Origin: Bacteroidales bacterium
GTDB lineage: Bacteria > Bacteroidota > Bacteroidia > Bacteroidales > P3
Direction of reading: 5' to 3'
NCBI GenBank assembly: GCA_031260565.1
Contig: JAISLH010000019.1
Coordinates: 1 to 59,431 of the forward strand
DNA length: 59,431 bases
Positions 1-59,431 of this stretch are shown here, piece after piece; position 1 is the first letter of the stretch, and the number at the start of each line of letters is the position of its first letter. The translations under genes and the position numbers were made by a program. The notes under the pieces are model-generated. The model did no database searches. It had not been told where the DNA came from and saw only the letters and a program-made list of their open reading frames with translations.

Positions 1-1
1 A

Positions 2-160
2 ACAACAACACCTGATTATTGCATAGTAGGGGCTAAGTCTTACTTAAATCGCAGTTATGCGGCTTTGCCTCAGAAATGTTTTATTGGCGGAAGCCCTGCC
101 GAGCTTAAAGCAACGGATGTTTATAGAGATTTTAAAGATGATGATATAGATTATGAATAA
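2..160 (+). CDS. Acyltransferase, C-terminal end only (left-handed beta-helix type)
   Basis: The window opens inside a gene. The frame ending at the TAA at 158-160 gives about 52 residues containing DYCIVGAKSYLN, then CFIGGSPAELKATDVYRDF. This is the usual end of a hexapeptide-repeat acyltransferase (xIVGANSxV, then I-GNPAK and a short charged tail). It overlaps the rmlB start by 8 nt, so the two are co-transcribed and translationally linked. A role in acylating a surface-polysaccharide sugar is inferred from context. The 5' part is outside the window, so the catalytic histidine cannot be checked. Confidence 0.6.
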   Translation, partial: TTTPDYCIVGAKSYLNRSYAALPQKCFIGGSPAELKATDVYRDFKDDDIDYE

Positions 161-1214
161 AAGAAATATACTGATAACAGGTGGAGCAGGTTTTATTGGC
201 TCGCACGTAGTAAGGCTTTTTGTAATGAAATATCCTGATTACAATGTCATAAATTTAGACAAACTTACTTACGCTGGCAATTTGGCGAACCTGAAAGATA
301 TTGAGAATGCACCAAACTATAAATTTATAAAGGCAGATATTTGTGATATAGAAGTAATGTTAAGTATCTTCACACAGCATAATATTGATGGAGTATTGCA
401 TTTAGCTGCCGAAAGCCACGTGGATAGGAGTATAAAAGACCCATTTACGTTTGCAAAGACCAATGTTTTGGGAACATTGTCACTATTGCAGGCGGCAAAA
501 GAATGTTGGAAAGATAACTATGAAGGTAAGTTGTTTTATCATATATCAACTGATGAGGTGTATGGGGCGTTGCAGTTTGACAACACACTATTTACTGAAG
601 CAACAAAGTACGACCCTCATTCTCCATATTCGGCAAGCAAAGCGTCTTCAGACCATTTTGTAAGAGCCTTCCACGATACTTATGGATTGCCTGTTGTTAT
701 AACAAATTGTTCTAACAACTATGGACCATATCAATTTCCCGAGAAACTCATACCATTATTTATAAACAACATAAGAAATAAAAAACCTTTACCGGTATAT
801 GGCAAAGGTGAGAATGTGAGGGATTGGCTTTACGTGGAAGACCATGCAAGGGCTATAGATGTTATTTTTCATAAAGGGAAAGTAGGCGGTACTTATAATA
901 TAGGTGGTTTTAACGAGTGGAAGAATATAGATTTGATTAGGGTAATCATTAAAACCGTTGATAAGCTTTTGGGCAATGCAGAAGGTACAAGTGACAATTT
1001 TATAACGTATGTAACTGATAGAGCTGGGCACGACTTGCGTTATGCAATAGATTCTACAAAATTAAAGAATGAATTGGGTTGGCAGCCTTCACTTCAATTT
1101 GAGCAAGGTATAGAAAAAACCGTTCGCTGGTATCTGGATAACCAGACTTGGATGGATAATATCACCTCTGGAGAGTACGAGAAGTATTATGATGAAATGT
1201 ATAATGGTAGATAA
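153..1214 (+). CDS. rfbB: dTDP-glucose 4,6-dehydratase
   Basis: Cytoplasmic extended SDR converting dTDP-D-glucose to dTDP-4-keto-6-deoxy-D-glucose, the branch point for dTDP-rhamnose, Qui4N and related sugars. The 353 residues match the family length. Visible motifs: NAD-binding GGAGFIGS at residues 10-17, LDKLTYAGNL after the second strand, the catalytic TDE at 133-135 and Y159xxxK163. Neither rmlA, rmlC nor rmlD is in the window, so the dTDP-glucose must come from genes elsewhere. The likely consumers here are the VioA-type aminotransferase at 17815 and, through dTDP-rhamnose made elsewhere, the SDR at 30090. Also named rmlB. Confidence 0.95.
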   Translation: MNKRNILITGGAGFIGSHVVRLFVMKYPDYNVINLDKLTYAGNLANLKDIENAPNYKFIKADICDIEVMLSIFTQHNIDGVLHLAAESHVDRSIKDPFTFAKTNVLGTLSLLQAAKECWKDNYEGKLFYHISTDEVYGALQFDNTLFTEATKYDPHSPYSASKASSDHFVRAFHDTYGLPVVITNCSNNYGPYQFPEKLIPLFINNIRNKKPLPVYGKGENVRDWLYVEDHARAIDVIFHKGKVGGTYNIGGFNEWKNIDLIRVIIKTVDKLLGNAEGTSDNFITYVTDRAGHDLRYAIDSTKLKNELGWQPSLQFEQGIEKTVRWYLDNQTWMDNITSGEYEKYYDEMYNGR

Positions 1215-1225
1215 AGTTCATAGAA

Positions 1226-1564
1226 ATGCAGATAATAGGTAGTTCAATTTCAATAAATGAGTTAAAGAAGATAGCTGAAAATACATTTGGCGATATGATA
1301 AAAGGAGTTGTAGATGTGAGCAATAATGTGTTGGCTATTGATGCTGAATTGCACTCGGATATAGAGGCATATTTATTGACAAACAACTCTAAGCAAGACA
1401 ATCTTTGGGGCATCAACCTTTATCCTTATGAAGCAGGAGACGATTTTTTAGAATTTGATTCAATGATAAACATTCGCCCAAGGCAAGGTAATAAAAGCAG
1501 AGGAGTGGATAACGTACAAATTCAGGAAAAAATAAAAGAAATAGTTTATAGTAAAATCAAATGA
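1226..1564 (+). CDS. DUF5674 family protein
   Basis: A 112-residue soluble protein. I recognise the DUF5674 pattern: an N-terminal ELKKIAENTFGDMIKGVVDV segment, then AELHSDIEAYLL, SKQDNLWGINLYPYE, and the highly conserved FDSMINIRPRQGNKSRGV. No function is established for this family to my knowledge. It lies 11 nt after rfbB and its TGA overlaps the ATG of the next gene (ATGA), so the two small genes are probably translated together. Their place inside a polysaccharide operon is odd, since nothing in them looks enzymatic for sugars. Confidence 0.75.
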   Translation: MQIIGSSISINELKKIAENTFGDMIKGVVDVSNNVLAIDAELHSDIEAYLLTNNSKQDNLWGINLYPYEAGDDFLEFDSMINIRPRQGNKSRGVDNVQIQEKIKEIVYSKIK

Positions 1565-1884
1565 TGCAACATAAAGAACTTTCTGAAGGAAAATGGGAGC
1601 GAATGAGTTTTTGCGAGCAAATGGGCAACATAGGGAGTGAGGTGTCAAGAACTCTAAAATGGGTAGGAAAAGGTAATTATGATGTTGCACGAAAGCCATT
1701 TGAAAGAGCATTGGAGTTAATAGATTTAACGATTAAGCATTCTACAAGATATAGCATTACGAAAGAAGTTTGCCGTTTGAGAGAATGTTTGTGCGAAGCG
1801 TATTTAAATAGTAATGTCAAAGACATTTCAGAAATTAACAATTACCTTTATCATTTTGCTGTAGCAGTACAATTAAAAAAATAA
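1561..1884 (+). CDS. Conserved hypothetical small protein, partner of the DUF5674 gene
   Basis: 107 residues, no signal peptide or membrane segment, largely helical by composition. The segment WERMSFCEQMGNIGSEVSRT followed by KPFERALELIDLTI looks like a family of small proteins that accompany DUF5674 genes, but I cannot name a function. The start overlaps the preceding stop by 4 nt and the stop is only 1 nt before the next ATG, so it is firmly inside the operon. Two tandem small proteins coupled in this way could be a protein complex or a toxin-antitoxin-like pair; that is conjecture. Confidence 0.6.
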   Translation: MMQHKELSEGKWERMSFCEQMGNIGSEVSRTLKWVGKGNYDVARKPFERALELIDLTIKHSTRYSITKEVCRLRECLCEAYLNSNVKDISEINNYLYHFAVAVQLKK

Positions 1885-1885
1885 G

Positions 1886-2857
1886 ATGAATACATTAGTA
1901 ACAGGAGGAGCAGGTTTTATTGGCTCTAATTTATGTGAAGCACTTTTAGAACAAGGTTATAGTGTTGTATGTCTTGATAATTTTTCAACAGGTCATATAG
2001 AAAATCTATTGCCTATAATTGAGAAATATCCTGTTCAATTTAAGTTAATTGTCGGTGATATTAGGAATTTGGAAGATTGCCAAAAGGCGGTAAGCAGTGT
2101 TGATTACGTATTTCATGAGGCTGCATTAGGCTCTGTCCCCCGCTCAATTAAAGACCCCAAAACAACTAACGACGTAAATATTAGCGGTTTTTTGAATATG
2201 CTTATTGCAGCGAGAGAGGCAAAGATGAAGCGTTTTATCTTTGCAGCAAGCAGCTCTACTTATGGAGATAGTGAGTCTCTTCCAAAAGTTGAAGATGTGA
2301 TAGGCAAGCCTTTATCACCTTATGCCATTACTAAGTATGTAAATGAACTTTATGCAGATATTTTTGCAAAAACATACGGATTAGAGTTCATTGGATTGCG
2401 TTATTTTAACGTCTTTGGGCAAAGACAAGACCCCAATGGAGCTTATGCTGCAGTGATACCTTTGTTTATCAAGCAATTTATAAGCCATAACTCTCCAATT
2501 ATCAATGGGGATGGAGAATATTCAAGAGACTTCACATACATCAAAAATGTTGTCCAGATGAATATTCTTGCAATGCAAACAACTAATCCAAGAGCAGTTA
2601 ATCAAATATACAATACTGCCTTTGGAGAGAGAACAACATTAAATCAATTAGTGTCATATTTGAAGGAGTTTTTATCAGAGTTTGACAGAGAAATATCAAA
2701 AATAGTTCCAACTTATGGAGCAAATAGAGTAGGGGACATACCTCATTCTCTTGCTTCTATAGATAAGGCAAAAGAATTGTTAAGCTATAATCCTCAATAC
2801 TCAATGCGAGATGGACTTAAAGAGGCTATTGCATGGTATTGGAAAAATTTGAAATAA
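1886..2857 (+). CDS. wbpP: UDP-GlcNAc 4-epimerase, WbpP/TviC type
   Basis: Extended SDR of 323 residues. NAD-binding GGAGFIGS lies at residues 7-14, the serine-rich SSSTYG at 122-127 and the catalytic Y146xxxK150. The signatures ALGSVPRSIKDP and LRYFNVFGQRQDPNGAY are typical of the WbpP/TviC branch, which interconverts UDP-GlcNAc and UDP-GalNAc (or the uronic acids), rather than of GalE for UDP-glucose. The next gene is the matching WbpO/TviB dehydrogenase 23 nt downstream, and together they predict UDP-GalNAcA. Substrate choice is inferred from motif and neighbour. Confidence 0.85.
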   Translation: MNTLVTGGAGFIGSNLCEALLEQGYSVVCLDNFSTGHIENLLPIIEKYPVQFKLIVGDIRNLEDCQKAVSSVDYVFHEAALGSVPRSIKDPKTTNDVNISGFLNMLIAAREAKMKRFIFAASSSTYGDSESLPKVEDVIGKPLSPYAITKYVNELYADIFAKTYGLEFIGLRYFNVFGQRQDPNGAYAAVIPLFIKQFISHNSPIINGDGEYSRDFTYIKNVVQMNILAMQTTNPRAVNQIYNTAFGERTTLNQLVSYLKEFLSEFDREISKIVPTYGANRVGDIPHSLASIDKAKELLSYNPQYSMRDGLKEAIAWYWKNLK

Positions 2858-2880
2858 AAAAAAATTAAAAATATTAACCC

Positions 2881-4146
2881 ATGAATAATATCAAAATAGC
2901 TGTAATAGGCTTAGGTTACGTAGGATTGCCGTTAGCACGCTTATTCTCTACAAAATATAAAACAATAGGCTTTGATGTGAATAAGAACCGTGTTGAAAGT
3001 CTGATGAATGGGCATGATTCAACCCTTGAAGTATCAGATGAACTGCTTCAAAATGCAATTAAAAATGGTTTTGTTTGCTCATCAAACATAGAAGACATCA
3101 GGGATTGCAACTTCTATGTTGTTGCAGTGCCAACGCCGGTTGATAGAGACAATCATCCTGACTTGACACCACTTTATAAAGCAAGTGAAACGGTTGGTAA
3201 GGTTATTGCAAAAGGAGATATTGTTGTTTATGAATCTACGGTCTATCCGGGTGCAACGGAGGAAGAATGTCTCCCTGTGGTGGAAAAAGTATCAGGGTTG
3301 ATGTTTAACAAGGATTTCTTTGCTGGATATTCACCCGAAAGAATAAATCCGGGAGATAAAGAGCATACAGTAGAACGAATAAAAAAAGTAACTTCCGGTT
3401 CTACGCCTGAAATAGGTCATAAGGTTGATGATGTTTATTCATCGGTTATTATAGCAGGAACGCATCTTGCTCCAACTATTAAGGTTGCAGAGGCAGCAAA
3501 GGTGATTGAAAACTCACAAAGAGATATAAATATTGCTTTTGTGAATGAACTGTCTATAATTTTTAACAAAATGGGCATTGATACTTCAGATGTGTTGGAG
3601 GCTGCGGCAACGAAATGGAATTTTTTACCATTTAAGCCGGGTTTAGTAGGAGGACATTGCATAGGAGTTGATCCGTATTATTTGGCTCAATGTGCCCAAC
3701 GTTATGGTTATAACCCAGAAATAATACTTGCCGGCAGGAGAATGAACGATTCAATGGGTGGGTATGTCGCAAATCAGGTTATCAAACTAATGATTAAAAA
3801 GGGTATTTGTGTTTTAACCTCTGATATTCTTGTTTTGGGCTTTACATTTAAGGAAAATTGCCCTGACATTCGCAATACTAAAATTATAGACATAGTAAAA
3901 GCCTTAAAAGATGTTGTTCCAAATATAACTATTTATGACCCACTGGCAGACGCTACTATTGCGAAGCATGAATATAATGTAGAGCTGATAAATGAATTAC
4001 CAGCAAAAAAGTTTGATGCAGTCGTTTTAGGGGTTGCTCATAATGAGTTTAAGTCTTTGGATATTCAATCTCTAATGAACCCATCGTCTGTTCTTTTTGA
4101 TGTAAAAGGTGCTTGTGAGGAAAATATAGTTGATGGAAGGTTATAG
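2881..4146 (+). CDS. wbpO: UDP-N-acetyl-D-galactosamine/glucosamine dehydrogenase, WbpO/TviB type
   Basis: NAD-dependent UDP-sugar 6-dehydrogenase that oxidises a UDP-HexNAc to the uronic acid in two steps. 421 residues, normal length. Visible: N-terminal Rossmann GLGYVG at 10-15, ESTVYPGATEE, the central helix with KVAEAAKVIEN (K201-N211), catalytic Cys260 in GGHCIGVDPYYL, and the C-terminal FTFKENCPDIRNTK seen in WbpO/TviB rather than in UDP-glucose dehydrogenases. It follows wbpP and would supply UDP-GalNAcA for this glycan. The sequence after the gene is a patch of decayed genes. Confidence 0.88.
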   Translation: MNNIKIAVIGLGYVGLPLARLFSTKYKTIGFDVNKNRVESLMNGHDSTLEVSDELLQNAIKNGFVCSSNIEDIRDCNFYVVAVPTPVDRDNHPDLTPLYKASETVGKVIAKGDIVVYESTVYPGATEEECLPVVEKVSGLMFNKDFFAGYSPERINPGDKEHTVERIKKVTSGSTPEIGHKVDDVYSSVIIAGTHLAPTIKVAEAAKVIENSQRDINIAFVNELSIIFNKMGIDTSDVLEAAATKWNFLPFKPGLVGGHCIGVDPYYLAQCAQRYGYNPEIILAGRRMNDSMGGYVANQVIKLMIKKGICVLTSDILVLGFTFKENCPDIRNTKIIDIVKALKDVVPNITIYDPLADATIAKHEYNVELINELPAKKFDAVVLGVAHNEFKSLDIQSLMNPSSVLFDVKGACEENIVDGRL

Positions 4147-4162
4147 CCCTATATTAAATTAA

Positions 4163-4441
4163 TTTTCCAATAATTTGTTTTGGGATACAGACTTGTCTGC
4201 TTTGGACATGGACGAACATTTTGCTTATATTGTAGGGTGAGTTTTGGATTATGGGATGTGGGACGATTGGATGCTTTTAAGGCAATGTTATGGCTTGGAA
4301 CGGATAAAAGAAATCGCCCTTGACTTAAGAAGCATGTTGCCAGAGTCGTTATCGTTTATTGCCACTGTTACCCAAACACAAGAAAATCAATTTAGATGTT
4401 ACGAACTTCTGCAGTCGAAGAGCACACACTGGTACTTTTAA
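4163..4441 (+). pseudogene. Remnant of a DUF6922-like (antitoxin-side) gene with an in-frame TGA
   Basis: Reading the frame from 4163 gives FWDTDLSALDMDEHFAYIVG, then a TGA at 4238-4240, then VLDYGMWDDWMLLRQCYG, KEIALDLRSML and FRCYELLQSKSTHWYF. This is the recognisable shape of the small helical protein (DUF6922-like) that in Bacteroidetes precedes AbiEii-type nucleotidyltransferases. There is no ATG before the conserved start and the TGA sits where the family usually has an arginine (CGA to TGA is one transition). It is therefore truncated at the 5' end and broken by a nonsense mutation. The family name is from memory. Confidence 0.6.
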
Positions 4442-4631
4442 ATCAGCTGCAACAATTTCCATTATTTAATGGACTGCGTTTAGTTGGCGGCACTGCTCTT
4501 GCGTTGCAATTAGGGCATAGGCTTTCTGTAGATTTAGAAAATCTTAATAGAAAATCATTGAAAGGTGAATTTTGGAACTGATACAAGAGTCCAACAAAAT
4601 TATAATGAATGTCGTCCGTTTCAGAAAATAA
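4396..4631 (+). pseudogene. Truncated AbiEii/AbiGii-type nucleotidyltransferase remnant
   Basis: The ATG at 4396 begins residues containing LRLVGGTALALQLGHRLSVDL, the N-terminal nucleotidyltransferase signature of AbiEii-family toxins (GGTALALQLGHR-S-DLD). After about 55 residues the frame breaks near 4567-4575; shifting frame continues as ELIQESNKIIMNVVRFRK to a TAA at 4629-4631. An intact family member has roughly 200 or more residues, so at least two thirds is missing. The following flippase gene starts inside the remnant. It overlaps the upstream remnant as AbiE-like pairs do. Non-functional. Confidence 0.65.
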
Positions 4632-6144
4632 TAAACGCATAGCAAAGAACACAATCTTTTTGTATATAAGACTACTGTTTTCAATGGCAGTATCGCTATA
4701 TACATCAAGGGTTGTATTGGCAACTTTAGGTGTTGATGACTTCGGATTGAATGCTGTTGTTACGAGTGCTATTACTATCTTCAGTTTTATCAATGGAAGT
4801 ATGTCAAGTGCAACCTCCCGCTTTCTCACCTTTGAACTCGGACGTGGCGATTTCGAACGCCTGAAAAAGACTTTTTCGTGCGCTTTAAATGTACACATTC
4901 TTATTGCTTTATTGATATTGTTGCTGGGAGAAACAATAGGATTATGGTATTTGGAAAACAAAATGGTCATTCCGCTAGATAGAATGACGGCTGCACGATG
5001 GGTTTATCAGTTGACTATTGTGAGCAGTATGCTTACTATTACGCAAGTGCCATATAACGCTTCTATTATGTCGCACGAAAAAATGAATGTGTATGCTTAT
5101 ATTGAGATATTAAATACCTGTTTGAAACTCGGAATAGTGTATTTGCTTGTCATTGGTAATTTTGACAAACTGATTTTGTATGCTGTTCTTACGCTTTGTG
5201 TTTCGGTTGCTATAACTCTTATATATCGTATCTATTGTATTCGTCATTTTGAAGAATGTAAGTATAAATTCATTTGGGATAAATCTATTTTTCGTCCTAT
5301 GCTTTCGTTTTCGGGTTGGGATTTGTTTGGAAATGCAAGTTTTTCATTAAAAACAAGTGGTATAGCAGTGATATTAAATTTATTTTTTCAATTATCTGTT
5401 AATGTGGCTTATTCTATTGCCAATCAAGTGCAGTCTGCCATTAGTTTGTTGGGGAGCAATATTATAAAAGCCGCTACTCCTCAACTTACAAAATACTATT
5501 CAGTAAAAAAATATGATGAGATGACAGAACTGATAAATACGACTACTTTTGTTTCTTCTATTCTTATGTTGTTTTTTGCTATTCCTATGATGTTTGAGAC
5601 AAATTTTGTTCTTCGTCTTTGGCTTAAGGATGTTCCTATAGAAACTAATTTATTTGTTAAATGGGGTATTCTGTCTTCATTTATATACACATTTTCATCT
5701 TCAATGAATATGGCTACTAATTCTACGGGCAAAATAAAAACAAAGACTATAAGATTATGTATTGTTTCAGTTATTATGATTATTTGTTCTTATTTGATAT
5801 TTAAAATAAAGATTGCAGAATCTTATTGGGCAATTATTTTAATTTGTATATCTAATTTATATATGTTTGTAATGCTTTTAGTAGAATGCAAAAAAAATAT
5901 TCCTACATTTTCTATCTTTCTTTATTTAAAGAAAACTTGTTTGATAGAAATAAAAGTTATCCTTCTGTCAATTATTTTACCATTTTTATTTGTTTACCTC
6001 TTTGAAGAAGGTTTTTTGCGTTTCATGCTTATTTTCTTTTCCTCGCTTTTATCAATAGGCTTATCTACCTATTGGATAGTATTAGATAAAGCACAAAGGC
6101 AAGTCTTTAAACGATATTTATATTCAAAAATAATAAAATCATGA
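4609..6144 (+). CDS. Wzx-type polysaccharide flippase (first of three)
   Basis: A 511-residue integral membrane protein of the polysaccharide-transporter branch of the MOP superfamily, expected to move an undecaprenyl-linked repeat unit across the inner membrane. The N-terminus ENNKRIAKNTIFLYIRLL then SLYTSRVVLATLGVDDFGL is characteristic of Bacteroidetes flippases; hydrophobic segments recur along the whole length. The ATG at 4609 gives the normal family start although it lies within the AbiE remnant. The stop overlaps the next glycosyltransferase start by 4 nt (ATGA). Confidence 0.85.
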   Translation: MSSVSENNKRIAKNTIFLYIRLLFSMAVSLYTSRVVLATLGVDDFGLNAVVTSAITIFSFINGSMSSATSRFLTFELGRGDFERLKKTFSCALNVHILIALLILLLGETIGLWYLENKMVIPLDRMTAARWVYQLTIVSSMLTITQVPYNASIMSHEKMNVYAYIEILNTCLKLGIVYLLVIGNFDKLILYAVLTLCVSVAITLIYRIYCIRHFEECKYKFIWDKSIFRPMLSFSGWDLFGNASFSLKTSGIAVILNLFFQLSVNVAYSIANQVQSAISLLGSNIIKAATPQLTKYYSVKKYDEMTELINTTTFVSSILMLFFAIPMMFETNFVLRLWLKDVPIETNLFVKWGILSSFIYTFSSSMNMATNSTGKIKTKTIRLCIVSVIMIICSYLIFKIKIAESYWAIILICISNLYMFVMLLVECKKNIPTFSIFLYLKKTCLIEIKVILLSIILPFLFVYLFEEGFLRFMLIFFSSLLSIGLSTYWIVLDKAQRQVFKRYLYSKIIKS

Positions 6145-7235
6145 TTCGAGTTTTACACATTGTTAGATCAATGGATATTGGTGGCATTGAAACATTTATA
6201 ATGAATGTTTATCGCAACATTGATCGAAGTAAAATACAGTTTGATTTTTTGGTTTCTCTTGAAGATACAGCTGCTTTTGATGAGGAAATAAAGAAACTTG
6301 GCGGTAATATCTATTATATTCCACCAAGACGCAAAGGAATAATTAAAAACAGAATGGCGTTGGCAAAGTTTTTCAAAGAAAAAGGGAAAAATTACATAGC
6401 TATCCATCAACACGCTTCATCATTAACCTCAATATTGCCTTTGATATATGCGAAAAAGCAGGGAATCAAAACAAGGATAATCCATTCACATAGTAATTCA
6501 TTAAAGTCTCCTAATAAAATACATTTTTTTTTACATTTAATAAATAAATTAAGATTACATTCTTATGCAAATTATTTTTTTGCTTGTTCTGACTTAGCCG
6601 CTGTGTGGTTTTATGGAGATAAAAAGCAGAAAGTGGAAATAATTAATAATGGCATAGATACATCGTTATTTAAATATGGTGAAGATGTGAGAAAGCGGAT
6701 TAGAGATACATATTCCATTCAAGATAAAATAGTTTTTGGACATATAGGTTCTTTTCTAAAGGTAAAGAATCAAAAATATATAGTTGATGTATTTCAATCA
6801 TTCTTAGAGATAAATAGCAATGCGGTTTTATGGCTAATTGGAAGTGGGGCTATGCTTGCTGATATAAAAGATTATGTAGCGGAATTAAATATTTCTAATA
6901 AAGTTGTATTTTGGGGGATAAGACAGGATACTTATGAGTTACTGCAAGGAATAGATATATTTGTATTTCCATCAATTTTTGAAGGTTTACCTTTGGCTTT
7001 AGTAGAAGCACAAACCGCAGGATTAAAAATATTTGCCTCACAAAATATTTCTAAGCAAGCTATATTGACCAATAATGTAGAGATGTTAGATATTTATCTG
7101 CCTACAAAAATTTGGGCTGAGAAGATAAATGAGTGTGTGGTTTACGAAAGAAAAGATTATTCACACATCATTGCTTCAAAAGGGTTTGATGTTTCTACAA
7201 CTATTTTATATTTAGAAAAGATTTATGAAAAATAA
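6141..7235 (+). CDS. Glycosyltransferase family 4 (EpsF-like)
   Basis: GT-B fold retaining glycosyltransferase, cytoplasmic or membrane-associated. 364 residues. The N-terminus RVLHIVRSMDIGGIETFIMN is the glycine-rich donor-side start of GT4 enzymes; IIHSHSN and the nucleotide-sugar-binding region VFPSIFEGLPLALVEAQTAG (E-x7-E motif) follow. The donor and acceptor cannot be read from sequence. It overlaps its neighbours on both sides (4 nt and 11 nt), so it belongs to a tightly coupled run of genes from 4609 to 9455. Confidence 0.88.
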   Translation: MIRVLHIVRSMDIGGIETFIMNVYRNIDRSKIQFDFLVSLEDTAAFDEEIKKLGGNIYYIPPRRKGIIKNRMALAKFFKEKGKNYIAIHQHASSLTSILPLIYAKKQGIKTRIIHSHSNSLKSPNKIHFFLHLINKLRLHSYANYFFACSDLAAVWFYGDKKQKVEIINNGIDTSLFKYGEDVRKRIRDTYSIQDKIVFGHIGSFLKVKNQKYIVDVFQSFLEINSNAVLWLIGSGAMLADIKDYVAELNISNKVVFWGIRQDTYELLQGIDIFVFPSIFEGLPLALVEAQTAGLKIFASQNISKQAILTNNVEMLDIYLPTKIWAEKINECVVYERKDYSHIIASKGFDVSTTILYLEKIYEK

Positions 7236-8409
7236 AGTTTTATATATAAGCTATACCGGAATGATGGAACCATTAGGTACATCACAGGTTCTGAATTATT
7301 TATATGGGCTGTCGAAACGCTATACATTCCACTTGGTTTCACTCGAACGAGAAAAAGATTATTTAGATACATCTAAAAAAGAAAAACTAAAGGAATCTCT
7401 ACTTCAACAAAATATTCATTGGTATCCTTTGTTATATAAAGGAGGAATGAAAGGCTATTTGAGTGATTTTTTGAAAGTGTATAGATTAACCCGTTCATTG
7501 ATGAAAAAAGAAGATATAGTTTTATTGCATTGCCGAAGTTACATGCCTACATTTATAGCCTATCTTCTTAAGAAAGGGCATCACAATCTTAAATATATAT
7601 TTGATACCAGAGGCTTTTGGTTTGACGAAAAAGCGGATGTTGGCAGTTTGAATAGGAGAAATTGTTTGTATAAAATTGCGAAATGGATAGAAAGGAAAAT
7701 GTATTTGCAAGCAGATCAAATAACGATATTGTCTAACTATGGAAAAGAGACTATTTTAAAAAACTTGCTATTTAGGAATGGAGACCAGTTAAATAATATT
7801 ACAGTAATACCTACTTGTGTCGATTTGGAAAAATTTAATACGGATAGAGTAAGGCAAAATAAAAAAGGACTAATAATAGGCTATGTGGGTACCGCTGTTG
7901 GGTGGTACAATTTTGGAAAGACCGCAGAAGCTCTGGCGCTTATAAATAAGCAGATTGATTGTAATCTTCTGGTATTCAATGATGGACAACATTATTCTAT
8001 TAAGCAGGAATTGGCAAAATATGGAATTACAAATTATAGCTTAGAGAAAGTTAGTTTCAATGATATGCCTGAACGCATGAAAGAAATAGATATTTCCCTA
8101 TTTTTCATTCATCCATTTTTCTCAAAAAGGGCTTCTTCTGCAACAAAATTGGGAGAGCTTTTTGCAACAGGAATTCCCGTTATAACAAATGCTTATGTGG
8201 GAGATAGTGAATATTATATAAATCAATACTCTGTGGGGAAGATTGTTGATGTTGATAATTTAGACAATTACAATTTCACACAGATAATTTCGGAATTAAA
8301 TACGGGAGAATGTAAGAACAGATGCCGCCAAGTTGCTGAAAAGTATTTTTCATTATCTGACGGAATCAATAAATACGAGGAGATTTATTTTCACCTATTA
8401 AATCAATGA
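7225..8409 (+). CDS. Glycosyltransferase family 4
   Basis: 394 residues with the GT-B layout. The start KVLYISYTGMMEPLGTSQVLNYL is a common beginning of Bacteroidetes polysaccharide GT4 enzymes; the middle carries IFDTRGFWFDEKADVG, and the C-terminal half has VIPTCVDLEKF and KLGELFATGIPVITN at the donor-binding region. It starts 11 nt inside the previous gene and its TGA overlaps the next ATG by 4 nt. Specificity is not deducible. Confidence 0.85.
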   Translation: MKNKVLYISYTGMMEPLGTSQVLNYLYGLSKRYTFHLVSLEREKDYLDTSKKEKLKESLLQQNIHWYPLLYKGGMKGYLSDFLKVYRLTRSLMKKEDIVLLHCRSYMPTFIAYLLKKGHHNLKYIFDTRGFWFDEKADVGSLNRRNCLYKIAKWIERKMYLQADQITILSNYGKETILKNLLFRNGDQLNNITVIPTCVDLEKFNTDRVRQNKKGLIIGYVGTAVGWYNFGKTAEALALINKQIDCNLLVFNDGQHYSIKQELAKYGITNYSLEKVSFNDMPERMKEIDISLFFIHPFFSKRASSATKLGELFATGIPVITNAYVGDSEYYINQYSVGKIVDVDNLDNYNFTQIISELNTGECKNRCRQVAEKYFSLSDGINKYEEIYFHLLNQ

Positions 8410-9455
8410 AAATCCTTTATTTTACAAAATACACGCGAAAGGGAGCAAGTAGCCGTTTAAGAAGTTACCAGTATTTCCCTTATATAGAAAAGTCCGGAAT
8501 GAATATAGATGTTTCACCTCTTTTTGATGATGAATATATTGATAATTTATACTCAAACAAATCGGTTTTAATATCAGCAATTAAAGGATATATTAAACGT
8601 GTTTTTGTTTTAAGGAAAGTAAGAAAATATGATAAGATTTTTGTAGAGAAAGAACTGTTTCCATATTGCCCTGCCGTTGTAGAAAAAATACTTGCTTTGA
8701 TTGGGATAAAATACATTGTTGATTATGACGATGCTATTTTTCATCATTATGATATGAATTCAAATTGGCTTATTCGGTTTTTGTTGAAAGAAAAGATAAA
8801 TAAGGTAATGAAATATAGTCAGGTTGTTATTGCTGGCAATAATTATTTAGCCAGCAAAGCAAAAAAAACAGGTGCTAAAAGAATAGAAATAATGCCAACT
8901 ATTATTGACTTAAGTAGATATTCTATAAAAAAAATTGAAGAAAAGAAACCTGTAATTATAGGTTGGATTGGCTCTCAGAATACGCTTACATATCTAATGA
9001 CAATAAAAAGTGCTTTACAACAAATTATGTATGAATATGATGTTGAACTGCATATAATTGGGGCAGATGCTACATTAGAGTTAGGTGACAAAGAAAAACA
9101 TATAAAATGGATAGAAGAAACCGAAGTACAATCTCTTTTGGATTGTGATATTGGAATTATGCCTTTATTAGATACACCATGGGAACAGGGTAAATGTGGT
9201 TACAAACTAATTCAATATATGGCTTGTGGATTGCCTGTAATTGCTTCTGCTATTGGTGCAAATAATGATATTGTAAAACATGAACAAAATGGATTTTTAG
9301 TTAATAGTCCGGAAGAATGGATAAATGCTTTTGAACAATACATCACAGATGCGACATTGAGAGCCGTTCATGGAGAATACGGAAGGAATATTGTAGAAAA
9401 CAAATACTGTATAGATAGACAGTTGAATAATTATATGACTATTTTATCTTCATAA
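8406..9455 (+). CDS. Glycosyltransferase family 4-like protein
   Basis: 349 residues. The N-terminus KILYFTKYTRKGASSRLRSYQY is a recognisable variant in which the usual glycine-rich loop is replaced by GASSRLR. IIGWIGSQNTLTYL and GYKLIQYMACGLPVIAS in the C-terminal half correspond to the GT4 donor site. Overlaps the preceding gene by 4 nt. Followed by 47 nt without a gene before the membrane protein. Confidence 0.82.
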   Translation: MKILYFTKYTRKGASSRLRSYQYFPYIEKSGMNIDVSPLFDDEYIDNLYSNKSVLISAIKGYIKRVFVLRKVRKYDKIFVEKELFPYCPAVVEKILALIGIKYIVDYDDAIFHHYDMNSNWLIRFLLKEKINKVMKYSQVVIAGNNYLASKAKKTGAKRIEIMPTIIDLSRYSIKKIEEKKPVIIGWIGSQNTLTYLMTIKSALQQIMYEYDVELHIIGADATLELGDKEKHIKWIEETEVQSLLDCDIGIMPLLDTPWEQGKCGYKLIQYMACGLPVIASAIGANNDIVKHEQNGFLVNSPEEWINAFEQYITDATLRAVHGEYGRNIVENKYCIDRQLNNYMTILSS

Positions 9456-9502
9456 TTACCGCATTACAATAAAGTTATAAAATACAAACAGACAATTTAT
9501 AA

Positions 9503-10636
9503 ATGGATATCATACTTCCAATAATTTTTATTGCCTTAGGTATTTTCCTGCCTTTGTTTTTTAATATCTCAAGTAAGCATAAGGAAATACTTATATTACT
9601 TTGGCTATACCATTTAATATTTAGTGTTTATTATTGCTTTTTTCTCAAAGGAGTAGATGCTTTTGGATATTGGAGGTATGCAGCAAAAAAAATGACTCCA
9701 ATGGATTTTAATGAACAGATACTCATTCCGGGCACACACTTTATGAATGCAATTTGTTATCCTTTTGCCAACACATTGGGTTTTTCTTACTTTAGTTTAA
9801 CACTATTTTTCTCACTTATCGGTTTTATTGGTATTATTTTAACGTATAAGATGTTTTTGGAACTTGTGCCGAAAAGTTCAAAATTATGTGGAATAACGAT
9901 ATTTCCTTTTATTATGTTCCTGCCAAATTTACATTTATGGTCTGTAGCAGTAGGCAAAGATTCTTTATTATTCTTCACTTGTGTAGCACTGGTTTATTCT
10001 CTCATAAAAATTAAAAAGCGACTTTTATTAGCAATTTTCTCTTTTTGGTTAACTTTCAATGTCCGTCCGCACTGTGCTCTTATTTTTATTATAGCATTGG
10101 GGTACAGTTTCCTTTTTGGTGCGAAGGTTTCTGCGTCTTTGAAAATTATTATTAGCACATTATTATTCGCTGGTATTTTAATTTTAAGCCCAGTTGTTTT
10201 TGAAATGTTTGGTGTAACTGAAGTGGATGAAGTAGTTGGAGCGTTTGATTCTTTTTCATCCAATTTAAGTTATGGCAATACAGCTGTTGATATTTCAAAA
10301 TACCCATATCCTTTGAAATTATTATCATATTTATACAGACCATTTTTTTTTATTGATAGAATGAAGCTTACTGATTTGGTTATAATGTTTGAAAATTTAT
10401 TTGTTGTTTTATTGACTATAAAGGTATTTAAATCTCACCCTATACGTGCGTTTAAAGCATCACCATTTATTATAAAGTTTTCATTGATGTTTTTTCTGTT
10501 TGGGGCAATGATATTTTGCATGGTTATGAGCAATTTGGGATTGATAATCAGACAGCGTAATATATTTTATCCTTGCATGTTACTATTCTTTGTTTGGGTG
10601 CTGTCATACAACAATCAAATGAAACTAAATAGATAA
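9503..10636 (+). CDS. Multi-spanning membrane protein, probable Wzy-type polymerase
   Basis: 377 residues with about ten hydrophobic segments spread over the length, and no other domain. The block PNLHLWSVAVGKDSLLFF followed by FNVRPHCAL recalls the putative repeat-unit polymerases found in Bacteroidetes O-antigen loci, but Wzy proteins share little sequence. Assignment rests on topology, size and position between glycosyltransferases and a flippase. An alternative is another membrane glycan-modifying enzyme. Confidence 0.6.
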   Translation: MDIILPIIFIALGIFLPLFFNISSKHKEILILLWLYHLIFSVYYCFFLKGVDAFGYWRYAAKKMTPMDFNEQILIPGTHFMNAICYPFANTLGFSYFSLTLFFSLIGFIGIILTYKMFLELVPKSSKLCGITIFPFIMFLPNLHLWSVAVGKDSLLFFTCVALVYSLIKIKKRLLLAIFSFWLTFNVRPHCALIFIIALGYSFLFGAKVSASLKIIISTLLFAGILILSPVVFEMFGVTEVDEVVGAFDSFSSNLSYGNTAVDISKYPYPLKLLSYLYRPFFFIDRMKLTDLVIMFENLFVVLLTIKVFKSHPIRAFKASPFIIKFSLMFFLFGAMIFCMVMSNLGLIIRQRNIFYPCMLLFFVWVLSYNNQMKLNR

Positions 10637-10640
10637 TAAA

Positions 10641-12656
10641 ATGAATTCATTGAAGCTTTTCATAGTAGTCAATAACGATACCTTCTTCCTTTCACACCGC
10701 TTGCCTATAGCATTGGCTGCGTTAAGGGAAGGCTATGATGTTACAATAGTAACAAAAGACAACGGGTACAAAGATAAGATAGAGTCGTATGGTTTGAAGT
10801 TTAAGAACCTTAACTTTAATCGTTCAAAACGAGATGTGATATTTAAGGTCGGCAACATTTATAAGCTATATAAAATATACAGGAAAGAGAGACCTGATAT
10901 TATACACCATGTAACTCTCTATTGTAGTATAATCGGTTGTTGTGCGGCTAAACTGGCTGGAACTTCAAGTGCTGTCAATGCTATTAGCGGAGGTGGTTAT
11001 AATTTCACTAACGGCAGAAATGGGCTAAAGCAAAAAGTTTTACGATTTGTAATGAATATGGTTTTTAGGAACAAAAACTATCATTACATCTTACAGAACA
11101 ATGACGATCTTGCCGAATTTAAGCAGTCTAATCATTCTCCACTTGAAAATTATCATTTGATAAAGGGTAGTGGGGTGAGTTTAATGGACTTTTCGTATCA
11201 AGAACCTACGACAAAAGAAAAATTGAGAGTACTGCTACCTGCCCGTATATTATGGGATAAGGGTATTAGAGAGTTTATTGCTGCTGCTACAATCCTTAAG
11301 GATAAGTTTCTCAATAGCGTAGAGTTCATAATTTTAGGGCATTTTGATAAACAGAACGGAGCGAATGTTTCAAAAAAGGAATTGTTTAGCTTAATAGATA
11401 ATCAATATATAAAATGGATTGACTTTTCGCCAAAGATTATTTATCACTTAACCAATGCCGATATTGTTGTGTTGCCTTCTTATAGGGAGGGATTGCCAAA
11501 GTCTTTGATAGATGCCTGTGCTATTGGACGACCTATCATTACTACTAATACACATGGTTGTAAAGAGTGTGTGTTGGATGGTTATAATGGCTACATCGTT
11601 CCCGTTAAAGATTCTAAGGCATTGGCTCAAAAAATAGAATTGCTGCTAAATGATGAGCAAAAGCGTAGGGAAATGGGTAAAAACTCTCGCTTATTTGCAG
11701 AAGCAAACTTTAATATAGAAAGCGTTATAGAAAAACATTTGGAGATATATAATGTTTTGACTTCTTCTCCTTCAATAATTGTGAAAGAAAACAAAAAGAT
11801 TTTAACGGCAGATAGAGTTATAGCGGACAAGCCATTAAGAATATTATCCTTTGATATTGAGCAATGGTTTGATATATTGGATAGAGATAAGGCAGTGGAA
11901 GATAATGGTGATAAGAGAATATATGAGGGTGTGGATCTTTTACTGCAATTCCTTGAAAAGCACAGCTACAAGGCTACATTCTTTGTAGTGGGTGATATTG
12001 CCAAACAATACCCAGACCTTGTCAGGCAGATAGCAGAAAAATACGAAATAGGCACTCACTCAATGCACCATAAGTTGGTCTATGAAATGGAAAGGGATGA
12101 ATTCCGTACTGATTTGTTTGAGTCCATACATACAATAGAAGATGTAATTGGCAAAAAAGTCAAGTATTATCGTGCTCCCGGCTTCTCACTTCATAATGAA
12201 CAGAGCTGGACTTTTGACATAATGAGTGAAGCAGGCATAGAGATTGACTCCTCGCTTACCAATGCTGTTACTGCCTCCTACGGTCATTTTCACGGAATAG
12301 TAAAAGAGCCGTTTATTCTTAATCATAATGGCATAGAAATGAAAGAACTGCCATTTGTATCCCAGTTTCCAGTTTTGTTTAGTGCTGGTGGATACTTCCG
12401 ATTGTTGAATTACAGGGCTATAAAAAGAATGACCAAACACAGTGATTACCTTATGTCTTATTTTCATCCAAGAGATTTTGATTTCAGACAGCCAATGCTT
12501 TCGGACGTGTCTCTTATGAGGAAGTTTAAATCGTATTATGGGTTGAGAAATACAGCTGGTAAATTTGACAAATGGCTCTCTGACTTTGAATTTACGGATA
12601 TTGGTACAGCCATTCAAAGAATAGATTGGGCAAAAGTGCCGAAAATAGATGTATAG
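10641..12656 (+). CDS. Bifunctional protein: GT4 glycosyltransferase fused to NodB-type polysaccharide deacetylase
   Basis: 671 residues, two clear domains. Residues 1 to about 375 are a GT4 of the PglA/CapM-like group (NNDTFFLSHRLPIA at 11-24, NAISGGGYNF, and the donor-site LPSYREGLPKSLIDACAIGRPI near 278-299). After a charged linker (about 376-398), residues 399-671 are a NodB homology domain: SFDIEQWFD with D405 and E407, ATFFVVGDIA, the metal-binding HSMHH (H473, H477), YRAPGFS, and FHPRDFD near the end. A sugar could be added and then de-N-acetylated by one polypeptide. The D-x-E first motif is that of the IPR-type group that acts on nucleotide- or lipid-linked sugars in such loci. No frameshift is seen at the junction. 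Confidence 0.85.
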   Translation: MNSLKLFIVVNNDTFFLSHRLPIALAALREGYDVTIVTKDNGYKDKIESYGLKFKNLNFNRSKRDVIFKVGNIYKLYKIYRKERPDIIHHVTLYCSIIGCCAAKLAGTSSAVNAISGGGYNFTNGRNGLKQKVLRFVMNMVFRNKNYHYILQNNDDLAEFKQSNHSPLENYHLIKGSGVSLMDFSYQEPTTKEKLRVLLPARILWDKGIREFIAAATILKDKFLNSVEFIILGHFDKQNGANVSKKELFSLIDNQYIKWIDFSPKIIYHLTNADIVVLPSYREGLPKSLIDACAIGRPIITTNTHGCKECVLDGYNGYIVPVKDSKALAQKIELLLNDEQKRREMGKNSRLFAEANFNIESVIEKHLEIYNVLTSSPSIIVKENKKILTADRVIADKPLRILSFDIEQWFDILDRDKAVEDNGDKRIYEGVDLLLQFLEKHSYKATFFVVGDIAKQYPDLVRQIAEKYEIGTHSMHHKLVYEMERDEFRTDLFESIHTIEDVIGKKVKYYRAPGFSLHNEQSWTFDIMSEAGIEIDSSLTNAVTASYGHFHGIVKEPFILNHNGIEMKELPFVSQFPVLFSAGGYFRLLNYRAIKRMTKHSDYLMSYFHPRDFDFRQPMLSDVSLMRKFKSYYGLRNTAGKFDKWLSDFEFTDIGTAIQRIDWAKVPKIDV

Positions 12657-12716
12657 TCGTGTTTGATTTTCACACAACGAATGCTCAAAAAAAGGCAGAT
12701 AAGGGGTAGTTTTTCC

Positions 12717-12802
12717 AAACGCCGTTTTAATTTTCTAAAGTGGCGTTTCGTGACGCTGAAGTGGCGTTTTAATTTTCTAAAGCGGCGTTTCGTTGATTTA
12801 AG
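12717..12802. repeat. Intergenic 21-bp-period array A (GGCGTTT core)
   Basis: Four consecutive units start at 12719, 12740, 12761 and 12782, exactly 21 bp apart. Two linker types alternate: AATTTTCTAAA and CGTGACGCTGAA-like. The cores are ACGCCGTTTT, GTGGCGTTTC, GTGGCGTTTT and GCGGCGTTTC, so neighbouring units can pair as inverted repeats (AAACGCCG with CGGCGTTT). It fills the gap between the glycosyltransferase-deacetylase gene and the next GT2. No coding meaning. Confidence 0.9.
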
Positions 12803-12836
12803 GTATTTTTTTTACTTAATTTAATATAAATTCTAA

Positions 12837-13847
12837 ATGATTGATAGTCCTAAAATATCAGTGATGGTGCCAGTATATAATACTGCAACACGACTGCAAA
12901 AGTGCTTTGACAGCATTGCCAAACAAACTTTTGATGATTTTGAAGTAATAGTAGTTGATGATGGTAGCATAGATGGTTCAGGTGCTATTTGTGATGAGTA
13001 TGCAGCAAAAGATTTAAGGTTTAGAGTATTTCATAAAGAGAATGAACACTGCGGACCTGCTCCTGCTGCTAAATTAGCTCTTGAAAAAGCCATAGGTACA
13101 TATTCAATAAGGGTGGATAGTGACGATTGGATTGAACCTAATATGTTGCAAGAAATGTATGACAAAATTATAGAAGATAATAGTGATATATTGTTTGTAG
13201 ATTATTTTTCGCTTGATGCTGAGAATCATTCAACTTATGTTAAATCAGCAATTTTATCCCCAAATCCAAAAGTAGAAGATGTCATTAAGTGTATGCTGAC
13301 TACCTTTACATGTGTGAGTATGTGGTCAAAATTGGTAAGGCATAGCTTATACAAGCAGCACAATATTTTTAATAGAGGTGTTGGTAGTGCGGAAGATTTA
13401 CTTGTCTCTATAGAATTAATGATGATAGAGCCTCTTCTAAAATTAAGCTACCTCTCTAAAGCTTATTATAATTATTGGTATAATGCTGTCTCGGTAACCA
13501 ATTCCCTGAATAAATCAAAATATGATGGGTGGTTTAAAAACGGTGAAATGATTAAATGTGTTTTGGAAAAACATAATAAGCAACAATTTATTAAATATAT
13601 TGATGTATATATGACCAAAAATAAGTACTTGATGTATGTAGAAGGTTTGCTGTCAAGTCAGGAATATTATCAGTATGGAAAAACACATTTAGTTTTCTCA
13701 TATTATAAAGCGATAGGTTTATGCCCATGGTTGATGTTGTTTATTGCAGAGCATGGCTTTTATGATTTTTCTCGCCGCTTATTAAAAACATATCACCGCG
13801 TTTTAAGAGTTAAGGATAAAAACAGAAGTTCAAGTCAATCCGACTAA
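12837..13847 (+). CDS. Glycosyltransferase family 2
   Basis: 336 residues, GT-A fold inverting transferase. The N-terminus reads KISVMVPVYNTATRLQKCFD, then VVDDGSIDGSG for nucleotide binding and the metal-binding RVDSDDWIEPNM. This is the standard front half of polysaccharide GT2 enzymes; the C-terminal 150 residues are variable and fix the acceptor. Preceded by repeat array A rather than being coupled to the upstream gene, so a new transcription or processing segment may begin here, although I see no clear -7 box. Confidence 0.85.
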   Translation: MIDSPKISVMVPVYNTATRLQKCFDSIAKQTFDDFEVIVVDDGSIDGSGAICDEYAAKDLRFRVFHKENEHCGPAPAAKLALEKAIGTYSIRVDSDDWIEPNMLQEMYDKIIEDNSDILFVDYFSLDAENHSTYVKSAILSPNPKVEDVIKCMLTTFTCVSMWSKLVRHSLYKQHNIFNRGVGSAEDLLVSIELMMIEPLLKLSYLSKAYYNYWYNAVSVTNSLNKSKYDGWFKNGEMIKCVLEKHNKQQFIKYIDVYMTKNKYLMYVEGLLSSQEYYQYGKTHLVFSYYKAIGLCPWLMLFIAEHGFYDFSRRLLKTYHRVLRVKDKNRSSSQSD

Positions 13848-13855
13848 ATGTTAAA

Positions 13856-14260
13856 ATGTTAGATACTTTTACTTTTCACCACATAGGCTACGCTGTCAAT
13901 GATATTGTTGTAACAGCGGAGTATTACGTGAAGGCAGGTTGGCAGTTGTCAGAGGTCTATCACGATAATATTCAGAATTCAAAGATTGCATTTTTAACCA
14001 AGAGTGGTTTTCCTCTTATTGAGTTGGTGGCTGCTGTTGATGAGTCTTCACCTGTTGTCAGTACCTTAAAAAAGAGCGGGGTAAGCCCGTATCATATTTG
14101 TTATGAGGTGGAGGATATTGAGACGGCAATTAAGGATATGAAACATCAAAGATATTTGCCTCTTTTTAAGCCTGTACCAGCGGTGGCTTTGGATAACAGA
14201 TTGATTTGTTACCTTTATAATAAGAATGTTGGACTGATAGAACTGCTCAATAAACGATGA
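13856..14260 (+). CDS. VOC-superfamily protein linked to the FkbH/ACP cassette
   Basis: 134 residues with two beta-alpha-beta-beta-beta modules of the vicinal oxygen chelate fold, resembling methylmalonyl-CoA epimerase. Likely metal ligands are H9 (in HHIGYAV), E56 (LIELVAA), H80 (YHICYEV) and E129 (GLIELL). The ATG overlap with the FkbH-like gene (4 nt) and the ACP two genes on say it acts on the ACP-bound acyl group, perhaps as an epimerase or isomerase. That role is inferred. Confidence 0.75.
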   Translation: MLDTFTFHHIGYAVNDIVVTAEYYVKAGWQLSEVYHDNIQNSKIAFLTKSGFPLIELVAAVDESSPVVSTLKKSGVSPYHICYEVEDIETAIKDMKHQRYLPLFKPVPAVALDNRLICYLYNKNVGLIELLNKR

Positions 14261-15834
14261 AGTACTTTGTTTTCAGAAACGCAACGATAGAGAGGTTTTT
14301 TCAGTTTTTGCCAACCGGTTTCTCTGGTTACGAAGACGTATCTTCGGTGGAAGAAGCCGAAAGGTATATATGGTTTTATCTCTCACCAATAGCAGAAAAT
14401 GAAGTTGCGGCTCAAAAAGTCAAGCATTATGTTGATTTATTGCAGATGACGGCAAGCAAAATTGGTGCAGACAAAATGTTAATTGTCTTTACCATAAAAG
14501 ATATATTTAATGTGAAGACCGTCTTGTCCGATAATGCACTGGCAGATGCGGTGAGTTATTATAATGATGCTTTGTATGAGTTGAGCAAGCAAAGTCGTAA
14601 TATAAAGGTTATAGACTTTGACGATTTTTGCAGCCGCTACCCTCTAATAGAACTTATTGACTGGAAGTTTTACTTTGTCTCACAAATGGGATTAAACCCT
14701 CGTCTTGCAGCAGATTTCGGTTCTTGGTGCTCGTCTCAACTTAACGCTATAGAGCTAAAACGCAAGAAGGTTTTGGTGCTTGACTTAGACAATACTTTGT
14801 GGGGCGGTATATTGGGGGAAGACGGAATAGAAGGCGTTGCTTTGGGAGGAGATTATCCGGGTAAGGCTTTTTCAATATTTCAGCATTTAATATTGGAGTT
14901 GAGCAAACAAGGAGTGATACTTGCTGTTTGTAGTAAGAATAATATTGAAGATGTCCGCCAAATGTGGAAACTGCACCCTGATGTTGTGCTAAAAGAAGAG
15001 TATTTTGCGTCTTTGCGGATAAATTGGAACAATAAGGCTGATAATATAAGGGAAATTGCGGAGGAATTAAATATTGGATTGGATAGTTTTGTGTTTTTGG
15101 ACGATAATCCTACGGAAAGAGAACTGATAAAGAGTTATATTCCAGAGGTAGTTGTACCGGACTTTCCAGAGAAGCCATACGATTTGCCGATGTTTTTCAA
15201 AGACGTTGCAGAAAGATATTTTTCTATCTATAACATAACAACAGAGGATAAGGATAAAACGCAGCAATATAAAGAGAATGCGGTTCGTGCAACTATGCAT
15301 AAATCATTTACCAATATGGAGAATTATATCCGCAGCCTTGAAATAGTTTTGTCAATCAAGGACGCTAATGATTTGACCATTGTGCGAGCTTCTCAAATGA
15401 CACAGAAGACTAACCAGTTTAATCTGACAACTCATCGTTATATTGATGCCGATTTAAGACAAATTATAAACAATGAAGGTAAGATATTCACTTTGTCAGT
15501 CAGTGATAAATTTGGCAATAGTGGAATAACGGGATTGTGTATTATCAAAATAGAAGGTAAGAATGCGGAATTTGATTCGTTTTTGCTAAGTTGTAGAGTT
15601 TTGGGCAAGGACATAGAAAAGGCTTTTGCTAAATATGTTTTGAAGACTTTGCAGTCGGAGGGGATAGAGCAAGTAAAAGCCACATACATACCAACGATTA
15701 AGAATACACAAGTAGCAGACTTTTACGATAGGGTTGGCTTTACTTGTTTGCATAGTGAAGACGCAATAAAAAATTATATCATAGATTTAAGACAACAAGA
15801 GATAGAACTATCACAAAATTACAGATACTTATGA
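14257..15834 (+). CDS. FkbH-like HAD-IIIC family protein (acyl-ACP loading enzyme)
   Basis: 525 residues: an N-terminal FkbH-specific region, then a HAD phosphatase-type domain with the catalytic DxDxT at D176-L-D178-N-T180 in LDLDNTLWGGILGEDG, and a C-terminal GNAT-like region (ATYIPTIKNTQVADFYDRVGF). Characterised FkbH proteins take 1,3-bisphosphoglycerate, dephosphorylate it and load glycerate onto an acyl carrier protein. The ACP gene follows with a 4-nt overlap, which fits. In a polysaccharide locus the loaded group is probably transferred to an amino sugar. The exact acyl group is inference. Confidence 0.85.
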   Translation: MKYFVFRNATIERFFQFLPTGFSGYEDVSSVEEAERYIWFYLSPIAENEVAAQKVKHYVDLLQMTASKIGADKMLIVFTIKDIFNVKTVLSDNALADAVSYYNDALYELSKQSRNIKVIDFDDFCSRYPLIELIDWKFYFVSQMGLNPRLAADFGSWCSSQLNAIELKRKKVLVLDLDNTLWGGILGEDGIEGVALGGDYPGKAFSIFQHLILELSKQGVILAVCSKNNIEDVRQMWKLHPDVVLKEEYFASLRINWNNKADNIREIAEELNIGLDSFVFLDDNPTERELIKSYIPEVVVPDFPEKPYDLPMFFKDVAERYFSIYNITTEDKDKTQQYKENAVRATMHKSFTNMENYIRSLEIVLSIKDANDLTIVRASQMTQKTNQFNLTTHRYIDADLRQIINNEGKIFTLSVSDKFGNSGITGLCIIKIEGKNAEFDSFLLSCRVLGKDIEKAFAKYVLKTLQSEGIEQVKATYIPTIKNTQVADFYDRVGFTCLHSEDAIKNYIIDLRQQEIELSQNYRYL

Positions 15835-16052
15835 GAGATAGAATAAAAAAAGTTATAAGGCAAGTATTGCAACTTGAAAATGTAGAAGACACAGCCTCAC
15901 AGGCAACATGTTTGGAATGGGATTCTTTACGTCATTTGGATATAGTACTTGAACTGGAACTTGAATTTGATGTGTCTTTTGAGCCGGAAGAAATGGCGAA
16001 GATGACAAGCGTTGAAGCAATAGAGCAAGTCATAAAGACAAAACTTCAATAA
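15831..16052 (+). CDS. Acyl carrier protein
   Basis: 73 acidic residues with the four-helix ACP layout. Ser32 in WDSLRHLDIV is the 4'-phosphopantetheine site (DSL motif). It overlaps the FkbH-like gene by 4 nt, so it is a dedicated carrier for that enzyme and not the housekeeping fatty-acid ACP. The shared segments LELELEFDVSFEPEEMAKMTSV are typical of stand-alone secondary ACPs. Needs a phosphopantetheinyl transferase encoded elsewhere. Confidence 0.9.
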   Translation: MRDRIKKVIRQVLQLENVEDTASQATCLEWDSLRHLDIVLELELEFDVSFEPEEMAKMTSVEAIEQVIKTKLQ

Positions 16053-16083
16053 AATATCTTAGCAGCGGTGACAGAAACTAACA

Positions 16084-17553
16084 ATGAGTAACCTACAGCA
16101 AGATACATTAAAAGGTCTTTTTTGGTCTTCGGTAGATAAATTCTCTGTTCAGGGTATCAGTTTTGTGATACAAATCATTATTGCAAGGATACTATTACCC
16201 GAAGACTATGGCTTGATAGGAATGCTTGCCATATTTCTTGCCGTTTCACAGATATTTATTGATAGTGGCTTTAACAACGCCCTAATTCAGAAACACAACA
16301 GAACGGAGACGGATTACTCAACAGTATTTTACTTTAATATTGTCGTGGCTGTCCTGTTTTATTTATTGTTGTTCTTTGCCTCACCACTCATTGCCGATTT
16401 CTACCACCAGCCAATATTGGAAAAGCTAACCAAGATAGTAGGCTTAGTACTTATCATCAATTCTCTATCCACAATACAAAGAACCAAACTGACAATAAAC
16501 ATTGACTTCAAAACACAGGCAAAGATTTCTATTGTGTCTATCGTTGTTTCGGGTGTGATAGGTGTTGTTATGGCGTACAACGGATATGGCGTATGGTCAT
16601 TGGTTATGCAAAGTTTGTTGGGGGCTGCAATATCTACTGTTATGTTCTGGATATACGCCAAATGGATACCTAAAAGAGTCTTCTCATACTCATCATTTAA
16701 GACATTGTTCTCTTTTGGTTCTAAGCTGTTAGCGTCCGGATTGTTGGATACCCTGTACAAAAACATCTACACACTTATAATTGGAAAAAAATTCTCAGCC
16801 AGCAGTTTGGGTATCTATTCCAGAGCCGACCAGTTTGCTCAATTTCCTTCCTCCAACCTCACCGGCATTATCGGCAGAGTTACATACCCTATCCTGTGCA
16901 GCATTCAGACAGAAAACGACAGACTGAAGAACGTATATAGACAATATTTACGCCTAAGTGCCTTTATCGTCTTCCCCCTAATGATTGCTCTCTGTGCCTT
17001 GTCTGCACCTACTATTGATGTTGTTTTGGGTACTAAATGGCACGGAGTTATTTTATGGTTGCAGATACTTTGTTTCTCCGCTATGTGGTATCCCATTCAC
17101 GCAATTAACCTGAATTTGTTACAAGTCAAAGGACGCTCAGACCTGTTTTTAAGACTGGAAATAATAAAGAAAATAATCGGAGTAGCAATGCTGTTTATCA
17201 CCGTTCCAATAGGTATTACCGCTATGTGCGTTGGAGGAATTATTACTTCACTCATAGCCCTTGTGCTCAACACGCACTATACCGGCAAGCTGATAGACAT
17301 AGGTTTCTTCAAGCAAATGAAGGACTTAATCCCATCTTTATTGTATTCGCTGTCAATGGGTGTCATCGTTTTCTTTGCCATAAAACTCACCGACAGCAAC
17401 GGGTTGAAACTGCTTATAGGCTTATCGTTGGCGATGTTGTATTACCTGCTCATAGCCTATATCACCAAATCTACGGAGCTAAAAAGTCTCGTTACCATAG
17501 CCAAAGATAATTATGGCATTATCAAAAACAAACATTTCTTTTCAAAGAAATAA
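16084..17553 (+). CDS. Lipopolysaccharide/exopolysaccharide flippase, WzxC/TuaB type (second of three)
   Basis: 489-residue MOP-superfamily membrane protein. The N-terminus MSNLQQDTLKGLFWSSVDKF, then QIIIARILLPEDYGLIGM and FIDSGFNNALIQK, are hallmarks of the WzxC/TuaB group, which differs from the flippases at 4609 and 20470. Third codon positions look richer in C than in the AT-rich genes at 5-10 kb, which suggests a separate origin. It ends just before array B. Confidence 0.88.
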   Translation: MSNLQQDTLKGLFWSSVDKFSVQGISFVIQIIIARILLPEDYGLIGMLAIFLAVSQIFIDSGFNNALIQKHNRTETDYSTVFYFNIVVAVLFYLLLFFASPLIADFYHQPILEKLTKIVGLVLIINSLSTIQRTKLTINIDFKTQAKISIVSIVVSGVIGVVMAYNGYGVWSLVMQSLLGAAISTVMFWIYAKWIPKRVFSYSSFKTLFSFGSKLLASGLLDTLYKNIYTLIIGKKFSASSLGIYSRADQFAQFPSSNLTGIIGRVTYPILCSIQTENDRLKNVYRQYLRLSAFIVFPLMIALCALSAPTIDVVLGTKWHGVILWLQILCFSAMWYPIHAINLNLLQVKGRSDLFLRLEIIKKIIGVAMLFITVPIGITAMCVGGIITSLIALVLNTHYTGKLIDIGFFKQMKDLIPSLLYSLSMGVIVFFAIKLTDSNGLKLLIGLSLAMLYYLLIAYITKSTELKSLVTIAKDNYGIIKNKHFFSKK

Positions 17554-17562
17554 CCGACAGAT

Positions 17563-17798
17563 GAAAAGTACATGTACTTCAACTTAAAGTACATGTACTC
17601 CAGCTTAAGGTACATGTACTTCAACTTAAAGTACATGTACTTCAACTTAAAGTGCATGTACTTCAACTTAAAGTACATGTACTCCAGCTTAAAGTACATG
17701 TACTCCAGCTTAAAGTACATGTACTCCAGCTTAAAGTACATGTACTCCAAGTTAAAGTACATGTACTCCAACTTAAAATACACGTACATTAAGTTATA
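17563..17798. repeat. Intergenic 21-bp-period array B (GTACATGTAC core, 11 units)
   Basis: The core GTACATGTAC, or a one- or two-base variant, starts at 17568, 17589, 17610, 17631, 17652, 17673, 17694, 17715, 17736, 17757 and 17778: eleven units exactly 21 bp apart. The core extends to the self-complementary AAGTACATGTACTT; the 7-bp linker alternates between CAACTTA and CCAGCTTA-like forms. Because 21 is a multiple of 3, both strands read as a spurious open frame of 7-residue repeats (MYFNLKY), which I do not consider a gene. Confidence 0.95.
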
Positions 17799-17814
17799 AA
17801 ACACCCTTATATAT

Positions 17815-18918
17815 ATGAAAACGATAACAGTTACATCACCTTTATTGCCACCTTTGGCGGAGTTCAATGAGTACCTGCAAAAGATATGGGACAATAAATG
17901 GATAACCAATAATGGCTTATTTCATCAAGAGTTGGAGAGGAAGCTCTGTGAGTATTTGGGAGTAAAATATCTGTCTTTATTTACCAACGGGACACTACCT
18001 TTGATAACCGCTTTGCAGGCATTAAGAATAAGAGGTGAGGTTATTACTACGCCATACAGTTTTGTTGCCACGACTCATTCCCTTTGGTGGAACGGCATTC
18101 AGCCTGTCTTTGTGGATATAGACCCCACGACCTTAAACATTGATGCCAATAAAATAGAAAGAGCCATAACACCTCAAACCACTGCCATTATGCCTGTTCA
18201 TGTGTATGGTAACCCTTGTGATATGGAGGCGATACAGGCAATAGCAGATAAGTATGGGTTGAAAGTTATTTATGATGCGGCACATGCTTTTGGAGTGAAG
18301 ACAGGAGGGGAGTCGGTATTGAATTTTGGGGACATATCAACGCTAAGTTTTCACGCCACAAAAACATACAATACCATTGAGGGAGGAGCATTGATTTGCC
18401 ATGACGAAGGGACTAAACAGAGGATAGATTACTTGAAAAACTTCGGCTTTGCAGGTGAGGTAGATGTGGTAGCACCGGGTATTAACGGCAAGATGGATGA
18501 GATGAGAGCGGCGTATGGTATCTTAAACCTCAAATATGTTGATGACGCCATAGCAAAACGTCAAAAGATAGCAGCGATTTACAGGCAGAGGTTGAAAGGA
18601 GTGGAAGGTATAAGTTTTATGGAGGATATTGAGCAGGTGAGACATAATTACTCGTATTTTCCAATCTTTGTTGATCAGTGCAAATATGGTATGAGTAGAG
18701 ATGAGTTGTATTTTAAGATGAAGGACAATGATATTCTCAGCCGCAGATATTTCTATCCATTGATTAGTTCGTTTTCTACATATAGAGCTTTGGATTCGGC
18801 AGCAACAAGCAATCTGCCAGTGGCAACAAAGGTAGCCAATAGTGTTATCTGTTTGCCTATGCACCACGAGATAGAACAGGATGATGTGGAGAGAGTTATT
18901 TCTGTGTTTAATAGATAG
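17815..18918 (+). CDS. DegT/DnrJ/EryC1/StrS aminotransferase, probable VioA type
   Basis: PLP-dependent sugar aminotransferase of 367 residues. Visible: FTNGTLPLITAL near 56-67 (phosphate binding), D154 in YDAAHAFG and Lys183 in SFHATKTYNTIEGG, the Schiff-base lysine. It probably aminates the dTDP-4-keto-6-deoxyglucose produced by RfbB. The VioB-like acyltransferase next door suggests C4 amination giving dTDP-Qui4N, i.e. VioA; a C3 (FdtB-like) enzyme is less likely because no ketoisomerase is present. Follows array B directly. Confidence 0.82.
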   Translation: MKTITVTSPLLPPLAEFNEYLQKIWDNKWITNNGLFHQELERKLCEYLGVKYLSLFTNGTLPLITALQALRIRGEVITTPYSFVATTHSLWWNGIQPVFVDIDPTTLNIDANKIERAITPQTTAIMPVHVYGNPCDMEAIQAIADKYGLKVIYDAAHAFGVKTGGESVLNFGDISTLSFHATKTYNTIEGGALICHDEGTKQRIDYLKNFGFAGEVDVVAPGINGKMDEMRAAYGILNLKYVDDAIAKRQKIAAIYRQRLKGVEGISFMEDIEQVRHNYSYFPIFVDQCKYGMSRDELYFKMKDNDILSRRYFYPLISSFSTYRALDSAATSNLPVATKVANSVICLPMHHEIEQDDVERVISVFNR

Positions 18919-18927
18919 GACAGGGGT

Positions 18928-19464
18928 ATGACATCATTTTATTCACAGACGGAATTAGCAGAAATAGGCTTTGCAAGTGTTGGCGACAATGTGTTAGTCA
19001 GTAAAAAGTGTAGCATATACTCTCCTCAGACCATTAGGATAGGTAACAATGTTCGGATAGATGATTTTTCTATTCTTTCGGGGGATATTACCATTGGTTC
19101 TTATGTTCATATTGCTGCTTATTGTGCGTTATATGGGAAGTTAGGAATAGAAATGGAAGATTATACAGGACTGTCGCCACGTACAACTATTTTTAGTGCA
19201 ATGGATGATTTTAGCGGAAACTATTTGATTTCACCAATGCCGCCCGAAGAATGCACCAATGTAACGGGAGGGAAGGTTATTGTAAAAAAATATTCTCAAA
19301 TAGGAGCAGGTTGTATTGTCTTTCCAAATCTAATAATGGGAGAAGGAGTAGCGGTAGGGGCAATGTCGTTAGTTAATCATAATCTTGAAGATTGGGGAAT
19401 ATACGCAGGAACTCCAGTAAAAAGAATAAGAGACAGGGGAAAGGGGCTTTTGGAATTAGTATGA
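18928..19464 (+). CDS. Sugar O/N-acyltransferase with left-handed beta helix, probable VioB type
   Basis: 178 residues made almost entirely of hexapeptide repeats. The start FYSQTELAEIGFASVGDNVLVSK, RIDDFSILSG, VHIAAYCALYG, YTGLSPRTTIFSAMDDFSG and GIYAGTPVKRIRDR match the group that includes VioB, which acetylates dTDP-4-amino-4,6-dideoxyglucose. The preceding aminotransferase would provide that substrate, so the pair predicts dTDP-Qui4NAc. The stop overlaps the next ATG by 4 nt. Confidence 0.78.
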   Translation: MTSFYSQTELAEIGFASVGDNVLVSKKCSIYSPQTIRIGNNVRIDDFSILSGDITIGSYVHIAAYCALYGKLGIEMEDYTGLSPRTTIFSAMDDFSGNYLISPMPPEECTNVTGGKVIVKKYSQIGAGCIVFPNLIMGEGVAVGAMSLVNHNLEDWGIYAGTPVKRIRDRGKGLLELV

Positions 19465-20426
19465 CCAATACGGATAATAAGAATGTAGTTGTTTCAGTTT
19501 GCATGATTACTTATAATCATGAGGATTATATTGCTCAGGCAATAGAGGGAGTTTTGATGCAGAAGACAGATTTTCCAATAGAGTTGGTTATTAGTGAAGA
19601 TTGTGGCACAGACAGAACACGAGAGATTTGTATAGATTACCAACAGAAATATCCTGATATAATAAAGTTGCTTTTACCTGAACACAATTTAGGAGTAAGT
19701 CAAAACTTTATGCAAACGGTACGTGCTTGCAAAGGCAGGTATATTGCAATGTGCGAAGGTGATGATTATTGGACAGACTTTTTGAAGTTGCAAAAGCAAG
19801 TGGATTTTATGGAGGCTAACCCCGATTATGGGTTAGTGCATACACGATTTGAAATTTATTATCAGGCATATAGTAAATTCAACACTACAGTTTTGTGTAA
19901 AAAGGAAGGAAATATATTCAAGGACTTGTTATTTGATAATTTTATTGGCACATTAACTGTTTTATTACGGAAGGAACTGTATGAGGAAGCATTTTCTGCA
20001 GGTATTTTAGACTTGTTTATGATGAGTGATTATCCTTTTTGGCTATATATTGCAAAACGAAACAAAGTAGGATATATTAAGGATTGTACGGCTGTTTATC
20101 GCTACTTGGAGGAAAGCGTTTCACACAATAACGACCAATTAAAGCAGTTCAGCTTTTTTCAGTCTTTTTTACGAGTAAGAGAATATTTTGCTGAGAATAC
20201 CCCATTTCAAAAAGCAATACTACGAGACACCCAAAGGCGTTTATTTAAACGATTTTTCATCACGGATACCAATAACAAAGATATTGATAGAGTAATTTTA
20301 TCTGCATTGGACAAAAAATATTCTAACAAGATAGAATATATGCTATGTAGCATATCAGCGAAAAGTAATACAATAAAGCTAATAATACATAAGGTGATTA
20401 AGTTATTACATAGGATTACTAAATAA
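19461..20426 (+). CDS. Glycosyltransferase family 2
   Basis: I take the ATG at 19461, which overlaps the acyltransferase stop (ATGA); the longer frame from 19392 lies inside that gene. The 321 residues contain VSVCMITYNHEDYIAQAIEG, IELVISEDCGTDRT and MCEGDDYWTD, the nucleotide- and metal-binding blocks of GT2. ITYNHEDYI with EGDDYW marks a well-known branch of O-antigen GT2 enzymes. The region after about residue 230 is acceptor-specific. Confidence 0.87.
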   Translation: MTNTDNKNVVVSVCMITYNHEDYIAQAIEGVLMQKTDFPIELVISEDCGTDRTREICIDYQQKYPDIIKLLLPEHNLGVSQNFMQTVRACKGRYIAMCEGDDYWTDFLKLQKQVDFMEANPDYGLVHTRFEIYYQAYSKFNTTVLCKKEGNIFKDLLFDNFIGTLTVLLRKELYEEAFSAGILDLFMMSDYPFWLYIAKRNKVGYIKDCTAVYRYLEESVSHNNDQLKQFSFFQSFLRVREYFAENTPFQKAILRDTQRRLFKRFFITDTNNKDIDRVILSALDKKYSNKIEYMLCSISAKSNTIKLIIHKVIKLLHRITK

Positions 20427-20469
20427 GCAGAATAGCACAACCATTGAAAAGAAATTAAAGTAGGTACTA

Positions 20470-21996
20470 ATGGAAGATTCTAGAACTAAAAAGACAATAA
20501 AAAACGTACAAATATCATTGATATATTATTTTGTCAGTTTGGTGCTGAATTTTTTCTCGCGTCAAGTATTTATTAAGCATTTGGGGGCAGAGGTATTAGG
20601 ATTAAATACGACAGCCACCAGTTTATTAGGCATGCTTAATTTGGCAGAATTAGGAATTGGTACAGCCATAGCATATTCTTTATATACTCCGTTATATAAT
20701 AAAGACAAGCAAGCAATATGTGATATTGTATCAGTGCAAGGCTGGTTATATAGAAAGATTGCCTATATAATTTTGGGTGCTGCTATTGTCCTTATGCTAT
20801 TTTTCCCACTGATATTTGCTAAGGTAGATGTTCCGATGTGGTATACTTATGCAACTTTTGCTGTCTTATTGTTTAGTGGGATGTTAGGATATTTCATAAA
20901 CTATAAGCAAATAGTACTGACTGCAGATCAGAAAGATTATAAAGTGATAATAAACTTAAAGGGATTCACTATTATCAAGATCCTTTTGCAAATTGTGTGT
21001 ATAATTTTTTTATCAAATGGATACATATATTGGTTAGCATTGGAGGTTTTGGCTGCTATTGCGATTTCTATCGCGCTAAATAAATTACTAAAAAAAGAAT
21101 ATCCATGGCTAACTACTTCTATCTCGCAAGGTGCATTACTAAGAAAAAAATATCCTGATATTATAGTTAAAACAAAACAATTATTTGTGCATAAAATTGG
21201 GACCTTTGCGTTGTTGCAATCAAGCCCAATAATATTGTATGCTTTTGCTTCTCTGACCTTAGTTGCTATTTATGGAAACTATATGTTAATAATAACAGCA
21301 ATAGCAACTTTAGCGGCATCTTTGTTTAGTAGTATGAATGCAGGAGTGGGCAGTTTAGTAGCCGAAGGAAACAAGGATAAGATAATAAATATGTTTTGGA
21401 AGTTGGCAACTTTTCGCTTTTGGTTAGCCTCTGTTTTTTGTTTTTTGTTTTATTTATTTGCCAATACCTTTATCTCAGTTTGGGTAGGACAACAATATAT
21501 ATTGGAAACTACACCATTTGTGTTACTTGCAATGTATTTGTTTGTTCAACAAATAAGAGTTTGTGATATTTTCTTAAATGCCTATGGCCTGTACAAAGAC
21601 GTATTTGCACCTCTTGTAGAAGCAATATTGAATATAGGACTATCAATATTGTTTGGGTATTTTTGGAATTTAAGCGGAATATTGATAGGGGTACTGATTA
21701 GCCAAATTATCATCGTCTGTACATGGAAGCCATATTTTCTGTTTAGAAATGGATTTGCCGTCTCTCCAATTCATTACTTTAAGGTTTATGCACAATACCT
21801 TGTTTTTATTGCAGCGTCTTTTGTCTTGACTTATATCCTCAACGAAAGGGTACTCCATTTAGGAAACGATTTTGTTGCACTTTTGGCAAAAGCCTCTGTT
21901 TATATAGTATTGAGTCTTATAATTTTTGTATTATTTAGAAAGAAAGACTTTGTTGCTGTATTGAATCAAATATTACAAATAAGAAAAGCCAACTAA
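20470..21996 (+). CDS. Oligosaccharide flippase (third of three)
   Basis: 508 residues, about twelve or more hydrophobic segments. The beginning KTIKNVQISLIYYFVSLVLNFFSRQVFIKHLGAEVLGLN and the block LNLAELGIGTAIAYSLYTPL belong to a distinct flippase group common in Bacteroidetes and Firmicutes polysaccharide loci. It lies between two GT2 genes that are part of the Qui4NAc segment. Presence of three different flippases in one locus argues that more than one glycan is made or that older modules persist. Confidence 0.85.
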   Translation: MEDSRTKKTIKNVQISLIYYFVSLVLNFFSRQVFIKHLGAEVLGLNTTATSLLGMLNLAELGIGTAIAYSLYTPLYNKDKQAICDIVSVQGWLYRKIAYIILGAAIVLMLFFPLIFAKVDVPMWYTYATFAVLLFSGMLGYFINYKQIVLTADQKDYKVIINLKGFTIIKILLQIVCIIFLSNGYIYWLALEVLAAIAISIALNKLLKKEYPWLTTSISQGALLRKKYPDIIVKTKQLFVHKIGTFALLQSSPIILYAFASLTLVAIYGNYMLIITAIATLAASLFSSMNAGVGSLVAEGNKDKIINMFWKLATFRFWLASVFCFLFYLFANTFISVWVGQQYILETTPFVLLAMYLFVQQIRVCDIFLNAYGLYKDVFAPLVEAILNIGLSILFGYFWNLSGILIGVLISQIIIVCTWKPYFLFRNGFAVSPIHYFKVYAQYLVFIAASFVLTYILNERVLHLGNDFVALLAKASVYIVLSLIIFVLFRKKDFVAVLNQILQIRKAN

Positions 21997-22003
21997 ATCT
22001 GAT

Positions 22004-23002
22004 ATGTTAAAAAGCTATAACATAACAATTATTGTTCCTATTTACAATGTAGGAAAGTATATTGCTCGTTGTGCGGAGAGCTTATTTGCCCAAACTCTCT
22101 ATGACATAGAATATATTTTTGTTAATGATTGTACTCCCGATAATAGTATTGAAATATTAAATGAAGCAATTGCCAACCATCCTAACAGGAAAGGTGATAT
22201 TAAAATAATAAGCCATAAAGTCAATAAAGGACTTGCTGCAAGCCGTAATGCAGGCTTAAGCGAGGCAACAGGAGAATATATTTTTCATTGTGATAGTGAC
22301 GACTGGGTGGCGATTGACTTTTGTGAAAAGATGTATAACAAAGCAAAAGAAACCGATGCTGATATTGTTTGGAGTGATTACTTTGAGGATAGATTGAATG
22401 GACAATTCTGCATAATGCAAAAATTTGAAGAGGATAGCACTAAATGCATAAAATTAATGTTATCTACTTCTATGAAATGGAATTTGTGGAATAAGATTTT
22501 CAAACGTTCTTTATTTATAGAAGAGGGTGTGAAATTTATAAATGGTTGTAATTTAGGGGAAGATTTAGCAACAATCAAAATGTTTTATTATGCCAAGAAA
22601 GTTGCTTACTTACCGCAGGCTTTTTATCATTATAATACAATAAATACTTCTTCATATACCTCCCCTCAGATAATGCAAAGCAAGCAGAATGAGTCTTTCG
22701 CTAATATAGAAAGCCTCGAAACATTCTTCCGTGAAACAAAAGACTATGCAGTTGTAGAACCATATATACATTATTTGAAAATATGGACTAAAATACGAAT
22801 TATTTCAGGAAATACTGATAAAATATTATTACGAAAGTTCTGCAATATGTATCCCGAATCTAATAACTACATGGCAACAACTCCGCATTTAAGTAACAAA
22901 GCTAAGTACTTGCTATACTTGGCAAATAAAAAGTACATTAATCTTATTATTGTTTATAATTCATTGGCAAAACTGTTAAGAAAATTCAAAATATATAAAT
23001 GA
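22004..23002 (+). CDS. Glycosyltransferase family 2
   Basis: 332 residues. NITIIVPIYNVGKYIARCAESL, YIFVNDCTPDNS and the metal-binding HCDSDDWVAIDF identify GT2. The stop overlaps the next ATG (ATGA), so it is coupled to the Wzy-like gene. Acceptor and donor unknown. Confidence 0.87.
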   Translation: MLKSYNITIIVPIYNVGKYIARCAESLFAQTLYDIEYIFVNDCTPDNSIEILNEAIANHPNRKGDIKIISHKVNKGLAASRNAGLSEATGEYIFHCDSDDWVAIDFCEKMYNKAKETDADIVWSDYFEDRLNGQFCIMQKFEEDSTKCIKLMLSTSMKWNLWNKIFKRSLFIEEGVKFINGCNLGEDLATIKMFYYAKKVAYLPQAFYHYNTINTSSYTSPQIMQSKQNESFANIESLETFFRETKDYAVVEPYIHYLKIWTKIRIISGNTDKILLRKFCNMYPESNNYMATTPHLSNKAKYLLYLANKKYINLIIVYNSLAKLLRKFKIYK

Positions 23003-24252
23003 TAAAAAGAGTACTAACGTTATTTTTTGCATTCTGCTTGATTTACCCGGTTATCTTCAGGTTTCTCCCTGGTGTTGCATTTCGTACTGTTTTTGGCGTT
23101 ATTGGTGCATTTGTGCTAATTATCTTTCAAAGGCAACAATTTGTTATCAACAATAATATCCTCAAAATATTATATACTCCACTGCCTGTATTAGTTCTTG
23201 CCATTGTTACTAACATTGTAAATGGTACAGCAGAAATGCAGTTCATAAACTTGCTATATTCTTTTGTACTGGTTGTGCTTGCCGCCTATGTTGTAACAAG
23301 TATGATAAAAAGTGTCCATAAAAGAGTAGATTTTGATTTAATTTCCAGCTATATAATTGCTGCCGCGACATTACAATGTTTGCTTGCAGCAGCAATGATT
23401 ATAATACCTTCCTTAGGTACTTTTATGTTTGAGAAATTAACTATAACGGAATATGGCAACAGGATTCTATCAGTCAAAGATACGAGATTAATGGGTGTTG
23501 GTGGGCAATCGGTATCACTTGGTATCATAAATTGTTTTGCTTTATTGATGATTGTGGATAAATTAAAAGATCGGCACAACATTAAGACTTCATTCTTACT
23601 ATATTTACTTTTCATATTTATTACAGTTGTGGGGTCAATGATGGCAAGAACAACAATAATTGGAACTCTTATTGGACTTCTATTATTATTATATTTTAAT
23701 AGGTTTCAACTGCAAAAATATTTTAGACAAATAGTATCTGTATTGCTTTTTGTGGCATTATTATATTTTGTTATTATCCCTTCTTCAACAAAGAAACAAT
23801 TCAATGGCTACTTTGAGTACGGCTTTGAAATGCTTTATACGTTAGACAGAGAAGGAGAATTATCTACTGCATCTACTGATGAATTGCAAGGTATGCTACT
23901 CATACAACCAGACAATTTGAAGACTTGGTTAATAGGTGATGGGCATTTTGAAAATCCTTTGGATAAGTATAGGTATTATATGGAAACAGATGTAGGCTAC
24001 TTCCGTCTTATCTTTTACTTTGGTATCTTCGGTTGCATAGCATACTTTTATTACCAATATCAAATACTTTGGCAAGCCAATTTACGAACAAAACGCAAAC
24101 ATCAGATATTTTTTATCTTTAGTATTGTGTTATTATTCATTTTGAGTATAAAAGTGCTGATAGAAATTATATCAATCTTTATGATGTTTTTATTTTCGGA
24201 AGATAAGACAGAGGATAAGAAAGCATTAGAAGCGTTAGATGAAAAGATATAA
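22999..24252 (+). CDS. Wzy-like O-antigen polymerase/ligase membrane protein, copy 1
   Basis: 417 residues with about ten hydrophobic segments and a larger hydrophilic region between 260 and 340 (FEYGFEMLYTLDREGELST to FENPLDKYRYYMETDVGYFRLIFYFGIFG). The GDGHFENP and ETDVGYFRL blocks resemble the catalytic loop of Wzy/WaaL proteins, where a small-residue-rich glycine turn precedes a membrane helix. The product at 25991 is a close paralog, identical at about two of three positions by eye. Polymerase role is inferred. Confidence 0.7.
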   Translation: MIKRVLTLFFAFCLIYPVIFRFLPGVAFRTVFGVIGAFVLIIFQRQQFVINNNILKILYTPLPVLVLAIVTNIVNGTAEMQFINLLYSFVLVVLAAYVVTSMIKSVHKRVDFDLISSYIIAAATLQCLLAAAMIIIPSLGTFMFEKLTITEYGNRILSVKDTRLMGVGGQSVSLGIINCFALLMIVDKLKDRHNIKTSFLLYLLFIFITVVGSMMARTTIIGTLIGLLLLLYFNRFQLQKYFRQIVSVLLFVALLYFVIIPSSTKKQFNGYFEYGFEMLYTLDREGELSTASTDELQGMLLIQPDNLKTWLIGDGHFENPLDKYRYYMETDVGYFRLIFYFGIFGCIAYFYYQYQILWQANLRTKRKHQIFFIFSIVLLFILSIKVLIEIISIFMMFLFSEDKTEDKKALEALDEKI

Positions 24253-24256
24253 ATCA

Positions 24257-25330
24257 ATGACAAAAATTAGTTTTATTCTTCCATACGCAGGCAGAAGACC
24301 TGTCGGAGGCTTCAAGGTCGTTTATGAATATGCTAATCGTTTAGCGGAAGATGACTACAATGTGTCGGTCGTATATCCTGCGTCATTGTTGTTTGGAGAG
24401 AGAGCATTGAAGGAAAAAATACGTAGCATTCTAAGATTCGTATATTACCTTTTAACCAAAAACTACAAATGCAACTCATGGTTTGCTCTCAACGCTAAGG
24501 TTAAGGAGCAAATGGTATGGTGCTTGTCGGAAAGGTTTGTTTCAAAGGCAGACATTTACGTTGCTACTGCCGTTGAAACATCAGAATATCTCGCTAAATA
24601 TAAGAAGGTCTCAAACGACAAAAAGTTTTATCTCATTCAACACTTTGAAGCATGGTTTTTCAGTGAGCAAAGAGTTAAAAATACCTATCATTTACCGCTT
24701 AGAAAGATTGTTATTGCCGAGTGGTTGGAGGATTTAGTGAAGGCGGAAGGGGAAGCCTGCACGCTCATTCATAATGGTTTTGACTTTGATTTTTTCACTA
24801 AAACTATTGATTTTCCACAAAAGGATAAATATAAGATTACAATGCTGTATCACATTCTAAAATGGAAAGGTTGTGAAGATGCTTTTGCGGCATTGGCTAT
24901 TGTTAAGAATAAGTATCCTCAATTAAGCGTCAATCTTTTTGGTTTTCCCAAACGCCCAAAAGACTTACCTGAGTGGTATAACTATTACCAAACGCCGGAC
25001 AAGGCAACATTGAACAAGGTCTATAACGAAGCCGCAATATTCATAAGTGCTTCACACGGAGAGGGATTTTGTTTGACTCCACCGGAGGCTATGATGTGTG
25101 GTTGTGCCATTGCTTGCACGGATATAGGTGGCTTTACTGTTGTTTGCAAAGATGACAAGACGGCTCTTTTATCCCCAGTTCATCGTCCTGATTTGCTGGC
25201 AGAAAACATTATGAAATTGATTGAAGATGATGAGTTACGATTACGAATTGCTACAACGGCTAATGATTTCATCAAATCATTCACATGGGATAATGCTTAT
25301 GCTAAACTGCTGAAACTTATACAGGGATAA
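24257..25330 (+). CDS. Glycosyltransferase family 4
   Basis: I choose the ATG at 24257, four bases after the Wzy stop, because it gives the family start TKISFILPYAGRRPVGGFKV; an in-frame ATG at 24239 inside the previous gene would add six residues. The 357 residues have the GT-B layout: GGFKVVYEYANRLAEDDYNV, YLIQHFEAWFF, LIHNGFDFDFF and SASHGEGFCLTPPEAMMCGC at the donor site. It closes the first half of the locus before a 660-bp non-coding stretch. Confidence 0.85.
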   Translation: MTKISFILPYAGRRPVGGFKVVYEYANRLAEDDYNVSVVYPASLLFGERALKEKIRSILRFVYYLLTKNYKCNSWFALNAKVKEQMVWCLSERFVSKADIYVATAVETSEYLAKYKKVSNDKKFYLIQHFEAWFFSEQRVKNTYHLPLRKIVIAEWLEDLVKAEGEACTLIHNGFDFDFFTKTIDFPQKDKYKITMLYHILKWKGCEDAFAALAIVKNKYPQLSVNLFGFPKRPKDLPEWYNYYQTPDKATLNKVYNEAAIFISASHGEGFCLTPPEAMMCGCAIACTDIGGFTVVCKDDKTALLSPVHRPDLLAENIMKLIEDDELRLRIATTANDFIKSFTWDNAYAKLLKLIQG

Positions 25331-25453
25331 ATTGTTGATTTAGTGCAAAAAACTGGCGTAATAAATATTAAACAAAACAAACTTGCGAAATAGACAAAAT
25401 AATGAAAAATTAACCCGTACTTTATGGTGAAAAAATATAAATTATTCTCATAT

Positions 25454-25480
25454 TATTTACATAAAATACTCATCAAAAAT
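25454..25480. repeat. Shared block, copy 1 (ATTTACATAAAATACTCATC)
   Basis: The block reads ATTTACATAAAATACTCATC followed by a run of A. It recurs at 42404 with two changes and, in part (ATACTCATCAAAA), at 44026. In the first two cases it lies on the same side of a 21-bp array and of the 31-codon transcription unit, so it appears to mark the far edge of a composite intergenic element. Function unknown. Confidence 0.6.
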
Positions 25481-25512
25481 GGTGCTTTTTTGGTTTATTT
25501 GGACGAGATTAA

Positions 25513-25633
25513 GTAACAATTTGCCGAAATAAAGCTTTAGGAAAATGAAACAAAGTAACAATTTACTGAAACAAAGCTTTAGAAAATTAAAGTGGCGTTT
25601 TAATTTCTTGAAGTGGCGTTTCATTTTGGCGAA
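25513..25633. repeat. Intergenic 21-bp-period array C (mixed GTAACAATTT / GCTTTAG / GTGGCGTTT cores)
   Basis: Units start at 25513, 25534 and 25555 (each 21 bp), then a 16-bp short unit at 25576, then 25592 and 25613 (21 bp). The first four alternate two cores, GTAACAATTT and GCTTTAGRAAA, each with a GAAAYAAA-type end; the last two are the GTGGCGTTT core seen in arrays A and F-I. It thus joins a local core with the widespread one. Sits directly beside the terminator of the 31-codon unit. Confidence 0.85.
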
Positions 25634-25635
25634 AA

Positions 25636-25670
25636 GATACAAAAATAGGGATAATGTAGCCGATTATCCC
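25636..25670 (-). terminator. Hairpin terminator of the 31-codon unit, copy 1
   Basis: On the minus strand GGGATAAT (25670-25663), a 7-nt loop, ATTATCCC (25655-25648) and then TATTTTTG. Perfect 8-bp stem and a T-rich tail. The same arrangement, with near-identical stem sequence, ends copy 2 at 42632-42664. Confidence 0.75.
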
Positions 25671-25726
25671 AACCAATTAGCATATTAAGTAGTTGTAGCC
25701 TGATTGCAGTATTTTATATGAAGTCA

Positions 25727-25822
25727 TCACGTTTTTAAGACCGAAAAGTGATGTTTTTTTATGATATTATTTTGAAATGAATTTGCAATTTGCATTTTTG
25801 TTATGAAGTATTGTTTTTTCAT
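25727..25822 (-). CDS. 31-residue microprotein, copy 1 of a two-copy family
   Basis: A 32-codon frame (ATG 25822, TGA 25729-25727) too short for ordinary gene finders. It aligns without gaps with the frame at 42721-42816: 15 of 31 residues are identical, including M1, Q4, Y5, T8, Q11, Q17, N19, I21-K22-K23-H24, F26-S27 and K30-T31, and several other positions are conservative (I/F, L/M, N/D). Three identical residues use different codons (Y5, I21, H24). Both copies have a TACCTTTGC promoter, the same 56-nt distance from stop to terminator hairpin, and a repeat array beyond. The product would be basic and soluble. It could instead be a regulatory RNA with a short frame. Confidence 0.5.
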   Translation of the reverse strand: MKKQYFITKMQIANSFQNNIIKKHHFSVLKT

Positions 25823-25882
25823 TGTTAAGATTTCTTTTGTTGATTGTTTATAAAAAATATTTGTTTTTTGGCTTTCGGGTTG

Positions 25883-25914
25883 CAAAGGTACAAAAAAATT
25901 GAAGAACAGACAAT
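25883..25914 (-). promoter_or_regulatory. Bacteroidetes promoter of the 31-codon unit, copy 1
   Basis: On the minus strand TACCTTTG (25890-25883) followed by CAACCC; an ATTG at 25914-25911 lies 20 nt upstream as a weak -33 box. The predicted start is about 54 nt before the ATG at 25822. Confidence 0.65.
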
Positions 25915-25990
25915 AATTTTCACAGAAAAGTAACAGAGGTATATTGAAAAATAGAATAAATTTAACTATTAGGAAAGCCAGAGGACGTAG

Positions 25991-27280
25991 ATGATAAAAA
26001 AGATATTAATTTTGCTTTTCACTTTTTGTCTTGTTTATCCTGTTGTCTTTAGATTTTTACCCAATGTAGCTTTTCGTACTATTTACGGGATTATAGGTAC
26101 GTTGATATTGGTTTTTTCAAAAAAGCAGCAACTTGTCATTGGCAACAATGTGCTAAAAGTAGTGTATGCTTTGTTGGCTGTGTTGATTTTTGCTATCGTT
26201 TCCAATATTGTGAATGGCACAACAGAATCTCAATTCATATATTTGATATATTCTTTTATTTTGGTTTTCCTTGCTGCCTACGTTGTAACAAGGATGATAA
26301 AAAGTGTCCATAAGAGAGTAGATTTTGATTTGATTTCCACTTATATAATTGCTGCTGCTACTTTGCAGTGTTTGTTATCGGCACTAATGGTTTTGATTCC
26401 GTCTTTCGGTACTTTTATGCTGGAAACATTGACTAAGCCAGAGTCTGCTGGCTCTGTGGCAGCGGGAAAAAGTTTTAGATTGTTAGGTGTTGGCGCTCAG
26501 TTTGTAACACTTGGTATTATAAATAGTTTTGCTCTATTGATGATAGTTGATAAATTAAAGGACAAGCATAGTATCAAAACTACACTACTACTATTTTTGC
26601 TTTTTATTTTTATTACGATCATAGGTTCAATGATGTCCCGTACAACAATACTCGGTGTTGCCATAGGACTTGTACTGATGTTTGTTTTTAATAGATTTCA
26701 GATACAAAGATATATTAAACCAATAATCTTTGGTGCTTTTTTTGTGGCACTATTATATTTTGTTGCTTTGCCAGCTTCAACAAAAGCAAAATTTGATAAC
26801 TACTTTGAATTTGGCTTTGAGATGTTTTACACCTACGACAAGGGAGGAGAACTGACAACTACTTCCACAGACGAGTTGCGGGAAATGCTACTCATACAAC
26901 CAGATAATTGGAAGACTTGGCTGATTGGTGATGGCTATTTTGATGACCCATTTAGACCCTTTTTCTATTATAAGGATACAGATGTTGGTTATTTTCGTCT
27001 TATTTTTTACTTTGGCATCTTTGGTTGTATAATATATACTTACTATCAATATCAAATAATTTGGCAGGCTAACTTGCGAACAAACCGTAAGCATCAGGTA
27101 TTTTTTATCTTTTGCTTTATTTTGTTTTTAATTTTGAGTATAAAAGTGTTTGTAGAAGTTATATCAGTGTTTATGATGTTCTTATTTTCGGAAGATGAAA
27201 TAGAGAGCAACGATTGTATGCAAGACACTGGAAGTACGCAACGCCACCGACTAATAAAAAAGAACTATGCCACAAGTTGA
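25991..27280 (+). CDS. Wzy-like O-antigen polymerase/ligase membrane protein, copy 2
   Basis: 429 residues, paralogous to the product of 22999 along the full length: shared blocks include MIKSVHKRVDFDLIS, YIIAAATLQCLL, GSMMxRTTI, TDELxxMLLIQPDN and ETDVGYFRLIFYFGIFG-like near the C-terminus (here KDTDVGYFRL). The extra C-terminal tail (DEIESNDCMQDTGSTQ) is hydrophilic. The overlap of 14 nt with the next gene shows coupling. Two near-copies of a polymerase in one locus suggest segment duplication or recombination between related loci. Confidence 0.7.
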   Translation: MIKKILILLFTFCLVYPVVFRFLPNVAFRTIYGIIGTLILVFSKKQQLVIGNNVLKVVYALLAVLIFAIVSNIVNGTTESQFIYLIYSFILVFLAAYVVTRMIKSVHKRVDFDLISTYIIAAATLQCLLSALMVLIPSFGTFMLETLTKPESAGSVAAGKSFRLLGVGAQFVTLGIINSFALLMIVDKLKDKHSIKTTLLLFLLFIFITIIGSMMSRTTILGVAIGLVLMFVFNRFQIQRYIKPIIFGAFFVALLYFVALPASTKAKFDNYFEFGFEMFYTYDKGGELTTTSTDELREMLLIQPDNWKTWLIGDGYFDDPFRPFFYYKDTDVGYFRLIFYFGIFGCIIYTYYQYQIIWQANLRTNRKHQVFFIFCFILFLILSIKVFVEVISVFMMFLFSEDEIESNDCMQDTGSTQRHRLIKKNYATS

Positions 27281-28178
27281 TATTCTATTAGCTTCGTATA
27301 ATGGAGAAAAATACATTCAAACACAGATTGCTTCTATCGTTACGCAATCGTTTCAGGATTGGAATTTGATAATCCACGATGACGGAAGTAGTGATAAAAC
27401 GCTTGATATTATTCGCAAATGGCAACAAATAGATAATAGGATAAAGTTGGTAGAAGATGGTATCGTATTTCATAATTCTCCTGCTAATTTTATGCACTTG
27501 TTAAGGTTTGCCGAAGGTGATTTTATTATGTTTTGCGACCAAGATGATTTGTGGTTGGACAATAAGATTGAATTGATGTTTAATGCTATTGCACAAAAAG
27601 ATAATACCAAGCCGCAGGTTGTATATGCCAACGCCTATATCTGGAATAATAATAGTATTTCGTCAGACACAATACCTTTTTGGAAGCCGAAGCAGGTAAA
27701 AGATACACTTTTTCTTAACGGAGGTATTCACGGCTGTATTTCTCTCTTTAACCGCAAGGTTTTGGAACTAATGAAGCAGCAAAAAGGACAACAGGCAATG
27801 CACGACCATATCCTTTTGCTTATTGCTCTTTGTTTTGGAGAGGTTACCTATATGAATGAAAGTCTTGTTCTTTTCCGCCGCCATAACACTGCTGTAACAA
27901 ATGGCACAGAGGTAAAGAAAACTGCTGTTGGCAACCTGACGAACAAAGAAAACTTGCCTGTTATAGATAGAAAACACTATGATGCCGTTGCATTATTGTA
28001 TCAAAACAACAAAGATTTATTAACCACAAAGCAGAAAGAACTGATTAACGCTTATCTTTCTATGCCTAATAAGACTCTGTTAAAGCGTTATGCTATGATA
28101 TTGAAGCATGGCTTTACGCTGGGTGGTTCATTACTGCAGCTTTTAGTTAAAATGACAGTGAGAAAACTGATAAATTAG
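27267..28178 (+). CDS. Glycosyltransferase family 2, rhamnosyltransferase-like
   Basis: 303 residues. VDILLASYNGEKYIQTQIASI, IIHDDGSSDKTLDI and FCDQDDLWLDNKIEL are the classical blocks of the GT2 branch that includes RgpF/WbbL-like rhamnosyltransferases; HGCISLFNRKVLEL follows. Specificity for rhamnose is plausible, given the predicted dTDP-deoxyhexose chemistry in the locus, but unproven. Overlaps the previous gene by 14 nt and precedes the next by 2 nt. Confidence 0.85.
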   Translation: MPQVDILLASYNGEKYIQTQIASIVTQSFQDWNLIIHDDGSSDKTLDIIRKWQQIDNRIKLVEDGIVFHNSPANFMHLLRFAEGDFIMFCDQDDLWLDNKIELMFNAIAQKDNTKPQVVYANAYIWNNNSISSDTIPFWKPKQVKDTLFLNGGIHGCISLFNRKVLELMKQQKGQQAMHDHILLLIALCFGEVTYMNESLVLFRRHNTAVTNGTEVKKTAVGNLTNKENLPVIDRKHYDAVALLYQNNKDLLTTKQKELINAYLSMPNKTLLKRYAMILKHGFTLGGSLLQLLVKMTVRKLIN

Positions 28179-28180
28179 TT

Positions 28181-29308
28181 ATGGATAAAAAAATAATAGT
28201 CATATCTGCTGTTAATTTTGGCAATAAGACGGGCGGTGCAGTTTCCATCCTGAACCAATGCCTCCAATATATAGTTGATAGCCGTCTGTGTGAGCAATAC
28301 AGAGTTATAACTATACTTCACACAAAGAAAGCGTGTCCCTTCCCAGAGATAGAGTGCATTGAATACCCCAAAGCGTTAAGCAGCTGGTTTATCCGAATGT
28401 ACTACGAATACATTTATTTCAAAAGGCTATCCAAAATATGGAAACCTTACTTGTGGTTATCTTTACACGATATGACTCCTAACGTTGTGGCACGTAAAAG
28501 GGCTGTTTATATGCACAACACGTCTGTCTTTTATAAGTGGCGGTGGAGAGATTGGTCGTTGGATTACAAGATGTCTATCTTCTCTATGTTTTACAAATAT
28601 ATATATAGAACAAACGCAAAGAAAAACAACTACCTCATCGTTCAACAGAACTGGACACGAGACGCATTTTCCAAGATGCTTAACGTAGATAGAAAGAAGA
28701 TAATCGTTGCTTACCCATTTGAAGAGAAAAGTATATCAACGCTAACTAAAGAAGGTAAAGTACAAAGCAACGACAACAATACACAATTCTTTTATCCCTC
28801 CGTGCCGCGAATATTTAAGAATTTTGAGGTGATATGTGAGGCGGTGAAGATTATAAACAGCTACGGCATTACCAACTTTATGGTTAATCTAACTCTAAAC
28901 GACACAATAGGGGACAAATATTCATCTTACATCTACAATAAGTACAAATCGGTAAGCAATATTAACTTTCTCGGACTTATAACCAAAGACGCCGTAAGCA
29001 ATCAGTACTCCCAATGTGACTGCCTTATCTTCCCCTCAAAGTGCGAGACATGGGGCTTACCTGTATCGGAGTTCATCCAATACAAAAAGCCTATGCTCTT
29101 AGCCGATTTGCCATACGCACACGAGAGCAGTATAGGTAGCCAACTTACAGCGTTCTTTGACCAAAGTAATCCGAAAGATTTGGCTCATAAAATGATGAAA
29201 ATAATAAACAAAGACTACTCATTGCTGCACCCAATTAACGAAATACAGATTGACTCTCCCTTCACCAAATCGTGGGAGAACCTGTTTAATATCCTGCTCA
29301 ATGAATAA
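28181..29308 (+). CDS. Glycosyltransferase family 4
   Basis: 375 residues, GT-B type. NFGNKTGGAVSILNQCL corresponds to the glycine-rich N-terminal loop; IVQQNWTRDAF, IFPSKCETWGLPVSEFIQ and PMLLADLPYAHE follow at the donor site. The family is common in Bacteroides O-antigen loci. The DNA is richer in C at third positions than the 5-10 kb genes. Confidence 0.83.
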   Translation: MDKKIIVISAVNFGNKTGGAVSILNQCLQYIVDSRLCEQYRVITILHTKKACPFPEIECIEYPKALSSWFIRMYYEYIYFKRLSKIWKPYLWLSLHDMTPNVVARKRAVYMHNTSVFYKWRWRDWSLDYKMSIFSMFYKYIYRTNAKKNNYLIVQQNWTRDAFSKMLNVDRKKIIVAYPFEEKSISTLTKEGKVQSNDNNTQFFYPSVPRIFKNFEVICEAVKIINSYGITNFMVNLTLNDTIGDKYSSYIYNKYKSVSNINFLGLITKDAVSNQYSQCDCLIFPSKCETWGLPVSEFIQYKKPMLLADLPYAHESSIGSQLTAFFDQSNPKDLAHKMMKIINKDYSLLHPINEIQIDSPFTKSWENLFNILLNE

Positions 29309-29912
29309 CCAATTAAAAAACTATTACACCAACACCTACAAACTTAAACTTGCGTTGTGGCTACTTAGAACCAAGATGTTTTACCCTAAGGCAAGGCTGA
29401 TAAAATTCCCATTTGACATCCGTTCAAAGCGTTTTATATCACTGGGAGATAACATCAGCATAGGTGCAGGTTGCCGCCTTGAAGCTTTCTCTAAAGACGG
29501 CTCAAAGACAATGCACTTTGGCAAAAACATACAGATAAACGACTACGTACATATTACTTCTATGTTGAATGTATCTATCGGCGACAATGTTTTAATGGCT
29601 GGCAAGATATATATATCTGACTGCACACACGGCGACTATGCCAACAACAGCCACACTCATACACCCGCCTCAACGATACCTGCACAGCGTCCATATTCAG
29701 TTGCTCCCGTATTGATTGGCGATAATGTTTGGATAGGGGAGGGGGTATGTATTTTGCCGGGAACTACAATTGGTTCAGGGTGTATTATCGGTGCTAACGC
29801 TGTAGTTAAAGGCAGTTTCGGCGACAATCTGATTATAGTTGGCGTACCTGCTCGGGCTGTAAAAAGATATTCCTGCGACTCAAAACGATGGGAAATCATA
29901 CCAAAAGCATAG
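29301..29912 (+). CDS. Hexapeptide-repeat O-acetyltransferase (WcaF/NodL-like)
   Basis: I choose the ATG at 29301, which overlaps the GT stop by 8 nt; an upstream in-frame ATG at 29250 lies within the previous gene. The 203 residues show repeated [LIV]-G-x4 hexapeptides, IYISDCTHGDY containing the catalytic-type histidine, PVLIGDNVWIGEGVCILPGTTIG and NAVVKGSFGDNLIIVGVPARAVKRY. A left-handed beta-helix acetyltransferase acting on a sugar of this glycan is the likely role. Confidence 0.85.
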   Translation: MNNQLKNYYTNTYKLKLALWLLRTKMFYPKARLIKFPFDIRSKRFISLGDNISIGAGCRLEAFSKDGSKTMHFGKNIQINDYVHITSMLNVSIGDNVLMAGKIYISDCTHGDYANNSHTHTPASTIPAQRPYSVAPVLIGDNVWIGEGVCILPGTTIGSGCIIGANAVVKGSFGDNLIIVGVPARAVKRYSCDSKRWEIIPKA

Positions 29913-29923
29913 TTTTATGGACT

Positions 29924-30070
29924 GGAAAGTGTTCTTTCGGACTCGGAAAGTGTTCTTTCTAACTCGGAAAGTATTCTTTCCAACTCGGAAAGTGTTCTTT
30001 CTAACTCAGAAAGTATTCTTTCTAACTTGAAAAGTGTTCTTTCTAACTTAAAAAGTATTACGTTTAAAGC
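29924..30070. repeat. Intergenic 21-bp-period array D (GAAAGTGTTCTTTC core, 7 units)
   Basis: Units begin at 29924, 29945, 29966, 29987, 30008, 30029 and 30050, each 21 bp. The core GAAAGTGTTCTTTC or GAAAGTATTCTTTC is an inverted repeat (GAAAG/CTTTC); the linker is TAACTCG, drifting to TAACTTA at the right end. The minus strand reads as a false ELERTLS peptide repeat. The array runs to within 20 bp of the SDR start at 30090, and its plus-strand frame stays open into that gene. Confidence 0.93.
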
Positions 30071-30089
30071 AAAAAAACTTGAATATAAT

Positions 30090-31223
30090 ATGAAAAACGT
30101 TCTTATCACAGGAGGGGCAGGTTTTATCGGCTCAAATTTAGCTCTCAAATTATTGGACAGAGGCTATAATGTTACGGTGTTAGATAATTTAAGCCCGCAG
30201 ATACACGGCGATAACCCGGAGTTATCTCCCCTGTATTTGTCGGTAAAGAACGCCGTGAGGTTTATATATGGCTCGGTAACGGACAGAGATACGTTTGAAG
30301 CGGCGATAGATAAGCAGGATTTGATTGTACATCTTGCCGCCCAAACGGGAACTGGACAGAGTATGTACGATATTAAACGCTATACGGATGTAAATATCGG
30401 CGGCACGGCTTTAATGCTTGACATCTTGACCAACAATAAGCATAACGTAAAGCGGGTTGTTGTTGCTTCGTCCCGTGCTATTTATGGGGAAGGGAAATAT
30501 CATTGCGAACACTGCGGAGATGTTTATCCCTTGGAGAGAGTTGAAAGTGATATGAGCAGAGGTGATTTTGAGTGCAAATGTCCTGTCTGCAAGTCGCCTG
30601 TAACCCTTGTCGCCACAACGGAAGAGAGTATCATCCATCCTACATCTGTTTATGGTATAACCAAACATAATCAGGAGTCAATAGTACTTACTGTCTGTCG
30701 GGCTATAGGTATAGACGGGGTAGCAATGCGTTACCAGAACGTCTATGGACCTGGGCAGTCATTGTCCAACCCTTACACCGGCATATTGTCAATCTTCTCC
30801 ACGCAGATACTAAATAACAACAACATCAATATATTTGAAGATGGACGGGAGACACGGGACTTTGTCTTCATAAGTGATGTAGTTGATGCGACCATACTTG
30901 CTCTTGAAGCTCAGGGGGCTGTAGGCAATGCGTTTAACATTGGTACGGGGGTGGCAACAGATGTGGTTGAGGTGGCGAAACAATTACTAAGTAGCTATGG
31001 CTCTCAATCTACCTTCGCCGTAAGTGGTAACTACCGATTAGGAGATATACGCCACAACTATGCAGATATATCTTTGGCGGGAAGACTTCTTGGCTATGTT
31101 CCCAAAGTTAGTTTTGAGCAGGGGATAGATAAATTTACATCGTGGGTAAAGCAACAGGCGGTCTGCGAAGATAAATACAGCACCTCCATAGATGAACTCA
31201 AGGCAAAAGGATTATACAAATAA
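30090..31223 (+). CDS. Zinc-ribbon extended SDR, dTDP-L-rhamnose 4-epimerase-like
   Basis: I choose ATG 30090 because it gives KNVLITGGAGFIGSNL at once; an in-frame ATG at 30027 would add 21 residues encoded by array D. The 377 residues include GGAGFIGS (8-15), SSRAIYGEG (127-135) and Y188xxxK192. Between them is a cysteine-rich insert: C139xxC142 and C164xxC167 (with C162), a zinc-ribbon layout. SDRs with this insert are annotated as dTDP-L-rhamnose 4-epimerases making dTDP-6-deoxy-L-talose (WbiB-like). The substrate is inferred by that resemblance. Confidence 0.75.
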   Translation: MKNVLITGGAGFIGSNLALKLLDRGYNVTVLDNLSPQIHGDNPELSPLYLSVKNAVRFIYGSVTDRDTFEAAIDKQDLIVHLAAQTGTGQSMYDIKRYTDVNIGGTALMLDILTNNKHNVKRVVVASSRAIYGEGKYHCEHCGDVYPLERVESDMSRGDFECKCPVCKSPVTLVATTEESIIHPTSVYGITKHNQESIVLTVCRAIGIDGVAMRYQNVYGPGQSLSNPYTGILSIFSTQILNNNNINIFEDGRETRDFVFISDVVDATILALEAQGAVGNAFNIGTGVATDVVEVAKQLLSSYGSQSTFAVSGNYRLGDIRHNYADISLAGRLLGYVPKVSFEQGIDKFTSWVKQQAVCEDKYSTSIDELKAKGLYK

Positions 31224-31237
31224 TTAGAGATAGAAAA

Positions 31238-32227
31238 ATGAACCTTACCAATAAACGAATATTACTCTTCGCCCCTTCATTCTTTGGTTACGAAAAAAGT
31301 ATCCAAAGTAGATTGAAAGAGATGGGAGCTGCGGTAGATTTCTTTGATGAAAGACCGAGCAATAACTTACTTGTAAAGCTCTTGATACGTTTCAAACGCA
31401 GGTCTGTAGAGTTTATAATCAACAGATATTATCACAAAGTGCTTACTGTCATCCTTGATGAGAGGTATGATTATGTTATTGTCATCAATATTGAAGCTAT
31501 GCCGTACGACTTCCTTACCAAATTAAGGGCAATTAACATCAAAGCGAAGTTCATTCTTTATATGTGGGACAGCATTGCTTATAAGCCGAAGATCCCACAA
31601 TATGTAACGATATTTGACTCTGTCTTCTCTTTTGATAAAGATGACTGCAAGATGTATAGCAATATGAAGTTTAGACCTCTATTCTTTCTAAATGAATATG
31701 CCGACATTGCAGACAAAAGAGATTATACTTATGATGTATCATTTGTCGGCACAGCTCACACCGACCGCTTTTCAATCATACAAAAACTGCTTGCAATGCT
31801 AACGGCGAGAGGTATGTCTGTCTATACTTACTTCTATATGCAGAATAGAAGAGTCTATTTGCTATACAAATTCACTAACCCCAAGTTCAAAGAATCTAAG
31901 ATGAAAAACTTTCATTACAGGGCTTTATCCCACGAAACTATCTTAGAAATTATTGCAAGCTCCCGTATAGTTATAGACATACAAGGACCTAATCAGAAAG
32001 GACTAACCATTCGTACGATAGAAATGCTGGGTGCGAAGCGGAAATTGATTACTACAAACCAGCAGATAAAGGAGTATGATTTCTATAATCCAAGCAACAT
32101 CTTGGTTATAGATAGGGAGAACCCTCAAATACCTCAGGACTTTTTGGACACAGACTACACCCCAATAGATAAAAACATCTACAATAAGTATTCAATAGAT
32201 ACGTGGATAGAAGAAATAACACAATGA
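31238..32227 (+). CDS. CgeB/Eps11J-like putative glycosyltransferase
   Basis: 329 residues. KRILLFAPSFFGYEKSIQSRLKEMGAAVDFFDERP starts the protein, then ILYMWDSIAYKP, VSFVGTAHTDRFSII and KGLTIRTIEMLGAKRKLITTN. These match a Bacteroidetes family annotated as LPS biosynthesis proteins with GT-B features (CgeB-like). It is 14 nt after the SDR gene, in the same operon. Not assigned to a specific linkage. Confidence 0.7.
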   Translation: MNLTNKRILLFAPSFFGYEKSIQSRLKEMGAAVDFFDERPSNNLLVKLLIRFKRRSVEFIINRYYHKVLTVILDERYDYVIVINIEAMPYDFLTKLRAINIKAKFILYMWDSIAYKPKIPQYVTIFDSVFSFDKDDCKMYSNMKFRPLFFLNEYADIADKRDYTYDVSFVGTAHTDRFSIIQKLLAMLTARGMSVYTYFYMQNRRVYLLYKFTNPKFKESKMKNFHYRALSHETILEIIASSRIVIDIQGPNQKGLTIRTIEMLGAKRKLITTNQQIKEYDFYNPSNILVIDRENPQIPQDFLDTDYTPIDKNIYNKYSIDTWIEEITQ

Positions 32228-32279
32228 GCATAAACGAGGTGGAAATTATTTACCGCAAATTAAATATAATATAATTACA

Positions 32280-33041
32280 ATGTCTAATACAAATTTGAAT
32301 GTAGAAACGCTTGCACACACTAAAATTTGTGCTATCTATATTGAGAGTAAAGATGGCATCAATATTTTAAGTACAGATACCTTAATGAAATTAGATAAAA
32401 TCATTGACGACATTAATCGTGATGAGAATATAAACGTTGTAATTTTTACAGGTGTTGGTAGATCCTTCTTTGCAGGTGCTGATATTAAAGAGATGATAAG
32501 TTATACAGAGCAAGATGCCTTGAATTTTTCTTTATTGGGGTCGGCTGTGCTAAACAAAATAGAGCAATCAAGCAAAATAATGATTGCCGCTGTCAACGGA
32601 TATGCTTTAGGTGGAGGCTGTGAGTTTGCTATGGCTTGTGATATAAGAATTGCGTCCAATAAAGCTAAATTTGGTCATCCAGAAGTAAATCTTGGGATAA
32701 TTCCGGGCTTTTCAGGTACTCAAAGATTACCTAAGTTAGTAGGAATAGGGAGAGCTAAAGAGTTAATATTAACAGGAAGAATTATTGATGCGGAGGAAGC
32801 TCTAAACATAGGACTGATAACCCAAGTAGTTGATGAAAAAGCATTGATGAGTACAGCGTTTTCTCTATCATCTACTATTGACGCAAAGTCTTCTATTGCT
32901 TGTAAAAATGCGAAGTTTGCAATAGATAGAGGCATTGGTGTTGATATTGGTGCCGGTATAGCTATTGAAAGTAGGCTATTTCAAAATTGTTTTGCCGAAG
33001 AAGACTGCAAGAAGCGGTTTGCTTCATTTTTAGAAAAGTAG
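32280..33041 (+). CDS. Enoyl-CoA hydratase/isomerase (crotonase) family protein in the glycan locus
   Basis: 253 residues, the usual crotonase length. Oxyanion-hole segments SFFAGADI (62-69) and NGYALGGGCE (106-115); the two catalytic glutamates of hydratases are both present, E115 in GGGCE and E135 in GHPEV, 20 residues apart as in rat crotonase. FSGTQRLPKLVG follows. In a polysaccharide operon it probably supplies or edits a hydroxyacyl group (for example 3-hydroxybutyryl) used by the acyltransferases, possibly the GNAT that follows 6 nt later. That use is inferred. Confidence 0.88.
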   Translation: MSNTNLNVETLAHTKICAIYIESKDGINILSTDTLMKLDKIIDDINRDENINVVIFTGVGRSFFAGADIKEMISYTEQDALNFSLLGSAVLNKIEQSSKIMIAAVNGYALGGGCEFAMACDIRIASNKAKFGHPEVNLGIIPGFSGTQRLPKLVGIGRAKELILTGRIIDAEEALNIGLITQVVDEKALMSTAFSLSSTIDAKSSIACKNAKFAIDRGIGVDIGAGIAIESRLFQNCFAEEDCKKRFASFLEK

Positions 33042-33047
33042 AGAGTA

Positions 33048-33875
33048 ATGAAAGACTATACAATAGAAAAAGTAGATGTTGATGACAATTCTTTAATGTT
33101 AGTATGTGGTTTATTGCAAACAGCATTCTCTAAATCAATAAAATTTTCCTTTGAGTATATACAATGGCAGTATCGGCAAAACCCAATAGGCAAAATTGTT
33201 GGATATAATGCCTTTGCAAGAGATGGTGTTTTAGCCGCCCACTATGTGGCAATGCCCATTGTAATGACATTATTTGGCGAACGTAAAAAAGGTTTATTGT
33301 CCCTAAACACAGCTACACATCCTGACCATAGAGGGAAAAAGTTGTTCTCCATACTTGCAGATAGAACCTACCGTGAGGCTGTTGAGAACAATTTTGACTT
33401 CGTGATAGGAGTAGCCAACGCAAACAGCACACATGGCTTCTTGCACAACCTTGGTTTTTATCTCATCGCCCCACTAAACCTTAGATTTGGTTTGGGCAAC
33501 AACATCTTTACCAAGCAGGCAGAGAGTTTTAACTGCTACCGAACGTGGGACGAAGAGACATTAAACTGGCGATTACAAAGCCCCAAAAACAAATATTCTT
33601 GCCGCAAAAACATATTTTCAAGCCCCATTTCGTTCTTTATGAAGACACTTTCCTGCGTTGAAATCCCCCTTAAACTGCCAAAAACCAGCAGAATGTTGCC
33701 GCTAAATCTCTATGTTGGCTTGGGAGCAGACCTGCAAAAAGGCACATACTTCCGAGTTCCTTCGTTTATAAAGCACTCTCCTTTTAACTTGATCTTTAAA
33801 GATTTGACGGGGAAGCTACCTGTTATCAAAAAAGAAGATATGTTTTTCCAACTCATAGACTTTGATGTCATTTAA
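33048..33875 (+). CDS. GNAT-family acyltransferase
   Basis: 275 residues. The N-terminal half has the GNAT fold with SLNTATHPDHRGKKLFSILADRTY, the acyl-CoA-binding (R/Q)xxGx(G/A)-like loop as HRGKKL, then VIGVANANSTHGFLHNLGFY. Related proteins are GNATs attached to surface-glycan loci. Together with the preceding crotonase it may transfer a short acyl group to an amino sugar such as Qui4N. Last gene of the locus; a strong terminator follows. Confidence 0.8.
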   Translation: MKDYTIEKVDVDDNSLMLVCGLLQTAFSKSIKFSFEYIQWQYRQNPIGKIVGYNAFARDGVLAAHYVAMPIVMTLFGERKKGLLSLNTATHPDHRGKKLFSILADRTYREAVENNFDFVIGVANANSTHGFLHNLGFYLIAPLNLRFGLGNNIFTKQAESFNCYRTWDEETLNWRLQSPKNKYSCRKNIFSSPISFFMKTLSCVEIPLKLPKTSRMLPLNLYVGLGADLQKGTYFRVPSFIKHSPFNLIFKDLTGKLPVIKKEDMFFQLIDFDVI

Positions 33876-33907
33876 TTAGTGCCACCCATCGGTGATATGC
33901 CGCTAAG

Positions 33908-33943
33908 AAAAAGAGAGAATGAGCAAAGTTCTCTCTTTTTTTT
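33908..33943 (+). terminator. Terminator of the polysaccharide operon
   Basis: Stem AAGAGAGAA (33911-33919), 9-nt loop, TTCTCTCTT (33929-33937), followed by a run of T to 33943. It lies 35 nt after the GNAT stop and marks the end of the long plus-strand locus. Confidence 0.85.
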
Positions 33944-34044
33944 ATGCTTTTCAAAACATCAACTTGGCGACAAATCATTAAAAAAGTCCCTGAAAATTAC
34001 AGGAAAATCGGACATAAAAACAACAACTCGGCAGCTTCAAAAAA

Positions 34045-34200
34045 CTAAGTCCAGACTTGTCTAAAAAAAAGTCCCACTTTTTGGGTAAAAAAGTCGGACT
34101 TTTTTGGGCAAAAAGTGGGACTTTTTTACCCAAAAAGTGGGACTTTTTTTTCAACAAGTCGGCACTTTTGATTATCAAGTACTTACAAAGTGGTAATTTT
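34045..34200. repeat. Intergenic array E, 22-bp period (AAAAAGTGGGACTTTTT core)
   Basis: GTC/GTG core starts at 34049, 34071, 34093, 34115 and 34137 (22 bp steps), then 34158 and 34179 (21 bp steps). Each central unit is an inverted repeat, AAAAAGT-ggg/cgg-ACTTTTT, with a 4-bp GGGT, GGGC or ACCC joint. Degenerate copies (GTCCCTG, TCGGAC) precede it from about 33986. It occupies the space between converging operons. Each unit ends in a T-run, so transcription from either side could be slowed here. Confidence 0.88.
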
Positions 34201-34215
34201 GGGGTATTTTCCACA

Positions 34216-34248
34216 TAAAAAAGGTACTTCCCGTTAGAAAAGTACCCC
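34216..34248 (-). terminator. Second (distal) terminator of the acetate-CoA ligase gene
   Basis: On the minus strand GGTACTT (34246-34240), loop containing CTAACGGG, AAGTACC (34229-34223), then TTTTTTATG. Same loop sequence as the terminator 130 bp upstream. Confidence 0.75.
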
Positions 34249-34345
34249 CATTTTTAACTTAATAAAAAATGTGAAAAAAATATTTTTAAGGCTGCAAAAT
34301 TACTACTTTTTCCGAGATTGACAAGTTTTAGTCGGATTTTTTGAT

Positions 34346-34380
34346 AAAAAAAAGGCACTTCCCGTTAAGAAAGTGCCTGC
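34346..34380 (-). terminator. First terminator of the acetate-CoA ligase gene
   Basis: On the minus strand AGGCACTT (34379-34372), a loop reading TCTTAACGGG, AAGTGCCT (34361-34354), then a long T-run. It lies 18 nt beyond the stop codon of the gene at 34398. Confidence 0.85.
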
Positions 34381-34397
34381 TTTTCAATTTATAGTTA

Positions 34398-36461
34398 CTA
34401 TTTTTCTACCCGTATTCTCGCATCTACCGCAACCACTGCCGCAGGTGAGCCAAGCAAAGGGTTTAAGTCCATTTCCGCTATCTCAGGAGCTGCCTGCACA
34501 AGAGCCGAAACTCGTGCTATCTGGTCGGCATAAATATCTTCATTAACGCCTTCCTGCCCACGCACACCCTGCAACATTTTATAGCCTTTGAGCCTTTTTA
34601 TCATTGACTTTGCTTCCTTTATTCCTATCGGAGCCAAGCCTGCCTGTACGTCTTTTAGCACCTCTATAAAAATACCTCCCAAGCCGCAAAGAACTTGATG
34701 CCCAAAAAGCGGCTCTCGCATTGCTCCTATAAAGATTTCCGTGCCGAATAACATAGGATAACATTGCACGGCGTAAGTTTCAGGTATCTTTATCAATCTT
34801 TCGAATTCCTTCCTGACAGCTGCCTCGTCCTTTACATTGAGCGACACTCCCCCTACATCAGACTTATGAACAGGACCTACAACCTTCATAACCTGCGGAT
34901 AACCGACACGATTAGCAAACTTCACAGCCATTTCTACGTCATCAGTTGAACAGTCTTCGGCATGATTTATGCCGGCGGCGTCCAACAATTTGTTCAGAAC
35001 CTTGACATCAAGGTATCCGTTGTCGCAACTTTCTATGATTTCTCTTACTTTTTTAACGTCAATCCTTACCTCATCTTCAGCCACAGCAGGGGCGGGAGTA
35101 TCAACTATCCTTGCCACAGCGTTACCGAAGACGGTCTCATCCGGGAAGTAAGTATTGCCCATTTCAACAAATTCTTTGACCTCTTCGCCTGCCACCATAG
35201 TAGAAGGTAAGATGGGGAAGATAGGTTTTTTGCTTGTTTTTATCTTCTGGTTTAGCACTCGGTAGGCTTCGTAGATTGGCATCAGACCGGGTGTTCCAAA
35301 GATAACGCACATTGCATCAATATTAGTAAAGTCTTCATTGCAGGCATCTATGATTTGACTTAATTGTTCTGGCGTACCTGTCGCTAAGAAGTCAATAGGA
35401 TTTGCAACTGATGAGCCACCAAATAGTTTTTCAAGTAGCTTGTTTGCCTTTTCTCCTTCTATATGAGGAATGTTGAGACCTGCTTTTGACAAGGCATCGG
35501 TCAGCATTACGGCAGGACCTCCAGCGTGAGTTATGATTGCCATATTCTCTCCTTCAAAGCGCGGGTAGGTAAAAATTGATGCGACCGTGCAAAGTTCTTC
35601 TCTGCCGTAGCAACGTACTATCCCAGCCTTACGGAACAAAGCATCAACAGCTACGTCAGAAGAAGCCAAAGCTCCCGTATGTGATGACGCAGCCCGAGAC
35701 CCGGCTTCGCTACCTCCGGACTTAATGGCTGCTATCTTGCAACCTTTGTTTATCAACGACTGAGAATGTTTTAATAACTTGGCAGGGTTCTTTATGTTTT
35801 CTATATACATTATTATCACTTTTGAGGACGTTGATTTATCAAAAGCCTCATCGTGATATTCCAATATGTCTTCTATTCCTAATTGAGCCGAGTTCCCGAC
35901 AGCCCAGCAGTGGTTGAAATGAAGCCCTTGTTGCATACCAATATCCATAATGAAGCAGCCTGTTGCTCCGGATCCAGTAATGAAATCAACTCCTTTGGGC
36001 GAGGATTTGGGGAAAGGTTTTGAGAATATTGCGTGATGATAGGGTGTAAAGATACCAGTGCAGTTAGGTCCAATCAAACAACCTCCGAACTTCTCTATCT
36101 GTTTCACCAATCTTTGTTCTAATTCCTTGCCTTCTTTGCTCTCTTCTCCGAAACCTGCCGAGATGATAATAAAAGCCTTTGTGCCTTTTTGTTCCGTTAG
36201 AACCCTGACGGTGTCTTCTGTAAATTTGGCAGCAATAGCCAGCACTGCTAAATCAACTTGCGGCAAATCGGCAGCATTCTTGCAGCATTTTATCCCTTGA
36301 ATTTCATCTTCCTTAGGATTGACAACGAAGATTTCGCCCTTGAAATCCCCTTCAATAATGTTTCTCAACACTGCTCCTCCCGGCTTAGTTGTATCATTAC
36401 TTGCCCCTATGACGGCTATTGTTTTAGGATTTACTAATTGTTTTGTTACTTTTGTACTCAT
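34398..36461 (-). CDS. Acetate--CoA ligase (ADP-forming), fused alpha-beta subunits
   Basis: 687 residues: N-terminal CoA-binding and ligase-CoA domains (alpha subunit, to about residue 460) followed by an ATP-grasp beta part (from about 475). Visible: PKTIAVIGASND at 12-23, GPNCTG at 131-136 and the phospho-histidine His261 in SSHTGALASSD. It converts acyl-CoA, ADP and phosphate to the acid and ATP, giving substrate-level ATP during fermentation or amino-acid breakdown. It has its own promoter at 36528 and two tandem terminators, so it is a single-gene unit. The substrate (acetyl-CoA or branched acyl-CoA) is not readable. Confidence 0.9.
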   Translation of the reverse strand: MSTKVTKQLVNPKTIAVIGASNDTTKPGGAVLRNIIEGDFKGEIFVVNPKEDEIQGIKCCKNAADLPQVDLAVLAIAAKFTEDTVRVLTEQKGTKAFIIISAGFGEESKEGKELEQRLVKQIEKFGGCLIGPNCTGIFTPYHHAIFSKPFPKSSPKGVDFITGSGATGCFIMDIGMQQGLHFNHCWAVGNSAQLGIEDILEYHDEAFDKSTSSKVIIMYIENIKNPAKLLKHSQSLINKGCKIAAIKSGGSEAGSRAASSHTGALASSDVAVDALFRKAGIVRCYGREELCTVASIFTYPRFEGENMAIITHAGGPAVMLTDALSKAGLNIPHIEGEKANKLLEKLFGGSSVANPIDFLATGTPEQLSQIIDACNEDFTNIDAMCVIFGTPGLMPIYEAYRVLNQKIKTSKKPIFPILPSTMVAGEEVKEFVEMGNTYFPDETVFGNAVARIVDTPAPAVAEDEVRIDVKKVREIIESCDNGYLDVKVLNKLLDAAGINHAEDCSTDDVEMAVKFANRVGYPQVMKVVGPVHKSDVGGVSLNVKDEAAVRKEFERLIKIPETYAVQCYPMLFGTEIFIGAMREPLFGHQVLCGLGGIFIEVLKDVQAGLAPIGIKEAKSMIKRLKGYKMLQGVRGQEGVNEDIYADQIARVSALVQAAPEIAEMDLNPLLGSPAAVVAVDARIRVEK

Positions 36462-36527
36462 TGTATCGTTATTTTATTTTGCTTAGTATTTGATTATATT
36501 CAATGTTTATATAGATTTTTTACTTTG

Positions 36528-36559
36528 CAAAAGTACGAATATTATTTGAATGCGACAAA
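36528..36559 (-). promoter_or_regulatory. Promoter of the ADP-forming acetate-CoA ligase
   Basis: On the minus strand TTTG (36559-36556), 20-nt spacer, TACTTTTG (36535-36528). A classic Bacteroidetes -33/-7 pair; the leader is about 60 nt. Confidence 0.8.
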
Positions 36560-36585
36560 CCACACCTTTATATTATAGATATAAT

Positions 36586-36648
36586 ACGCCGCTTTAATTT
36601 AACAAAACGCCACTTTAGAAAATTAAAGTGGCGTTTTAGTTACAATAA
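36586..36648. repeat. Intergenic 21-bp-period array F (ACGCCACTTTA core)
   Basis: Three 21-bp units start at 36586, 36607 and 36628: ACGCCGCTTTA, ACGCCACTTTA, then the inverted form GTGGCGTTTTA. Units 2 and 3 form an inverted repeat with AAACGCCACTTTA against TAAAGTGGCGTTT. It lies just upstream of the promoter at 36528 and downstream of the gene at 36703. Confidence 0.9.
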
Positions 36649-36702
36649 AACAAATGGGAAAAATGTGGTAATTGGAATATTATTTTGGCTTAACCTGTTC
36701 CC

Positions 36703-37962
36703 TTAATCAACTTCTACCTCTCCGACAGGCTTTTTAAGCATTGCATTCATAGGTTTCTTTATCACGTATGCACCACGCTTGTTTAATTTATATGTCTTCA
36801 ACCAGCCTCCCATTGCCTCAAAAGAGCCTGGGTCTGTTTGCTGAGCAGGGTAGAAGTAGTTAGAAAGTTCATCTTCCGTAACCCTTTTGCCCAAGTATAT
36901 GGTGTCCATTTGGAATGGTGTTATCTCTGTTGTCAGATAGATGTCACTGGAGTTGCTAACCTTCTCTTTTTTTGTCGGAATAGCCTTGTAGATGTAGCTT
37001 CCGTCAGCCTTAAAACTCTTTGCAAAAAACTTCATCTGTGCATTTGCCTGCTCAGGAGTAACCGCTACCTTAATCTTTATTGAAGGCTTTATTTCATCTC
37101 GTAGCTGGCAGGAAGCATAATCGGGCTTATGGTCGGTATTGACAATAATGTAGCCTGCGTTAATCAGGTATTGCTTCGCTGCAGGTATGAAGTGATAGTT
37201 CTCCATCAGTTCATTGAAGTTGAAAACCTCGCTATAAGTAATGTTGTAATTGACATCAAAAGTATCTTTGGTGTTAGTGATACTCTCCAATGCACCTTGC
37301 GGAATAGTAATCATACTATATTGACCGTTGAACGAAGTATCCTGTTGAGGGTAGTAATAGTTGTAAAAAGCACCCACGCATCCCTCCAAATCGTCTTCAA
37401 TTAAGATATATGCCTTCCCCTTTAAGGATATTCCATTGATTGATTGCTCCGCTTCAGGCTTACCGTTGAGAGTTACCCACTTGAAATCTATCGGCATCTT
37501 ATACTTAATGAAATAATCAACCTCACCGCTGCAAGATGAAATATATTTACTCGGCGTCCGCTTTATGATAAAATCCTTTACATCTTCCCTCGAAAGAAAA
37601 TAATTAAAGACCAAGACCGCCCTCTCTCTTGCCAAAGTCGTTGTCTTTTCCGTAAGAGGTTTTGCATCATCATAGCCTATAATAGTCATTTTATAAAACT
37701 TGCTGTTATTCTTAGCAAAGACCAATGAATACAAACTATCCAAAACATCAAGAGCTTCATCGTTGTAAAACGCTGTACTATCCTCAAAACAAATGAAAGC
37801 CTCAATATGGCTAACAGTAGGAGTAACGGGAGTGTCTCCTCTTCGTGGCTTGGCTTTTGCTTTTTGAGCCTTAGGAGTTATAATCATACTACAATTCTGT
37901 TGTTGAGCAAATAAACCCTCAACAAACAAGAAAGAAATTATTAAAAAGACGATATGCTTCAT
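36703..37962 (-). CDS. Secreted protein with an OmpA-like region, function unknown
   Basis: The ATG at 37962 (KHIVFLIISFLFVEGLFAQ) is preferred: the -7 box at 37988 would leave only a few nucleotides before the alternative in-frame ATG at 37974. The 419 residues start with a signal peptide ending near LFAQ. Residues about 80-140 (IIGYDDAKPLTEKTTTLARERAVLVFNYF) resemble the part of OmpA C-terminal domains where a peptidoglycan-binding R follows an x-x-L-S-x-x-R-A motif, but the match is loose. The rest is unrecognised. Probably periplasmic or outer membrane. Confidence 0.7.
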   Translation of the reverse strand: MKHIVFLIISFLFVEGLFAQQQNCSMIITPKAQKAKAKPRRGDTPVTPTVSHIEAFICFEDSTAFYNDEALDVLDSLYSLVFAKNNSKFYKMTIIGYDDAKPLTEKTTTLARERAVLVFNYFLSREDVKDFIIKRTPSKYISSCSGEVDYFIKYKMPIDFKWVTLNGKPEAEQSINGISLKGKAYILIEDDLEGCVGAFYNYYYPQQDTSFNGQYSMITIPQGALESITNTKDTFDVNYNITYSEVFNFNELMENYHFIPAAKQYLINAGYIIVNTDHKPDYASCQLRDEIKPSIKIKVAVTPEQANAQMKFFAKSFKADGSYIYKAIPTKKEKVSNSSDIYLTTEITPFQMDTIYLGKRVTEDELSNYFYPAQQTDPGSFEAMGGWLKTYKLNKRGAYVIKKPMNAMLKKPVGEVEVD

Positions 37963-37987
37963 ATATTTTACCATTAAAAAAACGCTG

Positions 37988-38021
37988 CAAAGTTACAAAA
38001 TTTCTTTTAATAACCAGCAAA
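37988..38021 (-). promoter_or_regulatory. Promoter of the secreted-protein gene
   Basis: On the minus strand TTTG (38021-38018), 22-nt spacer, TAACTTTG (37995-37988). It decides the start codon at 37962 over 37974. Confidence 0.72.
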
Positions 38022-38125
38022 GTTGAAAAACTTATTTAAGATGTTTGAAATGACGGAGGCAAACCTTCAATTGTCAAGTCGGCATCTGTCAAAAAAATGC
38101 CCTCCTAAAAGTATATGCTTTTTTC

Positions 38126-38842
38126 TTACCATTTCATCGGAACTTCCATCAACAAAATACGAGCATCATCAGACAAAGCTTTGATTGCAAGGTCTTCCAA
38201 ATCCATCAAACCAAGCCCATCACGGCTGTTAAGTTCAATTCCTCCGACCTCAAACCGACCCTGTATCACCATTGCAAAGATTCCGCTCTCCTTTTCGTGT
38301 AATTGATAATTTGTTTCAACGTCTTTGTCAAACGAACCGATGTTAAACCATACGTTTTGATGAATCCATAAGGCGTGCTCTGTCGGCTGAGGCGTTACAA
38401 TCTCATTCAAAATGTTGCGATTGTTAAGAAAATTCATTGCTTTTTGTTCATAACGAGGCTCAACATTCTTTTGATTTGGGAAGACCCAAATTTGAAAGAA
38501 ATTGACTAACTTTTCGTCATCTGCATTATGCTCACTGTGAAACACCCCTGTCCCTGCACTCATCACCTGAACTTCTCCCTGTTCTATCACACCTTTATTA
38601 CCCATAGAATCCCCATGCCTGACGCCACCCTGCAAAGGAATGGTGATAATTTCCATATTATCGTGATGATGTTCGCCAAATCCTTCACCACCCAGCACTA
38701 TGTCGTCATTTAGCACCCGCAAAGCACCGAAATGAATCCGTTCAGGGTTGTGATAATCGGCAAAACTAAACGTATGATACGTGTCAAGCCAGCCGTGATA
38801 TGCGTGTCCGCGACTTTCTGCCTTAAATAAAATACTGTTCAT
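38126..38842 (-). CDS. Pirin-family protein (bicupin)
   Basis: 238 residues, a normal pirin length. Metal-binding N-terminal cupin with GFGEHHHDNMEIITIPLQGGVRHGDSMGN; the histidines of HHHD plus the downstream H and E are the usual ligands. AGTGVFHSEHNAD and FFQIWVFPNQKN follow. Related proteins have quercetin 2,3-dioxygenase activity, but the physiological role is unclear. It begins 21 nt after the trmD stop and has no promoter of its own, so trmD and this gene form one transcript. Confidence 0.9.
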   Translation of the reverse strand: MNSILFKAESRGHAYHGWLDTYHTFSFADYHNPERIHFGALRVLNDDIVLGGEGFGEHHHDNMEIITIPLQGGVRHGDSMGNKGVIEQGEVQVMSAGTGVFHSEHNADDEKLVNFFQIWVFPNQKNVEPRYEQKAMNFLNNRNILNEIVTPQPTEHALWIHQNVWFNIGSFDKDVETNYQLHEKESGIFAMVIQGRFEVGGIELNSRDGLGLMDLEDLAIKALSDDARILLMEVPMKW

Positions 38843-38863
38843 AATATAATTTATTAAGATTGT

Positions 38864-39535
38864 TTATAACAAATTTGGTCTTCTTTCTTTTGTTCTTTCA
38901 ACCGATTGCTCCAAACGCCAATCGTCTATCAACCTCTGATTGCCTGAAAGCAAGACATCAGGCACTTTCCACCCATTATAATCCGCCGGGCGACTATAAA
39001 CAGGAGGTGATACCAAGCCATCTTGAAACGAATCACTCAAAGCCGAAGTCTCATCAGACAAAACACCCGGTAATAATCTGGCAACGCTATCGGCAATAAC
39101 TGCCGCCGCCAGCTCTCCCCCCGAAAGGACATAATCACCGATTGAAATCTCTCTTGTGATAAGGTGTTTGCGGACTCGCTCATCAACTCCCTTGTAATGC
39201 CCACAAAGTATGCAGATGTTATCCTTTAACGACAGTTCATTGCAAACGGCTTGTGATAGCTGCTCTCCGTCAGGTGCGGTGTATATAATATCGCCATAAC
39301 TACGCTTTGCCTGCAAGTCAGCCAAGCAGTTAGCTATCGGCTCAATCTGCATAACCATTCCCGCTCCGCCACCATAAGAATAATCATCAACGCTCTTATA
39401 ATTATTGGTTGAATACCCTCTCAGGTCAATGAAATTCACCGACAACAATCCCTTCTCTATTGCTCTGTGCAGAATGGACTGAGAAAAGATTTCGTCAAAC
39501 ATTGACGGGAAAAGTGTTATTATGTCTATGTGCAT
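38864..39535 (-). CDS. trmD: tRNA (guanine37-N1)-methyltransferase
   Basis: The start is ATG 39535 (HIDIITLFPSMFDEIFSQSI), not the longer frame from 39562, because the -7 box at 39560-39567 places the transcript start between them. 223 residues, family length. Visible: SYGGGAGMVMQIEPI, LCGHYKGVDERVR and YVLSGGELAAAVIADSVARLLPG, the trefoil-knot SAM site. It methylates G37 of several tRNAs and prevents frameshifting. Heads a two-gene operon with the pirin gene. Confidence 0.95.
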   Translation of the reverse strand: MHIDIITLFPSMFDEIFSQSILHRAIEKGLLSVNFIDLRGYSTNNYKSVDDYSYGGGAGMVMQIEPIANCLADLQAKRSYGDIIYTAPDGEQLSQAVCNELSLKDNICILCGHYKGVDERVRKHLITREISIGDYVLSGGELAAAVIADSVARLLPGVLSDETSALSDSFQDGLVSPPVYSRPADYNGWKVPDVLLSGNQRLIDDWRLEQSVERTKERRPNLL

Positions 39536-39559
39536 TGCCTGACTGTGTTTTTTGCGTTG

Positions 39560-39567
39560 CAAAGGTA
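39560..39567 (-). promoter_or_regulatory. -7 box of the trmD-pirin operon
   Basis: TACCTTTG followed by CAACGC on the minus strand. No convincing -33 box. It fixes trmD at 39535. Confidence 0.65.
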
Positions 39568-39604
39568 ATAAAAAATAGTTACTTAGCTCCTTGCAACGAG
39601 TTTG

Positions 39605-40408
39605 TTATTCATAATATTCTATTGTTCGTTCGACTATAGTCGTTGCTCTTGTTATTATTTTATTGTCTTTTGTTTTATCATTCCAATGCCGTTCTTTTCC
39701 AGTTTGCTTAATCCAATTTTTATTTTTATCATATTTGTACTTATATTTAGATATATAAACAAAATTGCGAAACCTTTCAATAACCTTTTCCTCAATCACA
39801 TCTCCATTCTTATTATATTTGAATGTGCTGGCACTTAAATATGTTTTATCCGAATTATCGCAAACTGTAAGCAAATGCCCTTTGCTATCGTATATGTCAG
39901 AAATATAATGCCCCGCATCTTCATTTCTCATATGTAAAGTCCTCCTTATAATGTTCCCATTATTGTCATATTCAAGAGTATCTCGCCTCACAACAAGAAC
40001 ATCATTAACATAATCATCAGTACATTGTTCTCTTAAATTGTTGCCAACATCCCTGAAAGTCCGCCTCTCAAACAATGTCCCGTCCGCAAAACATTTATGC
40101 AATTCAGTCAGGCTTCCTTTTGCGTCATAGAAATATAGTATTTTTCCACGCAAAACATTCCCTATGCTGTCATAACTTGCAATTAAGTTGCCGTTTGTGT
40201 CATAGAGTTTTGTTTTGCTATCATTCAGGTAATTGGTGCTATTTTTTTTATCTTTCTCGTCCTCTAAATAATATATGGTTTTGACACATTTGACCTTACC
40301 TTTAAGGTTTTCCGATTGCAAACTGTTCTTTAGATTGCTCTGTGCTTGGCAAAACGATGTCGCTATCAAAGATATAATTAGCAGCATTATAAATCGTTTT
40401 CTTATCAT
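39605..40408 (-). CDS. Secreted protein with YD-like repeats
   Basis: I prefer ATG 40408 (IRKRFIMLLIISLIATSFCQAQ), which gives a clean signal peptide; an upstream ATG at 40435 adds nine polar residues. The remaining 267 residues contain repeated strands such as KLYDTNGNLIASYDSIGNV, YFYDAKGSLTELHK, LEYDNNGNIIRRT, DIYDSKGHLLTV, FKYNKNGDVIEE and YKYDKNKNWIKQ. These are YD/RHS-like repeats found in exported Bacteroidetes proteins. Function unknown. Confidence 0.75.
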   Translation of the reverse strand: MIRKRFIMLLIISLIATSFCQAQSNLKNSLQSENLKGKVKCVKTIYYLEDEKDKKNSTNYLNDSKTKLYDTNGNLIASYDSIGNVLRGKILYFYDAKGSLTELHKCFADGTLFERRTFRDVGNNLREQCTDDYVNDVLVVRRDTLEYDNNGNIIRRTLHMRNEDAGHYISDIYDSKGHLLTVCDNSDKTYLSASTFKYNKNGDVIEEKVIERFRNFVYISKYKYKYDKNKNWIKQTGKERHWNDKTKDNKIITRATTIVERTIEYYE

Positions 40409-40509
40409 ATTATTTTCGTTTTTTAATTTGCTCATTCATCAAATTCAAAACGCAAAAAATGTAACTTTATTGTTGTTTGATTTTGACGAAGTTTTGCTTC
40501 ATTTTCACC

Positions 40510-40584
40510 AAACGCCGTTTTAGAAAATTAAAACGCCACTTTAGCGTCACGAAGTGGCGTTTCGTGAAATTAAAGTGGCGTTTG
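40510..40584. repeat. Intergenic 21-bp-period array G (AAACGCC / GTGGCGTTT cores)
   Basis: Units: AAACGCCGTTTTA at 40510, AAACGCCACTTTA at 40531, then the opposite orientation GTGGCGTTTC at 40554 and GTGGCGTTTG at 40575. The two halves are inverted so the array can fold into one long hairpin. Lies between the secreted YD protein gene and the gdhA terminator. Confidence 0.9.
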
Positions 40585-40599
40585 GTGATGAGCAAGCAC

Positions 40600-40630
40600 A
40601 AAAAAGCCCTCCCAAAAAAGGGAAGGCTCT
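40600..40630 (-). terminator. Terminator of gdhA
   Basis: On the minus strand AGCCTTCCC (40628-40620), a T-rich loop, GGGAGGGCT (40613-40605) and a T-run. About 30 nt after the gdhA stop. Confidence 0.8.
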
Positions 40631-40659
40631 ACTTAATATATGTGTGTAAAAGGCTAAAC

Positions 40660-41997
40660 TTAGCAAACGCCAAGTTCAATCATTGAATCAGCAACTTTTA
40701 TGAAGCCAGCAATGTTAGCACCTTTAACATAGTTGATGTATCCGTTCTTTTCCTTGCCGTATTTGATACAGTTGTCGTGAATAGAGTCCATCATACCGTG
40801 TAATCTCTTATCAACTTCTTCTTCTGTCCAAGAGATGTGTCCTGCGTTTTGGCTCATTTCCAAGCCAGATACACCAACACCGCCTGCGTTAGCAGCCTTT
40901 CCCGGAGCAAAAGCAACACTTGCTTTCTGCAATTCGTGGATAGCGTCAGCTGTACAACCCATATTTGAAACTTCACAAACTAACTTGCAACCGTTTTTGA
41001 TAAGTTGTTTAGCGTCCTTAGCGTCCAATTCGTTTTGAATAGCACAAGGCATAGCAATATCAACCTTAGCTTCCCAAGGTTTCTTGCCCTTGATGAATTT
41101 AGCAGAAGGGAATTTCTTTGCAAACGGTTCAACAACGTTGTTATTTGAGTCTCTCAACTCTAACATATAGTCAATCTTCTTTGCGTTCATTCCTTCTTCG
41201 TCATAGATGTATCCGTCAGGACCGGAAATGCAAACAACCTTAGCTCCTAATTCAGTAGCCTTCAAAGCTGCACCCCAAGCAACGTTACCAAAGCCAGACA
41301 AAGCGATTGTCATACCTTTGAGTTTCTTCTTTTGAGCTTTAAGCATATTGTCTACAAAATAAACTCCACCAAAACCTGTAGCCTCAGGGCGAAGGATAGA
41401 GCCACCCCAACCTGCACCTTTACCAGTTAAAACGCCGGTATTTTCTCTTGCAAGTTTCTTATACATACCATAAAGGAAGCCAATCTCTCTTCCGCCAACA
41501 CCTATATCTCCAGCAGGAACGTCAGTGTCAGGTCCGATGTACTTGTAAAGCTCTGTCATAAATGCTTGGCAGAAACGCATAATTTCGTTGTCTGATTTTC
41601 CCTTAGGGTCAAAGTCAGAGCCACCTTTACCACCACCCATTGGAAGAGTAGTTAAGGAGTTTTTGAAAGTTTGTTCAAAACCTAAGAACTTCAAAGTGTC
41701 CAAAGTTACAGTTGGGTGAAAACGGAGACCTCCTTTGTAAGGTCCTATTGCGTTGTTGAACTGAACTCTGTAGCCGCGATTGATGTTGATGTTACCTTTA
41801 TCATCAACCCATTCAACTTTGAATTGGAAGATACGGTCAGGTTCAACAATACGTTCTACGATTTTGTACTTATCGTACTTTTTGTTTTTTGCTACGAAGT
41901 CTTCTATAGATTCAAGGACTTCGGTTACAGCCTGCAAGAATAATTCTTGTCCAGGGTTTTTAGCCGTTACATCAGCTAAAATCTTTTTTACATCCAT
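40660..41997 (-). CDS. gdhA: NADP-type glutamate dehydrogenase
   Basis: 445 residues, the length of the hexameric bacterial class. Interconverts 2-oxoglutarate plus ammonia with glutamate. Visible: YRVQFNNAIGPYKGGLRFHP, the substrate/catalytic lysine in LPMGGGKGGSDFDPKGK, VPAGDIGVGGREIGFLYG, and the Rossmann GFGNVAWGAA. Single-gene unit with promoter at 42074 and terminator at 40600. Fits ammonia assimilation in a gut-type anaerobe. Confidence 0.96.
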   Translation of the reverse strand: MDVKKILADVTAKNPGQELFLQAVTEVLESIEDFVAKNKKYDKYKIVERIVEPDRIFQFKVEWVDDKGNININRGYRVQFNNAIGPYKGGLRFHPTVTLDTLKFLGFEQTFKNSLTTLPMGGGKGGSDFDPKGKSDNEIMRFCQAFMTELYKYIGPDTDVPAGDIGVGGREIGFLYGMYKKLARENTGVLTGKGAGWGGSILRPEATGFGGVYFVDNMLKAQKKKLKGMTIALSGFGNVAWGAALKATELGAKVVCISGPDGYIYDEEGMNAKKIDYMLELRDSNNNVVEPFAKKFPSAKFIKGKKPWEAKVDIAMPCAIQNELDAKDAKQLIKNGCKLVCEVSNMGCTADAIHELQKASVAFAPGKAANAGGVGVSGLEMSQNAGHISWTEEEVDKRLHGMMDSIHDNCIKYGKEKNGYINYVKGANIAGFIKVADSMIELGVC

Positions 41998-42041
41998 TTG
42001 TTTGTTATATTTTAAGATTTTTACTAAAAATTAAACACGTT

Positions 42042-42104
42042 CAAACGTACCAAAATACGCTTTTACGAGGCGGCAAAGTTATGAACTATTTGAAAAACTG
42101 CAAA
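42042..42104 (-). promoter_or_regulatory. Promoter region of gdhA, two possible -7 boxes
   Basis: On the minus strand TTTG (42104-42101), 19-nt spacer, TAACTTTG (42081-42074) is the best promoter. A second -7-like TACGTTTG lies at 42049-42042. The leader would be about 70 or 40 nt. Confidence 0.7.
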
Positions 42105-42403
42105 ATAATTTTGGGGAAATAATGAAGTTTTTTTTCTTTTTTTTCTTTCCACTTCATTTTGCATAGCCTCTAATCCTTACTATTTTTGTTTTTGAGAAGT
42201 ATTACCTCAGAAGCAAAAAATCTAATTTATCTTGCCGTTGAAGCCTCTTTTTTTTAGATTTTTTCTTCATTTCACCCGCAAAAAGTACTCATTTTAGCAA
42301 AAATTCACAATACCCAAAACGACCTTTTCTATGATTTTTTAGTTGCTTTTGTCTCAAAATTGCGGTCAAAAAGCAGAATAATAATTATACTTTTATTTCA
42401 CAA

Positions 42404-42428
42404 TATTTACATAAAACACTCATTAAAA
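42404..42428. repeat. Shared block, copy 2 (ATTTACATAAAACACTCATT)
   Basis: Differs from the block at 25454 at two positions over 20 bp, followed by an A-run in both. As in copy 1 it lies beyond the 21-bp array on the downstream side of the 31-codon unit. Confidence 0.6.
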
Positions 42429-42562
42429 CCAGCCATTTTTAGCATAAATTTTGTCAAAAAACAGGATAAAAACACCCTTTTTTCACTCTATTTTACTCAT
42501 TTTTCACCTCAATTTTTCCAAAAAAAAGACTGATTTTACCCAAACACAATTTCATCAGAACG

Positions 42563-42625
42563 AAACGCCGTTTCAATTTTCTAAAGTGGCGTTTCGTGAC
42601 GCTGAAACGCCACTTTAATTTTGGC
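42563..42625. repeat. Intergenic 21-bp-period array H (AAACGCC / GTGGCGTTT cores)
   Basis: Three units: AAACGCCGTTTC at 42563, GTGGCGTTTCGTGACGCTG at 42586 and AAACGCCACTTTA at 42605. The linkers AATTTTCTA and GTGACGCTGAA are identical to those of array A, 30 kb away. Ends beside the terminator of the 31-codon unit as array C does. Confidence 0.88.
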
Positions 42626-42631
42626 AAAAAG

Positions 42632-42664
42632 CAAAAAAAGAGGATAAAATATCATATTATCCCC
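42632..42664 (-). terminator. Hairpin terminator of the 31-codon unit, copy 2
   Basis: On the minus strand GGGGATAATAT, short loop, ATTTTATCCT, then a T-run of seven. The stem resembles copy 1 (GGGATAAT / ATTATCC) with G-T pairing; distance to the stop codon is again 56 nt. Confidence 0.7.
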
Positions 42665-42720
42665 ATAAAGCTATATATTGCGTTATTGCAATAAGGTTAC
42701 ATAAAATTTATACAAAAACA

Positions 42721-42816
42721 TCACGTTTTCATCTGCGAAAAGAGGTGTTTTTTAATGAAATTTTGTTGCATTAAATCTGTAAATTGTGATATTGTTTTTT
42801 GATATTGTGCTGTCAT
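42721..42816 (-). CDS. 31-residue microprotein, copy 2
   Basis: ATG 42816 to TGA 42723-42721, exactly the same length as copy 1. Residues conserved with it are M1, Q4, Y5, T8, Q11, Q17, N19, I21-K22-K23-H24, F26-S27, K30-T31; the C-terminal IKKHxFSxxKT is the strongest part. A longer frame reaching 42936 crosses the promoter and is not credible. Promoter TACCTTTG at 42840 leaves a leader of about 20 nt, compared with about 54 in copy 1. The gene lies divergently from the lipoprotein gene at 42945. Could be a peptide or a frame within a small RNA. Confidence 0.5.
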   Translation of the reverse strand: MTAQYQKTISQFTDLMQQNFIKKHLFSQMKT

Positions 42817-42839
42817 AATCTTATTTTTGTTTGAGGGTG

Positions 42840-42847
42840 CAAAGGTA
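42840..42847 (-). promoter_or_regulatory. -7 box of the 31-codon unit, copy 2
   Basis: TACCTTTG then CACCC on the minus strand, the same -7 octamer as copy 1 and with the same surrounding TTTTTTTGTACCTTTGCA. No clear -33 box. Confidence 0.65.
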
Positions 42848-42880
42848 CAAAAAAATCTTTTACGAAAATTAAGAAACAAT

Positions 42881-42911
42881 TTTGCTAATTCAAAAAACAG
42901 TTGTACTTTTG
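42881..42911 (+). promoter_or_regulatory. Promoter of the lipoprotein pair
   Basis: TTTG (42881-42884), 19-nt spacer, TACTTTTG (42904-42911). Leader of about 27 nt to the ATG at 42945. Divergent from the -7 box at 42840. Confidence 0.82.
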
Positions 42912-42944
42912 CTGCCTGAAATAAAGATAAAAACAAAAGTAAAA

Positions 42945-43358
42945 ATGAAGAAACTTTTATTCCTATCAGTTGCCGCTCTATGTTGTATGTCTCATAGTTG
43001 CGTAGAAGAAAGGGAAGGGCATCATTTTATTACTGTCAAAAATAATGGTAATGACACTATTGTATGTGTAGAACGTTGGCAAGGTAGAATAGAACCTGAT
43101 GATACATTGTATCCATGTCATATAGGTGGATTAACTATATTACCAAATAATCAAAGAGAGTTTGAAGCTGGCGATGAAGTATGGGAGGAGGATTTTAAGA
43201 TAATTCCTTTTATTCAGTTTTTTATAATTAATGATAGTATTTACAAAAATATTCCTTGCGATACTATACGGAAATATAACATGATATTACACCACTATAA
43301 ATTAACATTAGAAGATTTGCAACGAATGAATTGGGTGGTGGATTATCCCCCTAAATAA
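42945..43358 (+). CDS. Putative lipoprotein, function unknown
   Basis: The ATG at 42945 follows the promoter; a longer frame from 42882 crosses it. The 137 residues start with KKLLFLSVAALCCMSHSC, a lipoprotein signal with Cys19 as the likely lipidated residue, then an acidic VEEREGHHF. The body has beta-type sequence (ITVKNNGNDTIVCVERWQGR) and ends with MNWVVDYPPK. No family recognised. Nine nt before a second lipoprotein gene, so they form an operon. Confidence 0.7.
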   Translation: MKKLLFLSVAALCCMSHSCVEEREGHHFITVKNNGNDTIVCVERWQGRIEPDDTLYPCHIGGLTILPNNQREFEAGDEVWEEDFKIIPFIQFFIINDSIYKNIPCDTIRKYNMILHHYKLTLEDLQRMNWVVDYPPK

Positions 43359-43366
43359 TTATAAAC

Positions 43367-43927
43367 ATGAGAAAGAATAATTTAATAAAAACGTTACTAC
43401 TTCTTTTTATACTTTTTTTGGGATATTCCTGTAAGTATAAATGCCCTGCATATGATTTATCGGATAGAACGATTATTTCATTTAGGCAAGGGGATACCAT
43501 AACCTATGTGTCAAACGCATTAGATACTATGAGGTTGGTAGTAAATGAGTTTTATGCAGAGCAAGAATCTATGTTTAAAGGTTTATACATGGACTACGAG
43601 TGTGAGCCACAAGCGTATTATATAGCAGGTGGAGACTCTTCAATGAACTTTTTTATAAAAGAACAGCATGATTGGGAAATTCAAGTATCTTTTGGGCAGG
43701 AGGTTAATTATACATTTCCATGGAGGGCGTCTTCAGTTATCGTAGAAAACGATATGAGTATGTTCTATGAAAATGGGAAGGAAATCAGAGGGCGAGTTTA
43801 TCAGTATGTTATGGAAGTCAAGGACAAGTCTAACAGAAGACGGATTGATAAATTTATCAAAGTGGGCTACTATGGTATTTTAGAATTTCATGACAAGGAA
43901 ACTAATCTAACATGGGTGCAATTATAG
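43367..43927 (+). CDS. Putative lipoprotein, function unknown
   Basis: 186 residues. Signal NLIKTLLLLFILFLGYSC with a lipobox LGYSC (Cys22), followed by KYKCPAYDL. Acidic, beta-rich, containing two additional cysteines (C26, C78 region). No named domain recognised. Downstream of a lipoprotein of similar size; they may form a small surface-exposed or periplasmic pair. Confidence 0.7.
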   Translation: MRKNNLIKTLLLLFILFLGYSCKYKCPAYDLSDRTIISFRQGDTITYVSNALDTMRLVVNEFYAEQESMFKGLYMDYECEPQAYYIAGGDSSMNFFIKEQHDWEIQVSFGQEVNYTFPWRASSVIVENDMSMFYENGKEIRGRVYQYVMEVKDKSNRRRIDKFIKVGYYGILEFHDKETNLTWVQL

Positions 43928-44309
43928 TGTGTCTGATGGGCGGTGTCTTTAATTCTTTTTCAATACAAGATTGGTTTCAAAAATTGGCATAATAGTTATA
44001 TTTTTGTTCTGTTTAATTTATGTAAATACTCATCAAAAAATCTTTTGCCAAAATTAAAGTTGGTAATAGTGTTTTGAAGAACCTTATTGTGAGGTAAATT
44101 ATTCTTAAATATCTTAATGAATATTTTGATAGCTTTCATAGAAAAGATTGTTGGAAGTCTTCTACTTTGAGTCCTTTTTGCTGTGTTTTTGCACATTGAG
44201 CATAAGCACATTAGTTTGAAATACGAGTATTTTTTTTCTTATTTATAAAATGTGCAATAAGTAGAATAAAAAAAAGTTGTATCTTTGCACCCTAAAAATT
44301 GGTAAAACT
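43928..44309. other. 380-bp gap before fabG
   Basis: No gene supported. It contains ATACTCATCAAAA at 44026-44038 (the shared block), followed by TTTGCCAAAATTAAAGT (44044-44060), which resembles the edge of array H, as if a decayed composite element stood here. A minus-strand frame of 71 codons crosses this but has no promoter or similarity. The fabG promoter closes the gap. Confidence 0.5.
44280..44287 (+). promoter_or_regulatory. -7 box of the fabG gene
   Basis: TATCTTTG followed by CACCC. It fixes the start at 44310, 22 nt downstream. No clear -33 box. Confidence 0.72.
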
Positions 44310-45056
44310 ATGGATTTATTGAAAGGTAAGGTGGCTATCATAACGGGTGCTTCAAGGGGCATTGGAAAGGCTATAGCTATAGAATTTGCAAAACAAGGCT
44401 GCAATATTGCCTTCTCAGATGTTCGCAGAGATGAGAATATGGAGCAATGCGAAAAAGAACTAAGGGCATTAGGCGTTAAAGCTGCTGGGTATCCTTCAAA
44501 TGCTGCTTCTTTTGAGGAAAGCGAAAAGCTGATAGAAGATGTGGTTAATGAGTTCGGAAGGATAGATTGCTTGGTCAATAACGCAGGAATAACACGTGAT
44601 AACTTGCTTATGAGAATGAGTGAGCAGGATTGGGATTTGGTTATTAACATTAACTTAAAATCTGTGTTCAACCTAACGCATGCTTGTCAAAAAATAATGC
44701 TAAAACAACGCAGTGGCTCTATAATAAATATGAGTAGTGTCGTTGGGGTTAGTGGCAATGCAGGGCAGGCAAACTATTCTGCTTCAAAGGCAGGCATTAT
44801 TGGCTTTACCAAAAGTATAGCTCAGGAATTAGGTTCAAGAAATATACGAGCAAATGCTGTAGCTCCGGGCTTTATCATTACCGATATGACAGCTCAACTT
44901 TCGGAAGAAGTTCGTAAGGAATGGGAAAAGAAAATTCCTTTAAGACGTGGCGGCTCTACGGAAGAAGTAGCGAAGGTTTGTGTTTTCTTGGCTTCCGATA
45001 TGAGTTCTTACGTCAGCGGACAGGTTTTGAATGTTTGCGGGGCAATGAACTGCTAA
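44310..45056 (+). CDS. fabG: 3-oxoacyl-ACP reductase-type SDR
   Basis: Classical SDR of 248 residues. TGASRGIGKAIA for NADP binding, NNAGITRD, the catalytic serine in INMSSVVG and YSASKAG (YxxxK), and VAPGFIITDMT. The start at 44310 is set by the -7 box. It would reduce 3-oxoacyl-ACP in fatty-acid synthesis. Alone here, without fabD/fabF/acpP, so a related keto-reductase role is possible. The gene that follows begins 25 nt later. Confidence 0.85.
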   Translation: MDLLKGKVAIITGASRGIGKAIAIEFAKQGCNIAFSDVRRDENMEQCEKELRALGVKAAGYPSNAASFEESEKLIEDVVNEFGRIDCLVNNAGITRDNLLMRMSEQDWDLVININLKSVFNLTHACQKIMLKQRSGSIINMSSVVGVSGNAGQANYSASKAGIIGFTKSIAQELGSRNIRANAVAPGFIITDMTAQLSEEVRKEWEKKIPLRRGGSTEEVAKVCVFLASDMSSYVSGQVLNVCGAMNC

Positions 45057-45081
45057 TAATATAAAATAAATAAATAAAACA

Positions 45082-46284
45082 ATGAAACATTTTGACCCGG
45101 CAGCTGCAATAAATGCTGCTCAACACACATCAGCAGAAAGAGGTATCAACCCTTCAATAAATGATTCTGCAACATTCACATTTGAACACGGACAAACGAT
45201 GACCGATACTTTTCATGGAGAAACGGAAGGTCTTTATTTGTATTCTCGCAACTGGAATCCTTCGGCAACATCTCTTTGCAGGGCTTTAGCTGCAATGGAA
45301 GGCACGGAGGCAGCATGGTGTACCGGCAGCGGTATGGCTGCTATCACTTGTGCGTTGTTACAATGCTTACAAAAGGGAGACCATTGCGTTGCTTCTATGA
45401 CGGTTTATGGGGGAACATTTGCTTTCCTTGATAACTACTGCAAGCGATTGGGTATTGAGGTTACTTTTGTTGATTCTACAAATTTTGCAGAAGTTCAAGC
45501 AGCATGTAAGCCGAATACAAAAGTTATTTATACAGAGACGATGTCAAACCCTCTTTTGCGCATCTCAAATATTCCTAAGCTAAGAGAGGTTGCAGACAAG
45601 GCAGGGGCAAAGCTAATTGTTGATAACACTTTCACGCCAATGATATTTTCTCCTTATAAATTAGGAGCACATATTGTTGTCTATTCAATGACAAAGTTTA
45701 TCAATGGGAAGAACGATTGTGTTGCCGGTGCTATCTGTGCAGACAATGATTTTGTTAATTCTTTGGTTGATGTGAATAGTGGAACGGCAATGCTGCTGGG
45801 ACCTGTCTTAGATAGCTATCGTGCTACATCTATCTTAAAGAATCTTTATACCCTCCATATACGAATGCAACAGCATAGTAAAAATGCTATGTATCTTGCA
45901 AAGCGTTTCAATGAGATAGGCATCAAGGCAAACTATCCAGGTCTTGAAGAGCATATTGACCACAATGTTATGAAGGAGCAGATGAATGAGAGCTTTGGTT
46001 ATGGTGGAATGATTGCCATTGACCTTATAACGGCAGAGAGAGCAAACGATCTTATGGAAAAGATGCAGGAAAAAGGTATAGGCTTTTTGGCTGTAAGTCT
46101 TGGATACTTCCGTACGTTGTTTTCTTGCTCAGGGAAATCTACTTCATCAGAAGTACCTGATGATATACAGCAAAAAATGGGTATGTCAGAAGGCTTGGTG
46201 CGTTATTCAGTAGGCTTGGATAATGACATTGAACATACGTTTAGCTTGATAGAAGATTGTCTAAAAGAATTGAAGTATATTTAA
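45082..46284 (+). CDS. Cys/Met-metabolism PLP-dependent enzyme, methionine gamma-lyase-like
   Basis: 400 residues. LYSRNWNPSATSLCRALAAMEGTEAA, the phosphate loop in CTGSGMAAI, the PLP aspartate in VDNTFTP and lysine in YSMTKFINGKND. Fold type I of the cystathionine gamma-synthase/lyase family; the block FSCSGKSTSSEVP near 345 and the absence of an O-succinylhomoserine-type region favour a lyase such as methionine gamma-lyase. Exact activity not decidable by reading. Confidence 0.8.
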   Translation: MKHFDPAAAINAAQHTSAERGINPSINDSATFTFEHGQTMTDTFHGETEGLYLYSRNWNPSATSLCRALAAMEGTEAAWCTGSGMAAITCALLQCLQKGDHCVASMTVYGGTFAFLDNYCKRLGIEVTFVDSTNFAEVQAACKPNTKVIYTETMSNPLLRISNIPKLREVADKAGAKLIVDNTFTPMIFSPYKLGAHIVVYSMTKFINGKNDCVAGAICADNDFVNSLVDVNSGTAMLLGPVLDSYRATSILKNLYTLHIRMQQHSKNAMYLAKRFNEIGIKANYPGLEEHIDHNVMKEQMNESFGYGGMIAIDLITAERANDLMEKMQEKGIGFLAVSLGYFRTLFSCSGKSTSSEVPDDIQQKMGMSEGLVRYSVGLDNDIEHTFSLIEDCLKELKYI

Positions 46285-46315
46285 TTGAGTAGCCACCAAA
46301 AAGATAAAAGACAGA

Positions 46316-47155
46316 ATGATACTCATAGCTGATAGTGGTGCGACAAAAGCAGATTGGTGCTTGGTGAATGATAAGCAAAATAAAAAGTACTTTTCTTCAC
46401 GAGGTATGAATCCTTATAATATCACTGTTGAAAATATGAAGACAGAGATAGAGACGGAGGTTTTGCCACATATTGATGCTAAGCGAGTAGATAGTCTTCT
46501 TTTTTATGGTTCTGGTTGCGGTGCAGAAAGCAAAAAAAGGGAAATGCAAGAGGTTTTTGAAACTTATTTTCCAACCGCACAAATAGAGATTGAGCACGAT
46601 TTATTGGGGGCTGCAAGAGCTACTTGCGGAAGAAGAAAAGGCATTTGTGCTATTTTGGGTACTGGGTCTAATTCTTGTCTTTATGATGGAGAAAATATTG
46701 TTGAAAATGTTCCTGCTTTGGGTTATGTGCTTTGTGATGAAGGAGCAGGAACAAACATAGGCAAGTTGCTTTTGAAAAACTATCTTCGTGGGTTAATGCC
46801 AAAGGAGGTAACCACTAAGTTTGCACAACAATATCCAGGAGACGAGTCAGACTTTCTCAATAGACTATACAAAGGAGAAATACCTAACTATTATTTGGCT
46901 TCTTTTGCAAAGTTTGCTATGGATAACCAAGATAATGCTTACTTAAAGAGAATAATCGTTGAGGCGTTTGAGAGTTTTTTAGAAAATCAAATAACAAAAT
47001 ATTCTGATTACGATAAAATACTTGTTAATGTTGTAGGGTCAATAGGCTTTTTAGCAAGAGAAATTTTTAAAGAAGTTGCTAATAATTATGATGTTAAAGT
47101 AGGACGAGTAATACAATCTCCACTGGAAGAGTTGGTAAATTATCATTTGGAATAG
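46316..47155 (+). CDS. BadF/BadG/BcrA-type ATPase domain protein, N-acetylglucosamine kinase-like
   Basis: 279 residues of the ASKHA fold. ADSGATKADWCLV at the N-terminus is the phosphate-1 loop (DSGATK), ILGTGSNSCLYD the phosphate-2 loop and GYVLCDEGAGTNIGKLLL a further family mark. In Bacteroidetes this group is annotated as N-acetylglucosamine kinase. 31 nt after the preceding gene, probably the same operon. It could serve amino-sugar salvage. Confidence 0.82.
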   Translation: MILIADSGATKADWCLVNDKQNKKYFSSRGMNPYNITVENMKTEIETEVLPHIDAKRVDSLLFYGSGCGAESKKREMQEVFETYFPTAQIEIEHDLLGAARATCGRRKGICAILGTGSNSCLYDGENIVENVPALGYVLCDEGAGTNIGKLLLKNYLRGLMPKEVTTKFAQQYPGDESDFLNRLYKGEIPNYYLASFAKFAMDNQDNAYLKRIIVEAFESFLENQITKYSDYDKILVNVVGSIGFLAREIFKEVANNYDVKVGRVIQSPLEELVNYHLE

Positions 47156-47220
47156 ATAGGGAGAAAGAGCAATAAAATCAAAAAAATAAGCATTATTATT
47201 GATTACTAACAATTTTTATG

Positions 47221-47228
47221 TACTTTTG
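47221..47228 (+). promoter_or_regulatory. -7 box of purA
   Basis: TACTTTTG followed by CTGTT; leader about 45 nt. No good -33 box. Confidence 0.65.
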
Positions 47229-47280
47229 CTGTTATTTTAATAGACAAAAATACAACTAAAAAATAACTAAAAAAAAGAAA

Positions 47281-48582
47281 ATGAGTAAAGTAGATGTACT
47301 GCTCGGATTGCAGTGGGGAGATGAAGGAAAGGGTAAAATAGTTGATGTTTTAACCCCTAACTATGATATTATTGCCCGTTTTCAAGGCGGACCTAACGCT
47401 GGACATACAATAGAATTTGACGGCATTAAACACATATTACATATCATTCCTTCGGGTATATTCCATAAAGATAAAGACAACTTGATAGGTAATGGTGTCC
47501 TGATAGAACCTGTTATTTTCAAACAAGAAATAGAGAGTTTGGCAGACAAAGGTGTTGATGCTACCATAAATCTTGTGATTTCAAAAAAGGCTCACCTGAT
47601 TTTACCTTCACATCGTTTAATGGATGCTGCCAACGAAGCATACAAAGGAAATCAGAAGATAGGTTCTACTCTAAAAGGAATAGGTCCTGCTTACACTGAC
47701 AAGGTGGCAAGAACATCAATGAGAGTAGGCGATATTCTCACAAACGAATATACCGACATATACAACAAACTTAAAGAAAGCCACATTAGGTATATTAAAT
47801 CATTAGGCTTTGATGTTGATAGCTTCAAAATAGACAACATTACCTACGAGCAATATGAGCAGAGATGGTTTGAATCTCTGGAAACATTGAAGAAGTTTAA
47901 CATCATAGATAGCGAGTATTATATCAATGAGGCACTAAGCAGTGGCAAGAAAGTGTTGGCGGAAGGTGCTCAAGGCTCAATGCTTGATATTGATTTTGGC
48001 TCTTACCCTTTTGTAACTTCATCAAGCACTATCACCGCAGGAGTTTGCATAGGTTTAGGAGTAGCACCTTCAAAAATAGGTAATGTTTATGGTATCTGTA
48101 AGGCATATTGTACAAGAGTAGGTAGTGGTCCTTTTCCAACAGAATTATTTGACAAAGACGGCGAAACACTGAGAGAAAATGGCAGGGAGTATGGTTCAAC
48201 CACAGGTCGCCCTCGTCGTTGTGGCTGGATAGATTTGCCGGCGTTAAAGTATAGTTGTATGCTCAACGGAGTAACACATTTGGTGATAATGAAGATTGAT
48301 GTACTGAATGACTTTGACACAATAAAGATGTGTGATAAATACGAAATAAAGGGCAAGGAAACAGAGAAATTTCCTTATGATGTAGTGTCAGCCGAAATCA
48401 CTCCTGTATATTCTTCCTATCAAGGATGGAAACAAGATATTGCCAATGCAAAAGATTATGACCAACTTCCGGAACAAATGAAGCAATATCTCGCTGCTTT
48501 GGAAAAGAAAGTAGGAATCAATGTTGCCGTTATATCAACAAGCCCTAATAGAAAAGACACAATATATAAAGAAATTATTTAG
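47281..48582 (+). CDS. purA: Adenylosuccinate synthetase
   Basis: 433 residues. Condenses IMP and aspartate with GTP to adenylosuccinate, the first committed step to AMP. QWGDEGKGK (11-19) is the GTP-binding loop with catalytic Asp14; RFQGGPNAGHTI holds His42; GSTLKGIGPAYTDKVAR, AEGAQGSMLDIDFGSYPFVTSS and TGRPRRCGWID follow. Intact. Preceded by its own -7 box. Confidence 0.97.
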   Translation: MSKVDVLLGLQWGDEGKGKIVDVLTPNYDIIARFQGGPNAGHTIEFDGIKHILHIIPSGIFHKDKDNLIGNGVLIEPVIFKQEIESLADKGVDATINLVISKKAHLILPSHRLMDAANEAYKGNQKIGSTLKGIGPAYTDKVARTSMRVGDILTNEYTDIYNKLKESHIRYIKSLGFDVDSFKIDNITYEQYEQRWFESLETLKKFNIIDSEYYINEALSSGKKVLAEGAQGSMLDIDFGSYPFVTSSSTITAGVCIGLGVAPSKIGNVYGICKAYCTRVGSGPFPTELFDKDGETLRENGREYGSTTGRPRRCGWIDLPALKYSCMLNGVTHLVIMKIDVLNDFDTIKMCDKYEIKGKETEKFPYDVVSAEITPVYSSYQGWKQDIANAKDYDQLPEQMKQYLAALEKKVGINVAVISTSPNRKDTIYKEII

Positions 48583-48594
48583 AAGATTTGAGAT

Positions 48595-49674
48595 ATGAAA
48601 AGAGTTGTTTTATCATTATTATTTTCGCTGCTTGTGCTTGGTGCGGCAGCACAACAGAAGTTAAGATTGTCAGACGTCCCGCAGGAGGTAAGGATGGGTT
48701 TGGAAAACACCTATTCGGATTACAAACTATCGGGTTGGTTTTTTGAGACTGGTCAATATGTTGCTGAAATCAGCATAGACAATCAGGTTGGACGCTGCTT
48801 CTTCACTGCGGCAGGTAACTGGCAATTTACCATTTTTAATGTTGCCGAAAGGGAACTACCTACTTTGGTTGCCAATTATTTTATCAACAATTATCCCGGT
48901 TATCGTATAAAAAAATCCGAATATGTTGAGGATTTCAGCGGTGATAATTACTATCGGTTGATCATTTCTATGAAAGGTGTTGGTCAAACGGAGTATGAGA
49001 TGATTTTTGACCCAAGAGGCAAGCTCACAAAGACTAATGCCCCTGACCCTGCCTACGTCAAGAAGGATTATATCGCAAGACTTAACCCTGAAGAAATAGA
49101 ACGCCGTCAGAAAAAATTGGCAGAAAGAGAAGGAAGTCTCAATGGATATGGTTTGGAGATAGAAGGCAACAACGGTGAGAAGAAAAAGTCAGAGAAGGTA
49201 GAGATTGAAACCCCTAAGGCATTGGAAACAGCCAAAATTCCTGACGAAGTAACCAAAGCTTTTGAAAAGAAATATCCACGTATTGAGGTTGGAGAGTGGC
49301 AGAACGACAAAGGAAACTATCGTGCCTTTTTCCAAAACCGACAGGGCGTTGAAGTGGAGGCGTTATACACACCAGAAGGAATGCTGATGAGCACAACGAC
49401 TATGGTAGATGCCGGTCGCTATCCGCGAATGATTATGAAAGACCTTGAGGAACGTTATCCCAAAGCTAAAATTGAAATAATACAAAAGGTAGATTTTGAT
49501 TTGAAATATCGCAAAACAGTTACCGATAAGCCATTAGAGCAATATTTTTATGTAGAATTAAGCGAAAAGATAAAAGGAAAGAGCGATAAAAAATACATAA
49601 AGCTGACTTACGACAAATCTTTCAAATATCAAGGTTTGGCAGGCTCAACAGACGAATACGAAGAGGACTTATAA
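48595..49674 (+). CDS. Periplasmic PepSY-like (DUF2874) repeat protein
   Basis: 359 residues, signal peptide KRVVLSLLFSLLVLGAAAQQ. Two or more PepSY-like modules follow: PQEVRMGLENTYSDYKLSGWF, LPTLVANYFINNYPGYRIKKSEY, PDEVTKAFEKKYPRIEVGEWQ, PRMIMKDLEERYPKAKIEII, each a helix with YPxxxI then a strand with a KxxYE-type part. A charged linker at about 165-205 is rich in E and K. Twelve nt after purA, so perhaps co-transcribed. Likely a secreted small-domain protein of unknown role. Confidence 0.8.
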   Translation: MKRVVLSLLFSLLVLGAAAQQKLRLSDVPQEVRMGLENTYSDYKLSGWFFETGQYVAEISIDNQVGRCFFTAAGNWQFTIFNVAERELPTLVANYFINNYPGYRIKKSEYVEDFSGDNYYRLIISMKGVGQTEYEMIFDPRGKLTKTNAPDPAYVKKDYIARLNPEEIERRQKKLAEREGSLNGYGLEIEGNNGEKKKSEKVEIETPKALETAKIPDEVTKAFEKKYPRIEVGEWQNDKGNYRAFFQNRQGVEVEALYTPEGMLMSTTTMVDAGRYPRMIMKDLEERYPKAKIEIIQKVDFDLKYRKTVTDKPLEQYFYVELSEKIKGKSDKKYIKLTYDKSFKYQGLAGSTDEYEEDL

Positions 49675-49689
49675 CCAATCTATATCAAA

Positions 49690-49724
49690 AAATAGCCTTT
49701 CATAACAATGAAGGGCTTTTTTTG
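49690..49724 (+). terminator. Terminator after purA-PepSY-like genes
   Basis: Stem AGCCTTTCAT (49694-49703), loop AACA, ATGAAGGGCT (49708-49717) and a T-run. The first bases of the 3' end of the converging glycosylase gene fall within this hairpin. Confidence 0.8.
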
Positions 49725-50440
49725 TTTCTACTAATATCCTTTGCCTGCTTTACAACAGGCTTCTTTTCCATAGCCTTGCCCTTGCGAGCCTTAGCCTTCT
49801 GAGCCTCAGTCAAAGGAGCACAATCTTTCAATCCACAAGCACCGCCAGCAATCGCCCACAGATAAAGCGAAGCCACCGTAGCATAAGGCGAATACCTCCG
49901 TTTGTACTTCTGAAACAGCGTTTTATCAATCTTCCTGTGCCGATAAAGCATACGCAACCCGCGATGTATCGCCATATCTCCCCAACTGATGACGTTAGGA
50001 CGCTGCATAGAAAAAGTCATCAGCATTTCCGCCGTCCAGATACCAATACCGCTGAGGCTTGATAGTTGCTTACAAACTTCATCATCAGGTAATTGGTGAA
50101 GCAATTCAATGTTTAAATCCCCACATAATACCTTCTCCGCGATCTCTTTGATATAACCAGCTTTCCGCATTGACATTCCACATTGTTGAATTTGCTCTAC
50201 ATCTGCGGCGTTGATTGTTTGGGGCGTAACTTTTCCTAACTTGTTAAGCATTCTGTTCCAAATAGTTGCGGCAGCTTTTGATGAAATTTGCTGCGACACA
50301 ATGGAGCTGACCAAAGAGGCAAATAAGTCGGGAATGACAGGGCGTTTTATGTGTCCTATTTCCTCAATCGCTTTGCCCAAAGTAGCATCAACACGCTTCA
50401 AATGTGCTATTTCCGTCTCGCCATATTCAAATATTGCCAT
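49700..50440 (-). CDS. DNA-3-methyladenine glycosylase II, AlkA-type (HhH-GPD)
   Basis: 246 residues. It removes alkylated purines. Helix-hairpin-helix LSSLSGIGIWTAEMLMTF and the catalytic aspartate in SWGDMAIHRGLRMLY (D about 155) are present; SSIVSQQISSKAAATIWNRM is the start of the HhH-GPD domain. No iron-sulphur cluster loop at the C-terminus. The last residues (SRNKKSPSLL) are encoded by the hairpin terminator of the converging operon. Small size, lacking the AlkA N-terminal domain. Confidence 0.88.
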   Translation of the reverse strand: MAIFEYGETEIAHLKRVDATLGKAIEEIGHIKRPVIPDLFASLVSSIVSQQISSKAAATIWNRMLNKLGKVTPQTINAADVEQIQQCGMSMRKAGYIKEIAEKVLCGDLNIELLHQLPDDEVCKQLSSLSGIGIWTAEMLMTFSMQRPNVISWGDMAIHRGLRMLYRHRKIDKTLFQKYKRRYSPYATVASLYLWAIAGGACGLKDCAPLTEAQKAKARKGKAMEKKPVVKQAKDISRNKKSPSLL

Positions 50441-50454
50441 ATTTTTTTCTTTTG

Positions 50455-50499
50455 ACAGGTCAATTCAACAAATTGACCCTGTATTATTTTGCAAAAATA
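50455..50499 (-). promoter_or_regulatory. -7 box and 5'-end inverted repeat of the glycosylase gene
   Basis: On the minus strand TATTTTTG (50499-50492) is the -7 box. Just downstream an inverted repeat, ACAGGGTCAATT (50482-50471), loop, then AATTGACCTGT (50465-50455), would be at the very 5' end of the mRNA, 15 nt before the ATG. It may be a leader hairpin or an operator. Confidence 0.6.
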
Positions 50500-50525
50500 C
50501 ATATAAATTCTCATTCACTTTCGCC

Positions 50526-50758
50526 AAACGCCACTTTAACTTCAGCAAACGCCGTTTTATTTTACCGAAACGCCACTTTAATTTTGTTTGACGTACATCT
50601 AATTTTCGTTTGATGTACATCTAATTTTCATTTGATGTACATCAAACCAAAATGAAACACTGTTTCAATAAATTTAAACGCCATTCTACTAACTTAAAGT
50701 GGCGTTTTGTCAAGTTGTAATAGCATTTGGGTAAAATGTAATAGTGGTTTATGAAAAT
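50526..50758. repeat. Intergenic array I, several cores in one array
   Basis: AAACGCC units at 50526, 50547 and 50568 (21 bp); then GTTTGAYGTACATC units at 50586, 50608 and ATTTGATGTACATC at 50630 (22 bp) with the palindromic core GATGTACATC; then AAACGCCATTC and AAGTGGCGTTTTG around 50675-50700; then GTAATAGCATTT and GTAATAGTGGTTT (21 bp each) near 50715-50745. It places cores of different arrays side by side between the glycosylase and the restriction-modification genes. Confidence 0.88.
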
Positions 50759-50808
50759 TAAATAAGGTTAGTGGAAAATGAATGTTGCTCGTGATTAGAT
50801 TATGTTTC

Positions 50809-50963
50809 AAGATACTTTAAGAGAAAAAACAACCTTAGCAGACTCTTAAAACATCTTAAACATAAAACAAAATACAATTAAATTATCATAGATGATGTAT
50901 TTTATATTAGAAAATTTTGTAATTTTGCGACCGTTAATTAGATACTTTCTCTTAAAGTATCTT
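50809..50963. promoter_or_regulatory. 18-bp inverted repeats around the restriction-modification promoter
   Basis: AAGATACTTTAAGAGAAA at 50809-50826 recurs as its exact reverse complement at 50946-50963. The second copy also forms a local hairpin, AGATACTTT ctctt AAAGTATCT (50940-50962), just before the endonuclease ATG. Between them lies the -7 box TAATTTTG (50920-50927). A binding site pair that controls restriction enzyme expression is a natural idea, but no controller gene is seen. Confidence 0.7.
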
Positions 50964-50978
50964 TAATCAAAAATAATA

Positions 50979-51659
50979 ATGACGATTGAAGAATTTATAA
51001 TAAGGTTTGGAAAAATAAAAGCATATGGTTTTATTAAAACAATGCGTAAAGGACCAACGGGAATAGGCTACACTTTGGAAACATTGTTAGGCATAAATGA
51101 AAACAATGATGCTCATCCTGATATTGAGGGAGCAGAATTAAAAGCACATAGAACAAATGTTAAAAGTCTAATTACTCTGTTCACATTTAATAATAAAGTA
51201 TGGAAAATGCCACCTTTGGAGGCAATAAAGAAATATGGAAGTTTTGACAAAGACGGCAGGAAAGGATTATATTACACAATGTCATTAAAGCCAAATAGTG
51301 CGGGTCTTTTCCTTGATGTTCAACAGACAGAAATTTCTGTTCGTCATATTTCAGGTGAAATTATTGCAGCTTGGCAATTAAAAACATTAGCAGAAAGGTT
51401 TATGCAGAAATTACCTTCTTTACTTTTTGTTTCTACATTTACCGAAGAACGGGGCGGAGTAGAGTATTTTCATTATTACAGGGCGCAACTTATGAAAGGG
51501 ACTTCTCCTGAATTATTGGCAGACCAGTTTTGGGCAGAAAATATATTGGTAGATTTGAGACTGCATGACAAGGGAACTATGGCAAGAAATCACGGAACAG
51601 GTTTTAGAACCTATGAGGATAAACTGCCATTATTGTTTAACAACATAAGAGATTTATAA
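50979..51659 (+). CDS. MvaI/BcnI-family type II restriction endonuclease
   Basis: 226 residues. MRKGPTGIGYTLETLLGI and HPDIEGAELKAHR (D48, E53, K55 of the PD-(D/E)xK site) are the signatures of this family, whose studied members cut CCWGG or CCSGG. LLADQFWAENILVDLRLHDK and HGTGFR near the end also fit. The stop shares one nt with the methylase start. The gene comes before its methylase, so expression control (see repeats) matters. Confidence 0.85.
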   Translation: MTIEEFIIRFGKIKAYGFIKTMRKGPTGIGYTLETLLGINENNDAHPDIEGAELKAHRTNVKSLITLFTFNNKVWKMPPLEAIKKYGSFDKDGRKGLYYTMSLKPNSAGLFLDVQQTEISVRHISGEIIAAWQLKTLAERFMQKLPSLLFVSTFTEERGGVEYFHYYRAQLMKGTSPELLADQFWAENILVDLRLHDKGTMARNHGTGFRTYEDKLPLLFNNIRDL

Positions 51660-52888
51660 TGTATAAGGTTGTCAGAAACACAAAATATGATTTTGCAGGT
51701 CAATCTTATGGTACGATTTATCCAAATTTGCATAAATACCCTGCAACTATGTTGCCTCAAATAGGTATTGAAATTCTAAAAGAATTAAATATTAAATCGG
51801 GCAAATTACTTGACCCATATTGTGGTTCTGGCTCTTCTTTTGCAAGCGGCTTGGAGTGTGGAATAATGAATATGTATGGTTTTGATATAAACCCCTTGGC
51901 TGTTCTTATTTCAAAAACAAAATTTACAAAAGTACCGTTAAGTGAATTTCTTGATACAAAACAAATGTTCAGAAATGATGTATTTGAATTTTTGAAAAAC
52001 GAAAGCAATATCAAAAAACTGAAATGTCCAACTATTACAAATCTTGATTATTGGTTCTCAAAGGAAGCAACAATCAACTTAACAATAATAAAACATTTTA
52101 TTGACAAAATAGGAAACCATAATATAAAGAATCTGTTCTTAATTCCTTTTTCTGAAACGGCAAGGGAATGCTCATATACGAGAAATAATGAATTTAAGTT
52201 ATTCCGTATGAAATCAGAGGATTTATTAAATTTCAATCCTGATGTTATTGGTGTTTATTTTAAGAAATTGGAAGATACTTTTTGCGTGTATTCTAATTGT
52301 TATTTTCCCAAAATAGACAATAAAATAAAAGTAAATGTAACTTATTCGGCATTCAAACCGCAAGAAAATTACTTTGATATTGTTTTGACAAGCCCCCCGT
52401 ATGGTGATAGCCGTACAACTGTTGCTTATGGTCAATTTTCTACTCTTTCAAATGAATGGTTGGGCATTGATTATGCAAGAAAAATTGACGGAATGTTAAT
52501 GGGCGGAACGAGAATAAAAGAAAATATGGCAAAAGGATTGATTGCAGGCTATATCTCACAAATCAATAATGAAGATAATAAGCGAGCATTGGAAGTTTCT
52601 GCTTTTTATAATGACTTGGAAAAATCAATTAAGGATGTGGCAAAAAGTGTTCGCAAGGGTGGAAAAATAGTCTATGTTGTAGGCAATCGACGAGTAAAAA
52701 ATGTTATTTTACCAACAGACCAGTTTATTGCAGAAAAGTTTGAAGAAAATGGTTTTAAGCACCTAACAACTTATGAAAGAGCATTAAGTAATAAAGCAAT
52801 GCCTTGTCGTAATTCGCCAACAAATGAGGCAGGGAAAACAGCGAATACTATGTTGAGTGAATTTATTATTGTATGTGAAAAACAATAA
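51659..52888 (+). CDS. Type II DNA methyltransferase, probable N4-cytosine specific
   Basis: 409 residues. The SAM-binding DPYCGSGSSFASG at about 52-64, with D76 of FDINPL near by, and the catalytic SPPY at 245-248 (TSPPYGDSR) point to an amino-methyltransferase; SPPY is typical of N4-cytosine enzymes. MvaI/BcnI-type systems carry N4-cytosine methylases, so this fits. Its C-terminus has RRVKNVILPTDQFIAEKF. Makes the protective modification for the endonuclease. Confidence 0.88.
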   Translation: MYKVVRNTKYDFAGQSYGTIYPNLHKYPATMLPQIGIEILKELNIKSGKLLDPYCGSGSSFASGLECGIMNMYGFDINPLAVLISKTKFTKVPLSEFLDTKQMFRNDVFEFLKNESNIKKLKCPTITNLDYWFSKEATINLTIIKHFIDKIGNHNIKNLFLIPFSETARECSYTRNNEFKLFRMKSEDLLNFNPDVIGVYFKKLEDTFCVYSNCYFPKIDNKIKVNVTYSAFKPQENYFDIVLTSPPYGDSRTTVAYGQFSTLSNEWLGIDYARKIDGMLMGGTRIKENMAKGLIAGYISQINNEDNKRALEVSAFYNDLEKSIKDVAKSVRKGGKIVYVVGNRRVKNVILPTDQFIAEKFEENGFKHLTTYERALSNKAMPCRNSPTNEAGKTANTMLSEFIIVCEKQ

Positions 52889-52891
52889 AGC

Positions 52892-52978
52892 ATGACAAGG
52901 AAAATAGATTTTGATATGGAAATAACCAATACAAATACTTCACAAGGCACGGTAACGAAGAAGTTTGTCGTAGAATAG
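52892..52978 (+). CDS. Possible short open frame after the methylase
   Basis: A 28-residue frame with ITNTNTSQGTVTKKFVVE in the C-terminal part. It lies 3 nt after the methylase stop, followed by a terminator, so it would be on the same mRNA. No similarity recognised. It may be a small protein or the end of a lost gene. Confidence 0.2.
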   Translation: MTRKIDFDMEITNTNTSQGTVTKKFVVE

Positions 52979-53010
52979 TTATTGCCTTAATAAAACACAT
53001 CAATAATTGC

Positions 53011-53045
53011 CAAAAGGAGAAAAGCAACTTACTTTTCTCCTTTTG
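53011..53045 (+). terminator. Perfect 14-bp hairpin terminator
   Basis: CAAAAGGAGAAAAG (53011-53024), loop of 7, CTTTTCTCCTTTTG (53032-53045). It ends the restriction-modification transcript. Symmetric, so it may work on both strands. Confidence 0.8.
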
Positions 53046-53107
53046 CTTTTGAGCTGTTTAGATATGCTGTTATGGCGTTTCATTGTCTTGAATTACTAAA
53101 AAAGATG

Positions 53108-53115
53108 TATCTTTG
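53108..53115 (+). promoter_or_regulatory. -7 box of the ligase-permease operon
   Basis: TATCTTTG followed by CAAATC; leader about 15-20 nt to the ATG at 53136. No clear -33 box. Confidence 0.7.
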
Positions 53116-53135
53116 CAAATCAATAACCAAGCGAA

Positions 53136-54707
53136 ATGAAGAATTTGAAATCTATATTACCCAAAGAACTAACCATTGTAGATGTTTATGATTTTGTAAC
53201 GCTGTCCGCTGTTCTCGGAGGGTTGCTTTATTCTTATGCTTTGTTGAGTTTTGCACTTGTTTTTCTTGCAATACGAGTTCTGTTCATTGGAAGGATAGGG
53301 GAGAAGTGGATAAAAATAAAGCAGAATAAGAATGTGGTTTTGGCTTTGCTCTCTTTCTTTGCTCTCCATCTGATAGGGCTGCTATGGACTGAGAATTTGA
53401 CTGGCGGAATGACTGAAATCAATCACAAATTACCTTTCTTGGTCGTGCCAATAGCTGTTTTGGTGATGTCTCCTGTAAGGAAGGAAATCATTAAATCTTT
53501 GTTTTGGGTTTATGTAACGCTGCTGCTCTTTGGTACTCTTTGGGCTTTGTTTCATTATGTAAGTGACCAAAATGTGGATACAAGAGAACTGATTCCATTT
53601 GCAAACACTATCCGTTTTGGAATCAATATTGCCTTTGCTATATCACTGATGCTGATAGCTGTTTTCAACGACCTGAAAAATATGATAAGAGTTTGCCTGT
53701 TGCTGGGCTTGACTCTGTGGTTTGTCAGTTTTCTTTTCATCATTCAGGCTTTGACAGGGATAGTTGTTTTGTGCATTTTGGCGATAGTAGCTGTCGTTAT
53801 GTTTTTGGTTCGTAAGAGAACGAAAATGTCTTATACGCTTGCGGTACTTTTATTGATGTGTTTGGTAATCTTTTGCTTTGTTATAAGAAAGGAATACAAG
53901 GAATACTTCACGCCAAAGCTTATGTACGTTAAAGCCTTGCAGCCAAAGACAGCTCTGGGAAACTATTATACTCATGTGGAAGATGGTTTCATAGAGAATG
54001 GATGTTACGTTAATCAGTACGTTTGCGAGGAAGAATATATTGAGGCTTTCAAGCAACGGACGGGAATAACGCTTGACGATGATTGCGGTAAGATACCCGA
54101 TGTGCTGTGTAAAGATGTGGTGAAGCGATACCTTAATTCAAAGGGCTTAACCAAAGATGCGGCAGGTGTAAAGGCTTTAACAGACAAAGATATTGAGAAT
54201 ATAAAAAGCGGGAATGCTAATTGGATATACGCCAAACGCTTTAGCCTGATGCCAAGACTTTATCAGACGTTCTTTGAATTTGAGAGATATACGCACGATG
54301 GCTATTTCAAGGACGCATCTGTTATGCAGAGATTTGAATTGGCTCGTAACGCTCTGTCGGTTGTTGCCGACAATCCTCTAATAGGAGTGGGTACGGGGGA
54401 CAATGTTGATAAGCTCAAAGCGTATTTAGATAACAACTCTCATAAATCCAATTTTGACAGCAACGACCCGCACAATTACTACCTTTATATAATGGTTCAG
54501 TTTGGCGTCTTGGGCTTAGTTTGCCTGTTTTTCTTTCTTATCTATCCACCAACCAAGCAAAAAATATGGCGAAGCCCTGTTTTTCAATCGCTTTTTGTCA
54601 TAACGCTGTCGGCAATGTTTGTAGAGAGTTTCTTTAATCTCTTTGCGATGATGATGATGTATTGTTTGGTCTCTTCGCTATTACTATTCAATAAAGATGA
54701 ACTTTGA
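53136..54707 (+). CDS. O-antigen ligase family (WaaL/Wzy_C) membrane protein
   Basis: 523 residues, about eleven hydrophobic segments, and a hydrophilic loop around 265-425 containing NPLIGVGTGDNVDKL and DPHNYYLYIMVQFGVLGL. The Wzy_C/WaaL family mark is the histidine in DPHN followed by a membrane helix. It would join O-antigen (or another glycan) to an acceptor such as lipid A-core in the periplasm. Located far from the polysaccharide locus but plausible partner. The stop overlaps the permease start by 11 nt. Confidence 0.78.
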   Translation: MKNLKSILPKELTIVDVYDFVTLSAVLGGLLYSYALLSFALVFLAIRVLFIGRIGEKWIKIKQNKNVVLALLSFFALHLIGLLWTENLTGGMTEINHKLPFLVVPIAVLVMSPVRKEIIKSLFWVYVTLLLFGTLWALFHYVSDQNVDTRELIPFANTIRFGINIAFAISLMLIAVFNDLKNMIRVCLLLGLTLWFVSFLFIIQALTGIVVLCILAIVAVVMFLVRKRTKMSYTLAVLLLMCLVIFCFVIRKEYKEYFTPKLMYVKALQPKTALGNYYTHVEDGFIENGCYVNQYVCEEEYIEAFKQRTGITLDDDCGKIPDVLCKDVVKRYLNSKGLTKDAAGVKALTDKDIENIKSGNANWIYAKRFSLMPRLYQTFFEFERYTHDGYFKDASVMQRFELARNALSVVADNPLIGVGTGDNVDKLKAYLDNNSHKSNFDSNDPHNYYLYIMVQFGVLGLVCLFFFLIYPPTKQKIWRSPVFQSLFVITLSAMFVESFFNLFAMMMMYCLVSSLLLFNKDEL

Positions 54708-55911
54708 GTTTTTCATAGCCAAACGGCTAATTAGGGCAAAGCAAAGCAAGTTCTCACGACCTATTGTAGTCGTTGCTACCGCCAGTATAGCACTTGGTAT
54801 TGCTGTTATGCTGTTGTCTGTCTTTGTTCTTTCAGGTTTCAAGGGCGGAATAAGAGAGAAAATAGCCGGGTTTTCATCTCATCTTCAGATAGTGTCATAT
54901 AACGTCAGCAACTCTTATCTTTCTGACCCTGTAACGCTGACCACTGACGAGCAAGAGAGGCTTAGCCATATCTCAAACATCAAACACATAACGCCATTTG
55001 TTACAAAAGGCGGAGCAATTAAGACAAAGACCGACTTTATGGGTGTTGTTTTGAAGGGAATTGACGCTTCATACGACACAACTTTCTTTTCGCAACATCT
55101 AAAAGAAGGAAGAGTGATACAGGTTGCCAATCCTACAAACGAAGTCTTTATCTCCAAATATGTAGCCGATAAGATGGAGTTGCGTCTTGGTGATAAGATA
55201 CGTGTCTTCTTTTACATTGACCAAACATATCGCCAAAGGGCTTTCACTATCGCAGGTATTTATGAGACGGGATTAGGCATTTATGATGAGAAAATGCTGA
55301 TTTGCGATATGCGAGTGCTGCAAGCCTTAAACCTTTGGGAGCAAAACCAATATGAAGGCTATGAAGTGCTGTTGCACGACTTCAATAAGCTGCAACCTTC
55401 AGCTGACACTATCTACCAAATGTTGAATCAGGATAAAACCATTCAAACCATTGCCGAAATAGAACCAAGTCTCTTTGCGTGGCTTGACCTTTTGGATTCA
55501 AATGTTGTGGTCATTTTGTTTATTATGATGTTGGTTTCTATTGTCGTAATAACATCTACGCTCCTTATAATGATATTTGAAAAGACAGAAACGATAGGAG
55601 TACTGAAAGGTTTTGGGGCAACAACAAAGGGAATTATGAAAATATTTCTCTATAAGGCTGTCTATGTCATTGCTAAAGGGTTAATCTATGGCAACGTCCT
55701 TGCTTTGGCTGCTGCCTTTGTGCAGATGAAATATCAGGTGTTTAAACTTGACCCGCAGAGTTACTATCTTGACCACGTGCCTATTGAGGTTAATGTTTGG
55801 TTTGTTGCCTTAGTCAATCTTGTAGCAGTTGTTGTCTGCACTCTTGCTTTGCTTGTGCCAGCTAAAAGCATAAGTAAGATTTCACCAATCAGCAGTATAA
55901 ATATGGAGTAG
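54697..55911 (+). CDS. LolC/LolE-type ABC-transporter permease
   Basis: 404 residues. N-terminal FFIAKRLIRAKQSKFSRPIVVVATASIALGIAVML, a large periplasmic MacB-like part (about 50-250) and C-terminal helices with FEKTETIGVLKGFGA, the FtsX-type cytoplasmic loop. LolCDE moves lipoproteins from the inner membrane. A single permease of the LolC/E type is usual in Bacteroidetes; the ATPase LolD is not in the window. Overlaps the ligase gene, so they are coupled. Confidence 0.82.
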   Translation: MNFEFFIAKRLIRAKQSKFSRPIVVVATASIALGIAVMLLSVFVLSGFKGGIREKIAGFSSHLQIVSYNVSNSYLSDPVTLTTDEQERLSHISNIKHITPFVTKGGAIKTKTDFMGVVLKGIDASYDTTFFSQHLKEGRVIQVANPTNEVFISKYVADKMELRLGDKIRVFFYIDQTYRQRAFTIAGIYETGLGIYDEKMLICDMRVLQALNLWEQNQYEGYEVLLHDFNKLQPSADTIYQMLNQDKTIQTIAEIEPSLFAWLDLLDSNVVVILFIMMLVSIVVITSTLLIMIFEKTETIGVLKGFGATTKGIMKIFLYKAVYVIAKGLIYGNVLALAAAFVQMKYQVFKLDPQSYYLDHVPIEVNVWFVALVNLVAVVVCTLALLVPAKSISKISPISSINME

Positions 55912-56117
55912 GGGCTTTTGACTTATTTATTCTTGGGTTTAATTTTCCGTAACAATATTTGAATAAAATACACCTCTCATCTATACACTATTTTAAAGTA
56001 GCAATAAAAATAATTAAACAACTCCAATCTGGGTTACAAACTTCCACGACAGGCAATTTATTTCTATTTTATCCAGTCCAACTAATTTGCAAGCAGTAAA
56101 AAAACATTGTTTTTCTG

Positions 56118-56213
56118 AAAGGCTGTTTTAGAATTCTAAAACGCCGTAATAAAATTCTAAAACGGCGTTTCAGAAAGTTAAAACGGCGTTCCGTGAAATT
56201 GGGAACAGCCTTT
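56118..56213. repeat. Intergenic 21-bp-period array J (CGCCGT / CGGCGTT cores)
   Basis: Units begin at 56121, 56142, 56163 and 56184, 21 bp each. The whole array is bordered by AAAGGCTGTT (56118-56127) and its reverse complement AACAGCCTTT (56204-56213), so it can fold as one long hairpin with a T-run at its right end. Confidence 0.88.
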
Positions 56214-56439
56214 TCTTATTTTCCTTTCATTCAATCAATGAAAAATAATTTTCCCATTTCAAAACTTTTACCGTTGTATTCTCTAATCTTCATAAAAAAG
56301 ATGAACAAAAGACCGAATAAATAAAGACAGAACCGCCCACTGCTACGGCAAACCGACTTCATTTGATAACAGCGAAGCAATATTTCATTAAAATTTTAGC
56401 CGATTTTATGAAAAAAGTCCTCACTTTAATTATTTTTTC

Positions 56440-56447
56440 TACTTTTG
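56440..56447 (+). promoter_or_regulatory. -7 box of the MNT-HEPN pair
   Basis: TACTTTTG followed by CACTTTC. It fixes the start at 56469, 21 nt further on, rather than at the TTG at 56445. Confidence 0.68.
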
Positions 56448-56468
56448 CACTTTCTAATAAGTAGATTT

Positions 56469-56798
56469 ATGATAGAAATTGGACAATACAGACAGAATTT
56501 GAGCAATGCCTTGATAAGAAATATGGTTGTAAAAAAACTTTATTTATTCGGCTCGGCATTAACTCCCCGTTTCAATGAGCAAAGCAGTGATATTGATGTG
56601 TTGATTGAAACTGACGACTTGCAGCCTGAACAAAAAGGAGAATTGTTACTAACCTTGTGGGAAGATTTGGAAAGAATTTTTGGGAGAAAAGTTGATTTGC
56701 TGACCGAAAACTCATTGACCAATCCCTATCTTTTAAAAGAAATAGAACGAACCAAAAAACTGATTTACGATGGACAAAGCAAGCAAATACTTATTTGA
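56469..56798 (+). CDS. Minimal nucleotidyltransferase (MNT) antitoxin, MntA-like
   Basis: 109 residues from ATG 56469. G28-S29 in LFGSALTPRFN and D41-I-D43 in SSDIDVLIET are the GSxD-like nucleotidyltransferase motif and its metal-binding aspartates. Such enzymes neutralise their HEPN partner by adding AMP to it. The HEPN gene overlaps it by 29 nt. Confidence 0.85.
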   Translation: MIEIGQYRQNLSNALIRNMVVKKLYLFGSALTPRFNEQSSDIDVLIETDDLQPEQKGELLLTLWEDLERIFGRKVDLLTENSLTNPYLLKEIERTKKLIYDGQSKQILI

Positions 56799-57093
56799 TA
56801 TTCAATCGGCAATATCTATGATTGAGGCGTTTATGCAGGGTATTAAATCTTTTGAAGATTATAATAATGATTTGAAAACGCAAAGTGCTGTTGAGCGTCA
56901 GTTAGCAATCATCGGTGAGGTTGTGAATAAATTATCGCAGGAAGGAGTTCAGTTAAACAATGCCAAACAAATGATAGATTTTCGTAACAGGCTCATTCAT
57001 TCTTACGATAACATTGACAATTCAATCGTTTGGGTTATTCTCAAACGTCATATTCCTTCTTTGAAAACAGAAATAGAAGGTTTGTTAAGCTAA
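56770..57093 (+). CDS. HEPN-domain RNase toxin, HepT-like
   Basis: 107 residues. The helical HEPN fold ends with R72-N-R-L-I-H77-S-Y79 (Rx4HxY), the RNase active site and the tyrosine that is AMPylated by MntA. FDIQSAISMIEAFMQG and IIGEVVNKLSQEG are typical. It overlaps the mntA-like gene by 29 nt, the usual order. Confidence 0.88.
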   Translation: MDKASKYLFDIQSAISMIEAFMQGIKSFEDYNNDLKTQSAVERQLAIIGEVVNKLSQEGVQLNNAKQMIDFRNRLIHSYDNIDNSIVWVILKRHIPSLKTEIEGLLS

Positions 57094-57122
57094 TAAAATA
57101 TATGAAATTGAAATATGTTTTG

Positions 57123-57130
57123 TATCTTTG
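57123..57130 (+). promoter_or_regulatory. -7 box of the structured RNA
   Basis: TATCTTTG followed by CAGCC. There is no protein frame between here and 57491, so the transcript starting about 57137 is an RNA gene or a very long leader. Confidence 0.75.
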
Positions 57131-57136
57131 CAGCCT

Positions 57137-57376
57137 CTTAAAACGAGATAAAAATAATTTAGATATAAAGTAATTAGAAACAATAAAAGAAAAACAGATG
57201 TAGAAGAACATAAACAGACATATTAAAAGCGTTTAACGCTATTCTTGCTCTCATAAATTTCCACAAAAGAGACAATAGTAAGAATAAGTAGACGCTCGCA
57301 GAGTGCGGGCTTACTTATTGACTATTGTTGGTCGTGGAAAACCATTGAGAGCGGATAAGAAGTCCGCTATTTTTAT
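57137..57376 (+). ncRNA. Structured RNA of about 240 nt, rod-shaped hairpin (6S/Bacteroidales-1-like candidate)
   Basis: The right half (57247-57352) folds into one long rod with successive perfect stems: GCTCTCA (57247) with TGAGAGC (57346), TTTCCAC (57258) with GTGGAAA (57334), ACAATAGT (57272) with ACTATTGT (57321), AATAAGTA (57283) with TACTTATT (57312), and GCTCGCA (57294) with TGCGGGC (57304, one G-T). AGCGGA/TCCGCT (57350-57368) plus ATTTTT follows as a terminator. A promoter octamer at one end and a terminator at the other is the description I recall for the Bacteroidales-1 RNA, which has also been linked to 6S RNA; this is from memory and unverified. Left part is A-rich and unpaired. 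Confidence 0.65.
57350..57376 (+). terminator. Terminator of the structured RNA
   Basis: AGCGGA (57350-57355), loop TAAGAAG, TCCGCT (57363-57368), then ATTTTTATG. It shares bases with the outermost stem of the rod, so the two folds compete. Confidence 0.6.
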
Positions 57377-57490
57377 GCCCATTTTGAAAATAACTCTGAA
57401 CAAGCCGAAAAGAGAGTCTAAATAAAAGGTAGGCAGGAGGAAGCCGAAAATCCTGTAAAGATGTAGGCATTAACGAAAATCTTTATTAAA
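57377..57490 (+). other. Purine-rich leader before the lipoprotein gene
   Basis: About 110 nt with AAGCCGAAAA appearing twice (57403 and 57442, approximately) and no -7 box. Either read-through from the RNA promoter reaches the lipoprotein gene or its own promoter is not recognisable. Confidence 0.4.
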
Positions 57491-57934
57491 ATGAAAAGAC
57501 TATTTTCACTATTGACATTAAGCATGTTATCAATGGTTATTGTGTCTTGCGGGTCTATGTATCCTTCCTCTTTTGTTAAGTCAACAGATGGAGGAACATG
57601 GAGTTCAATTCTTATTAGAGAAGATTTATCTTATGACAAGTCCTTTAATGAGGTTGTTGATGTCGTTGCCAAACGATTTGAAATGGATATGATTTCAAAA
57701 GAAGGAGGCTATGGCAGAACAAACTGGATTTATACTTGGAATAAAAAAGGTAAATACACAGAAACCTACCGAACTCGTGTGGTTTTCAAATTTTCTGCTG
57801 ATAGAAAAAAGGTAGATTTGAAAACAGAAGCCGAATTTAAGAATGGGGTAGAGTGGATAAAAGGATTTGATTCTCGCTTGCTTTCAGAAATGAAACAAGA
57901 CATTATGGGTGTTGTCAGCAGAACGACTCTGTAA
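57491..57934 (+). CDS. Putative lipoprotein, function unknown
   Basis: 147 residues, signal KRLFSLLTLSMLSMVIVSCGS with lipobox IVSC (Cys20). The rest, SYDKSFNEVVDVVAKRFEMDM, GRTNWIYTWNKKGKYTETYRTRVVFKF and KVDLKTEAEF, looks like a small alpha-beta domain known from Bacteroidetes lipoproteins, but I cannot name it. A perfect terminator follows. Near the structured RNA. Confidence 0.75.
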   Translation: MKRLFSLLTLSMLSMVIVSCGSMYPSSFVKSTDGGTWSSILIREDLSYDKSFNEVVDVVAKRFEMDMISKEGGYGRTNWIYTWNKKGKYTETYRTRVVFKFSADRKKVDLKTEAEFKNGVEWIKGFDSRLLSEMKQDIMGVVSRTTL

Positions 57935-57963
57935 TATTTGTTAAATTTAAGAAAGTTATTTCC

Positions 57964-57994
57964 AACGACTGCTATTTGTTTAGCAGTCGTTTTG
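57964..57994 (+). terminator. Terminator of the lipoprotein gene
   Basis: AACGACTGCTA (57964-57974), loop, TAGCAGTCGTT (57981-57991), then TTGATTTT. Perfect 11-bp stem. Confidence 0.85.
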
Positions 57995-58017
57995 ATTTTA
58001 TTCTTATGTTGTTTCAA

Positions 58018-58090
58018 TTTCACGAAACGCCGTAATAGAAAATTAAAACGGCGTTTCGTGAAATCGGAAACGCCGTAATAAATTTAATGA
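58018..58090. repeat. Intergenic 21-22-bp-period array K (AAACGCCG core)
   Basis: Units at 58025, 58046 and 58068. TTTCACGAAACGCCGT (58018-58033) is exactly complementary to ACGGCGTTTCGTGAAA (58048-58063), giving a 16-bp stem. The nifJ/por stop lies about 13 bp beyond. Confidence 0.88.
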
Positions 58091-58102
58091 ATAGAAATCC
58101 GC

Positions 58103-59431
58103 TTATTTGCTCCAATCTTCGCTAACCATTCGCAAATAGGTTTTATAACGCCATTTGGCATTCTCTTCCGATGCTGCAAAGAGTTGTGCGGCTTCGTCAG
58201 GGAAGGCTTTCTTCAAGGAGTTATAACGAACTTCGCCATCAATGAAGGCTTGGAATTTTGTCCAGTCTGGCTCTTTGGAATCAAGCGTGAATGGATTTTG
58301 TCCCTGTTCTGCCAACTCTGGATTGTAACGCCACAAGTGCCAATAACCACACTCAACAGCACGCTTGCCCTCTTCCTGCGTCTTGCCCATTCCGAGTTTC
58401 AAGCCGTGATTGATACATGGTGCATAAGCAATTATGAGCGATGGTCCGTTGTAAGCCTCTGCCTCTTTCAATGCTTTCAGGTATTGGCTTTGATTTGCCC
58501 CGATTGCAACCTGTGCAACATAAACATAGCCATAAGTGGTGGCGATCATTCCCAAATCCTTTTTGCGTATTCGCTTGCCCGATGCCGCAAACTTGGCAAT
58601 AGCACCCACAGGAGTAGCCTTTGATGCCTGTCCGCCCGTATTGGAATAAACCTCGGTATCAAGGACAAGTATATTCACATTCTCGCCCGATGCAATAACG
58701 TGGTCAAGTCCGCCGTAACCAATGTCGTAACCCCAGCCATCACCACCGAATATCCATTGCGATTTCTTGATGATGTATTGGCGGTTTTCAAACAAGCCTT
58801 TGCATACATCACAGCCGCATTGCTCTAAAGTAGGGAGTAATTTATTATAAACATCTGTTGTAATTTCGGCGTTCTCGCTGTTGTCCAACCAAAGCTTGAA
58901 TAATTCTTTTTGACTATCAGAACAACAAGTGCAAGTTAAGCCGTCTTGCATTAGTTTGGCTACTCTCTCTCTCATTTTGCGTGTTGCAACAGCCATACCC
59001 AAGCCAAACTCTGCATTGTCTTCAAACAATGAGTTAGCCCACGCTGGACCTTTGCCTTCGGCATTTGTTGTGTAAGGCATAGATGGGCAAGACCCACCAT
59101 AGATGGAGGAACAACCAGTAGCATTTGCAATCATCATTCGCTCGCCAAAGAGTTGGGTGATAAGTTTGATATAAGGTGTTTCACCGCAACCGGCACACGC
59201 TCCAGAGAACTCAAACAAAGGCTTAGCAAACTGAGAATTTTTGATGCTCTTTGATTTATCTACCAAGTTCTCTTTATATGCTACATTTGCCGTTATGGTG
59301 TTCCAATGCTCTACCTCTTCGCTTTGAGACAACAGACTCTTCATCTCCAAAGCCTTTGTCTTAGCAGGGCAAACATCAGCACAGTTTCCACAGCCCGTAC
59401 AATCAAGAGGACTAACCTGCATTCTGAACTG
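58103..59431 (-). CDS. nifJ: Pyruvate:ferredoxin oxidoreductase, C-terminal part (runs off the window)
   Basis: The frame is open to the window end (QFR before MQVSPLDCTGCGNC), so the 5' part, including the pyruvate domains, lies outside. Visible: CTGCGNCADVCP, a 4Fe-4S motif; CAGCGETPYIKLITQLFG and CGCDVCKG with further cysteines; and the TPP domain FGGDGWGYDIGYGGLDHVIASGENV with LDTEVYSNTGGQASKATP. Single-chain PFOR oxidises pyruvate to acetyl-CoA and reduces ferredoxin, a main step in fermentation. No in-frame stop in the visible part. Confidence 0.94.
   Translation of the reverse strand, partial: QFRMQVSPLDCTGCGNCADVCPAKTKALEMKSLLSQSEEVEHWNTITANVAYKENLVDKSKSIKNSQFAKPLFEFSGACAGCGETPYIKLITQLFGERMMIANATGCSSIYGGSCPSMPYTTNAEGKGPAWANSLFEDNAEFGLGMAVATRKMRERVAKLMQDGLTCTCCSDSQKELFKLWLDNSENAEITTDVYNKLLPTLEQCGCDVCKGLFENRQYIIKKSQWIFGGDGWGYDIGYGGLDHVIASGENVNILVLDTEVYSNTGGQASKATPVGAIAKFAASGKRIRKKDLGMIATTYGYVYVAQVAIGANQSQYLKALKEAEAYNGPSLIIAYAPCINHGLKLGMGKTQEEGKRAVECGYWHLWRYNPELAEQGQNPFTLDSKEPDWTKFQAFIDGEVRYNSLKKAFPDEAAQLFAASEENAKWRYKTYLRMVSEDWSK

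Follow-up and report, generated by a model that had tools for sequence, protein, structure and literature searches.

A short transcription unit of which two copies lie in the window (the whole 59,431-nucleotide stretch of Bacteroidales DNA analysed here) was found at 59 loci in its own genome of 2.05 Mb with a 31-residue profile (E down to 5.5e-21). On balance, we regard it as a self-contained cassette that now occupies, through multiplication, 59 or more intergenic sites in one species and forms the core of a modular repeat of approximately 600 bp. The seed profile was built from seven loci with complete 31-codon frames, both window copies among them; a DNA search of the same genome gave several partial matches to the unit. 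The terminator motif of the unit is almost confined to units and four more occurrences lie at contig ends, so that the true count is probably 63 or more. The density of the cassette is about one copy per 32 kb. The earlier note described a two-copy unit and held that an absence of further copies would weaken the claim of a family; the profile places the count at 59 or more.

The cassette was found in no other genome searched. The same seven-locus profile had no matches in three congeners (other species of the genus), and a wider profile, run on 190 family genomes and 393 order genomes, gave no convincing relative. Four borderline matches in the family (E 0.003-0.009), all partial and one of them within a long ORF, were taken as chance. 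No match was found in 84,980 GTDB species genomes and IMG/VR with pattern-based searches, which very distant relatives could escape, and tblastn against plasmids and phages gave no cassette match. The covariance model R1, run on 189 family genomes, matched solely in the unit's own genome. Rfam, at gathering as well as loose thresholds, returned nothing relevant to the unit, and the matches in Pfam, NCBIfam and PHROGs were all sub-threshold (SHOCT_2, E = 0.024; a tape-measure PHROG, E = 0.18) and were dismissed. The proposed spread of the family through the Bacteroidales was thus not borne out, as every search run, the 393 order genomes included, confines it to one genome.

Both window copies (25640-25914 and 42632-42847) are on the minus strand and consist of the promoter element TACCTTTG, then a frame of 31 codons and, after a further 56 nt, the GGGATAAT/ATTATCCC hairpin, and their peptides are identical at 15 of 31 residues without gaps. 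The promoter, the frame length, the 56-nt stop-to-terminator spacing and the 15/31 identity were all claimed earlier and are verified on the sequence. In copy 1 the −7 element TACCTTTG, read from the sequence and agreeing with a family-wide TAnnTTTG, is at 25883..25890 (minus strand), followed on the same strand by the microORF of 31 codons (ATG to TGA, MKKQYFITKMQIANSFQNNIIKKHHFSVLKT; 25727..25822), supported by the family profile and stop avoidance, and by the intrinsic terminator GGGATAATCGGCTACATTATCCC (25648..25670), whose stem GGGATAAT...ATTATCCC is the sole conserved helix of the family. This microORF is among the divergent family members. A hairpin CATCAC...GTGATG over the end of the copy 1 frame was considered as a second terminator and rejected, as the family has no compensatory changes that keep the helix. 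Past the terminator lies an array of 21-bp units (25511..25635, no strand assigned), which is a genome-wide intergenic repeat and not specific to the unit, and then the tail segment (25440..25490, minus strand; reverse complement TGATGAGTATTTTATGTAAAT...) at the end of the repeat, where similarity among copies stops at about +470 from the ATG. Copy 2 has the same order on the minus strand: the −7 element TACCTTTG at 42840..42847, again with the family-wide TAnnTTTG, the 31-codon microORF MTAQYQKTISQFTDLMQQNFIKKHLFSQMKT at 42721..42816, supported by the sequence and the family profile, the intrinsic terminator GGGGATAAT...TTATCCTC at 42641..42664, identified by the motif almost confined to units, the palindrome GGCGTTTCAGCGTCACGAAACGCC of the 21-bp array at 42588..42611 (no strand assigned), located by a genome-wide palindrome search, and the tail segment (reverse complement TTTTAATGAGTGTTTTATGTAAATATTG) at 42395..42430, recognized from the sequence and family similarity. 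The 5' segment of copy 2 also holds an outward −7 box, TACTTTTG, on the plus strand at 42904..42911, which would serve the divergent gene starting at approximately 42945.

Across the family, an ATG followed by 30 codons and a stop at the common position is present in 51/59 copies. Premature stops occur in 5/59 (L056, L072, L088, L091 and L092), and L067 is the one frameshift copy of the 59. The distance from the ATG to the end of the terminator is 178-180 nt in 55 of the 56 copies measured. TAnnTTTG is found upstream of the ATG in 56/59 copies, as compared to 17/112 control windows, and is spaced at −31 in 26 copies and at −47 in 23, each spacing being tied to a different 5' segment. Adenine occupies position −3 in 53/59 copies and position −6 likewise in 53/59; an A at −3/−6 promotes initiation in a member of the Bacteroidetes, as measured in Flavobacterium (PMC6847099). 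Relative to the ATG, similarity between copies runs from roughly −140 to roughly +470, and it peaks from the ATG to the terminator. The repeat is thus about 600 bp, intergenic, AT-rich and multicopy, with the 31-codon frame as its sole ORF and no transposase gene inside; past the terminator comes the 21-bp array, which contains the palindrome GGCGTTTCAGCGTCACGAAACGCC, and the tail follows it. The family alignment shows conserved peptide residues at 5-8, 11-18, 21-22 and 26, with TSSQITDLMQQN as an example from the conserved segment, and variable residues at 23-25 and 27-31. The C-terminus, earlier thought to be the best conserved part, instead belongs to those parts of the family that vary most. 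Two copies have unusual structures. In L094 (contig C56, 233-325) other sequence stands in place of the cassette's 5' part and contributes both a TATCTTTG box and a different in-frame ATG, from which a shorter frame starts. In L089 (the first 210 bases of contig C105) the first 25 microORF codons are in frame with the C-terminal part of an apparent ABC-transporter substrate-binding protein, and this fusion at a contig end is either a gene fusion or an assembly chimera.

Judged from the way it has been kept open, the frame is likely translated. Premature stops occur in 5/56 copies versus 39-46 expected when the inferred changes are shuffled along the tree among sites that share a base, whether or not the sites are weighted by their variability, and none of 300-500 simulations gave so low a count; the copies are related and mosaic, with gene conversion, so that counts of this kind are non-independent, and the parsimony mapping is approximate. 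The remaining five frames showed no significant stop deficit in the same simulation. Only one indel, that of L067, falls inside the frame versus at least 8 distinct gap events in the 55 nt past the stop. Variation is almost equal across the three codon positions, and there is no synonymous excess (102 observed versus 108 expected; 10 versus 9.3 in conserved codons). The amino-acid sequence is therefore not visibly protected: the frame appears to be preserved, yet the peptide sequence would be loosely constrained. RNAalifold on the family alignment found no conserved RNA helix beyond the terminator, and no long-range Watson-Crick covariation was found across the family. Because stops and indels are avoided in a frame-specific manner and there is no conserved pairing beyond the terminator, the evidence favours a translated frame over a small RNA. 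The preference for a microprotein voiced earlier is strengthened by this frame-specific preservation, and frame-breaking changes with conserved pairing were not observed. The frame points to a real microprotein, as predicted from these patterns of change.

These results bear on two further readings of the family. In one, which we find unlikely, the unit is a multicopy small regulatory RNA whose conserved blocks function as RNA (antisense or seed) and whose open frame is incidental. The blocks are indeed conserved at all codon positions and also in the 3' stretch past the stop, synonymous changes are not in excess, and a promoter and intrinsic terminator of its own are typical of small RNAs; against this, stops are avoided in the +0 frame only (5 versus 39 expected), the near-absence of indels is limited to the frame, and there is neither a conserved fold except the terminator nor an Rfam match. 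In the other, the dispersed copies encode a family of hypervariable peptides, conserved in the N-terminal part and diversified in the C-terminal part, like precursor-peptide families with many orphan copies. Residues 5-8 and 11-18 are nearly fixed, whereas residues 3, 10, 20, 23-25 and 27-31 vary in multi-nucleotide steps, and non-synonymous changes in the variable codons slightly exceed expectation (278 versus 256) while stops are avoided there. However, synonymous changes are also frequent in these codons (83 of 380 changes) and the untranslated 3' stretch has variable blocks of a similar kind, so that the variability is not clearly protein-related. The neighbours of the units are moreover unrelated genes, with no maturation enzyme or exporter noticed among them, and we consider diversified peptides quite unlikely.

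Quite improbable as well is a non-autonomous transposon, of the classical MITE or the REP-like type, in which a passenger frame still awaits decay. Its many intergenic, AT-rich copies and restriction to one species would suit such an element, as would loci that have the 5' segment and the array without the core (L124, L136 and L130), and BrickBuilt of Porphyromonas gingivalis is comparable in combining a minisatellite with two-way promoter activity (PMC4596501). Terminal inverted repeats were not found, with inverted-end alignment scores equal to those of shuffled controls in 14 copies, and there were no consistent target duplications, as the flank words shared are 5-11 nt long, differ between copies and have imprecise boundaries. 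Neither a Y1_Tnp nor a DDE_Tnp_1 transposase, the two families searched, is present in the genome. The array palindrome recalls REP/RAYT systems, but a match to PF01797 is absent from the genome. At the divergence observed, a passenger frame would be expected to be broken in approximately 39/56 copies. Since inverted ends, target duplications and, in the two families searched, a matching transposase were not found, we do not file the cassette as a MITE, and for the same reasons a mobile-element origin lacks a mechanism. At the leucyl-tRNA-synthetase-like and phosphoglucomutase-like loci in the three congeners the unit is absent and synteny is lost, so that insertion is not datable there. With these alternatives weighed, the unit is most likely a largely selfish, interspersed cassette whose cargo is translated.

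Bacterial interspersed repeats are mostly viewed as non-coding, and the translation of frames contained in them is doubted. Three known systems come closest, each compared here on the passages cited. BrickBuilt is a P. gingivalis MITE with inverted-repeat ends, 23-nt repeats and 19 copies in one strain, for which hypothetical small ORFs are annotated in some copies, with no confirmed protein, and two-way promoter activity is reported (PMC4596501). It resembles the cassette as an intergenic, multicopy, species-restricted Bacteroidales repeat with a leader, short tandem repeats and a tail (PMC4596501), whereas the cassette lacks inverted ends, numbers at least 59 copies and maintains the frame within its promoter-ORF-terminator core. 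BOX elements of Streptococcus pneumoniae are likewise modular interspersed repeats that are transcribed and contain open frames, but those frames are size-dependent and on both strands, and their translation is doubted by the authors, while the cassette frame is on one strand and of fixed length (PMC3049150). The enterobacterial repeats RU-1, RU-2 and RU-3 are small, mobile and intergenic, and their open frames can persist as peptide sequence; these frames are within annotated host gene loci (PMC2759123), in contrast to the cassette frame, a gene that stands by itself between a promoter and a terminator of its own. A promoter-ORF-terminator core with a fixed-length frame open across approximately 60 copies is described in none of the cited passages on BrickBuilt, BOX or RU. 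The roughly 60 copies constitute a natural test, in which the frame has been preserved frame-specifically though it is absent from all family libraries searched. If the frame is translated, it would represent an amplified, species-specific microprotein gene that occurs about once every 32 kb, and would show repeats to be a source of new tiny genes and of portable two-way promoters.

The cassette comprises a Bacteroidales-type promoter, the 31-codon frame, a short 3' untranslated stretch and an intrinsic terminator, and each copy would give an mRNA of approximately 200 nt that is translated into a cytosolic peptide of 31 residues. The upstream neighbour is divergent (head-to-head) in 51/56 copies, taking as neighbour the longest frame within the 800 nt fetched, and the orientation of the downstream neighbour is unbiased. 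In many copies the similarity ends at a TAnnTTTG box that faces outward and lies 128-138 nt ahead of the ATG, which gives the 5' segment the look of a two-way promoter that may supply the promoter of the neighbour, its outward arm driving the adjoining host gene. The terminator would block the cassette transcript from entering the next gene. We propose that insertions upstream of genes are tolerated because read-through is blocked and an outward promoter arm is provided. The upstream genes are unrelated by inspection (leuS-like, pyrH-like, purQ-like, htpG-like, methylase-like and lipoprotein-like, the names being inferred from sequence), and a neighbour-specific regulator or toxin-antitoxin role was rejected because the divergent neighbours have no common function by inspection. 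A broader reading, in which approximately 60 cassettes yield variant 31-residue peptides with a fixed core and a varying C-terminal part, spread in a non-MITE manner, sit head-to-head with unrelated host genes and so add a layer of microprotein expression, or of two-way promoters, across the genome, is speculative and rather doubtful. At L124, L136, L078, L080 and L043, several cassettes or coreless arrays adjoin similar secreted-protein genes, and some copies may thus be co-duplicated with the neighbouring gene.

The 21-bp arrays have a distribution of their own. The palindrome GGCGTTTCAGCGTCACGAAACGCC has 122 matches in the genome with up to 2 mismatches. Of a sample of 20 palindrome loci that lie apart from the known units, 18 lack the core and 2 are truncated units at contig ends, and the coreless loci indicate that the array is an independent repeat present throughout the genome. 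L124 retains the 5' segment, array and tail, and L136 and L130 the 5' segment and array, all three without the core, which is thus separable. Of the suspected link between unit and array, what holds is that nearly all units precede an array; most sampled array loci outside the units have no unit, and the specific link is weak. The congeners contain arrays of like style and different sequence, with a single array match in the congener G003. The window itself holds other tandem arrays of 21-23-bp units with differing sequences, at 17565-17787, 29924-30048, 34065-34169 and 50579-50643.
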